Source of the DNA: Thiothrix fructosivorans | Lineage (GTDB): Bacteria; Pseudomonadota; Gammaproteobacteria; Thiotrichales; Thiotrichaceae | NCBI RefSeq assembly: GCF_017349355.1 | Contig: NZ_JAFMPM010000006.1 | Location: 1,240,001 to 1,304,000 of the forward strand | DNA: 64,000 bases | Direction of reading: 5' to 3' | In this document: one piece after another, positions 1 to 64,000 of the stretch | Layout of the letters: each line of letters begins with the position of its first letter | Numbering within the stretch: the stretch's first letter is position 1 | The notes under the pieces: generated by a model | Told to the model about the DNA's origin: nothing | What the model saw: only the letters and a program-made list of their open reading frames with translations | The model's database searches: none | Made by a program: the position numbers and the translations under genes

Positions 1-1
1 T

Positions 2-841
2 ATCGTGGTGGCAGCGAATGCAGGCGGGGCTTGGAGTCCGTTTGGTGATATTACCACTTTGATGGTATGGCAGGCAGGTCTGGTTAAATTCACGGAATTT
101 TTCGCTTTGTTTATCCCCTCGGTGCTGAACTGGCTTGTACCTGCGGTGATCATGTCGTTCTTTGTTGAAAAGGGTAAGCCTGCCGCCAATCATGATTTGG
201 CGGTAGTCAAGCAAGGCGGCTTTGTGGTGCTGGGGTTATTTATTGCCACCATTGCGATGGCAGTCATCTTCCACAACTCGCTGCATTTGCCGCCCGTGCT
301 GGGCATGATGACGGGTTTGGGTGTGCTGAAATTATACGGTTGGTATTTGAAAGTGGCTGAACACGATCCACGCAATCAGATTGGCGAGGGGAATATTGGG
401 CGGTTTGATATTTTCAGCCAGTTGCAGCGCTCGGAATGGGATACGCTGATGTTTTTCTATGGGGTCATTTTGTGTGTGGGCGGTTTGGGGGCATTCGGGT
501 ATTTGACACTGGTTTCGGAACTCCTTTATACCGATCTAGGGGCAACCTGGGCGAATGTGCTGGTAGGTATCTTGTCCGCATTGGTGGATAACATTCCGGT
601 GATGTTTGCGGTGCTGACCATGCAGCCAGAGATGTCGCAGGGGCAATGGTTATTGGTGACGCTGACGGCGGGGGTCGGTGGTTCGATGCTGTCGATTGGT
701 TCAGCAGCAGGTGTTGCGTTGATGGGACAAGCGCGGGGCATTTATACCTTTGCTTCACACCTTCAATGGACGTGGGCAGTAGCGCTCGGCTACGTGGTGA
801 GTATCTGGGCGCATTTATGGATTAATGCCGCGATACTCTGA
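2..841 (+). CDS. nhaD: NhaD-type Na+/H+ antiporter, C-terminal part (5' end outside window)
   Basis: This is the C-terminal 280 or so residues of an integral inner-membrane protein; the frame is open to the left edge, so the start lies outside the window. Several hydrophobic helices are visible, with the stretches AANAGGAWSPFGDITTLMVW and VGGSMLSIGSAAGVALMG. Both resemble the conserved transport core of the NhaD/ArsB ion-transporter superfamily, whose NhaD members exchange Na+ or Li+ for protons. The stop TGA ends 4 bases before the convergent stop of the neighbouring di-haem gene, and I see no clear terminator hairpin between them. Family assignment is fairly secure; the ion specificity is inferred. 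Confidence 0.75.
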   Translation: MVVAANAGGAWSPFGDITTLMVWQAGLVKFTEFFALFIPSVLNWLVPAVIMSFFVEKGKPAANHDLAVVKQGGFVVLGLFIATIAMAVIFHNSLHLPPVLGMMTGLGVLKLYGWYLKVAEHDPRNQIGEGNIGRFDIFSQLQRSEWDTLMFFYGVILCVGGLGAFGYLTLVSELLYTDLGATWANVLVGILSALVDNIPVMFAVLTMQPEMSQGQWLLVTLTAGVGGSMLSIGSAAGVALMGQARGIYTFASHLQWTWAVALGYVVSIWAHLWINAAIL

Positions 842-845
842 ACGG

Positions 846-2018
846 TTATAGCACTTTCAGGAAAGCGATCAGGTCACGCTTTTCCGCATCGCTCAATTCG
901 ATTCGCGGCAAATCATGGTCTTTATTGGCTTGCTGCGCGGCTTGCACGTAGTAATCAATCACCGCGTCCAGTGTTGCCATGCGTCCGTCATGAAAATACG
1001 GGGCGGTTTGGGCAACATTGCGCAGGCTAGGCACTTTGAATGCGCCTGCGACACTGTGGCGGTTGCGGGTGAGGAATTGCAATTCGGTACAGGTTTCCGG
1101 CGCAGCATCGCTGTATTTGCCTTGGCAATTGAAGCGGTCGTTGCGCACGCTATCCAACACGGTGGCACGTCCGCTGTCTTTACCGAGCATTCCCGTGCCA
1201 ATATTCTGGAAAGTTTGGTTGGTGAGCATTGCGCCAGAATGGCACAAGATACATTGCGCTTTGCCCATGAATAAACGCGCTCCGGCAATTTCAGAGGGGG
1301 TTAGGGCGCTGCTGTTGTTGATCGCGGTGTCGAGCCGATTGGGGGCAAGCGCTAAGCTGCTAACGTAAGCGGCGATGAATTTCCCGGTTGCGGCGAATAC
1401 TTGATCCACCTGTTCACGCGCTGCTGGCGGCATACTTTTCCATGCCTGCAATTGTTCCAGCGTGCCGGAAGGGGAGGCGCTAGTGGGCAAAGTCGCTACC
1501 GTTTCGGGTGTCGGCAAGTCGGTGAGTAAGGCGTGGTATTGGGAGGCGTAGGCGGTATCTTCCAGCAGCAAGCGCACGATTTCCACGCGGGTGAAACCGT
1601 GTTCCGCCGGATTTTCCAACGGTGCGAGGGCTTGCGACCACAGGCTGTCTTTGCGCCCGTCCCAGAAAAACCAGTCGTTGTGCGCAACGCCTAGCAAAGA
1701 GGGGGTATTGCGCGTGCCTTTCGCTAAGGCTTCGGCAACGGGTTTGCCGTCACTGAAAGCGTGTTCGGGGCGATGGCAGGTCGCACAGGCAACTTGCCCA
1801 TTGCGGCTCAAACGTGGGTCGAAGAATAATTGCTTGCCCAATGCTGCTGCTTGCGGGTTATCGGCAAAGCGATTGCTGGGGTCATGCGCGGCGGGCAAGG
1901 TGGCGAGGTTGAGCGATTGCAAGGTGGCGCGTTCTTGCGCTGTCCACACGCTGCCGTCGTTACAAGCACTCATGCCCAGCACCAAGGCAATGCCGAGTAA
2001 GTAAGCGGTTGTGCGCAT
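846..2018 (-). CDS. MauG/CcpA-family di-haem cytochrome c peroxidase-like lipoprotein
   Basis: A 390-residue exported protein. The start ATG (complement of 2016-2018) is chosen because it gives a clean lipoprotein signal with the lipid-anchored Cys at residue 19 (LGMSAC). Two c-type haem sites are visible, CATCH at 78-82 and CILCH at 256-260. Family signatures are DWFFWDGR near 115-122 and FKVPSLRNV...TAPYFHDGR near 327-346. Relatives either reduce H2O2 in the periplasm (CcpA) or oxidise residues of a partner protein (MauG, MbnH); which applies cannot be read from sequence. Its ATG overlaps the stop of the upstream lipoprotein gene (TGATG), so the two are probably translationally coupled. It is last in the copper-amine-oxidase-like gene set. 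Confidence 0.85.
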   Translation of the reverse strand: MRTTAYLLGIALVLGMSACNDGSVWTAQERATLQSLNLATLPAAHDPSNRFADNPQAAALGKQLFFDPRLSRNGQVACATCHRPEHAFSDGKPVAEALAKGTRNTPSLLGVAHNDWFFWDGRKDSLWSQALAPLENPAEHGFTRVEIVRLLLEDTAYASQYHALLTDLPTPETVATLPTSASPSGTLEQLQAWKSMPPAAREQVDQVFAATGKFIAAYVSSLALAPNRLDTAINNSSALTPSEIAGARLFMGKAQCILCHSGAMLTNQTFQNIGTGMLGKDSGRATVLDSVRNDRFNCQGKYSDAAPETCTELQFLTRNRHSVAGAFKVPSLRNVAQTAPYFHDGRMATLDAVIDYYVQAAQQANKDHDLPRIELSDAEKRDLIAFLKVL

Positions 2019-2419
2019 CAGAAGGTGAACCGGAATACGATTTTGTCTTGCCCAGCCGCAGAGTGCAGCCAGAAACCCAGTACCCATTCACCCACCATGC
2101 TGTATTTCAGCCCGTCAATACGATACTCACCAACCTTACCCGTTGGGACAGCTTGCGGTGCGGTGGGTAAACCGTGTCCGTGGGCGGGCATTCCGCCATC
2201 CACGGTAAGGCTCAAGTCGGGCGGCAAGGCTTGCTCGCTGCTGAGTTGCAATGCACATTCCTGAAAGATTGCCACGGTGGGGGCGGTGGCGCAGGTCAGC
2301 GTGGCTTGGTACAGCCCGCTGCTGCTGACTTGGTGTTGTTGCCAAGTCGTCGCCGCATTGCCGCTACAGCCTGCCAAGAGCAGACTGAGCGTAGAGAATG
2401 TGAGCCATTTTGTTAACAT
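2018..2419 (-). CDS. small FixH/YtkA-like lipoprotein with His/Met motif
   Basis: A 133-residue predicted lipoprotein: signal peptide with lipobox LLLAGC, Cys at residue 18. The rest looks like a beta-sandwich of the FixH/YtkA-like type, with the motif VDGGMPAHGHGLP (Met77, His80, His82) and a C-terminal GEWVLGFWLHS strand. The His/Met cluster resembles metal ligands of periplasmic copper-handling folds; copper binding is inferred only. It lies 35 bases after the CAO-like gene and its TGA overlaps the ATG of the di-haem gene. Small partner proteins often sit next to MauG/MbnH-like enzymes, so it could be the substrate or metal donor of its neighbours. Confidence 0.6.
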   Translation of the reverse strand: MLTKWLTFSTLSLLLAGCSGNAATTWQQHQVSSSGLYQATLTCATAPTVAIFQECALQLSSEQALPPDLSLTVDGGMPAHGHGLPTAPQAVPTGKVGEYRIDGLKYSMVGEWVLGFWLHSAAGQDKIVFRFTF

Positions 2420-2454
2420 CGTTGTGTGCTCGCTGCTTCAGGTGTAATGAGGCG

Positions 2455-4839
2455 TTACTGGAAACGATACTCGAAATAGCGCGGTGTTGCCGTGTCATTC
2501 GGATAAATGTCCGCAACCGTGCCACCGAACGCCGCATTATTCCCCTTGAACATTAACCGTAGTTTACTGGGATTGCCTAACCAGCTACGTGGCAGGCTGA
2601 ATTCGGCTGTTTGTCCACTGATCGCATAGGTGGTAACGCCTTGTTCGACCCAGCTCCAACTCTCACCATCCCCCGTGTAACGCCACAGTGTGCTGCCTTC
2701 AAGCATGTATTCCGCGCCCATCGCATTAGCGGATGAGCCGCTGGTTTGGTAGCCCGTGGCAGTCGTGCTGTCGGTATCCAAATAGGCTTGATAGCCCCAG
2801 AAGCCGTCGGTATTCACCGCGTTCAAAGTGCGGTAAGCGATATACACGGTGCTGCTATTGTGCGCCATCCAACCTTCTTGCCAATCCAGCGGGTTGTTTG
2901 CGCCGGAAACATCGGTCGGGTCAGTGCCGAACGAGGTTAATGCGCTCCAATCGCTGAGGTTGCCATTGATGCTTAAACTGCTCACGGGGTTGCTAATGCC
3001 GCTATTGCTTGTGCCGCCACCGCCAGTATTACCGCCGCCTGTGGTCGTGGATACGTACATTTTGTAGGTAAAGTAACGCGTGGTTGCGCCGTTGATGAGT
3101 GCGCCATCGGGGTAAATGTCGCGGGTAGTGCCACCAAACGCCGCATTGTTGCCCCAGAACATCAGGCGCAATTCCGTGCTTGCGCCTAACCAACTGCGCG
3201 GGAAGCTGAATTCCGCGACATTGCCGCTGGTTTGCGTGGTCATTTTGCCTTGGTAAGCCCAACTCCAGCTTGTGCCTGTGCCGGTGTAACGCCAGACATT
3301 GCTGCCTTCGATTAAGTAATCCGCACCCAATGCGCCAGTTTTGTAGCCAGTGGTGGTGCTGGAATCGCCATCCAGATACGCCTGATACCCCCAGAAACCG
3401 CTGGTGTCGATCGCGTCTTTGGTTTTGTAGGCAAGGTATACGCGGTCGGTATCGTTGGCTAACCAGCCTTCCAGCCAGTTGAGCTTATTGTTTGCACCCG
3501 TGATTTCATCAGGGTCAGCACCAAACGAGGTGAGGCTTGCCCAATCGGTCAGATTGCCGTTCACGCTAATGCCGCTGGCGTTATTGGAAATTGTGCCAGT
3601 GGCAGGCGGTTGTGGTGGTGGGGGCGGCGGAGGTGGCGGCGTAGTGGTATCTGGTACGGTTTCCGCGCTGGTGCTCAACGGATTTTTATCGTGCCAGTCA
3701 CGCGGAATCACGCGGATGTGACTCCAATGTGCATCCATGCGCGGCGCATCTTCCGCACGCGGCATGTGGTAGAAGGTGGTGGAAGGCCACACCACGATGT
3801 CTTGCCCACTGAGGCTTTCACCGTTCACGAACGTGCTCAAGTCAGCCGCACACGCATTGGTGGTGGGGTTGTGAGACGCAAACAGTTCGCAACTTTTTTG
3901 CTTGGTCACAAAAAAATCGTGTTGGGTAAACGGTTCACTGCTAGGGCCGTCATCGCGTTGCACCGATTCGGGCAGTTGGATTTCGTAAGACATCGGCAAC
4001 CCTTTGGCGTTTTTCAGGTTGCTATCCATGATCCGCCAAGAGCGCACTTGCGTGGGGTCAACCGAACGCGCTGCTTCGCTGGTGAGCGCGGTATGGGTAC
4101 GCGCCATTTTGCCGTTGCTTTGGGTGTAGTTGATTTCTTCCACCACGTCGTCTGAGCCTGTGCCGCCGAGATCGAAGTCGAGTTTCCAGAAGAAATTGTG
4201 CAAATGCGCAATGCCGATTTTGTTGCTTTCCAGCAGCCAGCCGTGCGGGGCGAGGGTGCTTGCGCCAAAGCGTTGCAATGCGCCCGTAGCACCAATGCCC
4301 GGTTCGATTGCGCCGTCATCCAAGAAACGCCATTCGGGAATGTAGTTGTATGCACCAATTGCGGACACGCTGAATAGGCTGAGTGCATCCCCTTGCAGGC
4401 GGTCATTGTCAACGCTATAGGCATCATCGCGAGGACTGATTTGTTTGCACAGAATGTTTTTGCCTGCGTAATTCAGCAGTTGCCCGCCCACACATTCTTG
4501 CGTGGTGAGTGCGGACATATAACCGCCGCCTAGCCCGTAGTCGGACACGTCGTGGTAGCGAGCGCCATTGTCGTCATACGGGACGTGAATTTGTGCGACA
4601 GCGGCTTGGAATAACACCATGCGGCGCGTGCCATTGGGCGGGGTGTAATGGACGTGGTGCAACACCACGCCTTCGCGGTTGCGGTGTTCCCAGCACATAT
4701 CCCAGCGGGCTTGGTTGGGAAGCGTCGTGTCCACGTAATATTGGTCAGCACAGAATTCGGCAGCGTGCGCGGTGCTGGGCAGGAAGCCGTGCAGCGCTAA
4801 CAGTGCGAGGGCGGCATAGGCGTAGTTGGTTGTTTGCAT
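2455..4839 (-). CDS. copper amine oxidase-like exported protein with two C-terminal CBM9-like modules
   Basis: A 794-residue exported protein; ATG at 4839 is preferred over an upstream TTG because AGGGA lies just ahead and a signal peptide (residues 1-27) follows directly. Residues about 30-390 match the catalytic domain of copper amine oxidases (TPQ enzymes oxidising primary amines to aldehyde, NH3 and H2O2). Visible features are the likely catalytic-base Asp97 (YHDVSDYGLG), the likely TPQ-precursor Tyr164 (AIGAYNY; the usual Asn before it is Ala), Cu ligands His212 and His214 (AHLHNFF), and third ligand His358 in YHMPRAEDAPRM. The usual N2/N3 domains are absent. A Pro-rich linker (400-412), a first module (about 420-595), a Gly-rich linker and a second, similar module (about 616-794) follow. 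The modules resemble CBM9/DOMON-type beta-sandwiches (INGNLSDW, FWGYQAYLD). Enzyme activity is inferred. Confidence 0.75.
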   Translation of the reverse strand: MQTTNYAYAALALLALHGFLPSTAHAAEFCADQYYVDTTLPNQARWDMCWEHRNREGVVLHHVHYTPPNGTRRMVLFQAAVAQIHVPYDDNGARYHDVSDYGLGGGYMSALTTQECVGGQLLNYAGKNILCKQISPRDDAYSVDNDRLQGDALSLFSVSAIGAYNYIPEWRFLDDGAIEPGIGATGALQRFGASTLAPHGWLLESNKIGIAHLHNFFWKLDFDLGGTGSDDVVEEINYTQSNGKMARTHTALTSEAARSVDPTQVRSWRIMDSNLKNAKGLPMSYEIQLPESVQRDDGPSSEPFTQHDFFVTKQKSCELFASHNPTTNACAADLSTFVNGESLSGQDIVVWPSTTFYHMPRAEDAPRMDAHWSHIRVIPRDWHDKNPLSTSAETVPDTTTPPPPPPPPPQPPATGTISNNASGISVNGNLTDWASLTSFGADPDEITGANNKLNWLEGWLANDTDRVYLAYKTKDAIDTSGFWGYQAYLDGDSSTTTGYKTGALGADYLIEGSNVWRYTGTGTSWSWAYQGKMTTQTSGNVAEFSFPRSWLGASTELRLMFWGNNAAFGGTTRDIYPDGALINGATTRYFTYKMYVSTTTGGGNTGGGGTSNSGISNPVSSLSINGNLSDWSALTSFGTDPTDVSGANNPLDWQEGWMAHNSSTVYIAYRTLNAVNTDGFWGYQAYLDTDSTTATGYQTSGSSANAMGAEYMLEGSTLWRYTGDGESWSWVEQGVTTYAISGQTAEFSLPRSWLGNPSKLRLMFKGNNAAFGGTVADIYPNDTATPRYFEYRFQ

Positions 4840-4856
4840 GGTTGTTGTTCCCTGCC

Positions 4857-6017
4857 TCAAAACGGATTGGTGGAATGCCAGTCGCGTGGCAATAACTGAA
4901 AGCTGCTCCAGACGGTGCTGATGCGGTTGCTGTCTTCACTGCGCGGCAGGTGGTGATAGCTTTGCTTGTACCAAACCACTACATCTTGCTGGTTGATGCT
5001 TTCGGCATTGGCGAATTGGCTGACATTGCCGCCGCAAGCGCTGGTGGGATTGTTGGCAGCGTATTTTTCGCAAGCGTTGTAACGGGTGAAAAATACGTCT
5101 TGCGCTAACCAGCTTGCATTGCTGCTATTGGCGCGGCTGGCGTCGTAATGGTTGGGCACGAGTTCGTAGGAGATTTGCCCGACACTGCCATTGGTGAGGA
5201 TGCCGTCACGGATGCGCCAGAAACGTTTGGTTTCGGGGTCAAAGCTGCGTCCTGTTTCGGTGTTTAAGGCGGTAATCGCTTTGGTTTTGCGCAAGCGATC
5301 GGTAGTCGGCGTGCTGGTGATTTCTTCCACAACATCGTTGGCGTGAGTGGTGTCGAGGTCGAAATCGAGTCGCCATAACGCGTGATCGGTAAAGCCCGTG
5401 GCAATTTTGCCGCTTTTCATCGCAGGCCAGCCGTATTGGGCGGCAGTGGCATCGACCACGGGTAATTCGCCACTTAAACCGACACTGGGTTCAATCGTGC
5501 CGTTTTCAAAGAACCGCCAGCGCACGCTGTAGTTACGTGCACCGATTTGCGAGTGGCTGGCGAGTTCCAGCAATTGCCCTTGGCGTTGCGTAGTGTATTT
5601 ATAGAAATAGCCGTGGCTACGGGTGGTTTCGCACAGCACATTGCGTCCATTGTCAGCGCGAAGTGTACCGCCAGCGCAGTCTGGCGCGGTGAGGGTTTGC
5701 AGGTTGTTGCCGCCAAAGCCAGCCTCGGTGGTGAGCATGAGCGGGGCGACTGAGCCATCGTCGAATGCGGTTTCCAGTTGGGAAAGCGCGGCTTCACCGA
5801 GAACACGGCGGGCGGCGTTATTGGGGGCTTTGTAGGTGACTTGCGAAAGCACGATGCCTTCGGCGGGGCGCACTGCCCAGCACAAATTCCAGCTTGCGCC
5901 GGAGGCAAAGGTTTTGCTGAGGGTTTGTCCATTGCAAGCGGTGCTGGGGGCGGCAAACGCAGGGCTTTGCCACAAGGCAAGCAGGCTCAGTGCGAGTAGG
6001 GGAGTGCGGTAGTGCAT
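4857..6017 (-). CDS. copper amine oxidase-fold protein lacking catalytic residues (probable pseudoenzyme)
   Basis: A 386-residue paralogue of the CAO catalytic domain encoded just downstream, with its own signal peptide (about residues 1-23). Shared landmarks are SQIGARNYSVRWRFFENGTIEP, WRLDFDLDTTHANDVVEEI and HHLPRSEDSNRI...PRDWHSTNPF, given here only in part. Aligned by eye to the neighbour, the TPQ-precursor Tyr is Arg161, the catalytic-base Asp is Leu95 and the Cu pair His-x-His is Phe209-x-Asp211. Only the third Cu His (356) remains. The frame is intact with no stop, so it is a maintained protein, not a pseudogene. It may be a structural partner of the intact paralogue or a binding protein; that is inference. 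Its TGA lies 18 bases before the next gene's ATG. Confidence 0.7.
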   Translation of the reverse strand: MHYRTPLLALSLLALWQSPAFAAPSTACNGQTLSKTFASGASWNLCWAVRPAEGIVLSQVTYKAPNNAARRVLGEAALSQLETAFDDGSVAPLMLTTEAGFGGNNLQTLTAPDCAGGTLRADNGRNVLCETTRSHGYFYKYTTQRQGQLLELASHSQIGARNYSVRWRFFENGTIEPSVGLSGELPVVDATAAQYGWPAMKSGKIATGFTDHALWRLDFDLDTTHANDVVEEITSTPTTDRLRKTKAITALNTETGRSFDPETKRFWRIRDGILTNGSVGQISYELVPNHYDASRANSSNASWLAQDVFFTRYNACEKYAANNPTSACGGNVSQFANAESINQQDVVVWYKQSYHHLPRSEDSNRISTVWSSFQLLPRDWHSTNPF

Positions 6018-6029
6018 GGTGGTGTTCCC

Positions 6030-6719
6030 TTAGAAGCCGATATTTTGGGTAATAACGCCTGCGGACAGGTTGACGATGGGGCTGACTTCAAACACTACTG
6101 AGTCAGCGGTGTAGAGCAGCACTTGGGCGCAACGGTGTAAACCGCATTGCTTGGAGGCATCATTGAGTTGTTCGGGCAAGCTGGAGGCGTGGAAAACAAA
6201 GGCTTTGACTTGCAATTGCTGCGGGTCGGTCAGGGTTTTACCGGTAATGCGCTTGAATTCGGCATCCAGCAGGCTGCGCTGTTCGTCATCAGCAAAGATT
6301 AGGTCGGAGGCGCGTTTGAGTTCGTTATCGGTCAGCGGTAATTGCAGGTTTTTCTCGCGTTTGTTGGACAGGATTTTATTGGTATCCAAGTCAATCACGC
6401 TAATGATGGTTTCATTGGTGGCGTAGTCGTAGGTGTACACGTCGGCAAGGCGGGCAGTTTCGCCTTTGGCATTGAGATGGCGTTCGACCAGCAAGCGTTC
6501 TGGGGCTGGGATGCTGGCGTTGTTGGCGTTGTTGGCGTTGTTGGCGTTGTTGGCGAGTTGGCGGGTGGTGGCGACGGGTGGGGCGCTGCTAGCTTGCTGA
6601 ATGGCACGTTCCATTTCGGCGGCGCTGAGTGGATCGAGGCTACCCGCCTGAGTAGGCAACGCTGCCAGCACTAAGGGGAGGCAGAGCAATAAAGAACGCA
6701 GGGACGGTACGTTTGGCAT
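6030..6719 (-). CDS. exported protein resembling CAO N2/N3 domains
   Basis: A 229-residue exported protein (from ATG 6719; another ATG at 6731 adds four residues, and neither has a strong Shine-Dalgarno). A signal peptide (about 1-25) is followed by SLDPLSAAEMERAI, which resembles the HPLDPL-x-x-x-EI opening of CAO domain N2. Residues 90-117 (ADVYTYDYATNETIISVIDL) fit the N2 sheet, and 127-160 (LPLTDNELKRASDLIF) fit the start of N3. Residues 57-68 are an Asn-Asn-Ala microrepeat. It is first in the run of CAO-like genes, 12 bases ahead of the pseudoenzyme. So the N-terminal domains normally fused to a CAO appear to be a separate chain here. The match is by motif only; the C-terminal third is not recognised. 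Confidence 0.55.
   Translation of the reverse strand: MPNVPSLRSLLLCLPLVLAALPTQAGSLDPLSAAEMERAIQQASSAPPVATTRQLANNANNANNANNASIPAPERLLVERHLNAKGETARLADVYTYDYATNETIISVIDLDTNKILSNKREKNLQLPLTDNELKRASDLIFADDEQRSLLDAEFKRITGKTLTDPQQLQVKAFVFHASSLPEQLNDASKQCGLHRCAQVLLYTADSVVFEVSPIVNLSAGVITQNIGF
6515..6559 (-). repeat. 9-bp microsatellite encoding Asn-Asn-Ala
   Basis: About five tandem copies of a 9-base unit (plus-strand TTGGCGTTG) lie inside the CAO N-domain-like gene and give NNA repeats in the linker after the first helix. Copy-number change would stay in frame and only alter linker length. Confidence 0.8.
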
Positions 6720-6769
6720 GACTGAAACCATTTATTGTGAATCTTGGTAACAGTCTAGGCAGGGAGTGA

Positions 6770-6797
6770 GCTGGTCATCCATCGTGTGGATGCCAGC
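6770..6797. terminator. hairpin between META-domain gene and CAO-like genes
   Basis: Stem GCTGG-CATCC pairs with GGATG-CCAGC around a 7-base loop, with one bulged base. It lies downstream of the META-domain gene and upstream of the CAO-like genes, both on the minus strand. It has no U tract on the minus strand, so it may be a weak terminator or an mRNA-processing hairpin; its presence argues that the META gene is a separate unit. Confidence 0.45.
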
Positions 6798-6830
6798 CTA
6801 TTTTGTTTTTATGATAAGCGGTGAGAGGCG

Positions 6831-7295
6831 TTATTGAGCGGTCGGTTTTGCCGGTTTGGCGGCGCTCAGTACCATGAGGATATTGCGGTCGTTGTCTAAC
6901 AAATGCAGTTGATCCAGCACGATGGCGTATTGGCTGGTTTTGGCAAGTTGCGCAAAAAACTGTTGTTCCAATTGGCTTTTGTCACCCATGCACGCCATTT
7001 TGGTTGCACCGATACCGCTGCTGCTAAACACGCCATCGCTGCTGCCAGTGTAGTTACCGAAAAATTGGTTGCATCCGGCGTAGCCATTCATGCGGCTGGT
7101 ATCGAACTGAATCGTTGGCAATTTATCCGTTTTCACGGTTTGCCCACTGAGCGTTTTTAAGTCCCATTGTGTGCCGGAAAGCGTCATGGGCGTCACCGCT
7201 TTCTCGGTATCGAGGCTGCAAGCGGAAATGATTGCTAAAAAAGCGAGCACGCCAAGCATTTGTGCTGAGACGGAGGGGAAGAATGTTTTGAGCAT
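6831..7295 (-). CDS. META-domain (HslJ-like) lipoprotein
   Basis: A 154-residue predicted lipoprotein with lipobox IISAC (Cys26). Residues about 40-145 match the META domain seen in HslJ: LSGTQWDLKTLSGQ, FDTSRMNGYAGCNQFFGNY and SSSGIGATKMACMG, with the family's conserved NGYAGCN-F-G-Y core. HslJ-type proteins are associated with heat response and novobiocin resistance in E. coli, but their molecular action is unclear. It faces the HugZ-like gene divergently; the shared 150-base region holds an inverted repeat at 7332-7372. Family call is secure, function unknown. Confidence 0.8.
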   Translation of the reverse strand: MLKTFFPSVSAQMLGVLAFLAIISACSLDTEKAVTPMTLSGTQWDLKTLSGQTVKTDKLPTIQFDTSRMNGYAGCNQFFGNYTGSSDGVFSSSGIGATKMACMGDKSQLEQQFFAQLAKTSQYAIVLDQLHLLDNDRNILMVLSAAKPAKPTAQ

Positions 7296-7331
7296 TGCGG
7301 AACTCCTAGGTGGTTTTAGTTATTGTCTATA

Positions 7332-7372
7332 AGAGAGTAAAAACAGCAAAAAGTTGCTATGTTTAACTCTCT
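7332..7372. promoter_or_regulatory. inverted repeat in the META/HugZ-like divergent intergenic region
   Basis: AGAGAGT at 7332-7338 pairs with ACTCTCT at 7366-7372, with further partial matches inside (AAAC with GTTT, AGC with GCT). It sits between two divergent genes and could be an operator or a stem in a 5' leader. No known regulator site is recognised. Confidence 0.35.
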
Positions 7373-7447
7373 ATCGTGTGCTTTTGTGGCGAAATCCGCA
7401 AAATAAGCAGACAAACTGCATGATTACGCTATTTGAGGAGAAACGTT

Positions 7448-7939
7448 ATGAGTAAACACCCTGAGGAGACACTGGGGCAATTACTGGAAAGCGCAAAAAC
7501 TCTGCAACTGGCAACGCTGGATGCAGGGGGCGAAGCGTCGATCAGTTATGCGCCTTTCGTGCGGGATGATGCGGGTAATTTCTACATTTTTGTAAGCGGG
7601 CTTGCCAGCCATACGCAAGAAATTTTGCATCATCCGCAGGTGGCAGTGTTGTTGATTACGGATGAGCAAGATGCCCGACAGATTTTTGCGCGTACCCGTG
7701 CGACCTATCGTTGTGTGGCGGAAGTGGTGGCGCGGGAAGAGGCGGCGTATCCGCTGATGCTGGACAAGATAGAGGCGCGGTTTGGCAATGTGGTGGGCTT
7801 GCTGCGTGGCTTGGGTGATTTTGTGATGTTCCGCTTGAAACCGCAGTCTGGGCGGTTTGTGATGGGATTTGGGCAAGCGTTTGTGCTGGCGGGTGAGGGG
7901 CTGCGTGACGTGCAGCACATTGGGGCGGGGCAAGCCTAA
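7448..7939 (+). CDS. HugZ-like / pyridoxamine-phosphate-oxidase-fold protein
   Basis: A 163-residue cytoplasmic protein. ATG 7448 is chosen because GAGGAG lies 7 bases upstream; an in-frame TTG at 7433 overlaps that site. The split-barrel flavin/haem-binding fold is suggested by LQLATLDAGGEASISYAPFVRDDAGNFYIFVSGLASHTQ and by DFVMFRLKPQSGRFVMGFGQAF, quoted only as landmarks. HugZ/HutZ proteins open haem to release iron, and other members bind FMN; the substrate cannot be told here. The stop overlaps by 4 bases the stop of the convergent DUF4143 ATPase. No haem-uptake genes are nearby, so a haem role is inference from family only. Confidence 0.7.
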   Translation: MSKHPEETLGQLLESAKTLQLATLDAGGEASISYAPFVRDDAGNFYIFVSGLASHTQEILHHPQVAVLLITDEQDARQIFARTRATYRCVAEVVAREEAAYPLMLDKIEARFGNVVGLLRGLGDFVMFRLKPQSGRFVMGFGQAFVLAGEGLRDVQHIGAGQA

Positions 7940-9183
7940 TGCCAGAGTGCGGGTAACGGCACTGCCCACAGCTTTTCACCAAACGGGACGGTTTCTGTGC
8001 CTTGGTACAATACCACGCCACAGAGAAAGTCATCGCCTACCTGTTGTTGCAGTTCTTGCAAGCCTTTGAAATCAATGCTTTGGACTTGCCCTGCGGCTTT
8101 GACTTCAACACCTGCTAATTGTCCGTTAGGTTGTTCTAAGACGAAATCGACTTCTTTACCGTCACTGGTGCGGAAATGAAACAGGTTGGCGCGGGTATTG
8201 CTGAACGACAATTGCTTGATTAGTTCGCTGGCGACAAAGTTTTCCAGTACATGCCCAAACAGCGTAGGGTTGTGTAATGGTAAATCTTGTAGGCGGTAGC
8301 CGAGCGTGTGGCAGAGCAAATTGGTGTCCAACAAGTAGGCTTTGGGTGCTTTGACTAGGCGCTTTTCAATATTGCGAAACCACGGCGGAATGTCGGTAGT
8401 GAGGTACATGAATTCCAATAGGGTGCGGTAACGTTTGCCTGTCACAGCATTCAGACCGACACTGCGGGCGATTTCACTGTCATTCACCAGATTGCCTGCG
8501 CGTGCTGCCATTAGACGTAATAGGCTGGGTAGCAAGGTGATTTTTTCGACTTCGGCAATTTGGCGCATGTCACGTTGCAAGAGAGTGCTGATGTAGTTGT
8601 CGAACCACCGTTCGCGTTCTGCCTCGGTTTTGCCGGGGAGTTCTGGAAATGTCGCATCGCGGATGGTGGTGAGCGTGGCTTCCATACTGGTGCTGAGGGT
8701 TTGATAGGGGAAGCGGTTGTTGAATAAGTTGCTGAGGAATGTGCCGCTTTGTTCATGCAATTCCAGTGCGGATAAGGGGTAAAGGCGTAGCAATGCCATG
8801 CGCCCGACCAGTGCATCCGCGAGTTTGGGCAGTGCCATGATATTGGCTGAACCTGTTAGTAGGTAGCGTCCGTTACTGTTGGCTTTGTCTTTGAGGCGCA
8901 AGTCGTCGATGCGTTTTTTGAGGGCGCGGAAGATGTCGGGGACAAGCTGAACTTCATCAATAATCAGCGGGCGGTCGCGGCTTAGGAAGAAGTCGGGGTT
9001 GCTGACAGCGGCAGCCATCGCGGTGGGGCTGTCGAAGGTGACGTAATCCGCTGGGAAGTGGCTGGCGGAGAGCGTTTGTACCAAGGTGCTTTTTCCGGCT
9101 TGGCGTGCGCCGCTGATGAATACAATCGGGCTGCTGTTGAGGGCAGTCAGGAGCTTGGGGGCGAGGTGGCGTTGGGTGAACAT
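7936..9183 (-). CDS. AAA-type ATPase with DUF4143 and nuclease-like C terminus
   Basis: A 415-residue protein of the stand-alone ATPase family COG1373. ATG 9183 is preferred to an upstream TTG. Order of parts: Walker A GARQAGKST near residue 26, Walker B PLIIDEVQ near 76, sensor LLTGSAN, then the DUF4143 region. The C-terminal PD-(D/E)XK-like core GKEVDFVLE...AGVEVKA has the acidic-acidic-Lys spacing of nucleases. Members are common, often horizontally exchanged, and of unknown function; some are proposed to act in defence or DNA transactions. It stands alone here, convergent with the HugZ-like gene and divergent from trmO. Base composition does not obviously differ from its neighbours. Confidence 0.8.
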   Translation of the reverse strand: MFTQRHLAPKLLTALNSSPIVFISGARQAGKSTLVQTLSASHFPADYVTFDSPTAMAAAVSNPDFFLSRDRPLIIDEVQLVPDIFRALKKRIDDLRLKDKANSNGRYLLTGSANIMALPKLADALVGRMALLRLYPLSALELHEQSGTFLSNLFNNRFPYQTLSTSMEATLTTIRDATFPELPGKTEAERERWFDNYISTLLQRDMRQIAEVEKITLLPSLLRLMAARAGNLVNDSEIARSVGLNAVTGKRYRTLLEFMYLTTDIPPWFRNIEKRLVKAPKAYLLDTNLLCHTLGYRLQDLPLHNPTLFGHVLENFVASELIKQLSFSNTRANLFHFRTSDGKEVDFVLEQPNGQLAGVEVKAAGQVQSIDFKGLQELQQQVGDDFLCGVVLYQGTETVPFGEKLWAVPLPALWH

Positions 9184-9268
9184 AGTTTGCAAATGTAAAG
9201 TTAAGCTTTAGATGTTTTAAAGTATAGTGTTTGATTTACAAAATCACGAGATGTATTTGAGTGACATT

Positions 9269-10000
9269 ATGAGTTTCCAAGATAAAATCCTGTTCAACCC
9301 CATCGGCACAATCTCTTCCCCCTACAAAGAAAAATTCGGCATCCCCCGCCAACCCGGTTTGGTCACAGCCGCTCGTGCCACGCTCACGCTCTTGCCACCG
9401 TACAACCAACCCGAAATTGTGCGCGGACTCGAAGGCTTTTCCCACGTCTGGCTAATCTTCGTATTCCACGGCACGCAAGCGCAAGGCTGGAAACCCACCG
9501 TGCGCCCACCACGCCTCGGCGGCAATGCACGGCTGGGCGTATTTGCCACCCGTTCCACTTTCCGCCCCAATCCCATCGGGCTTTCCGTTGCCGAATTGTG
9601 CGACATTACCATCCAAGGCAATCACATCACCCTCGAACTCGCGGGTGCTGATTTGCTGGATGGCACGCCGATTTTGGATATTAAACCGTACCTGCCGTAT
9701 GCCGATGCGCTTACTCATGCCAGCGCGGGCTTTGCCCCCGATGCGCCCAGCCCGCAACAAACCGTGGTCTTTTCCGCCAAAGCCAGCCTGCAATGCGCCC
9801 AAAAACAAGCGCAGTATCAGACGGATGTTCGTTTACTGATCGAACAGATTCTGAGCCAAGATCCGCGCCCCTCCTACCAACACGGACAGCAAGCGGGGCG
9901 GGTGTACGCGATGCGTCTGTACGATTTCGATTTGCGTTGGCATTACCCCGCGTCTGGCATTGAAGTGCTAGAATTAGCCGACTTTGATCAATCCCTCTAA
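9269..10000 (+). CDS. trmO: tRNA (adenine(37)-N6)-methyltransferase TrmO
   Basis: A 243-residue cytoplasmic enzyme of the YaeB/TsaA family. TrmO uses S-adenosylmethionine to methylate N6 of t6A37 in tRNA-Thr(GGU). The start MSFQDKILFNPIGTISSPYKEKF aligns with the usual N terminus, so ATG 9269 is chosen over ATG 9251 and earlier codons. Family hallmarks are GIPRQPGLV, VRGLEGFSHVWLIFVFH and RSTFRPNPIGLSVAEL, the SAM-binding beta-barrel segments. A cognate tRNA-Thr(GGT) gene lies in this same window. The upstream region is shared with the divergent ATPase gene; dacB follows after 19 bases and is probably co-transcribed. Confidence 0.92.
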   Translation: MSFQDKILFNPIGTISSPYKEKFGIPRQPGLVTAARATLTLLPPYNQPEIVRGLEGFSHVWLIFVFHGTQAQGWKPTVRPPRLGGNARLGVFATRSTFRPNPIGLSVAELCDITIQGNHITLELAGADLLDGTPILDIKPYLPYADALTHASAGFAPDAPSPQQTVVFSAKASLQCAQKQAQYQTDVRLLIEQILSQDPRPSYQHGQQAGRVYAMRLYDFDLRWHYPASGIEVLELADFDQSL

Positions 10001-10019
10001 AAACCACAACGAATCCATT

Positions 10020-11492
10020 ATGTTGAAGAAATTTGTTATCACAGCGGGGCTATGTGCCAGCGTTGCTAGCGTCAGTGCGGAAGCGCTTCGCCCTGTGCCT
10101 GCCGCGCCCCAACCGGCGGAACTGACCCTGATTCGCCATCAGCACACCCTCGATTTGCCGGAAGAGATTACCGCGCTGATGCAGCAAGCCAAGATTCCAG
10201 CGCAGAATTTGAGTGTGTACATCCGTGATTTGAGTGCGGATGTGCCGATGGTGGTACACAACGATAAAGTGCCGCGCAACCCCGCATCCGTGATGAAATT
10301 GCTGACGACGTGGACGGCACTCAAGCTGCTCAGCCCTAGTTTTACGTGGAAAACCGAGGCGTGGACACGCGGTGAACTCAAGGATGGGGTTCTCAATGGC
10401 GACTTGATTCTGAAAGGTCACGGCGATCCCTATCTCACCGATGAAGCGTTCTGGCAATTGCTGCATGACTTGCAACTCAAGGGCGTGAAAGACATACGCG
10501 GTAATTTGGTCGTCGATAATAGCTATTTCAGTGTGCCTGATTATGACCCCGCCGCGTTCGATGGTGAGCCGACGCTGGTGTATAACGCCCGTCCGTCGGC
10601 GTTGATGTTTAACTTTCAGGCGAACCGTTTTCTGCTGGAAGCCGACCCAGTGAATGGCAAGGTGGGGATTACGCCGTTTCCGCTGATTCCCGGTTTGCAA
10701 TTGGAGAACAGCATGACGCTCGCCAAAGGCGGTTGCAGTAAATGGCATTACCACCCGACGTTTCAGCCAGAAGAAGCCGCGCTCAAAGTCTCTGGCGCGT
10801 ATTCGGCGGATTGCGGTAAAAACTTCGTCATGCGCGTGATGTCTACACCAGAAGAGCACGTTTTTAATGCCTTCCGTGACGTTTGGAAATCACAGGGCGG
10901 CGTGTTTAACGGTAAACTGCAAGTCGGTCAGGTGCAAACGACGGATGTATTGCTGCATACGCACGAGTCACGCACGTTGGGTGAGCAAATCCGCTTTGTG
11001 AATAAGTGGAGCAATAACGTGATGGCGCGGAATATGTTTCTCACCGTGGGTGCGCAAACCCTTGGCGTACCTGCTACATTGGATAAGAGTCGTATGGCTA
11101 CTGCGAATCTGCTGCAAAAAGCGGGGATTGATTACACCGACCTAGTGGTGGAAAACGGTTCTGGCTTGTCGCGTGTGGAACGTTTGAGCGCTCGGCAGTT
11201 AGGGCAGTTGCTTGAAACGGCATGGCGCGACCCGTATATGCCGGAGTTCGTGGCATCCTTGCCGTTGCTGGGTGAAGATGGCACGTTGGCTGCCCGCTTT
11301 AAAGACGATGATTTGCGCGGACGTAGCCACATGAAAACCGGCACGCTCAGTGATGCCACGGCGATTGCAGGGTATATGTTGACTCGTAGCGGTAAGCGTC
11401 TAGTCATCGTATTGCAGCATAATGGTCGGGAAGCCCAAGGAAGTGGACGCCGCTTACAGGATGCGATTCTGAAATGGGCGTTCGAGCAATAA
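10020..11492 (+). CDS. dacB: D-alanyl-D-alanine carboxypeptidase/endopeptidase (PBP4, peptidase S13)
   Basis: A 490-residue periplasmic protein with signal peptide (about 1-20; ATG 10020 chosen because the signal starts there). The penicillin-binding motifs are in order: SxxK at 90-93 (NPASVMKLL), SxN at 331-333 (KWSNNVMARN) and KTG at 439-441 (HMKTGTLSDA). PBP4 enzymes trim the terminal D-Ala of peptidoglycan peptides and cut peptide cross-links. Length matches the family (E. coli about 477). It is followed after 38 bases by tamA, so an envelope-biogenesis operon is likely. Confidence 0.93.
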   Translation: MLKKFVITAGLCASVASVSAEALRPVPAAPQPAELTLIRHQHTLDLPEEITALMQQAKIPAQNLSVYIRDLSADVPMVVHNDKVPRNPASVMKLLTTWTALKLLSPSFTWKTEAWTRGELKDGVLNGDLILKGHGDPYLTDEAFWQLLHDLQLKGVKDIRGNLVVDNSYFSVPDYDPAAFDGEPTLVYNARPSALMFNFQANRFLLEADPVNGKVGITPFPLIPGLQLENSMTLAKGGCSKWHYHPTFQPEEAALKVSGAYSADCGKNFVMRVMSTPEEHVFNAFRDVWKSQGGVFNGKLQVGQVQTTDVLLHTHESRTLGEQIRFVNKWSNNVMARNMFLTVGAQTLGVPATLDKSRMATANLLQKAGIDYTDLVVENGSGLSRVERLSARQLGQLLETAWRDPYMPEFVASLPLLGEDGTLAARFKDDDLRGRSHMKTGTLSDATAIAGYMLTRSGKRLVIVLQHNGREAQGSGRRLQDAILKWAFEQ

Positions 11493-11530
11493 TCAAAAAG
11501 TTGATCTGACAGTAAGGAGCGGAAGCCGCC

Positions 11531-13303
11531 GTGAAAAGCATCGTTTGGGGGTTGTGTTTACTGAGCGTAAGCCCGCAGGGATTTGCGGCTTTTTTCCAGC
11601 AAACCGAAGAAGAGGTGGCAGCCAAAGCCGAATCACCTGTGCAGGTCACTATTCAAGGGGCAGAAACGGCGCTGGCGGATAATTTGCGAGCGTTTATGCC
11701 GTCGTTGCGCAACCTGAAATGCGATAGTGCGGCGGATCGGGTGGCACGTTTTATTGAGTCGGCAACCGAAAAATTACACGAAGGCGCGGAAGCGATGGGT
11801 TATTACGCGGCGCGTTTCAATGTAACCCCCGTGCAACAGGGCAATTGTTTGGCACTGCATGTGGCAGTACAGCCCGGTGAACCTGTGAAAGTGACGCAGA
11901 TTGAGGTGCAAATTACGGGGGCTGGCAAAGATTTGCCTGACTTCCGTGAGATTATCGCTGTGCCCCCCTACCAACGCGGCGAGGTGTTGGTGCATCAAAA
12001 GTACGAAGATTTCAAAGCGAATTTGAACCGTACTGCCAATAATTTGGGATTTTTTGATGCGGAATACGGGGTGCATGAGCTGCGGGTAGACCCTGCTACG
12101 CGCCAAGCTCAAGTGCGTTTGCATTTTGACACGGGCAAGCGTTATCAGGTCGGCAAGGTCAAGGTGGAACAGGATGTGCTGGCGGATAAGTACCTGAAGC
12201 GCTATTTGCGGGTGCGTGAAGGCGATACCTATAATGCTGAAAACTTATTGAAACAGCAGCGTATTTTGGAAGGCAGTGGCTATTACAGCGACGTACAAGT
12301 AAGCGGCGCTTATCAGCAAGCGGAAAATGGTAATGTGCCCGTGGGGATTACCGCGCAACGCCGCAAACGTTACACCTATACGGGGCAAGTGGGTTACGGC
12401 ACGGATACGGGCTTCCGCGTGGAAACAGGGATGGAGTCGCATTGGGTCAATAATAAAGGGCATAAACTCAATGCCAAAGCGGTGTTGGCGCAACACGAGC
12501 AATCCGTAGAGGGTACATACAAAGTGCCGTTGTGGCAGCCGGAACACGAATACGCCAGCGCATCGGGCGGTTGGCAACATACCAGCAATAACGACATTGA
12601 AAGTCAAGGCATTAAGTTAGGCGTGGATTACAACCGCCGCACGGACAGCGATTGGCAACAAACCGTTTTTGTGAATTACCTCGATGAAACCACGCGGGTG
12701 AGCAGTGGGGGCGAAACCCATTCCCAGCTCACGCTTGGCGGGGTGCGTGCGAAAAAAACCAAAACGGACGCGCTCTTGTTCCCCCAACGCGGTTGGCAAG
12801 TAGCGGCTGAGGCGCAAGGCGCGGTGGCAGGCGTATTAAGTGATCAAAGCGTCTTGCAGGGCAAGGTGAACGGTAAATACCTGCATACCTTGGATGGCGG
12901 TGACAAAGTGATTGCGCAAGGCGCGTTGGGGACAACGCTGACCAATGATTTGAATGAAATGCCGAAGTCGTTGCGTTTCTTTGCGGGTGGGCAAGGTTCG
13001 GTGCGCGGTTATGATTTCGAGTCGTTGGGGGAAAGCAATGCGGCGGGCGATGTGATCGGCGGCAAGCATTTGCTGACTACGAGCGTGGAATATGAACACC
13101 CGTTGCAAGACGCATGGAGTGGCGCGGCATTTGTGGATGCGGGGAATGCGTTTGACAATACCGCGCATTTGACCATGAACGTGGGGGCGGGGTTTGGGGT
13201 GCGTTACAAGTCGCCGGTGGGACCGATTCGGGCGGATATTGCTGTGCCTAAAGAGGATACCCAAGATGTGCATTTCTATTTCAGTTTAGGGCCGGATTTA
13301 TGA
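11531..13303 (+). CDS. tamA: outer-membrane translocation and assembly module protein TamA
   Basis: A 590-residue Omp85-family protein. GTG 11531 follows AAGGAG and opens a signal peptide ending near FAAFF. The N-terminal part (about 35-250) contains POTRA domains (VTIQGAETALADNLR, YQVGKVKVEQ); the C-terminal 300 residues form the 16-strand barrel, with the lid-lock type motif FFAGGQGSVRGYDFESLG. The last residues YFSLGPDL are a typical barrel end. TamA works with TamB, spanning the periplasm, to help insert outer-membrane proteins and in lipid transport. Its TGA overlaps the ATG of tamB (ATGA), so the pair is translationally coupled. Confidence 0.93.
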   Translation: MKSIVWGLCLLSVSPQGFAAFFQQTEEEVAAKAESPVQVTIQGAETALADNLRAFMPSLRNLKCDSAADRVARFIESATEKLHEGAEAMGYYAARFNVTPVQQGNCLALHVAVQPGEPVKVTQIEVQITGAGKDLPDFREIIAVPPYQRGEVLVHQKYEDFKANLNRTANNLGFFDAEYGVHELRVDPATRQAQVRLHFDTGKRYQVGKVKVEQDVLADKYLKRYLRVREGDTYNAENLLKQQRILEGSGYYSDVQVSGAYQQAENGNVPVGITAQRRKRYTYTGQVGYGTDTGFRVETGMESHWVNNKGHKLNAKAVLAQHEQSVEGTYKVPLWQPEHEYASASGGWQHTSNNDIESQGIKLGVDYNRRTDSDWQQTVFVNYLDETTRVSSGGETHSQLTLGGVRAKKTKTDALLFPQRGWQVAAEAQGAVAGVLSDQSVLQGKVNGKYLHTLDGGDKVIAQGALGTTLTNDLNEMPKSLRFFAGGQGSVRGYDFESLGESNAAGDVIGGKHLLTTSVEYEHPLQDAWSGAAFVDAGNAFDNTAHLTMNVGAGFGVRYKSPVGPIRADIAVPKEDTQDVHFYFSLGPDL

Positions 13304-16300
13304 AGCCTTGGGCGAAATATTGGTTGGTGAATCCATTGGCGGTGTTGCTGTTGCTACTGATGTCGGTATTGGGATTGCTGGTATTTTTAGCTGCCTCACA
13401 AACGGGGACGCAGTTATTGTTGAACAATGCGTCGCGGGTGGTGACGGGGTTGATATTGGAGGGGGCTGGCGGGGCATTGATCGACGGGGTGTCGGCGACC
13501 AAGTTGCGTTGGGGCGATACGACGATGCAGGTGGAGGCGAGTAATCTTGCGCTACGGCATTCGGCAGATTTGGGAACGCCAACCACCTTCCGTATTGAAC
13601 GTTTGCACATGGATAAGTTGGTGCTGACACTTCAGGAAACGCCTACAGCAGCGGGGCAACGCGAGCCGTTTGTATTACCGAGTCTGGTGCTGCCCTTCAA
13701 TGTGGATGCGCGGGATGTCAGCATTGGTGAGTTGGAAATTCACAACGGCGGCGAGCCGTTGCGGTTGCGTGACGTGGCGTTGGTGGGGCATACCCGCGAT
13801 GGACGTTTGCAAGTAGATAGCTTGAAGGCGCAACTTTACGATGCACAGGGCAAAGTTGATCTTGCACTGGATGGCAGTATGGAATTGGGCAAGCCGCATG
13901 AGCTGAAGGTGCATCTGAAGGTGGTGTCAGACAGCAAAACGTGGGGCGTGGGCAATGGCACGATCCAGCTTGGTGGTGAGTTGGCGCATTACGATTTGGA
14001 TACGGTGGCGGATTGGCAATACGATACTTACCCGCGTTATCAGGGCAAATTGCAGGGTAAGGGGACGTTTACGAATTTGGCAGTAAGCCACTTGCAATTG
14101 GAAGGGGCGGCGGGAAACTTTGCGGCGAATGGCACAATTGATTGGCAGACGGGGTTTGCTTGGGATGCGATGCTGAGCGGGAAGCAGTTGAATCCTGCTC
14201 CTTTTGCGAAAGAATGGCCTGCTAATCTTGAGGTGGCGCTGACTTCTAAGGGGGCGTTGACGGAGGATACGACGAACATCGCGGTGGATATTACGCAGTT
14301 GCAGGGCAAGTTACGTGAGTATCCGGTGGATGTGAAGGGGCAGGGCGATTGGAACGGTAAGTTGTTGGTTGTAAAAGCGCTGGATGCGTTGGTGGGTGAT
14401 AACCGCTTGCTAGCGAAGGGCAATGCGGGCGATAAGCTAGCGGTGGAATGGCAATTGGACGCGCCTGTGCTTGCCCAGCTTTACCCCAAGATTAAGGGTG
14501 CGGCGAAGGGGAATGGCACATTGCGGGGCTTGCCGGACGGTTCGGAATTGCAATTGGATGTGGTGGATTTATCGGGCAAGGTGGAAGGTTACGACCTGAA
14601 TGCGAAGGGTAAACTTGATTGGGGTAAGGCAAAGCTGGCGGCGCAAGAGGTGGTGATTCAATCGGGGGGCAATCGGCTGGAGGTGTCGGGGCAAGCGACC
14701 GAGCCGTTTGATTTGCGTTGGAAAGTGGATGCGAAAAATCTTGCGAAAGCGTGGAAAGGCTTGGAAGGCAGTTTGCAGGGCGAAGGTATTTTTAAGGGCA
14801 AGCTGGATCAGCCGGAGATTCAGGCGGATTTGCAAGGCAGCAAATTGCGCTTTCAGGATTACCGTGTTGGAACGTTGGATGTACAGGCGCAACAGACGGG
14901 TGAACGTTACGAGCTGAAGGGTTTGCTCAAGGATTTTAAAACGGGTGATACGTTGCTTGCGTCGGCGCAAGTCGAGGGGCAGGGCACGGTGTTGAATCAT
15001 CGGATGACGGCGCAAGTGGTGCATGAGGCGGGTAAGGTGGATCTTGCGGCGAACGGTGCTTGGAAAAATGGGCAGTGGTCGGGGGAGATTCCGCGCTTTA
15101 CTTTGCGTGATACGCCAGCGGGTGATTGGACAATGACCGCGCCGATTACGTTGCAAGCCTCGGCGCGAGCGTTTAGCAGTTCCAAGATTTGTTTGAGTAA
15201 ACGCGAGTCGCGAGCCTGCGGTAAACCGGCGTGGACTCCGCAGGCAGGTTTTAGTGTGACGGGTGATTTGCAACAGATTCCGCTGGTGATGTTGCACCCG
15301 TGGTTGCCGGATACGGTGAGTTTGGCGGGCAGTGCGGATGCAGATTACCGTTTTGAGCAGCGTGGCGGGAAGCCAGTGGCGGAGATGGCATTGCGCTTGC
15401 CAAACAGTTCGGTGAGTGTGCGCGGCAGTAAGGGCAAGACGGAGACTTTGCAATACAGCAATACGCGGGCGGATATGCGGCTGAATGATCGGCAGATGGA
15501 TGTCGATGCGCAAGTGGATTTGGTGAATTACGGGCAGTTACGGGCGGATGGGCGTATCAATCTTGCTCCAGCGGATGGCAATCACCGTATCAATGCGCGT
15601 GTGACGGCAGATATGCCCGATATTGGCTGGTTGGAGCGCTTTTCGCCGCAGCTAGAGCATTTGCAGGGCAAGGTAAATGGCGATGTGGTGATCAGTGGTT
15701 TACTGAAAAAGCCTGAGGTGACGGGCGATGTGCGTTTGATAAATGGGGCGGTGCATTTGCCGGAAGCGGGGGTGACGTTGGATGCGATTAACCTCAGTAT
15801 GAAAGCCAGCGGTACGGAGCGTGCGGTCATCAATGGCACATTGCGTGCGGGGGCGGGAATGCTGAGCGCGAATGGTGTATTGTCGTTAGCCAATTTACCG
15901 CATTGGCAAGCCCAGGTGAATTTGCAGGGGAATAATCTGAAGTTGATGGATACGCATGAGGTGCAGGCGTTGGTGTCACCTGATCTGAATCTTCAGATAA
16001 GCCCGCAAGAAGTGGCGATTAGCGGTAGTGTGCTGATTCCTGAAGCGACGGTTAGTTTGCGGGAAATTCCTAAAACGGCGAGCGTCCGGTCGGATGATGT
16101 GGTGATTGTGGGACGTAATGCCACTGCTGTTACAGCGCAACAGACGGAGGTGTTGGTTAAGGATGCGCCGTTAAATATTAAGCCCAATGTGGTGATTGAG
16201 CTGGGTGATAAGGTTAAGTTTAATGGGTTTGGATTGGCGGCACGCTTGACGGGCAAATTGCGGGTATTGCGGACGCGGCAAGATATTATTGCTGAGGGGG

Positions 16301-16902
16301 TGTTGAGCGTGGTGGATGGCGTATACAAGGCCTATGAGCAGAATCTGGCGATTGAACGTGGGCGATTGCTATTTAATGGACCACTGAATAATCCGGGGCT
16401 GGATGTGAAGGCGGTGCGTGAGGTCGATGATGGCGACATTAAGGTCGGTATTTCTTTGGTGGGGACGGTGCAACAGCCGGAATCCAGTCTGTTTTCGACG
16501 CCGTTGCAAACACAAAGCGATACCTTGAGCTATTTGCTGACGGGGCGGGCGATGTCGGGGTTAAGTGGCGATCAGTCTTCCTTGCTGATGGATGCGATTA
16601 CGGGGTTGGGGATTGCAGGTGGTGAAAATCTGGCGCAGCAACTTGGCGGCAGTTTGGGTTTGGATGAAGTGGGCTTGAAAACCAAAAACGGTGATTTCGA
16701 TCAGAGTGAGCTGGCGTTAGGGAAGCGGCTAGGGGCGCGGTTGTATGTGCGCTATATTGTAGGCTTGTTTGATGCGTTGCAACGGGTGGCGATTACCTAT
16801 CAAATCAATAAGCATTTGCAAGTAGAGGCACAAGCAGGCGTGCAGCAAGGAGTCGATTTGATTTACAAAGTTGACACGAATGCGGGGCCATTGGGTAATT
16901 GA
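13300..16902 (+). CDS. tamB: translocation and assembly module subunit TamB (AsmA-like, DUF490)
   Basis: A 1200-residue protein with one N-terminal membrane anchor (about residues 13-33). A very long beta-rich body follows, of the repeating-beta-groove AsmA/Vps13-like type, rich in short G-x-L-x strands. The conserved DUF490/TamB domain occupies the last 350 residues, ending LGKRLGARLYVRYIVGLFDA...YQINKHLQVEAQAG. It is anchored in the inner membrane and reaches TamA across the periplasm; the family is implicated in outer-membrane protein assembly and phospholipid transfer. The Cys-containing segment near residues 627-645 looks irregular but fits the family, so no frameshift is suspected. Confidence 0.93.
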   Translation: MKPWAKYWLVNPLAVLLLLLMSVLGLLVFLAASQTGTQLLLNNASRVVTGLILEGAGGALIDGVSATKLRWGDTTMQVEASNLALRHSADLGTPTTFRIERLHMDKLVLTLQETPTAAGQREPFVLPSLVLPFNVDARDVSIGELEIHNGGEPLRLRDVALVGHTRDGRLQVDSLKAQLYDAQGKVDLALDGSMELGKPHELKVHLKVVSDSKTWGVGNGTIQLGGELAHYDLDTVADWQYDTYPRYQGKLQGKGTFTNLAVSHLQLEGAAGNFAANGTIDWQTGFAWDAMLSGKQLNPAPFAKEWPANLEVALTSKGALTEDTTNIAVDITQLQGKLREYPVDVKGQGDWNGKLLVVKALDALVGDNRLLAKGNAGDKLAVEWQLDAPVLAQLYPKIKGAAKGNGTLRGLPDGSELQLDVVDLSGKVEGYDLNAKGKLDWGKAKLAAQEVVIQSGGNRLEVSGQATEPFDLRWKVDAKNLAKAWKGLEGSLQGEGIFKGKLDQPEIQADLQGSKLRFQDYRVGTLDVQAQQTGERYELKGLLKDFKTGDTLLASAQVEGQGTVLNHRMTAQVVHEAGKVDLAANGAWKNGQWSGEIPRFTLRDTPAGDWTMTAPITLQASARAFSSSKICLSKRESRACGKPAWTPQAGFSVTGDLQQIPLVMLHPWLPDTVSLAGSADADYRFEQRGGKPVAEMALRLPNSSVSVRGSKGKTETLQYSNTRADMRLNDRQMDVDAQVDLVNYGQLRADGRINLAPADGNHRINARVTADMPDIGWLERFSPQLEHLQGKVNGDVVISGLLKKPEVTGDVRLINGAVHLPEAGVTLDAINLSMKASGTERAVINGTLRAGAGMLSANGVLSLANLPHWQAQVNLQGNNLKLMDTHEVQALVSPDLNLQISPQEVAISGSVLIPEATVSLREIPKTASVRSDDVVIVGRNATAVTAQQTEVLVKDAPLNIKPNVVIELGDKVKFNGFGLAARLTGKLRVLRTRQDIIAEGVLSVVDGVYKAYEQNLAIERGRLLFNGPLNNPGLDVKAVREVDDGDIKVGISLVGTVQQPESSLFSTPLQTQSDTLSYLLTGRAMSGLSGDQSSLLMDAITGLGIAGGENLAQQLGGSLGLDEVGLKTKNGDFDQSELALGKRLGARLYVRYIVGLFDALQRVAITYQINKHLQVEAQAGVQQGVDLIYKVDTNAGPLGN

Positions 16903-17052
16903 GGCAATATATCTGCACATTCTTGAATAAATAGCTGGATTTTTGGGTGAGATGCAGATTATGATGCGACACGCTAATTTTTGTGAAATTTAACTGATGT
17001 GCTTTACCGTCTAGCCATCAAAAATTAAAAACAAAATTCTGCTTTTCCAAGG

Positions 17053-17081
17053 TTGACATTGATGAGTGATTCACTCAAAAT
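17053..17081 (+). promoter_or_regulatory. sigma-70 promoter for tRNA-Tyr-Gly-Thr-tuf
   Basis: TTGACA at 17053-17058 and CAAAAT at 17076-17081 are separated by 17 bases and lie 16 bases ahead of tRNA-Tyr. The stretch 16903-17052 between tamB and this promoter shows no gene or strong hairpin. Confidence 0.65.
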
Positions 17082-17097
17082 GCCGTCCTTTCCAGTC

Positions 17098-17182
<85 letters not shown>

Positions 17183-17249
17183 TATTTTAGTTTGCACGTT
17201 CAGCTTGATTTATATCGTCATGCGGTACGGTGCGGGCACACGACTTCAG

Positions 17250-17323
17250 GCGGGTGTAGTTCAATGGTAGAACTTCAGCCTTCCAAGCTGATTGCGTGGG
17301 TTCGATTCCCATCACCCGCTCCA
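17250..17323 (+). tRNA. tRNA-Gly (TCC)
   Basis: Acceptor GCGGGTG pairs with CACCCGC, followed by T and an encoded CCA. The anticodon loop CTTCCAA gives TCC, and the T-arm GGGTTCGATTCCC is canonical. Its position between tRNA-Tyr and tRNA-Thr upstream of tuf matches other gammaproteobacteria. Confidence 0.96.
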
Positions 17324-17352
17324 ATTTCTGGCTGAGTCGTTAAAATGGTTTT

Positions 17353-17428
<76 letters not shown>

Positions 17429-17461
17429 ATTATTCAGGAATTTAACGGGAAGTTATCGATC

Positions 17462-18652
17462 ATGGCAAAAAGTAAATTTGAGCGTAATAAAACGCACGTA
17501 AACGTTGGCACAATCGGCCACGTTGACCACGGCAAAACCACACTGACAGCAGCATTGACAGTTGTACAGGCCAAGAAATTTGGCGGTGAGTCAAAAGCTT
17601 ACGATCAGATCGATGCAGCTCCTGAAGAAAAAGCACGTGGTATCACTATCTCCACAGCACACGTTGAATACGAATCTGAAACACGTCACTACGCGCATGT
17701 AGACTGCCCAGGTCATGCTGACTATGTTAAGAATATGATCACTGGTGCTGCTCAGATGGACGGCGCAATTCTGGTGTGTTCTGCTGCTGACGGCCCAATG
17801 CCACAAACACGTGAGCACATTCTGCTGTCCCGCCAAGTTGGCGTTCCATACGTTGTTGTTTACATGAACAAGTGCGACTTGGTTGACGACGAAGAGTTGT
17901 TAGAGCTGGTTGAAATGGAGTTGCGTGAGCTGCTGTCTAGCTACGACTTCCCAGGTGATGATACACCTATCGTCAAAGGTTCTGCGCGTATGGCACTGGA
18001 AGGCGATGAGTCTGATATCGGTGTTCCATCTATCGCACGTTTGATCGAAGCTATCGATACTTTCATTCCAGATCCAGTGCGTGCAATTGATGGCACGTTC
18101 TTGATGCCAGTTGAAGACGTATTCTCTATCTCCGGTCGTGGTACTGTAGTAACTGGTCGTATCGAACGTGGTGTGGTTAAAGTGGGTGAAACCATCGAAA
18201 TCGTTGGTATTCGTGATACGAAATCCACTACCGTTACGGGCGTTGAAATGTTCCGTAAGTTGCTGGATCAAGGTATGGCGGGTGACAACGTTGGTTTGTT
18301 GCTGCGTGGTACTAAGCGTGAAGAAGTTGAGCGCGGCCAAGTTCTGTGCAAGCCAGGTTCAATCAAGCCACACACTCAGTTTGAAGCAGAAGTTTATGTT
18401 CTGTCTAAAGATGAAGGTGGTCGCCATACGCCATTCTTTAAAGGCTATCGCCCACAGTTCTATTTCCGTACTACGGACGTAACCGGTGCTTGCGAACTGC
18501 CAGAAGGCGTTGAAATGGTTATGCCAGGTGACAACGTTAAATTGGTTGTTACCCTGATTAACCCAATCGCGATGGAAGACGGTCTGCGTTTCGCTATCCG
18601 CGAAGGTGGTCGTACCGTTGGTGCTGGCGTTGTTGCTAAGATCCTTGCGTAA
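17462..18652 (+). CDS. tuf: elongation factor Tu
   Basis: EF-Tu, 396 residues, carries aminoacyl-tRNA to the ribosomal A site as a GTP complex. ATG 17462 gives the standard start [20 protein letters not shown]. GTPase motifs: GHVDHGKT at 19-26, DCPGH, NKCD. The C-terminal barrel ends [20 protein letters not shown] and so on. It follows the tRNA cluster as tufB does in enterobacteria. It is the only full tuf in the window: the usual second copy after fusA is reduced to a 26-codon remnant at 33833-33913. Confidence 0.98.
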
Positions 18653-18670
18653 ATAATACCTTGTGTTTTG

Positions 18671-18700
18671 AAAGAGTAGAGAGTATCCTCTCTGCTCTTT
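18671..18700 (+). terminator. hairpin after tuf
   Basis: AAAGAG.AGAGAG pairs with CTCTCT.CTCTTT around a short loop, with a U-rich tail that is not a perfect tract. It lies 18 bases after the tuf stop and 12 bases before tRNA-Trp; it could be a weak terminator or a tRNA-processing structure. Confidence 0.5.
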
Positions 18701-18711
18701 CTTGCCTTTAC

Positions 18712-18787
18712 AGGCCAATAGCTCAATTGGCAGAGCGGCGGTCTCCAAAACCGCAGGTTGGGGGTTCGATTCCCTCTTGGCCTGCCA
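18712..18787 (+). tRNA. tRNA-Trp (CCA)
   Basis: Acceptor AGGCCAA pairs with TTGGCCT and CCA is encoded. The anticodon loop CTCCAAA gives CCA, and the T-arm GGGGTTCGATTCCC is canonical. It lies just ahead of secE, a conserved gammaproteobacterial order. Confidence 0.96.
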
Positions 18788-18888
18788 TCTTTATAGATGG
18801 CTTTGGACAATAAATTGTAAGCGTTATCGTTAAACTGTTCGCAGTGTGTTATCCAAAGTCATTCGACTATCAGGTTTGGTAAAAATAA

Positions 18889-19284
18889 ATGTCAGTACAT
18901 ACCGAAGAACAGGGCTCGTCGCTTGATACAGTAAAGCTCGTTATTGCCATTGCCTTGCTGCTTGCGGGGATTGTTGGCTTCTACTATTTCGAAAGCTGGC
19001 AGGGTCAACCTGTTTCTGTTCTATTCCGTGTCTTAGGTTTATTAGCTGCTGTCGGTGCAGGTGTTGCTGTTGCGTTGTCGAGTCTTTCTGGTAAGCGTTT
19101 GTTGAGTTTCATGCACGACTCGCGCCTCGAAGTTCGCAAAATGGTATGGCCTACCCGTGCTGAAACGCTGCAAACCACTTTAATGGTGATGGTCATCGTC
19201 ATAATCCTTTCCATCTTCCTCTGGGGTGTTGATTCCCTGCTTGGTTGGGGAGTCAGAAGTCTGCTTGGTGGGGGAGGTGTCTAA
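18889..19284 (+). CDS. secE: preprotein translocase subunit SecE
   Basis: A 131-residue inner-membrane protein of the SecYEG channel. Two N-terminal hydrophobic segments (about 18-34 and 45-62) come before the conserved cytoplasmic amphipathic helix and third segment, with the family motif [20 protein letters not shown]. The three-helix form is typical of gammaproteobacteria. Its stop TAA shares one base with the nusG ATG, so the two are coupled. Confidence 0.95.
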
Positions 19285-19817
19285 TGGCAATGCGCTGGTA
19301 TGTTGTGCAAGCCTATTCTGGTTTTGAAAATCAAGTAAAGCGCTCGCTTGAAGAGCGCCTTGTGCGTTTTGAATTACAAGACGCTTTTGGTCGTGTGCTC
19401 GTTCCTACAGAAGAAGTCGTGGAAATGCGTGATGGTCAGAAGCGTAAAAGCGAGCGTAAATTCTTTCCTGGCTATGTCTTGGTAGAAATGGAAATGAATG
19501 ATGAAACGTGGCACATGGTAAAAGAAACACCTAAAGTGCTGGGTTTCATTGGTGGTAAGGCCGATAAGCCAGCCCCGATTACGCAAAAAGAAGTCGATAA
19601 CATCATGCGTCGAGTGGAAGAAGGGGCTGAAAAGCCACGCCCTAAAGTCCTCTTCGATGCGGGTGAAGTCGTGCGTGTTACTGATGGGCCATTTAAGGAT
19701 TTCAACGGCGTGGTCGAAGAAGTCAATTACGAAAAAAGCCGCCTGTTGGTTGCCGTGCAAATTTTTGGTCGCTCAACGCCCGTTGAGTTGGAGTTCTATC
19801 AGGTCGAAAAAGCCTGA
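19284..19817 (+). CDS. nusG: transcription termination/antitermination factor NusG
   Basis: A 177-residue protein. ATG 19284 follows GGGGAGG at the end of secE; the sequence begins [19 protein letters not shown], the NGN domain that binds RNA polymerase. The C-terminal KOW domain contains [21 protein letters not shown]. NusG couples RNA polymerase to ribosomes through S10 and to Rho. It ends 54 bases before rplK. Confidence 0.97.
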
Positions 19818-19871
19818 TCAGATAGTCACGGGGAGCCGTCAGGCGCTATTACCCATTTATAGGAAAGTATC

Positions 19872-20303
19872 ATGGCAAAGAAAGTCATCGCCTTTATCAA
19901 GCTGCAAGTTCCGGCTGGTAAAGCAAACCCAAGCCCACCAATCGGTCCTGCGCTGGGTCAACGTGGTCTGAACATCATGGAATTCTGCAAAGCATTCAAT
20001 GCGGCGACACAGAACCTTGAAGTCGGTCTGCCTACGCCTGTCGTCATTACTGCGTATAGCGACAAAAGCTTTACGTTTGTGATGAAAACCACACCGGCTT
20101 CCGTTCTGCTGAAAAAAGCAGTCGGCATCAAGTCTGGTAGTGCTAAGCCGAATAGCAACAAAGTGGGTAAAGTCACCGTTGCGCAACTGGAAGAAATTGC
20201 TAAAGCAAAAACACCAGATTTGACAGCAGCTAGCATGGAAGCGGCGATCCGCACCATCGCAGGAACTGCTCGTAGTATGGGTCTTGAAGTGGAGGGTTTG
20301 TAA
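19872..20303 (+). CDS. rplK: 50S ribosomal protein L11
   Basis: A 143-residue protein that binds 23S rRNA at the GTPase-associated centre with L10-L12. Recognised from the N-terminal [24 protein letters not shown] and the C-terminal RNA-binding domain ending [15 protein letters not shown], given in part. A good Shine-Dalgarno (AGGAAAG) precedes ATG 19872. In E. coli the rplKA pair is autoregulated by L1; rplA begins one base after the stop codon. Confidence 0.98.
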
Positions 20304-20304
20304 G

Positions 20305-21000
20305 ATGGCAAAGCTGACTAAACGCCAAAAAGCGATTGCTGAGAAAATCGATCGCACCAAGTCTTACGGTATTGCTGATGCACTGGATACCCTGAAATCT
20401 CTGCCGCGTGCAAAGTTTCTGGAAAGCGTTGACGTGAGTTTCAACCTCGGTGTTGACCCACGTAAATCTGACCAAGTAGTGCGTGGTTCTACCGTATTAC
20501 CAAACGGTAACGGTAAAACAGTCCGCGTTGCAGTTTTTGCGCAAGGTGCAAATGCTGAAGCAGCGACTGCTGCTGGTGCAGACATCGTTGGTTTTGATGA
20601 CTTGGCCGCTGAAATTAAAGCAGGCAAGATGGATTTTGACGTGGTTATTGCCAGCCCAGACGCGATGCGTGTCGTGGGTCAGTTGGGTCAAATTCTCGGT
20701 CCGCGTGGTTTGATGCCTAACCCGAAAGTTGGCACTGTGACTCCTGACGTTGCTGGCGCTGTCCGCAATGCTAAGGCTGGTCAAGTCCGTTACCGTACAG
20801 ACAAGGGTGGTATCATCCATTGTTCCGTTGGTAATGTGGATTTTGATACCGATAAGTTGGTTGGCAACATCAATGCGCTGGTAGCGGATTTGGTAAAAAT
20901 GAAGCCATCCACTTCCAAAGGTATCTACCTGAAGAAAGTTTCTGTATCCACCACGATGGGTACTGGTTTGACAGTCGATAACGCATCACTGTCTTACTAA
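20305..21000 (+). CDS. rplA: 50S ribosomal protein L1
   Basis: A 231-residue protein forming the L1 stalk and, in E. coli, repressing translation of its own rplKA mRNA. ATG 20305 gives the normal start [16 protein letters not shown]; the preceding rplK stop supplies GGAGG for initiation. Family landmarks are [20 protein letters not shown] and [16 protein letters not shown] long leader separates it from rplJ. Confidence 0.98.
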
Positions 21001-21039
21001 TGGATTGGGGCGATAACGCCCTATTCTCCGTTTCCAAGG

Positions 21040-21240
21040 ATGGAAACAGCCTCAAGGCAAAAAGATATACAGGATGTATGTCGTCAGAGACCGTAGGTGC
21101 TTCTTTAAGAGGCTTAATGGTTCTACATTTAATAATGTAGAGAACCTGCGCAGATGGCGTTCCCCGAGTCAGTAAGATGGTTTGGGACGCTGTTTCCTTC
21201 GCAAACCGGACAACCGGTACGTGATCGATAAATGGTGGAT
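21040..21240 (+). promoter_or_regulatory. rplJ (L10) leader, autoregulatory RNA
   Basis: The 266-base rplA-rplJ gap is non-coding but structured. Segments near 21091-21186 (CCGTAGGTGCTTCTTTAAGA, GAACCTGCGCAGATGGCGTT) resemble the conserved L10-binding leader that represses rplJL translation when L10-L12 is in excess. A small stem CTACATT...AATGTAG at 21123-21139 is clear. A covariance search would settle the limits. Confidence 0.7.
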
Positions 21241-21266
21241 TATCCGCCAAACCAGGAGTAGATAAC

Positions 21267-21785
21267 GTGGCATTAACACTGCAAGAGAAAAAAGAGATTG
21301 TCTCTGAAGTGGCCGCAGTTGCTGCAAGTGCTTATTCTGCGGTAGCTGCTGAGTACCGTGGATTGACCGTAGCTCAACTCACTACGTTGCGTCAAAACGC
21401 ACGTAAGAATGGGGTGTACCTGCGTGTTGTGAAGAATAATCTGGCGCGAATCGCTGTTAAAGGTACTGCTTTCGAGTGTATCCAAGACGGTTTGGTTGGC
21501 CCGTTGGTATTGGCGTTTTCTCAGGAAGACCCAGGCTCAGCGGCACGTCTGATTAAAGACTTCAAGAAAGACAAAGCCCATGACAAGATGGAAGTAAAGT
21601 TCGTCGCTATCGACGGCGCTATGCTCCCAGCTTCTGAATTGGATCGTCTGGCGAAATTGCCAACCCGCGATCAGGCACTGGCCACCTTGGCTGCTGTCCT
21701 GCGTGCACCGTTGGATAAATTCGCTCGCACTCTTGCTGCATTGCGTGACCAAAAAGCTGAAGCCGCTGGCATTAGCTTAGATTGA
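21267..21785 (+). CDS. rplJ: 50S ribosomal protein L10
   Basis: A 172-residue protein that anchors L7/L12 dimers to the ribosomal stalk. GTG start is preceded by AGGAG. The sequence MALTLQEKKEIVSEVAAVA and the internal YRGLTVAQLTTLR and VVKNNLARIA are typical; the C-terminal helix (about 140-168) carries the L12 dimers. It ends 28 bases before rplL. It is probably translationally autoregulated through the leader upstream. Confidence 0.97.
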   Translation: MALTLQEKKEIVSEVAAVAASAYSAVAAEYRGLTVAQLTTLRQNARKNGVYLRVVKNNLARIAVKGTAFECIQDGLVGPLVLAFSQEDPGSAARLIKDFKKDKAHDKMEVKFVAIDGAMLPASELDRLAKLPTRDQALATLAAVLRAPLDKFARTLAALRDQKAEAAGISLD

Positions 21786-21813
21786 TTACTGATTTAGGTT
21801 TTGGAGAAAGAAA

Positions 21814-22185
21814 ATGGCTTGTACTAAAGACGATATGTTGGAAACCTTTGCCAACATGACTGTAACTGAAATCGTTGATCTGATTTCAGCGATCGAAGAA
21901 AAGTTTGGCGTAACTGCGGCAGTTTCTGTTGCTGCGGGGCCTGTTGCTGAAGCGGCTGCGGTCGTTGAAGAACAAACTGAATTCAACGTTGTAATGACTA
22001 GCTTTGGTGCTAACAAAATCAACGTTATCAAAGTTGTCCGTGGCGCAACCGGTCTGGGCTTGAAAGAAGCGAAAGACATGGTTGAAGGCGTTCCTTCTGT
22101 TGTGAAGGAAGCAGCAAGCAAGGATGACGCAGCTAAGTTGAAAGCAGAGCTAGAAGCCGCAGGCGCTACTGTCGAACTCAAGTAA
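21814..22185 (+). CDS. rplL: 50S ribosomal protein L7/L12
   Basis: A 123-residue acidic stalk protein. The N-terminal dimerisation helices are followed by an Ala-rich hinge (about 38-53) and a C-terminal domain with [20 protein letters not shown], which binds translational GTPases. GGAGAAAG precedes ATG 21814. It is normally made in excess of the other r-proteins; an attenuator after it lowers transcription into rpoBC. Confidence 0.98.
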
Positions 22186-22234
22186 GATTGAGGGCGAGCG
22201 TGTTGCACGGCAACTAGTTCTTACATACCTTGCA

Positions 22235-22266
22235 GGCTGGCAGTACATAAGTACTGTCGGCCTTTT
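22235..22266 (+). terminator. rplL-rpoB attenuator hairpin
   Basis: GGCTGGCAGTAC pairs with GTACTGTCGGCC (two non-Watson-Crick positions) around ATAA and is followed by TTTT. The rplL-rpoB gap is the classic site of partial termination that sets the ratio of ribosomal to polymerase transcripts. Confidence 0.8.
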
Positions 22267-22342
22267 CTCGCTTATTAGAGCGAGTGAAAAAATCCGGCAG
22301 TGTTGTTGTGAGCCGGGGTTCTGATTCCAGAGAGGAAAGACG

Positions 22343-25300
22343 ATGGGACTGAGTTATACCGAAAAGAAACGGATCCGCAAAGACTTTGGGAAACGGCCAC
22401 AGATACTGGAAGTGCCTAACCTGCTTACCATTCAGTTAGACTCCTATCGACATTTCCTGCAATTGGAAAAACCCGTCGCAGAGCGCCGAGAAGTGGGTTT
22501 GCACGCGGCTTTTTCCTCGGTGTTCCCGATTATCAGCTACAACAACTATGTTGCGCTGGAATATGCAGATTATCGTTTGGCTGAGCCTGTGTTTGATGTG
22601 CAGGAATGCCAGTTGCGTGGTTTAACGTTTGCTACATCTCTGCGTGTAAAATTGCGTTTGGTCATTTATGACAAAGACGCCCCTGCGGATGCCAAAGTGG
22701 TTAAGGCCATTAAAGAGCAGGACGTTTATCTCGGCGAATTGCCGCTGATGACGGATAAAGGCACATTTATTATTAACGGTACTGAGCGTGTGATCGTTTC
22801 TCAGTTACACCGTTCACCCGGCGTGTTCTTTGAACATGATAAGGGCAAATCCAATTCCGCTGGTAAGTTGCTGCACAGTGCACGCGTTATTCCTTACCGT
22901 GGTTCGTGGTTGGACTTCGAGTTTGACCCTAAAGATTCCATTTTTGTGCGTATTGACCGTCGTCGCAAATTGCCTGCGACTATTTTGTTGCGTGCATTGG
23001 GAATGCAGAACGAAGGCATCTTGGATGTATTCTTCGATAAAACGGCTGTGCATTTGAGCGATAGCAGTGTGGAAATGGAGTTGATTCCAGAGCGCTTGCG
23101 GGGCGATTTGGCTTCGTTTGACATTATGCTGGACGGGCAGATTTTAGTCGAAACAGGTCGCCGCGTGACGGCTAAGCACATTCGCCAATTAGAAAAGTCT
23201 GGGATGAACAAGCTGGTCGTCCCCAGCGAATACATGAATGGCAAGATTCTGGCGCAAAACATCATTGATTCCTCTACGGGCGAACTACTGGCTTCTGCGA
23301 ATGATGAAGTTACCGCTGCATTGCTGGAAAAGTTGCGTGACAATGATGTTAAAGCATTCAATATTCTTTATACCAACGAATTAGATCGTGGCCCATTCGT
23401 CTCGAATACGCTGAAAATTGATCCAAGCACCAGCCAACTGGAAGCACAGATCGAAATTTATCGCATGATGCGTCCCGGTGAACCCCCGACGAAAGAAGCC
23501 GCAGAAAATCTGTTCAACAATCTGTTTTTCGTGGATGACCGTTATGACTTGTCCGGCGTGGGTCGGATGAAATTCAACCGTCGTTTGGGTCGTGAAGAGG
23601 CGACAGGTTCTGGTGTATTGGATCAGAACGATATTCTGGACGTGTTGAAAAAGCTGATCGACATCCGTGACGGTCGTGATGACGTGGATGACATTGATCA
23701 CCTCGGCAATCGCCGCGTGCGTAGCGTCGGAGAGATGGCAGAAAATGCCTTCCGTGTCGGCTTGGTGCGTGTCGAACGTGCAGTCAAAGAACGCTTGACG
23801 ATGGCGGAAAGTGAGGGCTTGATGCCGCAAGAACTGGTGAATTCTAAGCCAGTATCAGCAGCGATTAAAGAGTTTTTCGGCTCTAGCCAATTGTCCCAGT
23901 TCATGGATCAAAACAATCCACTCTCGGAAGTGACCCACAAGCGCCGTATTTCGGCGTTAGGGCCGGGCGGTTTGACTCGTGAACGTGCAGGCTTTGAGGT
24001 GCGCGACGTACATCCAACCCATTACGGTCGTGTATGCCCAATCGAAACACCGGAAGGCCCAAACATCGGTTTGATCAACTCCTTGGCGGTGTATGCGCGT
24101 ACCAACGATTATGGTTTCTTAGAAACACCGTATCGCAAGGTTATCGACAGCAAGCCGACTATGCAAATCGACTATTTGTCAGCGATTGAAGAATCCAACT
24201 ACGTGATTGCACAGGCGAGTGCGGAACTGGATGAAGAAGGTCGTTTGTCCGATGAGTTCGTTTCTTGCCGTCATCGTAATGAATTTACCTTGAAGCAAGC
24301 GATTGAAGTTCAATACATGGACGTATCGCCCAAGCAGATTGTATCGGTGGCAGCCTCGTTGATTCCGTTTTTGGAACACGATGACGCGAACCGCGCCTTG
24401 ATGGGATCTAACATGCAACGTCAGGCAGTACCCTGCTTGCGTGCTGATAAACCTTTGTCCGGTACGGGGATGGAACGTGCAGTAGCGCAAGATTCCGGTT
24501 CAGCCGTTACCGCCCGTCGCGGTGGTTTGATTGACTCCGTGGATGCCGGTCGTGTTGTTGTGCGCGTGAATGACGATGAAGCCGATGAAGCACGCGGCGG
24601 TGTCGATATTTATAGCTTGATCAAGTACACCCGTTCCAATCAAAACACCTGCATTAACCAACGTCCGATCGTAAAAGTCGGTGATATGGTCGCGCGTGGT
24701 GACGTGTTGGCGGATGGTTCTTCCACGGACTTGGGTGAATTGGCGTTAGGGCAGAACATGTTCATCGCCTTCATGCCGTGGAATGGTTACAACTACGAAG
24801 ACTCGATTTTGTTGTCTGAGCGCGTGGTTGATGAAGACCGTTACACGTCTATCCATATCGAAGAAATGTCTTGCTTGGCACGTGATACTAAGCTTGGGCC
24901 AGAAGAGATCACGGCGGATATTCCGAACGTGAGCGAAAGCTTACTGGCGAAGTTGGACGAATGCGGCATTATCCACGTTGGTGCGGAAGTCAAACCGGGT
25001 GATATTCTGGTCGGTAAGGTCACGCCAAAAGGCGAAAGCCAGTTAACCCCAGAAGAAAAGTTGTTGCGTGCGATCTTCGGTGAAAAAGCGTCTGACGTAA
25101 AAGATACCTCCTTGCGCGTACCAACGGGTATGGCGGGTACGGTGATCGACGTGCGCGTGTTCACCCGTGACGGCGTAGAACGTGATGCACGTGCCTTGGC
25201 GATTCAGGAAGAAGACCTGAAGAAAGTTCGTAAAGACTTACGTGACGAACTGCGTATTTACGAAGCGGACATTTTCGACCGTTTTGCGAAACTGGTGATT

Positions 25301-26428
25301 GGTAAAGAAGCGTTGGGTGGCCCTAGCCGTTTGACATCTGGCACAGTCGTCACGGAATCTTATCTGGATAATCTGGAGAAGAAGGATTGGTTCGCCATCC
25401 GTATGCAGGACGAGGAAGTGAATCTCCAACTCGAATCGCTGTCTCACCAGATCGACGAGAAGAAAAAGCACTACGAAACGCGTCTGCACAAGCAACGTGA
25501 CAAACTCATGGCGGGCGATGACCTCGCGCCGGGTGTGTTGAAAATGGTCAAGGTGTACATTGCGGTGAAACGCCGGATGCAGCCGGGTGATAAAATGGCG
25601 GGTCGTCACGGTAACAAGGGTGTGGTTTCACGCATTGTGCCGGTTGAAGACATGCCATACCTCGCCAATGGTCAGACCGTTGACATCGTATTGAACCCGT
25701 TGGGCGTTCCATCCCGGATGAACGTTGGTCAGGTTCTGGAAACGCACTTAGGTTGGGCGGCAAAAGGCTTGGGCGAAAAAATTGCTCGCATGATCGACAC
25801 CAAGGCGAAGATTGATGAATTGCGTCAATTCATCAGCGAAATCTACGCCACGGGCGGTAATCCGAACCAAGATGAAGTCATTGCCGAATTGAGTGATGCT
25901 GAGGTCGTCACCTTGGCGAACAACCTGCGTAAGGGTGTGCCCATGGCGACACAGGTCTTTGACGGTGCTGATGAAGCTGAAATCAAAGCGATGTTGCGCT
26001 TGGCGGACTTGCCTGAAAGCGGTCAAACCCAATTGTGTGACGGTCGTACCGGCGATCTATTTGAGCGTAAAGTAACCGTGGGTTACATGCACATGCTCAA
26101 ACTGAACCACTTGGTCGATGACAAGATGCACGCACGTTCTACAGGTCCCTACAGCCTTGTTACCCAGCAACCGTTGGGTGGTAAAGCGCAATTCGGTGGT
26201 CAGCGTTTCGGGGAGATGGAGGTTTGGGCACTGGAAGCTTACGGTGCAGCCTATACCTTGCAGGAAATGCTCACGGTTAAGTCGGATGACGTTAATGGGC
26301 GTAACAAGATGTATAAAAACATCGTGGACGGCGACCACTATATGGAAGCGAGTATGCCTGAGTCCTTCAACGTCTTGATGAAGGAAATCCGCTCACTTGG
26401 TCTGAATATCGAACTGGAACGGGATTAA
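22343..26428 (+). CDS. rpoB: DNA-directed RNA polymerase subunit beta
   Basis: A 1361-residue beta subunit (E. coli 1342). ATG 22343 follows GAGAGGAAAG and begins [19 protein letters not shown]. The rifampicin-region motif [22 protein letters not shown] is present with standard wild-type-looking residues, quoted in part. The catalytic-region segments [15 protein letters not shown] and [15 protein letters not shown] are intact. Its stop lies 17 bases before rpoC. Confidence 0.99.
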
Positions 26429-26445
26429 TACAGGATTGATTGGCG

Positions 26446-30633
<4,188 letters not shown>

Positions 30634-30680
30634 TCATTCAATCAAGTTTTCGATTTAACTGACTGATCGGGAAAACTTCC

Positions 30681-30709
30681 TTGACAGGAAGCTCCCTGAT
30701 CCCTAAAAT
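30681..30709 (+). promoter_or_regulatory. str operon promoter
   Basis: TTGACA (30681-30686) and TAAAAT (30704-30709) have 17-base spacing, close to consensus. Predicted transcription starts near 30716, just before a terminator-like hairpin. Confidence 0.7.
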
Positions 30710-30721
30710 CTGGCGTCCTTA

Positions 30722-30750
30722 AACAGACCGATTTTCGGTCTGTTGCTTTT
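30722..30750 (+). terminator. terminator-like hairpin between rpoC and rpsL
   Basis: AACAGACCGA (30722-30731) pairs perfectly with TCGGTCTGTT (30735-30744) around TTT and is followed by GCTTTT. It could end rpoBC transcripts, but it also lies inside the leader made from the promoter at 30681-30709. Confidence 0.7.
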
Positions 30751-30807
30751 ATGGGGACAAGGCAAGCCAGGCAGGTTCCTCGTGATTCCAGGAGACAATT
30801 TCAGGAT

Positions 30808-31182
30808 ATGGCAACAGTAAACCAATTGGTGCGTAAGCCGCGCCAAAGCAAAGTAGAGAAAAGCAAGGTGCCAGCGCTAGAGGCTTGTCCGCAGCGCCGT
30901 GGTGTTTGCACCCGTGTTTATACAACCACGCCTAAGAAGCCGAACTCCGCTATGCGTAAGGTTGCTCGTGTGCGTCTGACCAATGGTTTTGAAGTCACCA
31001 GTTATATTGGTGGTGAAGGCCATAATCTCCAGGAACACTCGGTTGTACTGATTCGCGGCGGTCGTGTAAAAGACCTTCCGGGTGTCCGTTACCATACAGT
31101 TCGTGGTAGTCTGGATACACAGGGTGTCAAAAACCGTAAGCAGGCTCGTTCCAAGTACGGCACGAAGCGTCCTAAGAAGTAA
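30808..31182 (+). CDS. rpsL: 30S ribosomal protein S12
   Basis: A 124-residue decoding-centre protein. ATG 30808 gives [15 protein letters not shown], the family start, with CAGGAT upstream; an earlier in-frame ATG at 30751 lies at the 3' side of the hairpin and is unlikely. [19 protein letters not shown] includes the lysine region linked to streptomycin response in other bacteria and is wild-type-like. First gene of the str operon, 19 bases before rpsG. Confidence 0.98.
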
Positions 31183-31198
31183 TTCACAGGTGATATGA

Positions 31199-31672
<474 letters not shown>

Positions 31673-31690
31673 TGGCAAGAGTGACCATCA

Positions 31691-33796
<2,106 letters not shown>

Positions 33797-33829
33797 CGAT
33801 ACACTTGAGTGTCGGTACTATGTGCATTT

Positions 33830-33913
33830 GAAATGAAAAACGGTCTGCGTTTTGCGATCCGTGAAGGTGGTCGTACTGTCGGCACCGATGTTGTTGCTAA
33901 AATTATTGAGTAA
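33830..33913 (+). pseudogene. remnant of a second tuf gene (last 26 codons)
   Basis: Between fusA and rpsJ, the normal place of tufA, an open stretch encodes [16 protein letters not shown], then [10 protein letters not shown] and a stop. It aligns without gaps with the last 26 residues of the intact EF-Tu ([16 protein letters not shown]...). Many nucleotide differences from the intact gene are at third codon positions. The 33 bases between the fusA stop and this stretch show no EF-Tu similarity. It has no clear ribosome-binding site, so it is probably a deletion scar; translation as a 26-aa peptide from ATG 33833 cannot be excluded. Confidence 0.85.
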
Positions 33914-33918
33914 TAGTT

Positions 33919-34230
33919 ATGTCTGATCAAAGAATCCGTATTCGCCTGAAAGCATTCGATCATCGTCTGATTGACCGTTCTGCGACTGAGATCGTCGAAA
34001 CAGCCAAGCGGACAGGTGCACGTGTCAAAGGGCCAATCCCTTTGCCTACACGTATCGAACGTTACACCATTCTGGTTTCTCCGCATGTTGATAAAGATGC
34101 GCGTGACCAGTATGAGATCCGTACTTACAAGCGTCTGATGGATATTATTGATCCGACTGACAAGACTGTTGATGCCCTGATGAAGCTGGATTTGGCTGCG
34201 GGCGTTGACGTGCAAATCAAGCTTAACTGA
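33919..34230 (+). CDS. rpsJ: 30S ribosomal protein S10
   Basis: A 103-residue protein of the 30S head and the NusE antitermination partner of NusB and Nus[22 protein letters not shown] and the [16 protein letters not shown] loop are typical. It starts 5 bases after the tuf remnant, so it belongs to the str transcript here, and a promoter plus hairpin separate it from rplC. This differs from E. coli, where rpsJ heads the S10 operon. Confidence 0.98.
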
Positions 34231-34245
34231 TTTGTAAAAAGATCA

Positions 34246-34273
34246 TAGACGGCAGAAGATTTTCTGCTATAAT
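34246..34273 (+). promoter_or_regulatory. promoter for rplC and the S10 operon
   Basis: An extended -10 (TGC then TATAAT at 34268-34273) with a weak -35 TAGACG at 34246-34251, spacing 16. The spacer itself is an inverted repeat: GCAGAA (34252-34257) and TTCTGC (34262-34267). Confidence 0.65.
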
Positions 34274-34286
34274 GCGCGGCTTTCCA

Positions 34287-34315
34287 CGGCTCGACTCATG
34301 TCGAGCCGAGTTTTT
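34287..34315 (+). terminator. terminator-like hairpin in the rplC leader
   Basis: CGGCTCGAC (34287-34295) pairs perfectly with GTCGAGCCG (34300-34308) around TCAT, followed by AG and five Ts. It lies just after the predicted start of the rplC promoter and 55 bases before rplC. Confidence 0.75.
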
Positions 34316-34369
34316 CTAGAAGTATAGAATGAAAGTTGCTCGGTGTGAGTAATTCGAAGAGGTATGCAA

Positions 34370-35002
34370 ATGGCTATCGGTCTGCTGGGTCGCAAAGTAG
34401 GTATGACCCGGATATACGGTGAAGATGGAGGTTCAACCCCCGTCACTGTGCTTGAGATTGCGGCGAACCGTGTATCACAAGTCAAGACGGTAGAAACGGA
34501 TGGCTATAGTGCTATTCAGTTGTCTACAGGCGAGAAAAAGTCTTCCCGCGTTTCCAAGTCGGAAGCTGGTCATTTTGCCAAAGCAGGTGTGCCTGCCGGT
34601 ACTTGTGTTCGTGAGTCGCGTATTGAAGATGCGTCAGGTTACGAACTGGGTGCTGAGCTTGCAGTAAGCATGTTTGAGGCAGGTCAAATGGTTGATGTGA
34701 CTGGCGTTAGCAAAGGTAAAGGTTTTGCTGGTGTTTTGAAGCGTCATCATTTTGCTGGTCAAGACCGCACACATGGTAACTCTTTGTCACACCGGGTTCC
34801 GGGTTCCATTGGTCAGAACCAAACGCCAGGCCGGGTATTCCCAGGCAAAAAAATGGCTGGTCATATGGGTGCTGTACAGCGTACTGCCCAGAATCTGCAA
34901 GTGGTACGTGTAGACGCTGAGCGCAATCTGTTGTTAGTTAAGGGTGCTGTTCCAGGCGCTACTAACGGCGATGTGGTTGTCAAGCTGTCGGTCAAGGCAT
35001 AA
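34370..35002 (+). CDS. rplC: 50S ribosomal protein L3
   Basis: A 210-residue early-assembly 23S rRNA-binding protein near the peptidyl-transferase centre. ATG 34370 is chosen because GAAGAGG is 7 bases upstream; ATG 34364 is only 1 base from it. Landmarks: [19 protein letters not shown] and the long loop [20 protein letters not shown], which holds the glutamine that PrmB methylates in E. coli. It heads the S10 cluster here because rpsJ is left upstream. Confidence 0.98.
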
Positions 35003-35013
35003 AGGTGGCAGCA

Positions 35014-35616
35014 ATGGAATTACAGATTGCAAATGGTGGCTCTGTCGCGGTAAGCGATGAGATTTTTGCGCGCGAGTTTAACGAAGGTCTGGTGCATCAG
35101 GCGGTTGTTGCTTATATGGCAGCAGGTCGTGCGGGTACTAAAGCACAAAAGACGCGTTCTGATGTGAGCGGTGGTGGCTGTAAGCCTTTCAAACAGAAAG
35201 GCACTGGTCGCGCACGTGCAGGTAGTATCCGTAGCCCATTGTGGCGTACAGGTGGTAAGTCTTTTGCAGCACGTCCCCGTGACTTCACGCAGAAGCTGAA
35301 TAAGAAAATGTACCGCGCAGCTATGCGGGCGATTTTCTCTGAATTGTTGCGTCAAGACCGTTTCTTGGTGGTGGATTCTTTTAATATTGAAGAACCTAAA
35401 ACCAAATTAATGCTGGCAAAGCTGAAAGAGTATGGTTCTAATGATGTGCTGCTGGTGTCTGATGTAGATGATGTTAATGTGTTGCTGTCTGCTCGCAACA
35501 TCCCTTACTGTGAAGTTACTACGGTTGCGGGTTTGAATCCGGTTAGCTTGGTAGGTCATCAGAAGGTTGTGGTGACAACGGGTGCAGTAAGCAAAATTCA
35601 GGAGTGGCTGGCATGA
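35014..35616 (+). CDS. rplD: 50S ribosomal protein L4
   Basis: A 200-residue protein lining the peptide exit tunnel. ATG 35014 is preferred to GTG 35005, since AAGGTGG lies 6 bases ahead. The long tunnel loop [20 protein letters not shown] is present. In E. coli L4 represses its own S10 operon by attenuation and translation block; here a terminator-like hairpin precedes rplC and could serve that purpose. Its stop overlaps the rplW ATG. Confidence 0.97.
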
Positions 35617-35906
35617 GTGTAGAACGTCTCTATCATGTTTTGGTTGCGCCGCGTGTGACAGAAAAAACTGTCCGTGCTACTGAAAAAGCAAACCAGTACG
35701 TGTTTAAGGTTGCTAAAACAGCGACCAAACAAGAAATCAAGGATGCTGTCGAGACTTTATTTGAAGTCAAAGTTGATAAGGTTCGCACCATCAACATGAA
35801 AGGCAAGCAGAAGAACTTTGGGCGTCGTGGCGGTCAGCGTAACGACTGGAAAAAGGCTTATATTAGCCTGTCCGAAGGTTTCTCTCTGGATGCGGCAGCG
35901 GAATAA
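35613..35906 (+). CDS. rplW: 50S ribosomal protein L23
   Basis: A 97-residue tunnel-exit protein that docks trigger factor and SRP. ATG 35613 overlaps the rplD TGA (ATGA). Typical features: [19 protein letters not shown], a basic [18 protein letters not shown] loop and an acidic end. An earlier in-frame ATG at 35604 is less likely because coupling and homology favour the second. Confidence 0.97.
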
Positions 35907-35920
35907 GGCAAGGGTGAATC

Positions 35921-36748
35921 ATGGCAGTCGTTAAGGCAAAACCAACCTCCCCAGGGCGTCGCTTCCAGGTTAAGGTTGTTAACAAAGAATTACATAAGGG
36001 CGAACCTTGTAAGAGTTTGTTAGAAAACAAGCGTAAGAGTGGTGGTCGTAATAACACCGGTCGTATTACAGTTCGTCATGTAGGTGGTGGTCATCGTCAG
36101 CACTACCGTCTTATTGATTTTAAGCGTCGTAAAGATGATATTCCGGCGCGTGTTGAGCGTTTGGAGTATGACCCTAACCGTAGTGCTAACATTGCATTGC
36201 TGTTGTATGCCGATGGTGAACGTCGTTATATCATCGCACCTAAAGGCTTAAGTGCCGGTGCAGATGTTATTTCTGGTGTTCATGCGCCGATTGCTGCTGG
36301 TAACTGCCTGCCAATGCGCAACATCCCTGTGGGTAGCGTAATTCACTGCATTGAAATGAAAATCGGCAAAGGTGCTCAATTAGCGCGTAGTGCGGGTGCT
36401 TCTGCTCAATTAGTAGCGCGTGAAGGTGCTTATGCTACCATTCGTCTGCGTTCAGGCGAGATGCGTAAAGTTCCAATTGACTGCCGTGCGACGGTTGGTG
36501 AAGTCGGTAACTCTGAGCATGGTCTGATTAAGCTAGGTAAAGCTGGTGCGAAGCGCTGGCGTGGTGTTCGTCCTACCGTCCGTGGTGTGGTCATGAACCC
36601 AGTAGACCATCCACACGGTGGTGGTGAAGGTCGTACATCTGGTGGTCGTCACCCTGTTACTCCTTGGGGTGTTCCAACCAAGGGTTACAAGACTCGTAGC
36701 AACAAACGCACTGACAATATGATTGTCCGTCGCCGGAACAAGAAGTAA
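35921..36748 (+). CDS. rplB: 50S ribosomal protein L2
   Basis: A 275-residue protein bridging the subunits near the peptidyl-transferase centre. The conserved [20 protein letters not shown] and the C-terminal [19 protein letters not shown] (with the functionally important His) are intact. It is followed 12 bases later by rpsS. Confidence 0.98.
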
Positions 36749-36760
36749 GAGGATTAAACA

Positions 36761-37033
36761 GTGCCACGTTCACTCAAAAAAGGTCCTTTCGTTGACCATC
36801 ATCTGATGAAGAAGATCGAAACCGCTAAAGCAGCTAACGATCGTCGTCCAATCAAAACATGGTCACGCCGCTCCATGATCCTGCCCGAATTTATCGGCTT
36901 GACAGTGGCAGTACACAACGGCAAGCAGCATGTTCCGGTGCTGGTTAATGAAAATATGGTAGGCCATAAGTTGGGTGAGTTTGCACTGACCCGTTCTTAC
37001 CGTGGTCACGTTGCCGACAAGAAGTCGAAGTAA
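36761..37033 (+). CDS. rpsS: 30S ribosomal protein S19
   Basis: A 90-residue 30S-head protein contacting the A-site finger and S13. GTG start with AAGAGGA ahead. [20 protein letters not shown] and the C-terminal [11 protein letters not shown]-like stretch ([18 protein letters not shown]) are typical. Tightly packed between rplB and rplV. Confidence 0.97.
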
Positions 37034-37042
37034 GAGGTCGAA

Positions 37043-37375
37043 ATGGAAATTGCAGCACATTTGCGTTTTGCGCGTATTTCACCTCAGAAGTGCCGACTGG
37101 TCGCTGATCAGATTCGTGGACTGCCGGTGGACAAAGCACTGAATATTCTGGCGTTTAGCCCGAAGAAAGGTGCGGCGATGCTGAAGAAAGTTCTGGAGTC
37201 TGCGATTGCTAACGCTGAACACAATGACGGTGCCGATGTGGACGAATTGTGCATTAAGTGCGTATTCGTTGATCAAGGTCCAACCATGAAGCGTATCATG
37301 CCGCGTGCTAAAGGTCGTGCTAACCGCATCCTGAAGCGCACCAGTCACATTACCGTCGCTGTAGGCGAGAAGTAA
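37043..37375 (+). CDS. rplV: 50S ribosomal protein L22
   Basis: A 110-residue protein whose beta-hairpin lines the exit tunnel. Features: [20 protein letters not shown], the hairpin [18 protein letters not shown] and the final [15 protein letters not shown] precedes ATG 37043. It ends 8 bases before rpsC. Confidence 0.97.
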
Positions 37376-37383
37376 GGTTTAGT

Positions 37384-38082
37384 ATGGGTCAGAAAGTACA
37401 TCCAACCGGTATCCGTCTTGGTATCGCCACCGACTGGCGCTCTAAGTGGTACGCTGAAGGCAAGGATTATGCCGACTTCCTATTTAAAGATTTGGAAGTG
37501 CGCACATTCTTGAAAAAGAAGCTGAAAGAAGCTTCGGTTAGTCGCATTCAAATTGAGCGTCCTGCAAAATCTGCATTCATTACCATTCACACGGCGCGTC
37601 CGGGTGTGGTTATTGGTAAGAAGGGCGAAGATATTGAGAAGCTCCGCGCAGAAACGGCTGCAAAGCTGGGCTTGCACGTCAATAACGTGAAGCTGAATAT
37701 CGAAGAAATTCGTAAGCCTGAATTGGATTCTCAATTGGTTGCGGAAAGCATTGCTAGCCAGCTTGAGCGTCGTATCATGTTCCGCCGCGCTGCGAAGCGT
37801 GCTGTTGCGAACGCGATGCGCTTAGGTGCGTTAGGCATCAAAGTTTGTGTGGCAGGTCGTTTGAATGGTGCAGAAATCGCGCGGACTGAGTTTTTCCGTG
37901 AAGGTCGTGTGCCGCTTCATACGCTGCGTGCTGACATCGACTATGCAACTGCGGAAGCTCTCACCACCTATGGTATCATCGGTGTGAAAGTTTGGATCTA
38001 CAAGGGCGAAGTCTTCGACCTGGAACAGAAACAGCAATCTAGCCAAAGCCAGAATCAAGGCCAAGGCAGAAAGAAGAAGTGA
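37384..38082 (+). CDS. rpsC: 30S ribosomal protein S3
   Basis: A 232-residue protein of the mRNA entry channel. [14 protein letters not shown] opens the sequence; the KH domain holds [17 protein letters not shown], and the C-terminal domain contains [20 protein letters not shown]. The last 20 residues are Gln/Ser/Lys-rich. It ends 12 bases before rplP. Confidence 0.98.
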
Positions 38083-38094
38083 TAGAGGTTTGAG

Positions 38095-38508
38095 ATGTTA
38101 CAACCCAAGAGAACCAAATTCCGCAAACAGATGAAAGGCCGCAATCGTGGTCTGGCATTGGCGGGCAGCAAAGTCAGCTTCGGCGATTTCGGACTAAAAA
38201 CGGTAGAACGCGGTCGCTTGACGGCACGTCAAATTGAATCGGCACGTCGTGCTATCAACCGTTATGTACGTCGTGGCGGTAAAATCTGGATTCGCGTGTT
38301 CCCGGACAAGCCAATCAGCAAAAAGCCGTTGGAAGTTCGTCAAGGTAAAGGTAAAGGGAACGTTGAATACTGGGTGGCACTGGTTCAGCCTGGCAAGGTT
38401 CTCTACGAAATTGAAGGTGTGGCAGAAGAAATTGCACGCGAGGCTTTCCGTCTTGCCTCTGCAAAGCTGCCGGTTAAGACTACATTTGTTTCCCGTCAGG
38501 TGATGTGA
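38095..38508 (+). CDS. rplP: 50S ribosomal protein L16
   Basis: A 137-residue protein that helps organise the A site. [34 protein letters not shown] and [20 protein letters not shown] are diagnostic. Its TGA shares a base with the rpmC ATG. Confidence 0.97.
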
Positions 38509-38705
38509 TGAACGCAGCAGAACTTAAGCAAAAATCAGCTACTGAGCTTAAAGCCGAGCTGGTAGAAAACCTGAAGGAGCAGTTCAAGCTGCGTATGCAA
38601 AAAGCCGCTGGCCAGTTATCACGTCCTTCCGAAGTGAAGCGTGTGCGTCGTCAGATTGCCCGTATCAAGACAGTGCTTGCACAAAAGCAAGTGGCAGGTG
38701 AATAA
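38508..38705 (+). CDS. rpmC: 50S ribosomal protein L29
   Basis: A 65-residue two-helix protein at the tunnel exit. ATG 38508 overlaps the rplP stop (TGATG), giving [18 protein letters not shown]; a GTG three bases earlier is less likely. The conserved second helix [15 protein letters not shown] is present. rpsQ starts 2 bases after its stop. Confidence 0.95.
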
Positions 38706-38707
38706 CG

Positions 38708-38983
38708 ATGACTGTTAGCGAAGAAGCAAAAGTTGAACGCAGCCTGATGGGTCGTGTAGTCAGTAACAAGATGGACAAGTCAATTGTGGTGCTGATGGAA
38801 CGTCAAGTAAAGCACCCGATGTACGGTAAGTTCATTAAGCGTTCTAAAAAATACCATGTTCACGACGAAAACAATGAATGTCGTGAAGGTGATACCGTAA
38901 TGTTCAAGGAATGCCGTCCTTTGTCTAAAACAAAGCACTGGACCTTGATCAAAGTTGTTGAACGCGCCCCAGGCCAAGCATAA
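38708..38983 (+). CDS. rpsQ: 30S ribosomal protein S17
   Basis: A 91-residue OB-fold protein binding the 5' domain of 16S rRNA. Typical segments are [39 protein letters not shown] and [18 protein letters not shown]. It ends 16 bases before rplN. Confidence 0.97.
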
Positions 38984-38999
38984 GGGACGGAGAACGTAA

Positions 39000-39368
39000 A
39001 TGATCCAGATGCAATCCATTCTGCTAGTTGCAGATAATAGTGGTGCCAAACGAGTTATGTGCATCAAAGTTCTGGGCGGTTCTCATCGTCGTTATGCAGG
39101 CATTGGTGACATCATCAAAGTCAGCATCAAAGATGCGATTCCGCGTGGTAAGGTCAAGAAAGGCGATGTCTACAACGCTGTGATCGTGCGTACTGCCCAC
39201 GGTGTACGTCGTAATGACGGTTCTAAGATCCGTTTTGACAATAATGCCGCAGTCTTGCTGAACAACAAGCTCGACCCCATCGGCACACGTATTTTTGGGC
39301 CTGTCACACGCGAATTGCGTGGTGAAAAGTTCATGAAGATTATTTCTCTGGCACCTGAAGTGCTGTAA
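39000..39368 (+). CDS. rplN: 50S ribosomal protein L14
   Basis: A 122-residue protein of the subunit interface. [35 protein letters not shown] and [20 protein letters not shown] are diagnostic. It is preceded by GGGACGGAG and followed after 28 bases by rplX. In E. coli rplN heads the spc operon; no separate promoter is obvious here. Confidence 0.98.
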
Positions 39369-39396
39369 GACTGCAACGACAGAAGTAGGTGACGAA

Positions 39397-39717
39397 ATGC
39401 GTAAAATTCGCAGCAATGACGAAGTAGTTGTCATCACCGGCAAAGATAAAGGCCGTCGCGGCAAGATCATGCAGGTGTTGGTAGACGAAGGTAAGGTTTT
39501 GGTTCAAGGTATTAATCGTGTTAAAAAACACGTTAAGCCTAACCCAAATGCAGGTGTTCAAGGTGGCATTATTGAAAAAGAAATGCCGATGGATACTTCA
39601 AATGTGATGCTGGTCAACCCTGCTACTGGCAAGGGTGACCGCGTTGGATTCAAGCTCCTGGACGATGGTAAGAAAATCCGTGTCTTTAAGTCCAATGGTG
39701 AGCGCGTAGACGCTTAA
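39397..39717 (+). CDS. rplX: 50S ribosomal protein L24
   Basis: A 106-residue assembly-initiator protein with a KOW motif ([20 protein letters not shown]) and the conserved [25 protein letters not shown] precedes the ATG. It ends 8 bases before rplE. Confidence 0.97.
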
Positions 39718-39725
39718 GGTGTAAA

Positions 39726-40268
39726 ATGTCGAGACTGCAACAGTATTACCGCGATACTGTCATCAAGGAATTGATGGACAAGTTCGGGTACAACAATGTG
39801 ATGGAAGTGCCGAAGTTGGTAAAAGTCAGCCTGAACATGGGTTTAGGTGAAGCTGTCGGTGATAAAAAAATTATTGAACATGCAACGGGTGATATGTCTA
39901 AAATCGCGGGTCAAAAACCTGTGGTGACATTGAGTCGTAAATCAGTTGCGGGTTTCAAAATTCGTGACGGTTGGCCGATTGGCTGCATGGTAACGCTTCG
40001 TGGCGAAAAAATGTACGAGTTCATTGATCGTCTCGTTAATATTTCCATCCCCCGTATCCGTGACTTTCGTGGTCTCAATGCCCGTGCATTTGATGGACGT
40101 GGCAACTACAACATGGGCATCAAAGAACAGATCATCTTCCCAGAGATCGAGTACGACAAAATTGATGTGCTGCGTGGTATGAATATTACGATTGCGACCA
40201 CCGCAAAAAACAACGAAGAAGGGAAGGCACTGCTCGAAGCATTCAAATTCCCTTTCCGTCAGCAGTAA
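39726..40268 (+). CDS. rplE: 50S ribosomal protein L5
   Basis: A 180-residue 5S rRNA-binding protein. [40 protein letters not shown] and the C-terminal [20 protein letters not shown] are characteristic, the first and last given in part. It is followed 14 bases later by rpsN. Confidence 0.97.
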
Positions 40269-40282
40269 GAGGATAAGATCAC

Positions 40283-40588
40283 ATGGCTAAGAAATCCATG
40301 ATCGCTCGTGAAACACGCCGTACTGCTGCTGTCGCAAAATTCGCAGCTAAGCGTGATGAACTAAAAGCTATCATTAGCAGCCCTGACAGCTCGTTTGAAG
40401 CTGTGATGGAAGCAAACGAAAAGTTGCAAAAGTTACCACGTGACAGCAGCCCGGTTCGTCAAATGACCCGTTGCCGTCTGACCGGTCGTCCACATGCCGT
40501 TTACCGCAAATTCGGCCTGTGCCGTAATAAATTGCGCGAAGCTGCGATGCGTGGCGATGTGCCTGGTTTGACCAAAGCAAGTTGGTAA
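40283..40588 (+). CDS. rpsN: 30S ribosomal protein S14 (zinc-independent form)
   Basis: A 101-residue S14 of the long type: [20 protein letters not shown] opens it and [20 protein letters not shown] lies near the end. The CxxC pairs of the zinc-binding form are absent, as is usual in gammaproteobacteria. It contacts 16S rRNA in the 30S head. Confidence 0.97.
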
Positions 40589-40600
40589 GGGAGAAACAAA

Positions 40601-40996
40601 ATGAGTATGAGTGATCCTATCGCCGACATGCTGACCCGCATTCGTAACGGTCAAATGGCAACTAAGGCGAGCGTTAAATTTCCGTCTTCTAAACAGAAAA
40701 CGGCAATTCTAGAAGTATTACAAAGTGAAGGCTATGTTGCTGAGTTTGCAACAGATGCAGTTGATGGCAAGCCTGTTACAACAGTTAAGCTGAAGTATTT
40801 TCAAGGCAAGCCAGTTATCACTAAAGTGAAGCGCATTAGCCGTCCCGGTTTGCGTATTTTCCGTGGTGCAGATGAACTGCCGACAGTTATGGGTGGCTAC
40901 GGTGTTTCTATCGTTTCCACATCCAAAGGTGTCATGAGTGGTCGCGTAGCCAAGGCTTCTGGTCAGGGCGGCGAAGTCATTTGCACGGTTGAATAA
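40601..40996 (+). CDS. rpsH: 30S ribosomal protein S8
   Basis: A 131-residue protein binding the central domain of 16S rRNA; in E. coli it represses the spc operon at the L5 cistron. The start [17 protein letters not shown] (ATG 40601, with GGGAG upstream) parallels the E. coli start. The C-terminal [20 protein letters not shown] is typical. Confidence 0.97.
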
Positions 40997-41010
40997 AGGC
41001 GGGCTTTGAA

Positions 41011-41547
41011 ATGTCTAGAATTGCAAAGAAAGCGCTGACTGTGCCACAAGGCGTAGAAGTCAGCATTAGCGGGCAAAGCCTGAAAGTCAAAGGTGGCAAA
41101 GGCTCTTTTGATTTCGCAGTGCACGATGCCGTAGAAGTTTCACAAGAAGACAATGTACTGAAGTTTAAAGCTAAGCGTGACGGCGATTCTGCCGGTTGGG
41201 CATTAGCGGGTACTACACGCGCATTGGCAAACAACATGGTGATTGGCGTTAGCCAAGGCTTTGAGAAAAAATTGCAGTTGGTCGGGGTCGGTTATCGTGC
41301 CCAAGCGCAAGGCAATAAATTAAATCTCAGCTTGGGTTTCTCCCACCCTGTGGTACACGATATGCCAGAAGGCATTACGGTCGAGACCCCTAGTCAGACA
41401 GAAATTCTGATCCGTGGTAGCGATAAGCAGAAAGTTGGTCAAGTTGCGGCAGAAGTTCGTGCATACCGTCCACCAGAGCCTTACAAAGGCAAAGGTGTGA
41501 AGTATTCAGACGAAGTTATTCTGCGTAAAGAGACCAAGAAGAAGTAA
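41011..41547 (+). CDS. rplF: 50S ribosomal protein L6
   Basis: A 178-residue protein near the sarcin-ricin loop. Two similar domains are seen, with [19 protein letters not shown] in the first and the C-terminal [20 protein letters not shown]-type signature ([20 protein letters not shown]). It ends 12 bases before rplR. Confidence 0.97.
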
Positions 41548-41559
41548 GGTGAACTAAAG

Positions 41560-41913
41560 ATGGACAAGAAAACATCCCGCATCCGTCGTGGTAAGCGTAG
41601 CCGCATGAAAATGCGTGAGTTGCGTGTTAACCGTCTGAGTATTCACCGTACTTCTCTGCATATCTATGCACAAGTGGTGACTTCTGATGGTTCTCAAGTG
41701 CTGGCTTCAGCTTCCACGCTGGATAAAGACCTGAAAGCAGGTCTGGACTACACCGGCAACGTCGCCGCTGCTATCGCAGTCGGTAAGTTGGTTGCTGAGC
41801 GTGCATTGGCAAAAGGTATTGACGCGGTTGCTTTTGATCGCTCTGGTTTTAAATATCATGGTCGCATCAAGGCGCTGGCAGATAGCGCTCGTGAAGCCGG
41901 TCTGAAATTCTAA
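41560..41913 (+). CDS. rplR: 50S ribosomal protein L18
   Basis: A 117-residue 5S rRNA-binding protein with a basic N-terminal tail. [16 protein letters not shown] and the C-terminal [20 protein letters not shown] are diagnostic. It works with L5 and L25 in the central protuberance and ends 9 bases before rpsE. Confidence 0.97.
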
Positions 41914-41922
41914 GGATTTATC

Positions 41923-42432
41923 ATGGCGAAGGCAGAACATACATCAGCACCGTCCGACGGCTTGCAAGAAAAGTTGGTTAAAGTTAACCGCGTTGCTAAG
42001 ACCGTTAAGGGTGGTCGTATCATGAGTTTCACTGCGTTAACCGTAGTGGGCGATGGTAATGGTCGCGTTGGTTTTGGTTACGGTAAGGCGCGTGAAGTGC
42101 CTGCTGCTATTCAAAAAGCAATGGATCAAGCACGTCGTAACATGGTGACAGTTTCTTTGGTAGACGGTACCTTGCAATACCCTATCAAATACGAACAGGG
42201 CGCAGCACGCATTTACATGCAGCCAGCTTCTGAAGGTACAGGCGTTATCGCCGGTGGTGCGATGCGTGCAGTTCTAGAAGTTGCGGGGGTACGTAACGTA
42301 CTCTCCAAATGCCAAGGTACACGTAATGCAGGCAATGTGGTGCGTACTACTATCGCTGCACTGGGTTCAATGCAATCACCTGAAATGATTGCGGCGAAAC
42401 GTGGTAAAGCCATTGCAGACATTAAGGGGTAA
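41923..42432 (+). CDS. rpsE: 30S ribosomal protein S5
   Basis: A 169-residue protein of the mRNA entry channel involved in decoding fidelity. The double-stranded RNA-binding-like N domain has [20 protein letters not shown]; the second domain has [19 protein letters not shown] and the conserved [19 protein letters not shown]. rpmD follows 3 bases after the stop. Confidence 0.98.
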
Positions 42433-42435
42433 ACA

Positions 42436-42624
42436 ATGACTTCCGCGAAACAACTCAAAGTGACGTTATACCGCAGTCTGAATGGTCGCTTGAAAGCGCA
42501 TCAGCAGTGTGCGCGTGGTCTTGGTATCCGTAAGATTCACAATGCTATTACTGTGATTGATACCCCTGAAAACCGTGGCATGATCAATAAGATTTCTTAC
42601 ATGCTCAAGGTTGAGGAAGCTTAA
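42436..42624 (+). CDS. rpmD: 50S ribosomal protein L30
   Basis: A 62-residue protein with the usual [20 protein letters not shown] start and [20 protein letters not shown] core, each given in part. It is one base from rplO, a very tight packing that suggests coupled translation. Confidence 0.95.
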
Positions 42625-42625
42625 G

Positions 42626-43063
42626 ATGAAATTGAATACGCTACAACCTGAATTAGGTAGCCGCCCTGAGCGTACCCGTGTAGGCCGTGGTATTGGCTCT
42701 GGTCTAGGTAAGACTGCTGGTCGTGGTCACAAAGGTCAAAAGTCTCGTAAAGGTGGTTTCCATCACCGTAAGGGCTTCGAGGGTGGTCAGATGCCGATGC
42801 ATCGTCGTCTGCCTAAGTTTGGCTTTACTTCACGCATTGGTCAGCGCACCGCTGAAGTTCGTTTGGGCGAGTTGGCTCAGATCGAAGGCGATGTTATTGA
42901 TCTGGCTGGTCTGATTGCTGCGAATGTGGTTGATGCGCGTACCTTACAAGCTAAAATCATTCTTTCTGGTGAAGTTGCGAAAGCAGTCACTGTAAAGGGT
43001 GTTGGCGTGACTAAGGGCGCACGTGCCGCTATCGAAGCAGCAGGCGGCAAAATCGAAGAATAA
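42626..43063 (+). CDS. rplO: 50S ribosomal protein L15
   Basis: A 145-residue late-assembly protein. ATG 42626 gives [20 protein letters not shown]; the Gly/Lys-rich [20 protein letters not shown] tail that enters the 23S rRNA follows. The C-terminal domain ends [18 protein letters not shown]. It ends 12 bases before secY, as in other spc operons. Confidence 0.97.
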
Positions 43064-43075
43064 CGGATAAAAAAT

Positions 43076-44425
43076 ATGCGCAAGAACCCTACAGGTTCCC
43101 TTGGGGGCTTCGGAAATATGGTCGAGATTCGCCAGCGGTTAGTTTTTGTACTGCTGGCGTTGATCGTTTACCGGATTGGTACTTATATCCCTGTTCCGGG
43201 TGTAAACCCCGCAGCGATGGCGCAATTTTTCGACCAGAATAACGGCACAATCCTTGGTGTCTTTAACATGTTTTCAGGCGGTGCATTGCAGCGCTTGAGT
43301 ATATTTGCGCTAGGTATTATGCCGTACATTTCGGCTTCCATCATCATGCAGTTGATGGCAACCGTGATTCCTACTTTCGAGCAAATTAAGAAAGAAGGGG
43401 AATCGGGTCGTCGTAAAATTACTCAGTATACGCGTTATGGTACGGTCGTTCTTGCTTTGTTCCAGAGCTTTGGTGTGGCGATTGCGTTAGGTGGTACGGA
43501 TGCTGGTAATGGTCAAACAATTGCGTTGAACCCAGGTATCGGCTTTACCATTACAACGGTAGTTACACTGGTAACAGGTACGCTGTTTTTGATGTGGTTG
43601 GGCGAGCAGATTACTGAGCGTGGCATTGGTAATGGTATCTCCTTGATTATTTTTGCGGGTATCGTTGCTGGTTTGCCTGCTGCGATTGGTGGCACATTGG
43701 AACTGGTTAATACTGGCGAGCTGCATTCTTTATTTGTCATTGGTTTGTTATCGCTGGTTTTGGCAGTGACGGCATTGGTTATTTTCGTTGAACGTGGGCA
43801 ACGCCGTATTACGGTGAACTATGCCAATCGTCAACAAGGTCGTAAGATGATGCAAGGGCAGTCCAGTCACTTACCCTTAAAGCTCAATATGGCAGGGGTT
43901 ATCCCACCGATTTTTGCTTCCAGTATCATTCTGTTTCCGGCGACATTGGGTCAATGGTTTGGGAATGCGTCTGGTATGGGCTGGTTGAAAGGCTTCTTTG
44001 ACATGTTAAAGCCGGGTGAGCCGGTTTATGTCTTGCTTTATGCCACAGCTATTGTATTCTTCTGCTTCTTCTACACAGCCTTGGTTTTCAACTCGCGTGA
44101 AACCGCTGAAAATTTGAAGAAAGCAGGTGCATTTATCCCCGGCATTAGACCCGGTGAACAAACATCTAAATATATTGATGGTGTCATGACTCGCTTAACC
44201 GCAGTTGGTGCTATCTACATTACATTGGTCTGTCTGCTGCCTGAATTTCTGATTCTGGTCTGGAAAGTTCCCTTCTATTTTGGGGGTACTTCGCTGCTGA
44301 TCATCGTGGTTGTGGTCATGGACTTTTTGTCTCAATTACAAGCGCACATGATGTCACACCAATACGAAGGTCTGATGAAAAAGGCCAATTTCAAAGCGCA
44401 GACACGCCCCGGCACTGTGCGCTGA
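43076..44425 (+). CDS. secY: preprotein translocase subunit SecY
   Basis: A 449-residue inner-membrane protein with about ten hydrophobic helices, the channel of SecYEG. The plug and first helix follow [34 protein letters not shown] is the SecY signature 2 area; [20 protein letters not shown] lies in the cytoplasmic C5 region used by SecA. It pairs with SecE (18889-19284). rpmJ follows after 26 bases. Confidence 0.98.
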
Positions 44426-44451
44426 TTTGATCATTTCGAGAGGTTTTTATC

Positions 44452-44565
44452 ATGAAGGTTCGAGCTTCAGTTAAAAAATTGTGCCGTAACTGCCGCGTTG
44501 TTCGCAGGCACGGTGTAGTTCGTATTATCTGTTCTGACCCACGCCACAAACAGCGTCAAGGTTAA
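44452..44565 (+). CDS. rpmJ: 50S ribosomal protein L36
   Basis: A 37-residue protein found by reading the secY-rpsM gap: [17 protein letters not shown], then [20 protein letters not shown]. Zinc ligands Cys11, Cys14, Cys27 and His32 are all present, so this is the zinc-binding form. GAGAGG lies upstream of the ATG. Position between secY and rpsM is standard. Confidence 0.95.
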
Positions 44566-44578
44566 GAGTCGATTTAGG

Positions 44579-44607
44579 TTGATAATTAAAAGGGGTTCTG
44601 GCACAAT
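44579..44607 (+). promoter_or_regulatory. candidate promoter ahead of rpsM (alpha operon)
   Basis: TTGATA at 44579-44584 and CACAAT at 44602-44607 with 17-base spacing, in the 75-base rpmJ-rpsM gap. The -10 is weak. It would give a leader of about 27 bases, too short for a large S4-binding pseudoknot. Confidence 0.45.
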
Positions 44608-44640
44608 CGCCCGTTTTCCCGGTAGTCTGGAGAGATTTTA

Positions 44641-44997
44641 ATGGCTCGTATTGCGGGTATCAATCTTCCTGTTAATAAACACGTAGTGATCGGTTTGACC
44701 GCCATTTATGGCGTTGGTCGTCCACGTGCTATTGACATTTGTAAGGCGGCGGATGTTGTGTCAAGCACCAAAATTCGTGACCTGAGTGAAGATCAAGTTG
44801 AACGTCTTCGTCTTGAGGTAGGAAAGCTCCTAGTTGAAGGCGATTTGCGTCGTGAAGTTTCCATGAGCATCAAACGTTTGATGGACATGGGTTGCTATCG
44901 TGGCATCCGTCACAGACGTGGTCTACCGATGCGCGGTCAGCGTACCAAGACCAATGCGCGTACCCGTAAAGGGCCGCGTCGTCCTATTCGCAAATAA
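44641..44997 (+). CDS. rpsM: 30S ribosomal protein S13
   Basis: A 118-residue 30S-head protein contacting the P-site tRNA and bridge B1. [20 protein letters not shown] and the C-terminal [20 protein letters not shown] are diagnostic. GGAGAG precedes the ATG. First gene of the alpha operon (rpsM-rpsK-rpsD-rpoA-rplQ). Confidence 0.98.
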
Positions 44998-45023
44998 TAC
45001 ATCGATTGCAGGTAGAGTAAGTA

Positions 45024-45428
45024 ATGGCAAGACAGCCTAGAAAAGGTGCAACTGTTAATCTTCGCAAGAAGATCAAGAAAACTGTCACTGACGGTGTTGC
45101 ACACGTCCATGCATCATTTAATAACACTATTGTGACTATCACAGACCGCCAAGGCAATGCGCTGGCATGGGCTACCTCCGGTGGTTCAGGTTTTCGTGGT
45201 TCACGTAAAAGCACCCCGTTTGCTGCACAGGTTGCTGCGGAACGTGCGGGTAATGCAGCGAAGGATTATGGTTTGAAGAACCTTGATGTTGAAGTTAAAG
45301 GTCCAGGTCCTGGTCGCGAATCCGCTGTGCGTGCCCTGAATAGCGTTGGCTTCAGGATTAATAGCATTGTGGATGTAACGCCGATCCCGCACAACGGCTG
45401 CCGTCCACCTAAGAAACGTCGTGTGTAG
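45024..45428 (+). CDS. rpsK: 30S ribosomal protein S11
   Basis: A 134-residue platform protein near the mRNA exit. [38 protein letters not shown] and [18 protein letters not shown] are typical, the last with the asparagine-glycine pair that forms isoaspartate in E. coli. rpsD follows after 11 bases. Confidence 0.98.
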
Positions 45429-45439
45429 GAGATAGTCAT

Positions 45440-46060
45440 ATGGCACGTTATATTGGCCCTACCTGCAAACTGAGCAGACGCGAAGGCACTGATCTTTTCC
45501 TGAAAAGTCGCAGTGTTTCCCTCGAAAAGAAATGCAAACTGGATAAAGTTCCTGGTCAGCACGGCGAAAATAAAGCCCGTTTGTCTGACTACGGTGTGCA
45601 GTTGCGCGAAAAGCAAAAAGTTCGCCGTATGTACGGTGTACTCGAACGTCAGTTCAGTAACTACTTTAAAGAGTCTGCACGCCGCAAAGGTTCTACGGGT
45701 GAAAACCTGTTGAAATTGCTGGAATGCCGTCTGGATAACGTCGTTTACCGTATGGGTTACGGTTCTACCCGCGCTGAATCCCGCCAACTGGTTAGCCACA
45801 AATCTATCACAGTCAATGGTCAGTCGGTGAATATCCCGTCCTATCAGGTTAAATCTGGTGACGTCGTAGCTGTTCGTGAAAAATCCAAAAAGCAAATTCG
45901 TATACAGGACTCTGTCGCTGTAGCGGAACAACTTGGCTTCCCATCATGGGTTGAAGTTGATGTCAAAGGATTGTCCGGTACGTTTAAATCAGTACCAGAC
46001 CGTAGCGACCTGCCAGCCGAAATTAATGAATCACTGATCGTGGAATTGTACTCCAAGTAA
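45440..46060 (+). CDS. rpsD: 30S ribosomal protein S4
   Basis: A 206-residue primary 16S rRNA-binding protein and, in E. coli, the translational repressor of the alpha operon. [20 protein letters not shown] opens it; the S4 RNA-binding domain contains [20 protein letters not shown], and it ends [16 protein letters not shown] precedes the ATG. Confidence 0.98.
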
Positions 46061-46086
46061 TCATTGATTCGTTCGAGAGGAAAAGT

Positions 46087-47091
46087 ATGACCTCGAAGAC
46101 AACAGAATTGCTGAAACCACGCAATGTTCATGTGCAAGAGACAGGTTTAAACACCTATCGCATTACGCTTGAGCCATTAGAGCGCGGTTTTGGTCACACG
46201 TTGGGTAATGCACTGCGGCGCATCTTGCTGTCCTCTATTCCGGGCAGCGCTGTGACTGAAGTGCAGATTACCGGTGTGGTACATGAATACACCAGTATCG
46301 AAGGTGTGCAAGAAGACGTGGTTGAGATTCTGTTGAATCTCAAAAATCTGGCAATTCGTCTCAATGCGCGTGATGAAGCAACCTTGACCCTGAAGAAAAA
46401 AGGTAAAGGCGTTGTAACAGCAGCGGACATTGAACGCGATCATGATGTTGACATCATTAATCCAGATCATGTTATTGCACACATCACCAAGGACGATTCT
46501 GAGCTGGAAATGAGCCTGACCATTACCCGTGGTCGTGGCTATCAGCCAGCTTCTGTACGCCGCGGCCCCGATTCACCAGAACTGCCGTTAGGCACACTGG
46601 TATTGGATGCAAGCTACAGCCCAATCACGCGTGTTGCCTACAACGTAGACAGTGCCCGTGTTGAGCAGCGTACTGACATGGACAAGCTGGTGCTGGAAAT
46701 CCAGACCAATGGTTCCGTTAACGCGGAAGAATCCATTGGAATGGCAGCACAGATTCTTCAACAGCAATTGGCTGTGTTCTTTGATCTACGTATCGAAGAA
46801 CCTGTCCGTCGTGAAGAATCTCAGCCAGAGATTGACCCGATTCTGTTGCGTCCGGTTGACGATCTGGAGCTGACTGTACGTTCAGCGAACTGCCTCAAAG
46901 CAGAGAACCTGTTCTACATCGGTGATCTAGTACAACGTACTGAGACTGAACTGCTGAAGACACCGAATCTGGGCAAAAAGTCTCTGACTGAAATTAAAGA
47001 TGTGCTGGCACAGCATGGTTTGACACTGGGAGCTAAGTTAGATAACTGGCCACCGGCAGGTCTTGATCACCGTGACAGCAAAGTGGCTTAA
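46087..47091 (+). CDS. rpoA: DNA-directed RNA polymerase subunit alpha
   Basis: A 334-residue alpha subunit. The N-terminal assembly domain includes [20 protein letters not shown] and [19 protein letters not shown] linker near 235-250 leads to the C-terminal domain that binds UP elements and activators ([20 protein letters not shown], helix with the DNA-contacting Arg). GAGAGGAAA precedes the ATG. Co-transcribed with ribosomal genes as usual. Confidence 0.98.
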
Positions 47092-47116
47092 CCACGGGTT
47101 TTGAAGGATATAGAAG

Positions 47117-47500
47117 ATGCGTCACCGTAATACTGGTCGTCAATTAAGCCGCGATAGCAGCGCCCGTAAAGCCCTGCTGCAAGCTTTGACTAACTCACTG
47201 CTTCGTCACGAGACGATCAAAACAACTCTGCCAAAGGCCAAAGAATTGCGCCGTGTAGCGGAGCCACTGATCACTCGTGCGAAAGAAGACTCTGTTCACA
47301 ACCGCCGTATCGCTTTCTCACGCCTGCGTGATAAAGAAGTCGTCGGCAAACTGTTCAATGACCTCGGCCCTCGTTTTAAAGAGCGTCAAGGTGGTTATTT
47401 ACGTATCATCAAGTGCGGTTTCCGTGCCGGTGATAATGCGCCGATGGCTTACGTTGCACTGGTTGATGAGGCAGATGCTGCGCAAGCCGCAGCAGAGTAA
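47117..47500 (+). CDS. rplQ: 50S ribosomal protein L17
   Basis: A 127-residue protein at the tunnel exit. [20 protein letters not shown] and [19 protein letters not shown] are diagnostic. Last gene of the ribosomal super-cluster; a strong terminator follows 21 bases after the stop. Confidence 0.98.
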
Positions 47501-47521
47501 GCAAACGCTTCATGCTTCCTG

Positions 47522-47547
47522 AAAGGCCGACATTGTTCGGCCTTTTT
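47522..47547 (+). terminator. Rho-independent terminator of the alpha operon
   Basis: AAAGGCCGA pairs perfectly with TCGGCCTTT around CATTGT, followed by further Ts. Placed directly after rplQ. Confidence 0.9.
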
Positions 47548-47572
47548 GCGTTTCTCATATTCAGGGGATAGT

Positions 47573-47953
47573 ATGGACAAGAATCCGCAAGTCGTGACCT
47601 CCGCGAGCGCACGCAAAACCGCCAAAATCTTTTATTACGGCAACATTCTTTCAGTGTTGATTCCTTTTCCCATCTTTATTTTGTGGTTTGGGGCTGGAAT
47701 ACTCGTTTACGCCTTGCTTCGCCATAATCCCAATCCGCGAGTAGGCTATTACACGCAGATCGCCACTTACCATTACTATGGGTTGGCGGGTGGCTTAGTG
47801 CCCGTATTGACGTTTGCCCCTGGTGATTTTTTCGTGAATTGGTGGTGGGCATTGTGGATTATTTGTGTTGTTGTATTAGTGCCATTGTCTATTCGTCAAA
47901 TCCTGCGAATCAACCGTGAAGAATGGCACGATACGGTTAAATCGTCCCACTGA
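47573..47953 (+). CDS. unrecognised small membrane protein
   Basis: A 126-residue protein; ATG 47573 follows GGGGATA and begins after the alpha-operon terminator. Three hydrophobic segments are visible (about 25-48, 68-84 and 92-108), then a basic C-terminal tail ([15 protein letters not shown]). No catalytic motif is seen and I do not recognise a family. It lies 10 bases before bioB and may share its transcript. Confidence 0.7.
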
Positions 47954-47963
47954 GGAGTGGAAA

Positions 47964-48935
47964 ATGTCTGAATTACGTCATGATTGGCGCGTCGAAGAAA
48001 TCAACGCCTTGTTAGCAATGCCGTTTAGCGACCTAATGTTTAAGGCGCATCAAGTGCATCGCGAGCATTTCCCCACGAATCAGGTGCAAGTTAGCACACT
48101 GTTAAGCATTAAAACGGGGGCTTGCCCAGAAGATTGCGGCTATTGTTCGCAAAGTGCCAAACATGATACCTCGCTCGAACGCGAAACCTTGCTGCCGTTG
48201 CAAGAAGTCATCGACTCCGCCAAAACAGCGCAAGCACACGGCGCAACCCGTTTCTGCATGGGAGCCGCATGGCGTAATCCTACTGACAAAAACCTTGAAC
48301 GTGTGATCGAAATGGTGCAAGCGGTGAAGGGGATGGGCTTGGAAACTTGCGTGACCTTGGGAATGCTCAACGATCGGCAAGCCAATAGCCTTAAAGACGC
48401 GGGTTTGGATTATTACAACCATAATCTCGATACCTCGCCAGAATTCTACGGTAATGTTATTTCTACCCGCACCTTCCAGGATCGCTTGGATACACTAGAG
48501 CATGTGCGTAATGCCGGTATCAACGTTTGTTCGGGCGGTATTTTGGGGATGGGCGAAACCCGTGTGGATCGGGCGCGTTTGTTGCAACAACTTGCCAACA
48601 TGAAATTCCATCCCGAATCTGTCCCCATCAACGATTTGGTGAAGATCGAAGGTACGCCACTGGCGGGGGTGGAAAAACTCGACCCGTTTGAATTCATTCG
48701 CACCGTCGCTGCTGCGCGGATCATGATGCCGAAATCCTACGTGCGTCTCTCCGCTGGTCGTGCCGAGATGACGGATGAAATGCAGGCATGGTGCTTCTTT
48801 GCGGGTGCGAACTCGATCTTTTACGGCGACAAATTGTTGACCACCGACAACCCCGGCGAAAGTCATGACCAGCAACTGTTTGCCCGCTTGGGGATTCAGG
48901 CGGAAGCAGGGCAGGCTGGCAGTGTTCACATGTAA
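47964..48935 (+). CDS. bioB: biotin synthase
   Basis: A 323-residue radical-SAM enzyme that inserts sulfur into dethiobiotin in the last step of biotin synthesis. ATG 47964 follows GAGGAG. The radical-SAM cluster is CPEDCGYC, Cys54/58/61; further family segments are [20 protein letters not shown] (in part), [13 protein letters not shown] and the [2Fe-2S] region Arg in YVRLSAGR. No other bio gene is present nearby, so this is a stand-alone copy. Confidence 0.96.
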
Positions 48936-48945
48936 GGAGCGCATC

Positions 48946-50817
48946 ATGCACTACCCACAAGCCTACGATGTCATCGTTATCGGTGGCGGACACGCCGGAA
49001 CAGAAGCCGCTCTTGCCGCCGCCCGCATGGGGCAGCGCACGTTGCTGTTGACCCACAATATCGAAACCATTGGTGCGATGAGTTGCAACCCCGCCATTGG
49101 CGGCATTGGCAAAGGGCATCTGGTCAAGGAAGTTGACGCAATGGGTGGTGCAATGGCGCACGCTGCTGACCGTGGTGGCATCCAATTCCGCACCCTCAAT
49201 TCGAGCAAAGGCGCAGCGGTACGGGCAACTCGCGCCCAAGCTGACCGTATTCGCTACAAATCCGCGATTCGCACCATCGTCGAAAATCAGCCCAATCTCC
49301 ATCTGTTCCAACAAGCGGTGGATGATTTGCTGGTAGAGGGCGATAAAGTCGTCGGCGTGCGCACCCAAATGGGTTTAAGTTTTTCCGCCCGCGCCGTCGT
49401 ACTGACCTCAGGGACATTCCTTGCGGGTAAAATCCATATCGGTCTAAGCAATCACGCCGGTGGGCGTGCTGGTGATCCGCCCTCCATCGCCCTGTCGCAG
49501 CGCTTACGAGAACTGCCATTCCGCGTGGATCGCCTGAAAACGGGTACACCACCACGCATTGATGCCCGCAGTATCGACTTCAGCAAGATGGAAGCGCAGC
49601 CCGGTGATACCCCCACGCCCGTGTTTTCGTTCTTGGGTAGTGTCGAGGAACACCCGCCGCAAATTTCGTGCTACATCACCTACACCAATGCTGATACGCA
49701 CGAGATTATCCGTGGCGGCTTAGACCGTTCGCCGATGTATACCGGCGTGATTGAGGGGATTGGGCCACGCTACTGTCCGTCAATTGAAGACAAAGTGGTA
49801 CGCTTTGCCGATAAAGATCGCCATCAGATTTTTATTGAACCCGAAGGCTTAGATACGCACGAAGTTTACCCCAACGGTATTTCCACCAGCTTGCCTTTTG
49901 ACGTGCAGTACGCGTTAGTCCGTTCAATGGCGGGTTTGGAAAATGCGCACATTACCCGCCCCGGTTACGCTATCGAATACGATTTCTTTGACCCGCGTGA
50001 TCTCAAGCAGACATTGGAAACTAAAGCGATGCGCGGGTTGTTTTTCGCAGGGCAAATCAATGGCACGACGGGTTACGAAGAAGCCGCCGCACAGGGTTTA
50101 CTCGCAGGCTTAAATGCGGGCTTGTATGCCCAAGAAAAAGACGGTTGGTATCTGCGCCGTGATCAAGCATACCTCGGTGTGTTGGTCGACGATTTAATCA
50201 CGCTGGGTACGAAAGAACCTTACCGGATGTTCACGAGCCGCGCTGAACACCGTTTGTTATTGCGCGAAGACAATGCCGACTTGCGCCTGACCGAAGCAGG
50301 CAGGGAACTCGGCTTGGTCGATGATACGCGCTGGGCAGCCTTCTGCGACAAGCGCGAAGCCATTGAGCTGGAACAGCAACGCTTGCGTGCTACTGTCTTG
50401 CAACCGACAGCAGTGAGTGCGGAAGACAGTCAGCGTGTGTTTGGTGACGTATTGGCTCGCGATTATAAGCTACACGATCTACTGCGTCGCCCTAACGTCA
50501 CTTACGCTGCTTTAACCAGCTTAACTGCCGTCGGCAGCCCAGTGATGGATGAAAAAGTCGCGGAACAAGTTGAAATCCAGTGCAAATACGCCGGATACAT
50601 TGACCGCCAGCAAGATGAAATCGCCAAACAACGCCGCAACGAAGAAACCCGCTTGCCCGATTGGTTGGATTATGCCCAAGTACGCGGTTTATCCAACGAA
50701 GTTCGCCAGAAATTGCAAATGCAGCGTCCCGCGACCATTGGGCAAGCCGCTCGTACACCGGGGATTACCCCCGCTGCCATTTCGTTATTGTTGGTTCACT
50801 TGAAAAAGGCGGGTTGA
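48946..50817 (+). CDS. mnmG: tRNA uridine-5-carboxymethylaminomethyl modification enzyme MnmG (GidA)
   Basis: A 623-residue FAD protein that, with MnmE, installs (c)mnm5 groups on wobble U34 of tRNAs. ATG 48946 follows AAGGAG. The FAD-binding motif is [20 protein letters not shown] at the N terminus; [20 protein letters not shown] and GTGY-type [20 protein letters not shown] are characteristic, the last in part. Followed 3 bases later by rsmG, the classical gidA-gidB pair. Confidence 0.97.
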
Positions 50818-50820
50818 GGC

Positions 50821-51399
50821 ATGGATGTGAATGCCCACGAAAAAGTGTTACTGAATCGTTACCTACAATTGCTACAACGCTGGAACAAAGTGTTCAACCT
50901 GACCGCCGTGCGTGACCCTGCTGAAATGCAGTCGCTCCACATTGCTGACAGCATCAGTGTTGCTCCGTATTTGCACGGCGCAACGTGTTTGGATGTGGGT
51001 AGTGGAGCAGGCTTGCCCGGTATTCCGCTGGCGATTTTGCAACCCGAACGCCAATTCACCTTGCTGGACACCAACGGCAAAAAGACCCGTTTCATCCAGC
51101 AAGCCGTGTTGGAGCTAGGTTTGCCGAATGTGCAAGTGGTGCAAACCCGTGTTGAAAGTTGGCAGCCTGCTGCGTCTTTTGACGCGATTATTAGCCGTGC
51201 GTTTGCCTCATTACACGATTTCGTGACCTTTACCGGCAAACACGTCGCTGAAAATGGTATCCTCTACGCCATGAAGGGGCGTTACCCCGCCAGCGAACTG
51301 GCAGAACTCCCAGCAGGCTGGTGCGTCACTGCACAGCACCCTCTGCACGTTCCCGGTCTAGATGCCGAGCGGCATCTCTTGGAAATACAGCGAGACTAA
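50821..51399 (+). CDS. rsmG: 16S rRNA (guanine(527)-N7)-methyltransferase RsmG (GidB)
   Basis: A 192-residue SAM-dependent methyltransferase modifying G527 of 16S rRNA. RWNKVFNLTAVRDPAEM and the SAM-binding CLDVGSGAGLPGIPLAILQP are diagnostic, with VESW...FDAIISRAFASL downstream. It ends 4 bases before parA; the rsmG-parA-parB order is common near the replication origin. Confidence 0.96.
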   Translation: MDVNAHEKVLLNRYLQLLQRWNKVFNLTAVRDPAEMQSLHIADSISVAPYLHGATCLDVGSGAGLPGIPLAILQPERQFTLLDTNGKKTRFIQQAVLELGLPNVQVVQTRVESWQPAASFDAIISRAFASLHDFVTFTGKHVAENGILYAMKGRYPASELAELPAGWCVTAQHPLHVPGLDAERHLLEIQRD

Positions 51400-51403
51400 A
51401 TCC

Positions 51404-52204
51404 ATGACGCGAGTTATCGCCATCGCCAACCAGAAAGGCGGCGTGGGTAAAACCACGACCACTGTGAATCTGGCAGCATCCCTCGCGGCCATGAAACGCC
51501 GTGTGTTACTGGTCGACATAGACCCACAAGGCAATGCCACTACCGGCGTTGGTTTGGAAAAGCACGGACAAGCCGTCACTCTGACAGACGTGCTGTTGGG
51601 CGAAGCTCATGCCGCTGATATTTTGGAAGAACTACCCAACAGTTCGCTGCATGTGTTGCCCGGTTCACCCGATGTGACGACCGCCGAAGTGAAGCTGATG
51701 AACCGCGAGCGGCGTGAATACCATTTGCGTGAGGCGCTTGCACCGTTACTCGATGATTACGATTACATCCTGATTGATTGCCCGCCCTCTCTCAATATGC
51801 TCACCGTGAATGCACTGGTGGCAGCGGATGGGGTGATTATCCCCATGCAATGCGAATACTACGCGTTGGAAGGCTTGAGCGCCTTGGTCGGCACGATTGA
51901 GCGCATTACGCAGACCGCCAACCCTAAGCTGCAAGTGATGGGGTTGGTACGTACCATGTACGACCCGCGCAGCAATTTGGCACGGGATGTCTCCGAGCAG
52001 ATTCACGCGTTTTTTCGCAACAAGGTCTACAATACCGCTATTCCACGCAATATCCGCTTGGCGGAAGCGCCGAGCCACGGTTTATCCGTGCTGGAATACG
52101 ACAAAGGTTCACGCGGTGCGCTGGCATACTTGGCCTTAGCGGCCGAAGTGTTGCGCAAGGATGGTAGCAAGCTCGCCCCTGAGGGTGAGCAGGCAGGAGA
52201 ATAG
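51404..52204 (+). CDS. parA: chromosome partitioning ATPase ParA (Soj-like)
   Basis: A 266-residue ATPase with the deviant Walker A box KGGVGKTTT (residues 11-19), the VDIDPQGNATTG switch and the DCPPSLNMLTVNAL Walker B region. It lacks an N-terminal DNA-binding domain, as chromosomal ParA proteins do. ATG 51404 overlaps the normal family start MTRVIAIANQKGG. parB follows after 2 bases. Confidence 0.96.
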   Translation: MTRVIAIANQKGGVGKTTTTVNLAASLAAMKRRVLLVDIDPQGNATTGVGLEKHGQAVTLTDVLLGEAHAADILEELPNSSLHVLPGSPDVTTAEVKLMNRERREYHLREALAPLLDDYDYILIDCPPSLNMLTVNALVAADGVIIPMQCEYYALEGLSALVGTIERITQTANPKLQVMGLVRTMYDPRSNLARDVSEQIHAFFRNKVYNTAIPRNIRLAEAPSHGLSVLEYDKGSRGALAYLALAAEVLRKDGSKLAPEGEQAGE

Positions 52205-52206
52205 GC

Positions 52207-53061
52207 ATGGCAAAGAAACCGAGTCTGGGGCGCGGTCTTGACATTTTGTTGAGTTCCGTTCGAGGCGACGGCGAGCAGTCTGACGATACCGTGTTGAAAC
52301 AGCTTCCGGTCGAACGTATTCGTCCCGGTCAGTATCAGCCGCGTACCCGTATGAATCCTGATGCTTTGCAAGAGCTAGCCGATTCCATCAAAGCGCAAGG
52401 TTTGGTGCAACCCATCGTGGTGCGCAAACTCGGTGGCGGCGAATACGAGCTGATTGCGGGTGAACGCCGCTGGCGAGCGTCGCAGTTAGCGGGGCTGCAT
52501 ACGATTCCTGCTGTGGTACGCGAAGTCCCTGATCAATCGGTGGCAGCGATGTCGCTGATCGAAAATATCCAGCGGGAAGACCTGAATGCGCTAGAAGAAG
52601 CCAGTGGTTTGCGTCGCCTGATTGATGAGTTTGGTCTGACACATCAGCAAACGGCGGAGGCGGTCGGGCGTTCGCGTGCAGCGGTGACGAACTTGCTACG
52701 CTTATTGGAGTTGCAAGCAGAAACCAAAGCACTGGTGGATGCAGGCCAGCTCGAAATGGGACATGCCCGTGCCTTACTGGCGTTGCAAGGGCAACAACAA
52801 GTCGACATCGCCCAAAAAGTAGCACAACAACAGCTTTCGGTGCGTGAAACCGAACGTCTTGTCCAAAGTCTATTGGAAGCAGGGCAGAAGCCTGTTACCG
52901 TGTTTAAACCTTCCCCTGATGTGGTGAAGTTGGAACAAACCCTTACAGATACCCTTGGTGCGAAAGTGGCGATCCGTTACAACCGCACGGGAAAAGGTAA
53001 ATTGGTCATTGAATACAACAGTTTAGACGAACTCGACGGTATTCTCGGTCATATTCAGTAA
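52207..53061 (+). CDS. parB: chromosome partitioning protein ParB
   Basis: A 284-residue CTP-dependent DNA clamp. The N-terminal ParB/Srx domain has IRPGQYQPRT, YELIAGERRWRASQLAG (the GERR-type box) and SLIENIQREDLNALEEA. A helix-turn-helix (HQQTAEAVGRSRAAVTNLLR) and a C-terminal dimerisation region follow. It would load at parS sites; I found no perfect parS in this window. Terminates the mnmG-rsmG-parAB group. Confidence 0.96.
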   Translation: MAKKPSLGRGLDILLSSVRGDGEQSDDTVLKQLPVERIRPGQYQPRTRMNPDALQELADSIKAQGLVQPIVVRKLGGGEYELIAGERRWRASQLAGLHTIPAVVREVPDQSVAAMSLIENIQREDLNALEEASGLRRLIDEFGLTHQQTAEAVGRSRAAVTNLLRLLELQAETKALVDAGQLEMGHARALLALQGQQQVDIAQKVAQQQLSVRETERLVQSLLEAGQKPVTVFKPSPDVVKLEQTLTDTLGAKVAIRYNRTGKGKLVIEYNSLDELDGILGHIQ

Positions 53062-53078
53062 ATTTTATGCTCAAGGTG

Positions 53079-53107
53079 TTGAAGCGAGCGGCGAATCGCT
53101 GCATAAT
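53079..53107 (+). promoter_or_regulatory. rpsT promoter
   Basis: TTGAAG (53079-53084) and CATAAT (53102-53107) with 17-base spacing, ending 41 bases before the rpsT start codon. Confidence 0.6.
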
Positions 53108-53148
53108 ACGCGCCTTGTTTTTCGGATTGGTTTTTCGGGAGAATACCC

Positions 53149-53415
53149 TTGCCTAACATAGCTTCAGCTAAGAAACGTGTTCGCCAGAGCGAAGTAAGCC
53201 GTATGCACAACCGTCATATGCGCACGCGTTTACGTACACAAATTAAAAATGTCTTGCGTGCTATCGACGCTGGCGACCGCGAAGCTGCCCTGTCTGCTTA
53301 CCAAGCGGCTGTGCCTGTGATTGATTCCATTGCTGACAAAGGTATCATTCACAAGAATAAAGCAGCACGCCATAAAAGCCGTCTGAACGCACACATTAAA
53401 GCGCTGCAAGCTTAA
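53149..53415 (+). CDS. rpsT: 30S ribosomal protein S20
   Basis: An 88-residue three-helix protein binding the 16S rRNA 5' domain. The frame starts with TTG 53149 (GGGAGAATA upstream), giving MPNIASAKKRVRQSEVSRMH; no ATG is available. E. coli rpsT also uses a weak UUG start as part of autoregulation. It has its own promoter and terminator. Confidence 0.96.
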   Translation: MPNIASAKKRVRQSEVSRMHNRHMRTRLRTQIKNVLRAIDAGDREAALSAYQAAVPVIDSIADKGIIHKNKAARHKSRLNAHIKALQA

Positions 53416-53442
53416 TCGTTCGATTAGTTTGCTGCGTTTTTC

Positions 53443-53470
53443 AAGGCCGGTATGTAACAACCGGCCTTTC
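53443..53470 (+). terminator. Rho-independent terminator of rpsT
   Basis: AAGGCCGG (53443-53450) pairs with CCGGCCTT (53461-53468) around a 10-base loop, followed by TTC. It lies 27 bases after rpsT and 18 bases before coaE. Confidence 0.75.
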
Positions 53471-53487
53471 GCGTTTGTGTGGGGTTT

Positions 53488-54087
53488 ATGCTAAAGGTTG
53501 GTTTAACGGGTGGTATCGGCTGTGGTAAGTCCACAGCAGTGCAACGTTTTCGAGAACTCGGTGTGCCGGTTATTGAAGCCGATCTTATTGCGCGTGAAGT
53601 CGTGGCAATAGGGCAGCCTGCGTTGCAGGAAATCGCTGGTTTATTTGGTACTCAAGCACTTCAAGTCGATGGTGCGCTTGACCGTGCGTGGCTACGGCAA
53701 ACGGTCTTTAGTGACCCCGTGCGTTTGCAACAACTTGAGTCTATTCTGCATCCGCGCATTCGCGCCGACATTCTCTCCAAAATTGCCGCTTGCAGCGACA
53801 GTGCTTATGTCATTGTTGATGTCCCGCTATTGTTTGAAAAGGGCTATACTCAACTTTTCGAGCGTATTCTGGTCATCGACTGTCAACCTGACCAGCAACG
53901 CACGCGTGTTCAGCAGCGTGACGGCAGCGACGATGCGGTGATTACGTCGATTATGCAGTCGCAACTGGGGCGTGAAACGCGTTTGCAGCAAGCGAACGAT
54001 ATTATTAGCAATACCTCATCAATTACTGATTTTTATGAAAAAATTGATGATTTAAATAATCAATATCTCAGAATCTCAAACGCTTAG
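53488..54087 (+). CDS. coaE: dephospho-CoA kinase
   Basis: A 199-residue enzyme phosphorylating dephospho-CoA, the last step of coenzyme A synthesis. ATG 53488 begins MLKVGLTGGIGCGKSTAVQR with the P-loop GGIGCGKS; DVPLLFEKG and the lid QRDGSDDAV are family features. The C-terminal third becomes AT-rich and Asn-rich. The gene sits between the rpsT terminator and zapD. Confidence 0.94.
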   Translation: MLKVGLTGGIGCGKSTAVQRFRELGVPVIEADLIAREVVAIGQPALQEIAGLFGTQALQVDGALDRAWLRQTVFSDPVRLQQLESILHPRIRADILSKIAACSDSAYVIVDVPLLFEKGYTQLFERILVIDCQPDQQRTRVQQRDGSDDAVITSIMQSQLGRETRLQQANDIISNTSSITDFYEKIDDLNNQYLRISNA

Positions 54088-54117
54088 TTGCTTGTTCTAT
54101 TAGCTTTTTGGTATAAA
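54088..54117 (+). promoter_or_regulatory. candidate zapD promoter
   Basis: TTGCTT (54088-54093) and TATAAA (54112-54117) with 18-base spacing, starting directly after the coaE stop. The -35 is weak. It would allow transcripts covering either possible zapD start. Confidence 0.4.
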
Positions 54118-54147
54118 GGTAATTCAATAGGGCTTGCAAAGTATTTT

Positions 54148-54969
54148 ATGATGATTTATGCACAACCGTTAAGTGAAAACATCCGCCGAATTTCTGAGCC
54201 ACACATGATTGGTTATGAACAACCGCTGAACGAGAAAATTCGCCTGTTTATGCGGCTAGAGCTGCTAACAGCAAGGTTTCAATACCACATCTCTACTGAT
54301 CCCAAACCAGAGGATACGGTAGCGGCACTGCATTTGCTCTTGGATTTGTACAATCTCTCCGCCCGCCTCGACGTTAAAAGTGAAATCCTCAAAGAAATTG
54401 ACCGCATGGGGCAGTCGGCACGTCTGTTAATGCGTCGTGAAAATGCGGATGCAGTGCGTTTAGATGCGGTGCTAGAAAAACTCAATTACCACAGTGACGT
54501 GTTGTATCAACAACGCGGTCAATTGGGACAGCACCTCAAAAATCATATGTTTTTCAATAGCCTGCGGCAACGTTCCACTTTGCCGGGTGGTTTAAACGGT
54601 TTTGACATTCCTTTATTTCATTATTGGCAAGAGCAAGCGATTAATGTGCGCGTCGATGATCTGCGTGAGTGGATTGAGCCGTATGTAACAGCTAATGCTG
54701 CTGCCCGAGAATTGTTGAATACCGTGCGTGATTTTGGCGAGCGTCACGAAGAAGTCGCTAAAGAAGGTTTCTACCAATCCATGTTGGAAGCGCGGAAGAC
54801 GTATCAAATGATGCGGGTGGAATTGCCGAGTACGGTTGACTATTACCCTGAAATTAGCGCGGGTAAACAACGTTTTACCTTGCGTTTTGTGAATGCTGAT
54901 ATGTTGGCAGAACGCGGTAAGCAGAATCAGAAAGATGTGCATTTCACCTTGGTGTTGTGTTCTTTCTAA
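54148..54969 (+). CDS. zapD: cell division protein ZapD
   Basis: A 273-residue protein (254 if started at ATG 54205) of the ZapD/YacF family, which bundles FtsZ filaments at the division ring. The homologous N terminus is EQPLNEKIRLFMRLELLTAR from 54217; GGLNGFDIPLFHYW, DYYPEISAGKQRFTLRF and VHFTLVLCSF near the end fit the family. The stretch 54151-54187 is a diverged copy of 54205-54244, so the start region is duplicated and the true start is uncertain. No strong Shine-Dalgarno precedes any candidate ATG. It usually lies next to coaE, as here. Confidence 0.85.
   Translation: MMIYAQPLSENIRRISEPHMIGYEQPLNEKIRLFMRLELLTARFQYHISTDPKPEDTVAALHLLLDLYNLSARLDVKSEILKEIDRMGQSARLLMRRENADAVRLDAVLEKLNYHSDVLYQQRGQLGQHLKNHMFFNSLRQRSTLPGGLNGFDIPLFHYWQEQAINVRVDDLREWIEPYVTANAAARELLNTVRDFGERHEEVAKEGFYQSMLEARKTYQMMRVELPSTVDYYPEISAGKQRFTLRFVNADMLAERGKQNQKDVHFTLVLCSF
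54151..54244 (+). repeat. duplicated zapD start region
   Basis: ATG ATT TAT GCA CAA CCG at 54151 onward and ATG ATT GGT TAT GAA CAA at 54205 onward begin two similar stretches encoding MIYAQPLSENIR and MIGYEQPLNEKIR. They differ by one inserted codon and several substitutions, three of them synonymous. Confidence 0.7.
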
Positions 54970-54996
54970 GTCCTTCCATGTATGGCTGATCCAATC

Positions 54997-55023
54997 GACA
55001 AACGGGCTTAAAGCCCGTTTGTC
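54997..55023. terminator. bidirectional terminator between zapD and DUF2914 gene
   Basis: GACAAACGGGCTT and AAGCCCGTTTGTC form a perfect inverted repeat with a small loop, between the convergent genes. The plus-strand tail is only moderately U-rich. Confidence 0.75.
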
Positions 55024-55039
55024 GGTTCTGGCGGTTGCA

Positions 55040-55696
55040 TTAGCGTGGTAGCTTATCCCAAATGGCTTGGGAATCTGTAGTAGGGGTAACGGCGGTGGGG
55101 CGATCAATAGGTTCTTTACGAATTTCGGGCGGAATCTCGGTCAACGGTTGTGCTGGTGCTGGAATAGCAGGAGTAAGCGTAGCTGGTGCTGGTATAACGG
55201 GCGCTGCGGTAGGAATAGTGGGTTCTACTGGCATGATGGGGTCAACGACTAAGGTATCTTGACGCAAGGTCGTGCCGTCGTCATTTTGCACCGTCACTGT
55301 CCATGTTCCCGGTAAGTTGGGTGTCATCATTTTGCTGGAATGGACGCGCCAGCGTTGCCCACCGACCGGAAATTGTAGCCCCAGTTGGAATGCACCATCT
55401 TTCTCCCAACGGTGGGTAATCACATGACCTTGTAAGCCTACCAGTTCCGTAAAGTAATACACGGTTTGCCCCGCGCTGACGCGTGCTAATTGGCTATCCG
55501 GCTCACGCGCGGTGATGCCTGTGGTAAAGGCAGCACGAGCGACTTGCGGTGTCAGCATGGGTGCAGAGACTGGCGCAGTGGCTGCGGGGATGGGGGGAGT
55601 AAGGCTGGTGATTGGTAAGCGTTCTTCTGCCCAAGCGTGCGTGGTCAAGCTGGTCAATAATAGCAAGACGGTGCTCTTCAAATAGATGTGTAACAT
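55040..55696 (-). CDS. exported DUF2914-domain protein
   Basis: A 218-residue exported protein with signal peptide (1-23). The central part (about 52-151) matches DUF2914: REPDSQLARVSAGQTVYYFTEL, HVITHRWEKDGAFQLGLQF and WRVHSSKMMTPNLPGTWTV, quoted as landmarks. Pro/Ala-rich linkers lie on both sides (LTPPIPAATAPVSAP and PTIPTAAPVIPAPATLTP). Function of the domain is unknown; the predicted location is periplasmic. It is a single gene convergent with zapD. Confidence 0.7.
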   Translation of the reverse strand: MLHIYLKSTVLLLLTSLTTHAWAEERLPITSLTPPIPAATAPVSAPMLTPQVARAAFTTGITAREPDSQLARVSAGQTVYYFTELVGLQGHVITHRWEKDGAFQLGLQFPVGGQRWRVHSSKMMTPNLPGTWTVTVQNDDGTTLRQDTLVVDPIMPVEPTIPTAAPVIPAPATLTPAIPAPAQPLTEIPPEIRKEPIDRPTAVTPTTDSQAIWDKLPR

Positions 55697-55800
55697 GATT
55701 TGGCATCTCTCAATAATTAGATCATTAGAATATTATGATATTCATGCGACATAGTTTACTGTATTTGTTGGCGGTTCTCCAAAGAATGCGTGGTGTAGGC

Positions 55801-55816
55801 TTGCCCCTGAGGGCAA
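55801..55816. promoter_or_regulatory. small perfect hairpin upstream of xseB
   Basis: TTGCCC and GGGCAA flank CTGA, 44 bases before the xseB ATG. It could be an operator or leader hairpin; no regulator is recognised. The rest of 55697-55859 is AT-rich and shows no gene. Confidence 0.3.
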
Positions 55817-55859
55817 CTTAGGTTTTACTATCTTTTTTGCATAAACGCGGGATTAAAAA

Positions 55860-56111
55860 ATGCCGAAAAAACAGGTGGAAACCAGCACGGCAACACAACC
55901 AAACTTCGAGACTGCGATGGCAGAACTGGAAATACTGGTGCAACGCATGGAAGGCGGGGAGTTGTCCTTAGAAGATTCCCTCAAAGAATTCGAGCGCGGG
56001 GTGACATTGACGCGTTTGTGTCAAGACGCGCTTAAAGCCGCTGAACAGCGTGTGAAATTGCTGAGTGCCGACGGTCAAGCAAGCGATTTCCCCAGCATGG
56101 GGGATGCCTGA
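55860..56111 (+). CDS. xseB: exodeoxyribonuclease VII small subunit
   Basis: An 83-residue helical protein; NFETAMAELEILVQRMEGGE and LSLEDSLKEFERGVTLTRLC are the family core. With XseA (not in this window) it degrades single-stranded DNA. Its TGA overlaps the ispA ATG (TGATG). The xseB-ispA-dxs order is widespread in proteobacteria. Confidence 0.95.
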   Translation: MPKKQVETSTATQPNFETAMAELEILVQRMEGGELSLEDSLKEFERGVTLTRLCQDALKAAEQRVKLLSADGQASDFPSMGDA

Positions 56112-57004
56112 TGCTGAATGTGCGTACCCGTTTGCAAGCATGGCAAGAGCGCATTGAAGCCGTGCTGGAAGATGTTTTGCCACCTGCTGCAACACACCCC
56201 ACTAAACTGCATGAAGCCATGCGCTATTCGGTACTGAACGGTGGTAAGCGGATGCGTCCGTTATTGGTGTATGCCACGGGGGAAGCCTTAGGGATTGCGC
56301 CAGAGAAGCTGGATATTCAGGCAGCAGCTGTGGAATTGATTCATGTGTATTCGCTGGTGCATGACGATTTACCGGCGATGGATGATGACGCTTTACGACG
56401 TGGCAAACCAACTTGCCACAAAGCGTTTGATGAGCCAACCGCGATTTTGGTGGGGGATGCGTTGCAGGCGCTAGCATTCCAGATTCTGGCGACACATCCG
56501 CGTATGCTGGCATTGCCTGCGCAACGTTTGCGTATGATTGAGCAATTGGGGCAAGCGGCAGGTTCACGCGGCATGGTAGGCGGGCAAGCGATTGATCTAG
56601 CCGCCGTCGGACAAACCTTGACCGAGATGGAGCTGGAAAACATGCACATTCACAAAACGGGTGCATTGATTCGCGCCAGTGTGCTGTTGGCAGCTTACAG
56701 TGCGGAGGGGGTTGAGGCGCAACGTTTACAGCAGCTTGACCATTTTGCTAAGTGCATTGGTTTGGCGTTTCAGGTGCAAGATGACATTCTTGATGTCGAA
56801 AGCGATACTCAAACACTGGGGAAAACGCGTGGTGTGGATGCTGCCGCAGGTAAACCGACTTATCCCTCGATTATCGGTTTGTCCGCTTCCAAAATGAAAT
56901 TACAGGATTTGTATGACGAAGCGATGAATGCTTTGGTATCCTTGGGAGAGTCTGCTCATTTACTGCGTGAAATTGCCGAGTTTACGGTCAAGCGCATACG
57001 ATAA
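56111..57004 (+). CDS. ispA: farnesyl diphosphate synthase
   Basis: A 297-residue prenyltransferase joining IPP with DMAPP and GPP to give FPP for quinones and undecaprenyl carriers. The first Asp-rich motif is DDLPAMDDDALRRGKPTCHK; the second is FQVQDDILDVESD. GGKRMRPLLVY is the typical N-terminal segment. Translationally coupled to xseB and followed after 37 bases by dxs. Confidence 0.95.
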   Translation: MLNVRTRLQAWQERIEAVLEDVLPPAATHPTKLHEAMRYSVLNGGKRMRPLLVYATGEALGIAPEKLDIQAAAVELIHVYSLVHDDLPAMDDDALRRGKPTCHKAFDEPTAILVGDALQALAFQILATHPRMLALPAQRLRMIEQLGQAAGSRGMVGGQAIDLAAVGQTLTEMELENMHIHKTGALIRASVLLAAYSAEGVEAQRLQQLDHFAKCIGLAFQVQDDILDVESDTQTLGKTRGVDAAAGKPTYPSIIGLSASKMKLQDLYDEAMNALVSLGESAHLLREIAEFTVKRIR

Positions 57005-57041
57005 ATAGAAGGTACGATCTGACGATTAGGGGTTAGTTTAA

Positions 57042-58931
57042 GTGCTTGATACGATTCATTCTCCCGCTGATTTACGGCGCTTGGAACTTGAGGCGCTGCC
57101 CGCGTTATGCGGCGAATTGCGCGAATTTTTGCTGAACTCCGTGTCGACTGGAGGCGGTCACTTCTCGTCCAATCTGGGCACGGTGGAGCTGACCGTGGCA
57201 CTGCATTATGCGTTTGATACGCCCCGCGATAAGCTGGTGTGGGATGTGGGGCATCAGGCTTACCCGCATAAAATCCTCACCGGACGGCGCGAGCAAATGA
57301 GCAGTATCCGCCAAAAAGACGGGTTGGCGGGTTTTCCGAAACGCTCCGAAAGTGAATACGATACGTTCGGGGTGGGGCATTCCAGCACCTCGATCAGTGC
57401 TGCGTTGGGAATGGCGTTGGCTGCCCAGCAAAAAGGCGAAGATTACCAATCGGTTGCGATTATTGGTGATGGTGCAATGACCGCAGGGATGGCGTATGAA
57501 GCGCTGAATCATGCCGGTGATTTGGATGCAAATCTGATCGTGATCTTGAATGACAATGAAATGTCGATTTCGCCAAACGTGGGTGCATTGCGTAAATACC
57601 TAACGCGTTTGCTGTCGGGGCGGATGTATTCGACCATGCGCGAAAGCGGCAAGAAAGCGTTATCACACAGCAAATCCCTCTCCAAATTGGTGAAACTGAC
57701 TGAAGAACACATGAAAGGCATGGTATTGCCGGGAACGCTGTTTGAGGAGATGGGCTTCAAATATTACGGGCCGATTGATGGGCATGATGTGGAAGAATTG
57801 GTGCGGGTGTTAGAGAACCTGAAAAGCATCAAAGGCCCCCGTTTACTGCATGTGCTCACGCAAAAAGGCAAGGGTTATGAGCCTGCTGAGGAAGATCCTT
57901 GCACCTATCATGGCGTTACCCCTTTCAATCTGAAGACGGGTTTGGTTGCCAGCGCCAAAAAATCCACGCCTACTTACACGCAAGTGTTTGGGCAATGGCT
58001 GTGTGATATGGCGGAACGTGATGCGCGTTTGGTGGGAATTACCCCCGCAATGCGCGAAGGTTCGGGTTTGGTGGAATTTTCTGAGCGTTTTCCGACGCGC
58101 TATTTTGACGTGGGAATTGCCGAACAACATGCAGTAACGCTGGCAGCCGGTTTTGCGTGTGAAGGCATTAAGCCAGTGGTGGCGATTTATTCCACTTTCC
58201 TGCAACGCGCGTATGATCAGTTATTGCACGATGTGGCGGTACAAAATTTGCCAGTGGTGTTTGCCATTGACCGTGCGGGATTGGTTGGCTCAGATGGTCC
58301 AACGCATTCGGGTAATTACGATCTATCCTATTTGCGCTGCATTCCGAATATGGTGGTGATGGCACCGACGGAAGAAAACGAATGTCGCCAGATGTTGTAC
58401 ACCGCATTCCAGATGGATTGCCCGACCGCCGTGCGTTATCCGCGTGGTAAAGGCATTGGTGTCGTGCCACAAACCGAGATGCAGGCGATTCCGTTGGGCA
58501 AAGCGTTGAAGTTGCGTTCGGGGCAATCGGTAGCCATTCTATTGTTCGGTTCGTTGTTGGCTGAGGCGCAAGCCGCTGCCACAGAGCTGGATGCAACGCT
58601 GGTGAATATGCGTTTCGTGAAACCACTGGATAAGCTCATGATTCGTGAATTGGCGCAGTCGCACGATTTGCTGGTGACATTGGAAGACAATGCAGTCATG
58701 GGTGGTGCAGGCAGTGCTGTGAATGAATATTTGCATGAAGCGGGTTGTGCAGTGGAAGTGCTCAATCTTGGTTTGCCGGATAGTTATATTGACCATGCGC
58801 AGCGTGAAGAGCAACTTGCCGCGTGTGGCTTGGATGCGCAGGGCATTGTTGAGAAGATTAATGCGGGTTACGGCGGGCGTATTCGGATTGGCGTAACGTT
58901 GTATCCTGTGCCACAATACGTGACAAAATGA
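57042..58931 (+). CDS. dxs: 1-deoxy-D-xylulose-5-phosphate synthase
   Basis: A 629-residue thiamine-diphosphate enzyme condensing pyruvate and glyceraldehyde-3-phosphate, the first step of the MEP isoprenoid pathway. GTG 57042 follows AGGGGT. The ThDP motif is [20 protein letters not shown] to NDN; the transketolase pyrimidine domain has [20 protein letters not shown] and [15 protein letters not shown]. Ending with dxs, the cluster links carbon supply directly to ispA. Confidence 0.97.
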
Positions 58932-58947
58932 TGTGTCAGGAATCGGC

Positions 58948-58953
58948 TATAAT
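58948..58953 (+). promoter_or_regulatory. -10-like element ahead of the DoxX gene
   Basis: A perfect TATAAT lies 52 bases before the DoxX-protein ATG. No good -35 is visible at 16-18 bases, so the promoter call is tentative. Confidence 0.35.
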
Positions 58954-59005
58954 CTTATGAAAAGTTTGATTCCGTCTGTATCCCCCAATTCCTGAGGAGT
59001 TCTTC

Positions 59006-59629
59006 ATGAAGTTTCTTGTTGGCTTTTTTAGCCTCGAATGGATGCGTGTTTTCGATTTTATTGCGCCGCTCATCATCCGCTTATTCCTTGCTCCCATGTT
59101 CTGGATTTCAGGGGTAAAGCATCTAGGGTTGTTCTCCAGCCCTGATTTTGTCCTTTATAACCCCATGACATGGGGAAATGCAGAAGCCTTCCAGCAAAGT
59201 GTTACCGCCATGAGCAATACACTGTTTGCGGGTATGGGTGCAGAAACCTTGATCATTTTGCTGGGCAGTATTGAAATTGCGGCAGCAATCATGTTGGTGT
59301 TGGGTTTTGCCGTGCGTTGGGTTGTCTTGGCACTCATGTTCGTTGTGGTCGTATTGGGCTTGATTGCGATGGGTGATGCAGGTTTTCTCAACACCATGCA
59401 GCAGTTGGTGATGAGCCACGGCTACACCGATATGACGAATAATCTGACTGAAGTATATTTGGTGTACTTCGTTCTGTTGTTGGCTTTGTTCTTTATGGGC
59501 GCTGGGCGTTGGTTTAGTTTGGACTGGTACATTTACCGCAGCTTCCAAAAGCGTTTGAATGACCATACTGCACATCATGATCCGTTCGAGATTGATGCAA
59601 CCGACGAACCGGGTATTAGTAAGTACTAA
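59006..59629 (+). CDS. DoxX-family membrane protein
   Basis: A 207-residue inner-membrane protein with four hydrophobic segments. FIAPLIIRLFLAPMFWISGV, ETLIILLGSIEIAAAIMLVL and the later LVYFVLLLALFFMGAGRWFS fit the DoxX fold. DoxX was first described as a thiosulfate:quinone oxidoreductase subunit in Acidianus, but most bacterial members have no proven role. TGAGGAG precedes the ATG. Single gene with its own terminator. The C-terminal tail is charged and His-rich (NDHTAHHDPFEIDATDE). Confidence 0.8.
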   Translation: MKFLVGFFSLEWMRVFDFIAPLIIRLFLAPMFWISGVKHLGLFSSPDFVLYNPMTWGNAEAFQQSVTAMSNTLFAGMGAETLIILLGSIEIAAAIMLVLGFAVRWVVLALMFVVVVLGLIAMGDAGFLNTMQQLVMSHGYTDMTNNLTEVYLVYFVLLLALFFMGAGRWFSLDWYIYRSFQKRLNDHTAHHDPFEIDATDEPGISKY

Positions 59630-59646
59630 GTAGCGGTTCTCGTTAG

Positions 59647-59674
59647 AAAAAGGCTGTCATCGACAGCCTTTTTT
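59647..59674 (+). terminator. Rho-independent terminator of the DoxX gene
   Basis: AAGGCTGTC (59650-59658) pairs perfectly with GACAGCCTT (59662-59670) around ATC; A-run before, T-run after. It can also serve the convergent minus-strand gene that ends at 59695. Confidence 0.9.
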
Positions 59675-59694
59675 GTGTCGGGGTTTTAATAGGA

Positions 59695-59952
59695 TTAGTG
59701 AATTTCGCCGCGTTCCCGTTGTGCTTTGACTTTCTGATCATTACGCTTCATCAGTTGCAGGGTGAGGTAAATTTTTGCGGGAATGGAGAGAAACAAGCCG
59801 CCTGCAATCAACCCAGCCACCAACGCAATGCCTTGGACACCATGCCCGGTTACGATGTCGGTGAAGATGACTAAGCCCACGCCCGAAGCGGCAATCCCCA
59901 AGCCCACCACGATGAGTGCGTACATAAAGCGGGTGAGTTGTTGTTCTTTCAT
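59695..59952 (-). CDS. unrecognised small membrane protein
   Basis: An 85-residue protein from ATG 59952 (an in-frame extension to 60033 is hydrophilic and less likely). Two hydrophobic segments (about 9-30 and 40-62) and a very basic C-terminal tail (LMKRNDQKVKAQRERGEIH) suggest a two-helix inner-membrane protein. It lies 103 bases downstream of the heptad-repeat gene on the same strand and could be its partner, but no clear Shine-Dalgarno or conserved motif is seen. Confidence 0.55.
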   Translation of the reverse strand: MKEQQLTRFMYALIVVGLGIAASGVGLVIFTDIVTGHGVQGIALVAGLIAGGLFLSIPAKIYLTLQLMKRNDQKVKAQRERGEIH

Positions 59953-60055
59953 GGGTGTGCCTGTGTGCCTGTGTGCGAAGGGTAGGTTTGTTATTATCCG
60001 ATGCTGACGCAGCACGTAATTGATGGTTATCAATAATACCTGCGTTATTGCGTAT

Positions 60056-61576
60056 TTAAGCGGTGGCGCTATACGCGCGTAATTGTTGCCCCAGCTTTTG
60101 CAGCATCAGATCACGTTGTTGCAATGCCTTTTCCTTGTGCAGCAATTGCTGGTTGAGTTGCGCAATAATGGTATCTTTGAGGGTGATGACTTTATCGCGC
60201 TGCTCCAGCTTTTGCTCAACATTATGGCGTTCGTTGTCGCGTACTTGCTGCTTATCAGTGAGTTCACTGAGGGTTGCGATGTGTTGTAACAACACGGTTT
60301 CACGGCTGGTGTGTTGGCGTTCGCGCTCGGCAAGCTGGGTTTCCCGTATTTGTAATGCCGTTTCCCGTGCAAGGATGTGTTGCTCGCGTTCGTTCAATAA
60401 GCGGTTTTGGTCGAGATTATGCTGGTTGTGCGAGTCGATGTGGTTTTGTTGTTCGAGTAGGCGTTGGTCAAGTGTGCGCAGTTGTGCTTGCAGCGTGTTG
60501 ATTGATTGATCACGGTTGTGAATATCTTTGTCGCGTTCCTGAAGCTGTAAAAATTGCGCGGTAATTTGTTCGTCACGGCGTTGAAGGTTGCGTTCGCGTT
60601 CGCCAATGGCTTGGTCGCGGCTGACGATGTGCTGCTCTTTTTCGAGAGCCTGTTTACCTTGTTGCAGAATCAGTTGCTCGCGTTCTTGGGCAATCTGCTC
60701 CTTTGCGTTTAACAGGCGTGTTTGTTCCGCGAGTTGCTCATTGCGTAGGCTGATTTGTTCCACTTTGCGGCGCACCAGCTTGTCACGTTGGTGAATTTGC
60801 AGGTCTTTTTGCAGCAGTAAATCGTCGCGACGTTGTAGCAAGCGATCCAACTCACGCAGGCGCAGATCACGCTGCTGCGTGTGTTGGTCGCGGTCCTTAA
60901 TCTGCCGGTCACGCTCGGACAGTTGCCGGTTACGTTCGCTAAGCAATTGCTCTTGGGTATAGATGCGCTGTTGGCGATCACGTATCCAGCGATTCAGATC
61001 TTCGAGGCGCAGGCTTAGTTCTTGAATGCTGTCGTCGCGTTTACTGAGTTGTTTGTCGCGGTTGTCGATTTCACGATCACGCTTGCCGATGTGGTTATCT
61101 TTTTCTTCAAGACGGCGGTTACGGATGTGGATTTGGTCTTCGCGTTCCAGAATGAATTTCTCTTTCTGGTTGGCGAGTTGCTCGGTTTCACGTGTGCGGG
61201 TTTCTAATTCACGAATAATTTGGTCACGTTCATGGATAACCGCTTCTTTTTGTAACAGTGCCGCGTCGCGTTGGGCGATTTGATTTTCACGCTCTAAGGC
61301 ATTGTTTTGGTTGTTTTGCAGCAATTGTTCTTTGTCATGCAATAAATGTTCTTTGCGTTCCATGTGGTGGTCGCGTTCCAGCACCGCTTGTTCGAGTGTC
61401 TCGATGAGCTTATCTTTGCTGTGTAGAATCTCATTGAAGCCATTTAAGCGGGTTTCGCTGGCATGTAGGCGTTCAGTAGCATCCCGCCAGCGATCAATCA
61501 AGGTTTGGCGGTCAGTAGCCGTGAGGAAGCGGTTGCCCTCGATTTTATCGATCAGAGTCTGTTCTTCGCGGTTCAT
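60056..61576 (-). CDS. 506-residue continuous heptad-repeat (coiled-coil) protein
   Basis: The protein is highly charged, has no proline or cysteine, and is almost wholly helical in prediction by eye. From Trp30 to Leu499 a hydrophobic residue (mostly Leu or Ile) recurs every 7 residues without a single stutter, 68 positions with only a few polar exceptions (e.g. 128, 233, 387, 422, 443, 450). The common heptad is x-x-Arg-Asp/Glu-x-x-Leu/Ile, as in SERNRQLSERDRQIKDRDQH. Only one hydrophobic stripe is strong; the partner core position is often Arg or Lys. No signal peptide or membrane segment is seen. One continuous helix would be roughly 70 nm long. Function unknown; a cytoskeletal or spacer role is inference. 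It is divergent from rpoH with a CIRCE element between them. Confidence 0.75.
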   Translation of the reverse strand: MNREEQTLIDKIEGNRFLTATDRQTLIDRWRDATERLHASETRLNGFNEILHSKDKLIETLEQAVLERDHHMERKEHLLHDKEQLLQNNQNNALERENQIAQRDAALLQKEAVIHERDQIIRELETRTRETEQLANQKEKFILEREDQIHIRNRRLEEKDNHIGKRDREIDNRDKQLSKRDDSIQELSLRLEDLNRWIRDRQQRIYTQEQLLSERNRQLSERDRQIKDRDQHTQQRDLRLRELDRLLQRRDDLLLQKDLQIHQRDKLVRRKVEQISLRNEQLAEQTRLLNAKEQIAQEREQLILQQGKQALEKEQHIVSRDQAIGERERNLQRRDEQITAQFLQLQERDKDIHNRDQSINTLQAQLRTLDQRLLEQQNHIDSHNQHNLDQNRLLNEREQHILARETALQIRETQLAERERQHTSRETVLLQHIATLSELTDKQQVRDNERHNVEQKLEQRDKVITLKDTIIAQLNQQLLHKEKALQQRDLMLQKLGQQLRAYSATA

Positions 61577-61677
61577 TGTTATTCTATTCTGTTTATCTGT
61601 TTGTTCGCTGTCTTGGATGATAATGTGCTAAAAATAACGTGGCATGAACCGCTATAAAATAGAAACTAAACGGGGTA

Positions 61678-61704
61678 TTAGCACTCTAACGTCGCGAGTG
61701 CTAA
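61678..61704. promoter_or_regulatory. CIRCE element (HrcA operator)
   Basis: TTAGCACTC at 61678-61686, a 9-base spacer, then GAGTGCTAA at 61696-61704: an exact match to the CIRCE consensus bound by the HrcA heat-shock repressor. It lies 33 bases before the rpoH ATG and about 20 bases after a TATAAA (61653-61658), the usual place of CIRCE between promoter and start. Confidence 0.92.
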
Positions 61705-61737
61705 GATAGCTAGAGAATGTACAGAAGGAGATTACGC

Positions 61738-62607
61738 ATGACTAACGCATTGATGCTCAGAGGACAAACCCTTCCTGTTCCCTTGGGGAATTTGGAGAGC
61801 TACGTCCATGCTATCCACGCCATTCCTGTGTTGGAAACCGAGGAAGAGCGCAGTCTGGCAGAGCGTCTGAAATACCAAGGGGATTTGGAAGCGGCGCGTC
61901 AATTGATCCTGCACAATTTGCGCTTTGTGGTGAAAGTGGCACGTGGTTACAGTGGCTATGGGCTGCCGCTGGGCGATTTGGTACAAGAGGGCAACGTTGG
62001 TTTGATGAAAGCGGTAAAACGTTTTGACCCTGATATGAATGTGCGGTTGATTTCGTTTGCGGTGCATTGGATTCGCGCCGAGATTCACGAATTCATCCTG
62101 CGTAACTGGAAAATTGTTAAAGTCGCCACGACCAAAGCCCAACGCAAATTATTCTTTAACTTGCGTAGCAGCAAAAAGCGCTTGGGTTGGTTAAATCAAG
62201 AAGAAGCGCAGTCAATGGCGGCAGACTTAGGCGTGAGCACGGCGGAAGTGCTGGAAATGGAAAAACGCATGAGTGCGCACGATGTCGCATTTGATCTGAG
62301 CGTGGATCAAGACGATGACGATACCAGTAATTTCTCACCCAGCCAGTACCTCACTGCAGAATCCGCTGATCCCGCCGAACGTTTAGAAGCGGAAGAGTGG
62401 GATGCGTACACGCGTGAACGTTTCCAGAATGCAATGGCTGGTTTGGATGCACGGAGTCGCGATATTCTCGCCAGTCGTTGGTTGGTCGAAGAAAAAGCCA
62501 CGTTGCACGAGCTGGCTGAAAAGTACAGTGTGTCTGCTGAGCGTATCCGCCAATTGGAAAATGCCGCAGTGAACAAGCTACGCTTAGCGGTGGTCGAAGC
62601 TGCATAA
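61738..62607 (+). CDS. rpoH: RNA polymerase sigma factor RpoH (sigma-32)
   Basis: A 289-residue group-3 sigma factor directing heat-shock transcription. ATG 61738 follows AGAAGGAG. Region 2 contains [40 protein letters not shown] and [20 protein letters not shown]; the RpoH box is [18 protein letters not shown]. Region 4 ends [21 protein letters not shown] perfect CIRCE lies in the leader, so HrcA repression is likely in addition to any translational or FtsH control known from E. coli. A strong terminator follows. Confidence 0.96.
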
Positions 62608-62634
62608 AAAAAAGCCGCGAAAGCGGCTTTTTTT
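62607..62634 (+). terminator. Rho-independent terminator of rpoH
   Basis: AAAGCCGC (62611-62618) and GCGGCTTT (62623-62630) around GAAA, flanked by an A-run and a T-run, so it can act on both strands. On the minus strand it also follows the 31-aa peptide gene that ends at 62652. Confidence 0.93.
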
Positions 62635-62651
62635 ACATCAACGTATTTGGT

Positions 62652-62747
62652 TTAACCAAAGAACGCGACGGATAGGAAGCTGAACCAAGCCAGAGCAATC
62701 ATCCCAACCACGATAATCATCGGAATACCAAAATCCCAGCTAAACAT
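62652..62747 (-). CDS. 31-residue membrane peptide, copy A
   Basis: A short frame found by reading the rpoH-HNH gap: MFSWDFGIPMIIVVGM, then IALAWFSFLSVAFFG, stop. A single hydrophobic helix is expected. AGAGG lies about 10-14 bases before the ATG. It is 58% identical (18 of 31) to the neighbouring copy B, with fixed residues in MFSxDxGxP, IVV, WFSF, SV and the terminal Gly. Such conservation between two tandem copies supports real coding. No family is recognised; small subunits of respiratory or other membrane complexes are possible. Confidence 0.7.
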   Translation of the reverse strand: MFSWDFGIPMIIVVGMIALAWFSFLSVAFFG

Positions 62748-62798
62748 ACCTGCATACCTCTAAAATACTTATGTTTATAGAGGATAAAGGAATAGCTT

Positions 62799-62819
62799 CT
62801 CCCTGACAAGATCAGGGAG
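62799..62819. terminator. hairpin between the two 31-aa peptide genes
   Basis: CTCCCTGA pairs perfectly with TCAGGGAG around CAAGA. It lies 31 bases downstream of copy B and 51 bases upstream of copy A on the minus strand. With no U tract it is perhaps an mRNA-stability or weak-termination hairpin setting the ratio of the two. Confidence 0.5.
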
Positions 62820-62850
62820 CACCAATGTACGCCAGCGTGTTATTCCCGAC

Positions 62851-62946
62851 TTAGCCGGAAAAAACCACTGAGAAAAAGCTGAACCAAGAAAATAGAATCA
62901 GTGCAACAACAATGGCAGCGGGTAAACCGTAATCAAAACTGAACAT
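62851..62946 (-). CDS. 31-residue membrane peptide, copy B
   Basis: MFSFDYGLPAAIVVAL, then ILFSWFSFFSVVFSG, stop. A strong Shine-Dalgarno (AAGGA) lies 8 bases before the ATG, which supports translation. Same length and frame layout as copy A 103 bases away, so this looks like a tandem gene duplication. Predicted single-pass membrane peptide; role unknown. Confidence 0.75.
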   Translation of the reverse strand: MFSFDYGLPAAIVVALILFSWFSFFSVVFSG

Positions 62947-63039
62947 GGGTATTTCCTTCCGAGTGTTTCAATAATCAATGAGCACAGTGTGCCTGAAGCT
63001 ACTCGTGTGAAACTTGATATGGCTCAATGATCTGCTGCT

Positions 63040-63070
63040 GTCATGACGACTTCATGAAAGAATTCATGAA
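63040..63070. promoter_or_regulatory. three helically phased TCATGA palindromes
   Basis: GTCATGAC at 63040-63047, TTCATGAA at 63051-63058 and TTCATGAA at 63063-63070, starting 11 and 12 bases apart, so all on about the same DNA face. They lie in the divergent gap between the 31-aa peptide genes and the HNH gene. They look like an operator array for an unknown dimeric regulator. The rest of 62947-63109 shows no gene. Confidence 0.5.
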
Positions 63071-63109
63071 TACTTGATTTATGTCAGAAATCTGTAATGA
63101 TGCTTGACC

Positions 63110-63703
63110 ATGATCAGCTTGAACCAACTCATCCTGCGCACTGATGTCAGTGGGATGCCGTTGGAATGGATACATTTCCAGACGGCAGTCAAACTGTACT
63201 ATTCAAAACAGGTGGCTTACACCTGCGGAACTCCCATTCTCTCGATTCGGGGCGGTATCAACGCCAAAACTGGGCGAGTCAGTCGCATCGAACTCAACTC
63301 CATCATTGCCACCCACGGCAGCAAGCAGCAATTGCATGAAGGTTACGCGCCCCCCCTCAACAATACGTTGCTGTTTCGGCGTGATGATTTTCTTTGCTTG
63401 TACTGCGGTGAACATTTTCAGGAAAAAAACTTGTCGTGTGATCATGTGCATCCACTTGTGTTGGGCGGACGGGATCATTGGACGAATGTTGTGACTGCTT
63501 GTAAACACTGTAACAGCCGCAAGGGTGGGCGCACTCCTGAGCAAGCACACATGCCGCTGTTAGCCATTCCTTTTCAGCCAACCTATGCGGAATACATCTT
63601 TTTGCAAGGGCGCAATATTCTCGCTGATCAGATGGAATTCCTGAGTGCGCACTTCCCGCGTACCAGCAAATTACGCGAACGTGGGCGTATAGTTAGCGTT
63701 TAG
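63110..63703 (+). CDS. HNH endonuclease-family protein
   Basis: A 197-residue protein; ATG 63110 is used, though no clear Shine-Dalgarno is present. The C-terminal half is a zinc-supported HNH domain: CLYCGEHFQEKNLSCDHVHP, then LVLGGRDHWTNVVTACKHCN and SRKGGRTPEQA, with CxxC pairs, the catalytic-type DHVHP His and the second HNH Asn. The N-terminal half (about 1-90) is an uncharacterised domain seen in this HNH subfamily. No phage, intein or restriction genes are adjacent. The role is unknown. Confidence 0.8.
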   Translation: MISLNQLILRTDVSGMPLEWIHFQTAVKLYYSKQVAYTCGTPILSIRGGINAKTGRVSRIELNSIIATHGSKQQLHEGYAPPLNNTLLFRRDDFLCLYCGEHFQEKNLSCDHVHPLVLGGRDHWTNVVTACKHCNSRKGGRTPEQAHMPLLAIPFQPTYAEYIFLQGRNILADQMEFLSAHFPRTSKLRERGRIVSV

Positions 63704-63761
63704 TTGGGTTGAGCGCGGCATTTTTGCCTATAGTCATCATACGTTGATCAAGGAGTTCTCC

Positions 63762-64000
63762 ATGCCCGAGTCGAATTCATTTTGGAGTTGGTTGTCATCA
63801 CTGTTCCGGCGGCGTACCCCGACTGCGGTGATCACGCCTGCACCAATCCCTACACCCGCGCCTGCTGTATCTACGTCCGTTCCCATACCAGCACCACCCG
63901 CTCCTCCGATATTGAGTGTACCGCCCGTAACATTGCCGGAACGTGAGGTGGTGACGGAAGAATTGCGTGATGCCCCTGCATTACCCCCCGCGCCGCCAAC
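63762..64000 (+). CDS. proline-rich protein, N-terminal part (runs off the window)
   Basis: An open frame from ATG 63762 with AAGGAG 6 bases upstream runs to the right edge. It begins MPESNSFWSWLSSLFRRRTP and continues with a Pro/Ala/Val-rich segment (PAPIPTPAPAV, IPAPPAPPIL), then an acidic EREVVTEELRDAP stretch and more proline. The start could be a cytosolic anchor followed by a disordered linker. The functional domain lies outside the window, so no function is given. Confidence 0.65.
   Translation, partial: MPESNSFWSWLSSLFRRRTPTAVITPAPIPTPAPAVSTSVPIPAPPAPPILSVPPVTLPEREVVTEELRDAPALPPAPP

Follow-up and report, generated by a model that had tools for sequence, protein, structure and literature searches.

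Copper amine oxidases (CAOs) are known as homodimeric, self-maturing enzymes. What kind of enzyme, if any, is then encoded by a locus of Thiothrix fructosivorans in which CAO-like folds are spread over three chains and two lipoprotein genes, one of them for a relative of the di-haem enzyme MauG, follow in the same gene run? The locus occupies positions 846-6719 on the minus strand of a 64,000-nucleotide stretch of one contig (hereafter, the window) and consists of a single run of five genes for exported proteins, the signal peptides and lipoboxes being called by eye. A preliminary description of this DNA had reported five same-strand exported products with overlaps or short gaps; all five ORFs are present and, with the starts chosen here, are separated by gaps of 12, 17 and 35 bases and, at the last junction, joined by a 1-base overlap. 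Scans for promoters and terminators performed no better than on shuffled sequences, and Rfam returned four tRNAs and nothing else over the window.

The N-chain

The first gene (6030..6719, minus strand; ORF 6030-6731, 233 aa) yields, from the ATG at 6719, a 229-aa protein with a Sec-type signal peptide, here termed the N-chain. No significant Pfam match was obtained (best, FlaG, E 0.049), and the NCBIfam primary-amine oxidase model NF008559 matched profile positions 12-128 of 648 with an E-value of 3.7e-6, a score far under that model's cut-off. In the AlphaFold model of the N-chain (m68ed7de4c771; pLDDT 76.9), the CAO fold that had been set beforehand as a test for the 229-aa protein is present: all 50 of the 50 PDB matches listed are CAOs, and VIA-align superimposed the model on residues 19-209 of 1ekm with a Z-score of 11.2 and on residues 9-192 of AGAO with a Z-score of about 9. 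A PDB search with the N-chain alignment gave weak matches throughout, CAOs being on top (E 0.038), and Cys196 and Cys201 are invariant in the 20 aligned rows. The N-chain, suspected from the outset to be CAO N2/N3-like, thus corresponds, as judged by sequence and predicted structure, to the N2-N3 domains of a CAO set free, a reading borne out by the model matches and NF008559.

Two catalytic-domain chains and one active site

The second and third genes encode proteins matching Pfam Cu_amine_oxid (PF01179): the pseudo chain (4857..6017, minus strand; 386 aa, with a signal peptide) with 112 bits, which supports the CAO fold also set as a test for this protein, and the cat chain (2455..4839, minus strand) with 158 bits. 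The cat ORF (2455-4860) comprises 801 aa when started at a TTG, the frame used for residue numbering, or 794 aa if translation begins at the ATG at 4839, a start that suits a signal peptide better. Foldseek matched the AlphaFold model of the cat chain to AGAO with an E-value of 6.3e-23; this model is weak overall (pLDDT 63, pTM 0.48), with low confidence in the linker and repeat tail, and no geometry was taken from it.

The cat chain of the window possesses Tyr171 at the TPQ-precursor position (codon 4348..4350, minus strand), His219, His221, His365, Asp104 and Tyr95, and the precursor Tyr, three copper His, base Asp and gate Tyr are kept in all 71 cat chains compared. Conversely, the pseudo chain of the window lacks the copper HxH pair and the base Asp and carries Arg at the position of the TPQ Tyr, in line with its initial description as a catalytic fold without catalytic residues; among 68 pseudo chains, none has either HxH His or the base Asp, 20 have the third His and 7 the TPQ Tyr. 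Because the active-site residues are kept in 71/71 cat chains and the HxH pair and base in 0/68 pseudo chains, selection for amine chemistry would appear to act at one site only. Truncated sequences (the cat chain of L163, the third ORF of L174 and the pseudo chain of L224) were kept out of these counts, as was the weak match L234; L235 was moved to the controls, which are 14 single-chain CAOs remaining after removal of repeats from 18 loci. Second di-haem copies were treated as separate rows, and so were the cat duplicates within L075 and L080, each of which has two cat genes.

The cat chain had been described as intact, which holds for its Tyr, His and Asp residues but not for the TPQ consensus T-x-x-N-Y-D/E, in which both the Asn and the Asp/Glu are gone. 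Across cat chains the Asn is found in 0/71, the Asp/Glu in 0/71 and the Thr in 1/71, as against 14/14, 13/14 and 9/14 of the single-chain controls; around Tyr171 the window sequence reads S-A-I-G-A-Y-N-Y, where several controls have S-T-x-G-N-Y-D-Y. Furthermore, the cross-dimer arm I is shorter in both cat and pseudo chains. Its His-x-acid pair is found by alignment in 1 of 139 split chains versus 14/14 controls, and a His-x-Asp/Glu anywhere in positions 138-165, counted free of any alignment, in 10/139 versus 14/14, whereas a Cys pair (C37/C56) is present in 139/139 split chains and 0/14 controls. The loss of the TPQ motif in all 71 cat chains and the change in arm I are new here.

The locus thus shares with AGAO, ECAO and HPAO (PF01179) the N2-N3 and catalytic-domain folds and, in the cat chain, the copper His triad, base Asp, gate Tyr and precursor Tyr; it differs from them in being divided over three chains, with a second catalytic-fold chain devoid of an active site, a lost T-x-x-N-Y-D/E motif, a shortened arm I and no His-x-acid pair. 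Given the motif and arm I losses in the split chains, we interpret it as a natural split CAO with a rewired interface that is probably heteromeric. All CAOs structurally characterised up to 2012 are homodimeric, according to a review of that year (PMC3382800). Our search found no split or heteromeric CAO, nor a CAO with MauG or YtkA, in the open-access papers covered; PMC12058724, as far as consulted, mentions neither heterodimers nor pseudoenzymes.

The C-terminal part of the cat chain, absent from the preliminary description, consists of a Pro-rich linker and two repeats of ~180 aa each (2455..3654, minus strand) without Pfam match; elsewhere in the phylum, other genomes have large ORFs with similar stretches. 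Among seven cat chains from outside the window scanned with Pfam, six have Ig, cadherin or MAM-type tails. GlyGly-CTERM-like ends were noticed by eye on several cat chains; none of five scanned chains from a second family of the class (f207) gave an NCBIfam match of this kind, and these ends were not counted. Such tails, together with the lost TPQ motif and the dead partner chain, would suit a copper- or surface-binding complex that has given up amine oxidation and leaves its Tyr unmodified. We regard this as unlikely: the base Asp and gate Tyr, needless for copper binding alone, are retained in 71/71 cat chains, and the base Asp in 0/68 pseudo chains.

Conservation, distribution and descent

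The order N-pseudo-cat is preserved at 29 of the 31 N-chain places in Thiotrichaceae and at 33 of the 39 in f207, so that the conservation in relatives proposed beforehand as a test extends to two families. All five genes together were found in Thiotrichaceae only (21/31 places; 6 more end at contig ends). N-chain matches were obtained in 28 of the 63 genomes of the order, in 30/48 in the order of G668 and in 3 out of a class-wide sample of 369; a separate search of genome contigs with one of the proteins gave three Thiothrix loci. The arrangement is accordingly not an oddity of one genus, nor is it general. Conservation of the gene order across two bacterial families puts the arrangement beyond chance, and chance or decay was rejected on the same ground. 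That the pseudo and cat chains are decaying remnants of a broken CAO gene, as the missing active site of the 386-aa chain and the TTG start of the cat ORF might suggest, is hardly credible, since the frames are open, signal peptides are present, dozens of genomes from the two families share the order and each chain has residues that never vary. Where the loci were read, most relatives did not show the frameshifts or stops that decay would have left.

Some cat chains are orphans (L057, L058, L059, L083, L084), and the cat chain may therefore not always need the N-chain and pseudo chain. The shared C37/C56 pair and a branch with 100% SH-aLRT support, which has all split chains on one side, indicate that cat and pseudo chains are close lineages. 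The best trees group the pseudo chains of both families without significance (SH-aLRT 87-88), and the smaller tree joins the cat chains of both families (SH-aLRT 77); the larger tree comprises 99 of 116 rows, near-copies and two cut rows being left out, and the smaller 39/116. A constraint uniting cat and pseudo chains by family was not rejected (p-AU 0.07 and 0.06), so these tests are also compatible with pseudo chains that arose separately in the two families.

The YtkA-like and di-haem lipoproteins

The fourth gene (2018..2419, minus strand) encodes a 133-aa lipoprotein (lipobox LAGC), first described as His/Met-rich and here found to be YtkA-like, with a Pfam YtkA (PF13115) score of 22.7 bits, just under the cut-off of 25.9 (E 1.6e-4). 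It contains Met77..His80-x-His82..Met108 and Trp112; Met77, His80 and His82 are present in 43/43 rows and Met108 and Trp112 in 42/42 readable ones, and this Met/His conservation suggests copper binding. Searching the PDB with the YtkA alignment returned a single match, a copper resistance protein, which was not significant (E 0.64).

The fifth product (846..2018, minus strand; lipobox MSAC) is, as anticipated, a di-haem lipoprotein, here classed as MauG/MbnH-like. Its ORF (846-2087) comprises 413 aa, the frame used for numbering, or 390 aa from the ATG at 2018, which overlaps the stop of the preceding gene by one base. Pfam CCP_MauG matches the 413-aa chain with 134 bits, and the protein has CxxCH at 101-105 and 279-283, distal Gln152 and Glu162, inter-haem Trp142 and, at the sixth-ligand place as deduced from a 19-residue offset from Thr, Tyr380. 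In rows from core loci (those with CAO genes), this Tyr is found in 23/23 readable cases, the distal Gln and Glu in 24/24 and the Trp in 20/24. The NCBIfam models for MauG (TIGR03791; 159.7 bits, cut-off 443.85) and MbnH (TIGR04039; 149.4 bits, cut-off 362.85) score well below threshold. With MauG and MbnH the protein has in common the two CxxCH motifs, the sixth-ligand-place Tyr, the distal Gln/Glu and a secreted partner next door; it departs from them in these scores, its YtkA-like partner, its lipoprotein nature and an extra Cys pair (C321/C333; 23/23 readable rows of the CAO-linked form, 3/9 others).

The alignment pairs Tyr380 with the Met that we take to be the sixth ligand of the high-potential haem in 1iqc (Nitrosomonas bCCP), so the Met ligand is absent here. 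The bCCP_MauG fold and complete distal pocket would also suit a mere peroxidase clearing the H2O2 of the amine oxidase, as CAOs do give off H2O2 (PMC3382800) and BthA, Tyr-ligated too, is a peroxidase (PMC6405878). Such a role seems doubtful: besides the Tyr in place of the bCCP Met, the YtkA-like partner and the occurrence of the pair without any CAO call for another reason, and no di-haem gene was found beside f207 cores.

YtkA-like matches of at least 90 bits were obtained in 25 of 28 Thiotrichaceae genomes with an N-chain and in 0/35 others of the family. The 39 stretches read around f207 cores yielded no YtkA-like and no di-haem gene; of the 30 f207 genomes in which an N-chain was matched, 14 gave no YtkA-like match. 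These 14 hold weak di-haem stretches only (best 99.7 bits; another, 74.7, in the same frame). Complete di-haem proteins from the YtkA pairs of f207 (L205, L207, L208) reach 423-446 bits with a similar profile, stretches and whole proteins not being strictly comparable. Three second core copies (L007, L082, L116) also lack the pair. Away from CAO genes, 18 YtkA places (20 regions fetched minus two that were ends of core loci) divide into 9 with and 9 without an adjoining di-haem gene; YtkA as an exclusive partner of CAOs was rejected accordingly. By gene neighbourhood, the YtkA-like protein is a recurring companion of the di-haem protein, also off CAO genes. Of the interpretation given in the preliminary description, the split N2/N3, pseudo and cat chains as a conserved set are supported, and a multi-chain oxidase is the natural reading; membership of the di-haem protein in every such oxidase is not supported.

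A possible mode of action

On balance, we lean slightly towards an exported CAO-type enzyme of three chains, with the YtkA-like and di-haem proteins as a copper-delivery/maturation pair. The cat and pseudo chains would form a D4:D4' heterodimer with one live site, and the N-chain would bind where covalent N2-N3 domains would sit. At the live site, Tyr171 would give rise to a quinone with the help of copper and O2, and the enzyme, which probably works at the cell surface, would turn an amine into aldehyde, H2O2 and ammonia. The YtkA-like lipoprotein would supply copper and the MauG-like enzyme would oxidise or redox-tune it, as MbnH does MbnP; supply and oxidation together would make the last two genes such a pair. 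The f207 cores standing without the pair alongside, the f207 genomes lacking a YtkA-like match and the three second copies devoid of the pair count against this part of the model. A one-site dimer is chemically sound, since an engineered AGAO dimer in which one monomer is active and the other carries Y382F works normally per active monomer (PMC4497604). That dimer, too, combines a live catalytic chain with a dead one, but it is man-made and altered in a single residue, whereas the locus is natural and deeply diverged, with separate N2-N3 domains and a presumed dimerisation. The mtoX-SCO1/SenC-mauG operon of methanethiol oxidase (PMC5739008) also combines an exported copper oxidase with a copper-chaperone-type and a MauG-like protein; its oxidase is of the SBP56 family rather than a CAO, and its chaperone SCO1/SenC rather than YtkA-like.

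Quinone formation at Tyr171 has against it the missing Asn and Asp/Glu in 71/71 cat chains; in AGAO, the N381A exchange alone lowers TPQ formation 180-fold and kcat 160-fold (PMC9491219). Both points would favour direct action of the di-haem enzyme on the cat chain, completing or installing the quinone at Tyr171 now that the motif for self-catalysis is lost, as would the sixth-ligand Tyr, shared with MauG and BthA, the conserved distal Gln/Glu and the common gene run in Thiotrichaceae. However, the motif is equally lost in f207, whose cores showed no neighbouring di-haem gene and whose 14 genomes without YtkA hold only the weak stretches described above, and the pair also occurs without the core. 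We consider direct action quite unlikely and prefer copper delivery/maturation to direct quinone synthesis; the di-haem protein may nevertheless mature the CAO directly or accept electrons from it, as first suggested.

Implications

As family models recognise the split-CAO chains partly or below cut-off, annotation likely misses the set. The split locus lets one ask whether the conserved Asn and Asp/Glu are truly needed for quinone formation, what part the second CAO subunit plays, and whether MauG-like enzymes, beyond methylamine dehydrogenase, also act for copper enzymes. The boldest reading, which we hold to be decidedly improbable, is an amine oxidase of one live and one dead subunit with detached N2-N3 domains and without self-catalysed TPQ, in which the Thiotrichaceae di-haem enzyme would make or complete the cofactor and the YtkA-like protein would load the copper. 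We know of no topaquinone-type cofactor made with an outside enzyme; if true, this one would be the first.

A probable copper amine oxidase divided among three exported chains

The minus strand of the window, read from 6719 to 846, encodes five exported proteins in one direction, as the preliminary description had reported. In transcription order these are a 229-aa protein (the N-chain), a 386-aa protein with the catalytic fold of copper amine oxidases (CAOs) and no active site (pseudo), a 794-801-aa chain of the same fold with its active site (cat), a 133-aa YtkA-like lipoprotein and, last, a MauG/MbnH-like di-haem lipoprotein of 390-413 aa. With the preferred starts, the intergenic gaps measure 12, 17 and 35 bases, and one pair of neighbours overlaps by 1 base, figures which depend on the start codons chosen. 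The closest named matches of the 386-aa protein (80-89% identity) come from Thiothrix lacustris, T. caldifontis and a Thiothrix MAG.

Pfam Cu_amine_oxid matches both pseudo and cat, and the Pfam scan missed the relation of the N-chain to CAOs. The NCBIfam primary-amine oxidase model, 648 positions long, matches the N-chain over positions 12-128 (E 3.7e-6), cat over 246-628 and pseudo over 373-627, all three with scores far under the model cut-off; the chains thus correspond to successive segments of a single enzyme, the catalytic segment being present twice. The proposed likeness of the N-chain to CAO domains N2 and N3 is borne out by its AlphaFold model (pLDDT 76.9): all 50 PDB chains among the Foldseek matches listed are CAOs (best E 3.6e-8), and so are 49 of the 50 VIA-align rows, the odd one being a 61-residue partial match. 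VIA-align places the model on residues 19-209 of the Hansenula CAO (Z 11.2, rmsd 3.3, 172 residues) and 9-192 of AGAO (Z about 9), both ranges corresponding to N2-N3. The cat model, weak overall, likewise has the CAO fold (E 6.3e-23 against AGAO). The three-chain split is almost certainly the correct reading of the locus, and the chains probably assemble into a heteromer.

Conservation of the gene set

The 63 genomes of the order that were searched all belong to the family of the window, Thiotrichaceae, and 28 of them carry the N-chain, at 31 places. The predicted conservation of gene order holds: all five genes form one run at 21 places, among them L112, where a contig end cuts the di-haem gene, and L075 and L080, which have an extra second cat gene. 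Contig ends cut the run earlier at six places (L081, L109, L110, L113, L114, L119); for two of these, YtkA-like and di-haem genes lie on a different contig from that genome (L210, L211). Three second copies (L007, L082, L116) lack these two genes, L007, on contig C5 of the window's own genome, comprising the first three genes only; at L074, cat is absent from the run and lies elsewhere in the genome (L084). N-chain, pseudo and cat are together at 29 of the 31 places. The second copies L082 (5322-10707) and L116 (6830-12278) are ordered pseudo-cat-N-pseudo-cat, and two pseudo/cat pairs per single N-chain are a possible hint at stoichiometry. Adjoining the five-gene locus L078, on the opposite strand (3-3317), is a gene for a 1104-aa protein whose repeats, at 362 bits, resemble the tail of cat in the window.

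A class-wide draw found the N-chain in 3 of 369 genomes in all, one of them (G668) a further genome, beyond Thiotrichaceae. In the order of that genome it occurs in 30 of 48 genomes, at 39 places, all within a second family (f207). The same N-pseudo-cat order is present at 33 of these places; four others are cut by contig ends, one is weak (L234) and the last, L235, holds a CAO of the usual single-chain kind. Neither a YtkA-like nor a di-haem gene turned up in the 39 stretches. A phylum-wide draw of 398 genomes, searched with the cat profile, gave no extra split chain above ordinary CAO scores, the best score outside the window's genome being 59 bits.

The split chains compared, cat and pseudo, share a Cys pair (C37 and C56) in 139 of 139 cases, versus none of 14 single-chain control CAOs, and in the tree the split chains all fall on the same side of a fully supported branch. 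A single cat/pseudo duplication predating the parting of Thiotrichaceae and f207 is favoured but not proven.

Active site, TPQ motif and dimer interface

In all 71 cat chains compared (38 from Thiotrichaceae, 33 from f207), the precursor Tyr171, His219, His221, His365, the base Asp104 and the gate Tyr95 are invariant (numbering of the 801-aa frame with TTG start). Conversely, in the 68 pseudo chains the two His of the HxH pair and the base Asp are absent throughout, while the third His is retained in 20 and a Tyr at the precursor position in seven. These seven, which keep the Tyr and have lost the HxH pair and base, are all from Thiotrichaceae (L076, L078, L079, L111, L112, L113, L114).

The surroundings of the precursor Tyr depart from the TPQ consensus T-x-x-N-Y-D/E given in PMC3382800. 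The preceding residue is Asn in 14/14 controls versus 0/71 cat chains, which have Ala, Ser, Glu or Thr; the following one is Asp in 13/14 controls, versus Asp or Glu in 0/71 cat chains. In AGAO N381A, TPQ still forms, but its rate is reduced to 1/180 and kcat to 1/160 (PMC9491219). The histamine oxidase variant D403Q, altered at the +1 Asp, had a higher turnover (cited in PMC4497604), so some changes to the motif are harmless. Together these variants suggest that a quinone in cat is chemically possible, although its formation would be slow by the N381A yardstick, absent compensation. Conservation of the base Asp and gate Tyr points to amine oxidation by the three-chain core, and a quinone-dependent amine oxidase is the somewhat favoured reading of the enzyme.

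A figure legend in the same paper (PMC4497604) groups AGAO D383 and T378, the +1 and -4 residues of the motif, with D357 and H355. By alignment, the arm I His-x-acid pair of the controls equates with AGAO His355/Asp357; it is present in 14/14 controls versus 1/139 split chains, and His-x-Asp/Glu occurs anywhere in the arm I stretch in 10/139. Between position 138 and the precursor Tyr, split chains have a stretch of 33-36 residues, controls one of 39-47. As the motif residues and the arm I pair are both missing, the cross-dimer link has lost its two ends together, in cat and pseudo alike. This loss may account for part of the TPQ-motif loss, and the residue patterns suggest that the split enzyme dimerizes in a not quite canonical mode.

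The YtkA-like and di-haem proteins

Met77, His80 and His82 of the YtkA-like protein are present in 43/43 rows, and Met108 and Trp112 in 42/42 readable rows; Cys43 and Cys55 are confined to the CAO-linked form (25/25 versus 0/18). A YtkA-like match of at least 90 bits occurs in 25 of 28 N-chain genomes, the three others being drafts of 69-81% completeness, versus none of 35 other Thiotrichaceae genomes. In f207, 14 of 30 N-chain genomes have no YtkA-like match at all, and those 14 hold just weak di-haem stretches (best 99.7 bits).

Away from the core, a di-haem gene adjoins the YtkA-like gene at 9 of 18 places read, and in two of the nine pairs the YtkA-like stretch lies inside a longer protein. 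At L215 (8308-10732), the gene immediately before one for a MauG-like di-haem protein encodes 414 aa, comprising an amidohydrolase domain and, C-terminally, a YtkA-like one; a 442-aa YtkA-containing frame is placed likewise at L216 (7677-10344), the amidohydrolase scan having covered L215 only. In f207, 23 YtkA matches, these two included, lie in frames of 414-476 aa. Such pairings suggest that YtkA-like domains are a recurrent partner of MauG-like enzymes. In Thiotrichaceae devoid of the core, L212 (7633-10409) and L213 (6879-9804) have the pair followed by a 355-361-aa protein, which in L212 matches MauE weakly (PF07291, E 0.0012, under cut-off). At L208 (3459-9857), a 2132-aa frame, which contains two CxxCH motifs and gives a weak di-haem match, diverges from the adjoining YtkA-like/di-haem pair.

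The di-haem protein (numbered by its 413-aa frame) has both CxxCH motifs and the distal Gln152 and Glu162, and NCBIfam matches it as MauG-like and MbnH-like, both far under cut-off. In MauG the ligand is Tyr294. Tyr380 lies 19 residues past Thr361; MbnH also has Tyr at this position, whereas the Nitrosomonas bCCP has Met. In BthA, the ligand Tyr463 is 19 past Lys444, which corresponds to MauG Thr275 (PMC6405878). Tyr380 is kept in 23/23 readable core rows and 9/9 others, Gln152 in 24/24 and 7/9.

The main rivals for the role of this protein are direct synthesis of the cofactor and plain removal of peroxide. Copper delivery or maturation through the YtkA-like lipoprotein, a candidate metal binder, is favoured over both because the pair looks like a separate module whose make-up, this lipoprotein plus a MauG-like enzyme next to a copper oxidase, resembles that of the mtoX-SCO1-mauG operon (PMC5739008). 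That the di-haem protein acts via the YtkA-like protein is nevertheless a tentative proposal, with chances slightly short of even.

The component parts are of known kinds; the open-access literature searched yielded no three-way split CAO with a dead partner, no CAO in which both the TPQ motif and the arm I pair are lost, and no such five-gene set. Ig, cadherin or MAM-type tails on 6 of 7 cat chains scanned outside the window are in line with a site at the cell surface. The core is read as an exported three-chain CAO-type enzyme with a single live site, and the YtkA/di-haem pair looks like an independent module that was added to it in Thiotrichaceae.
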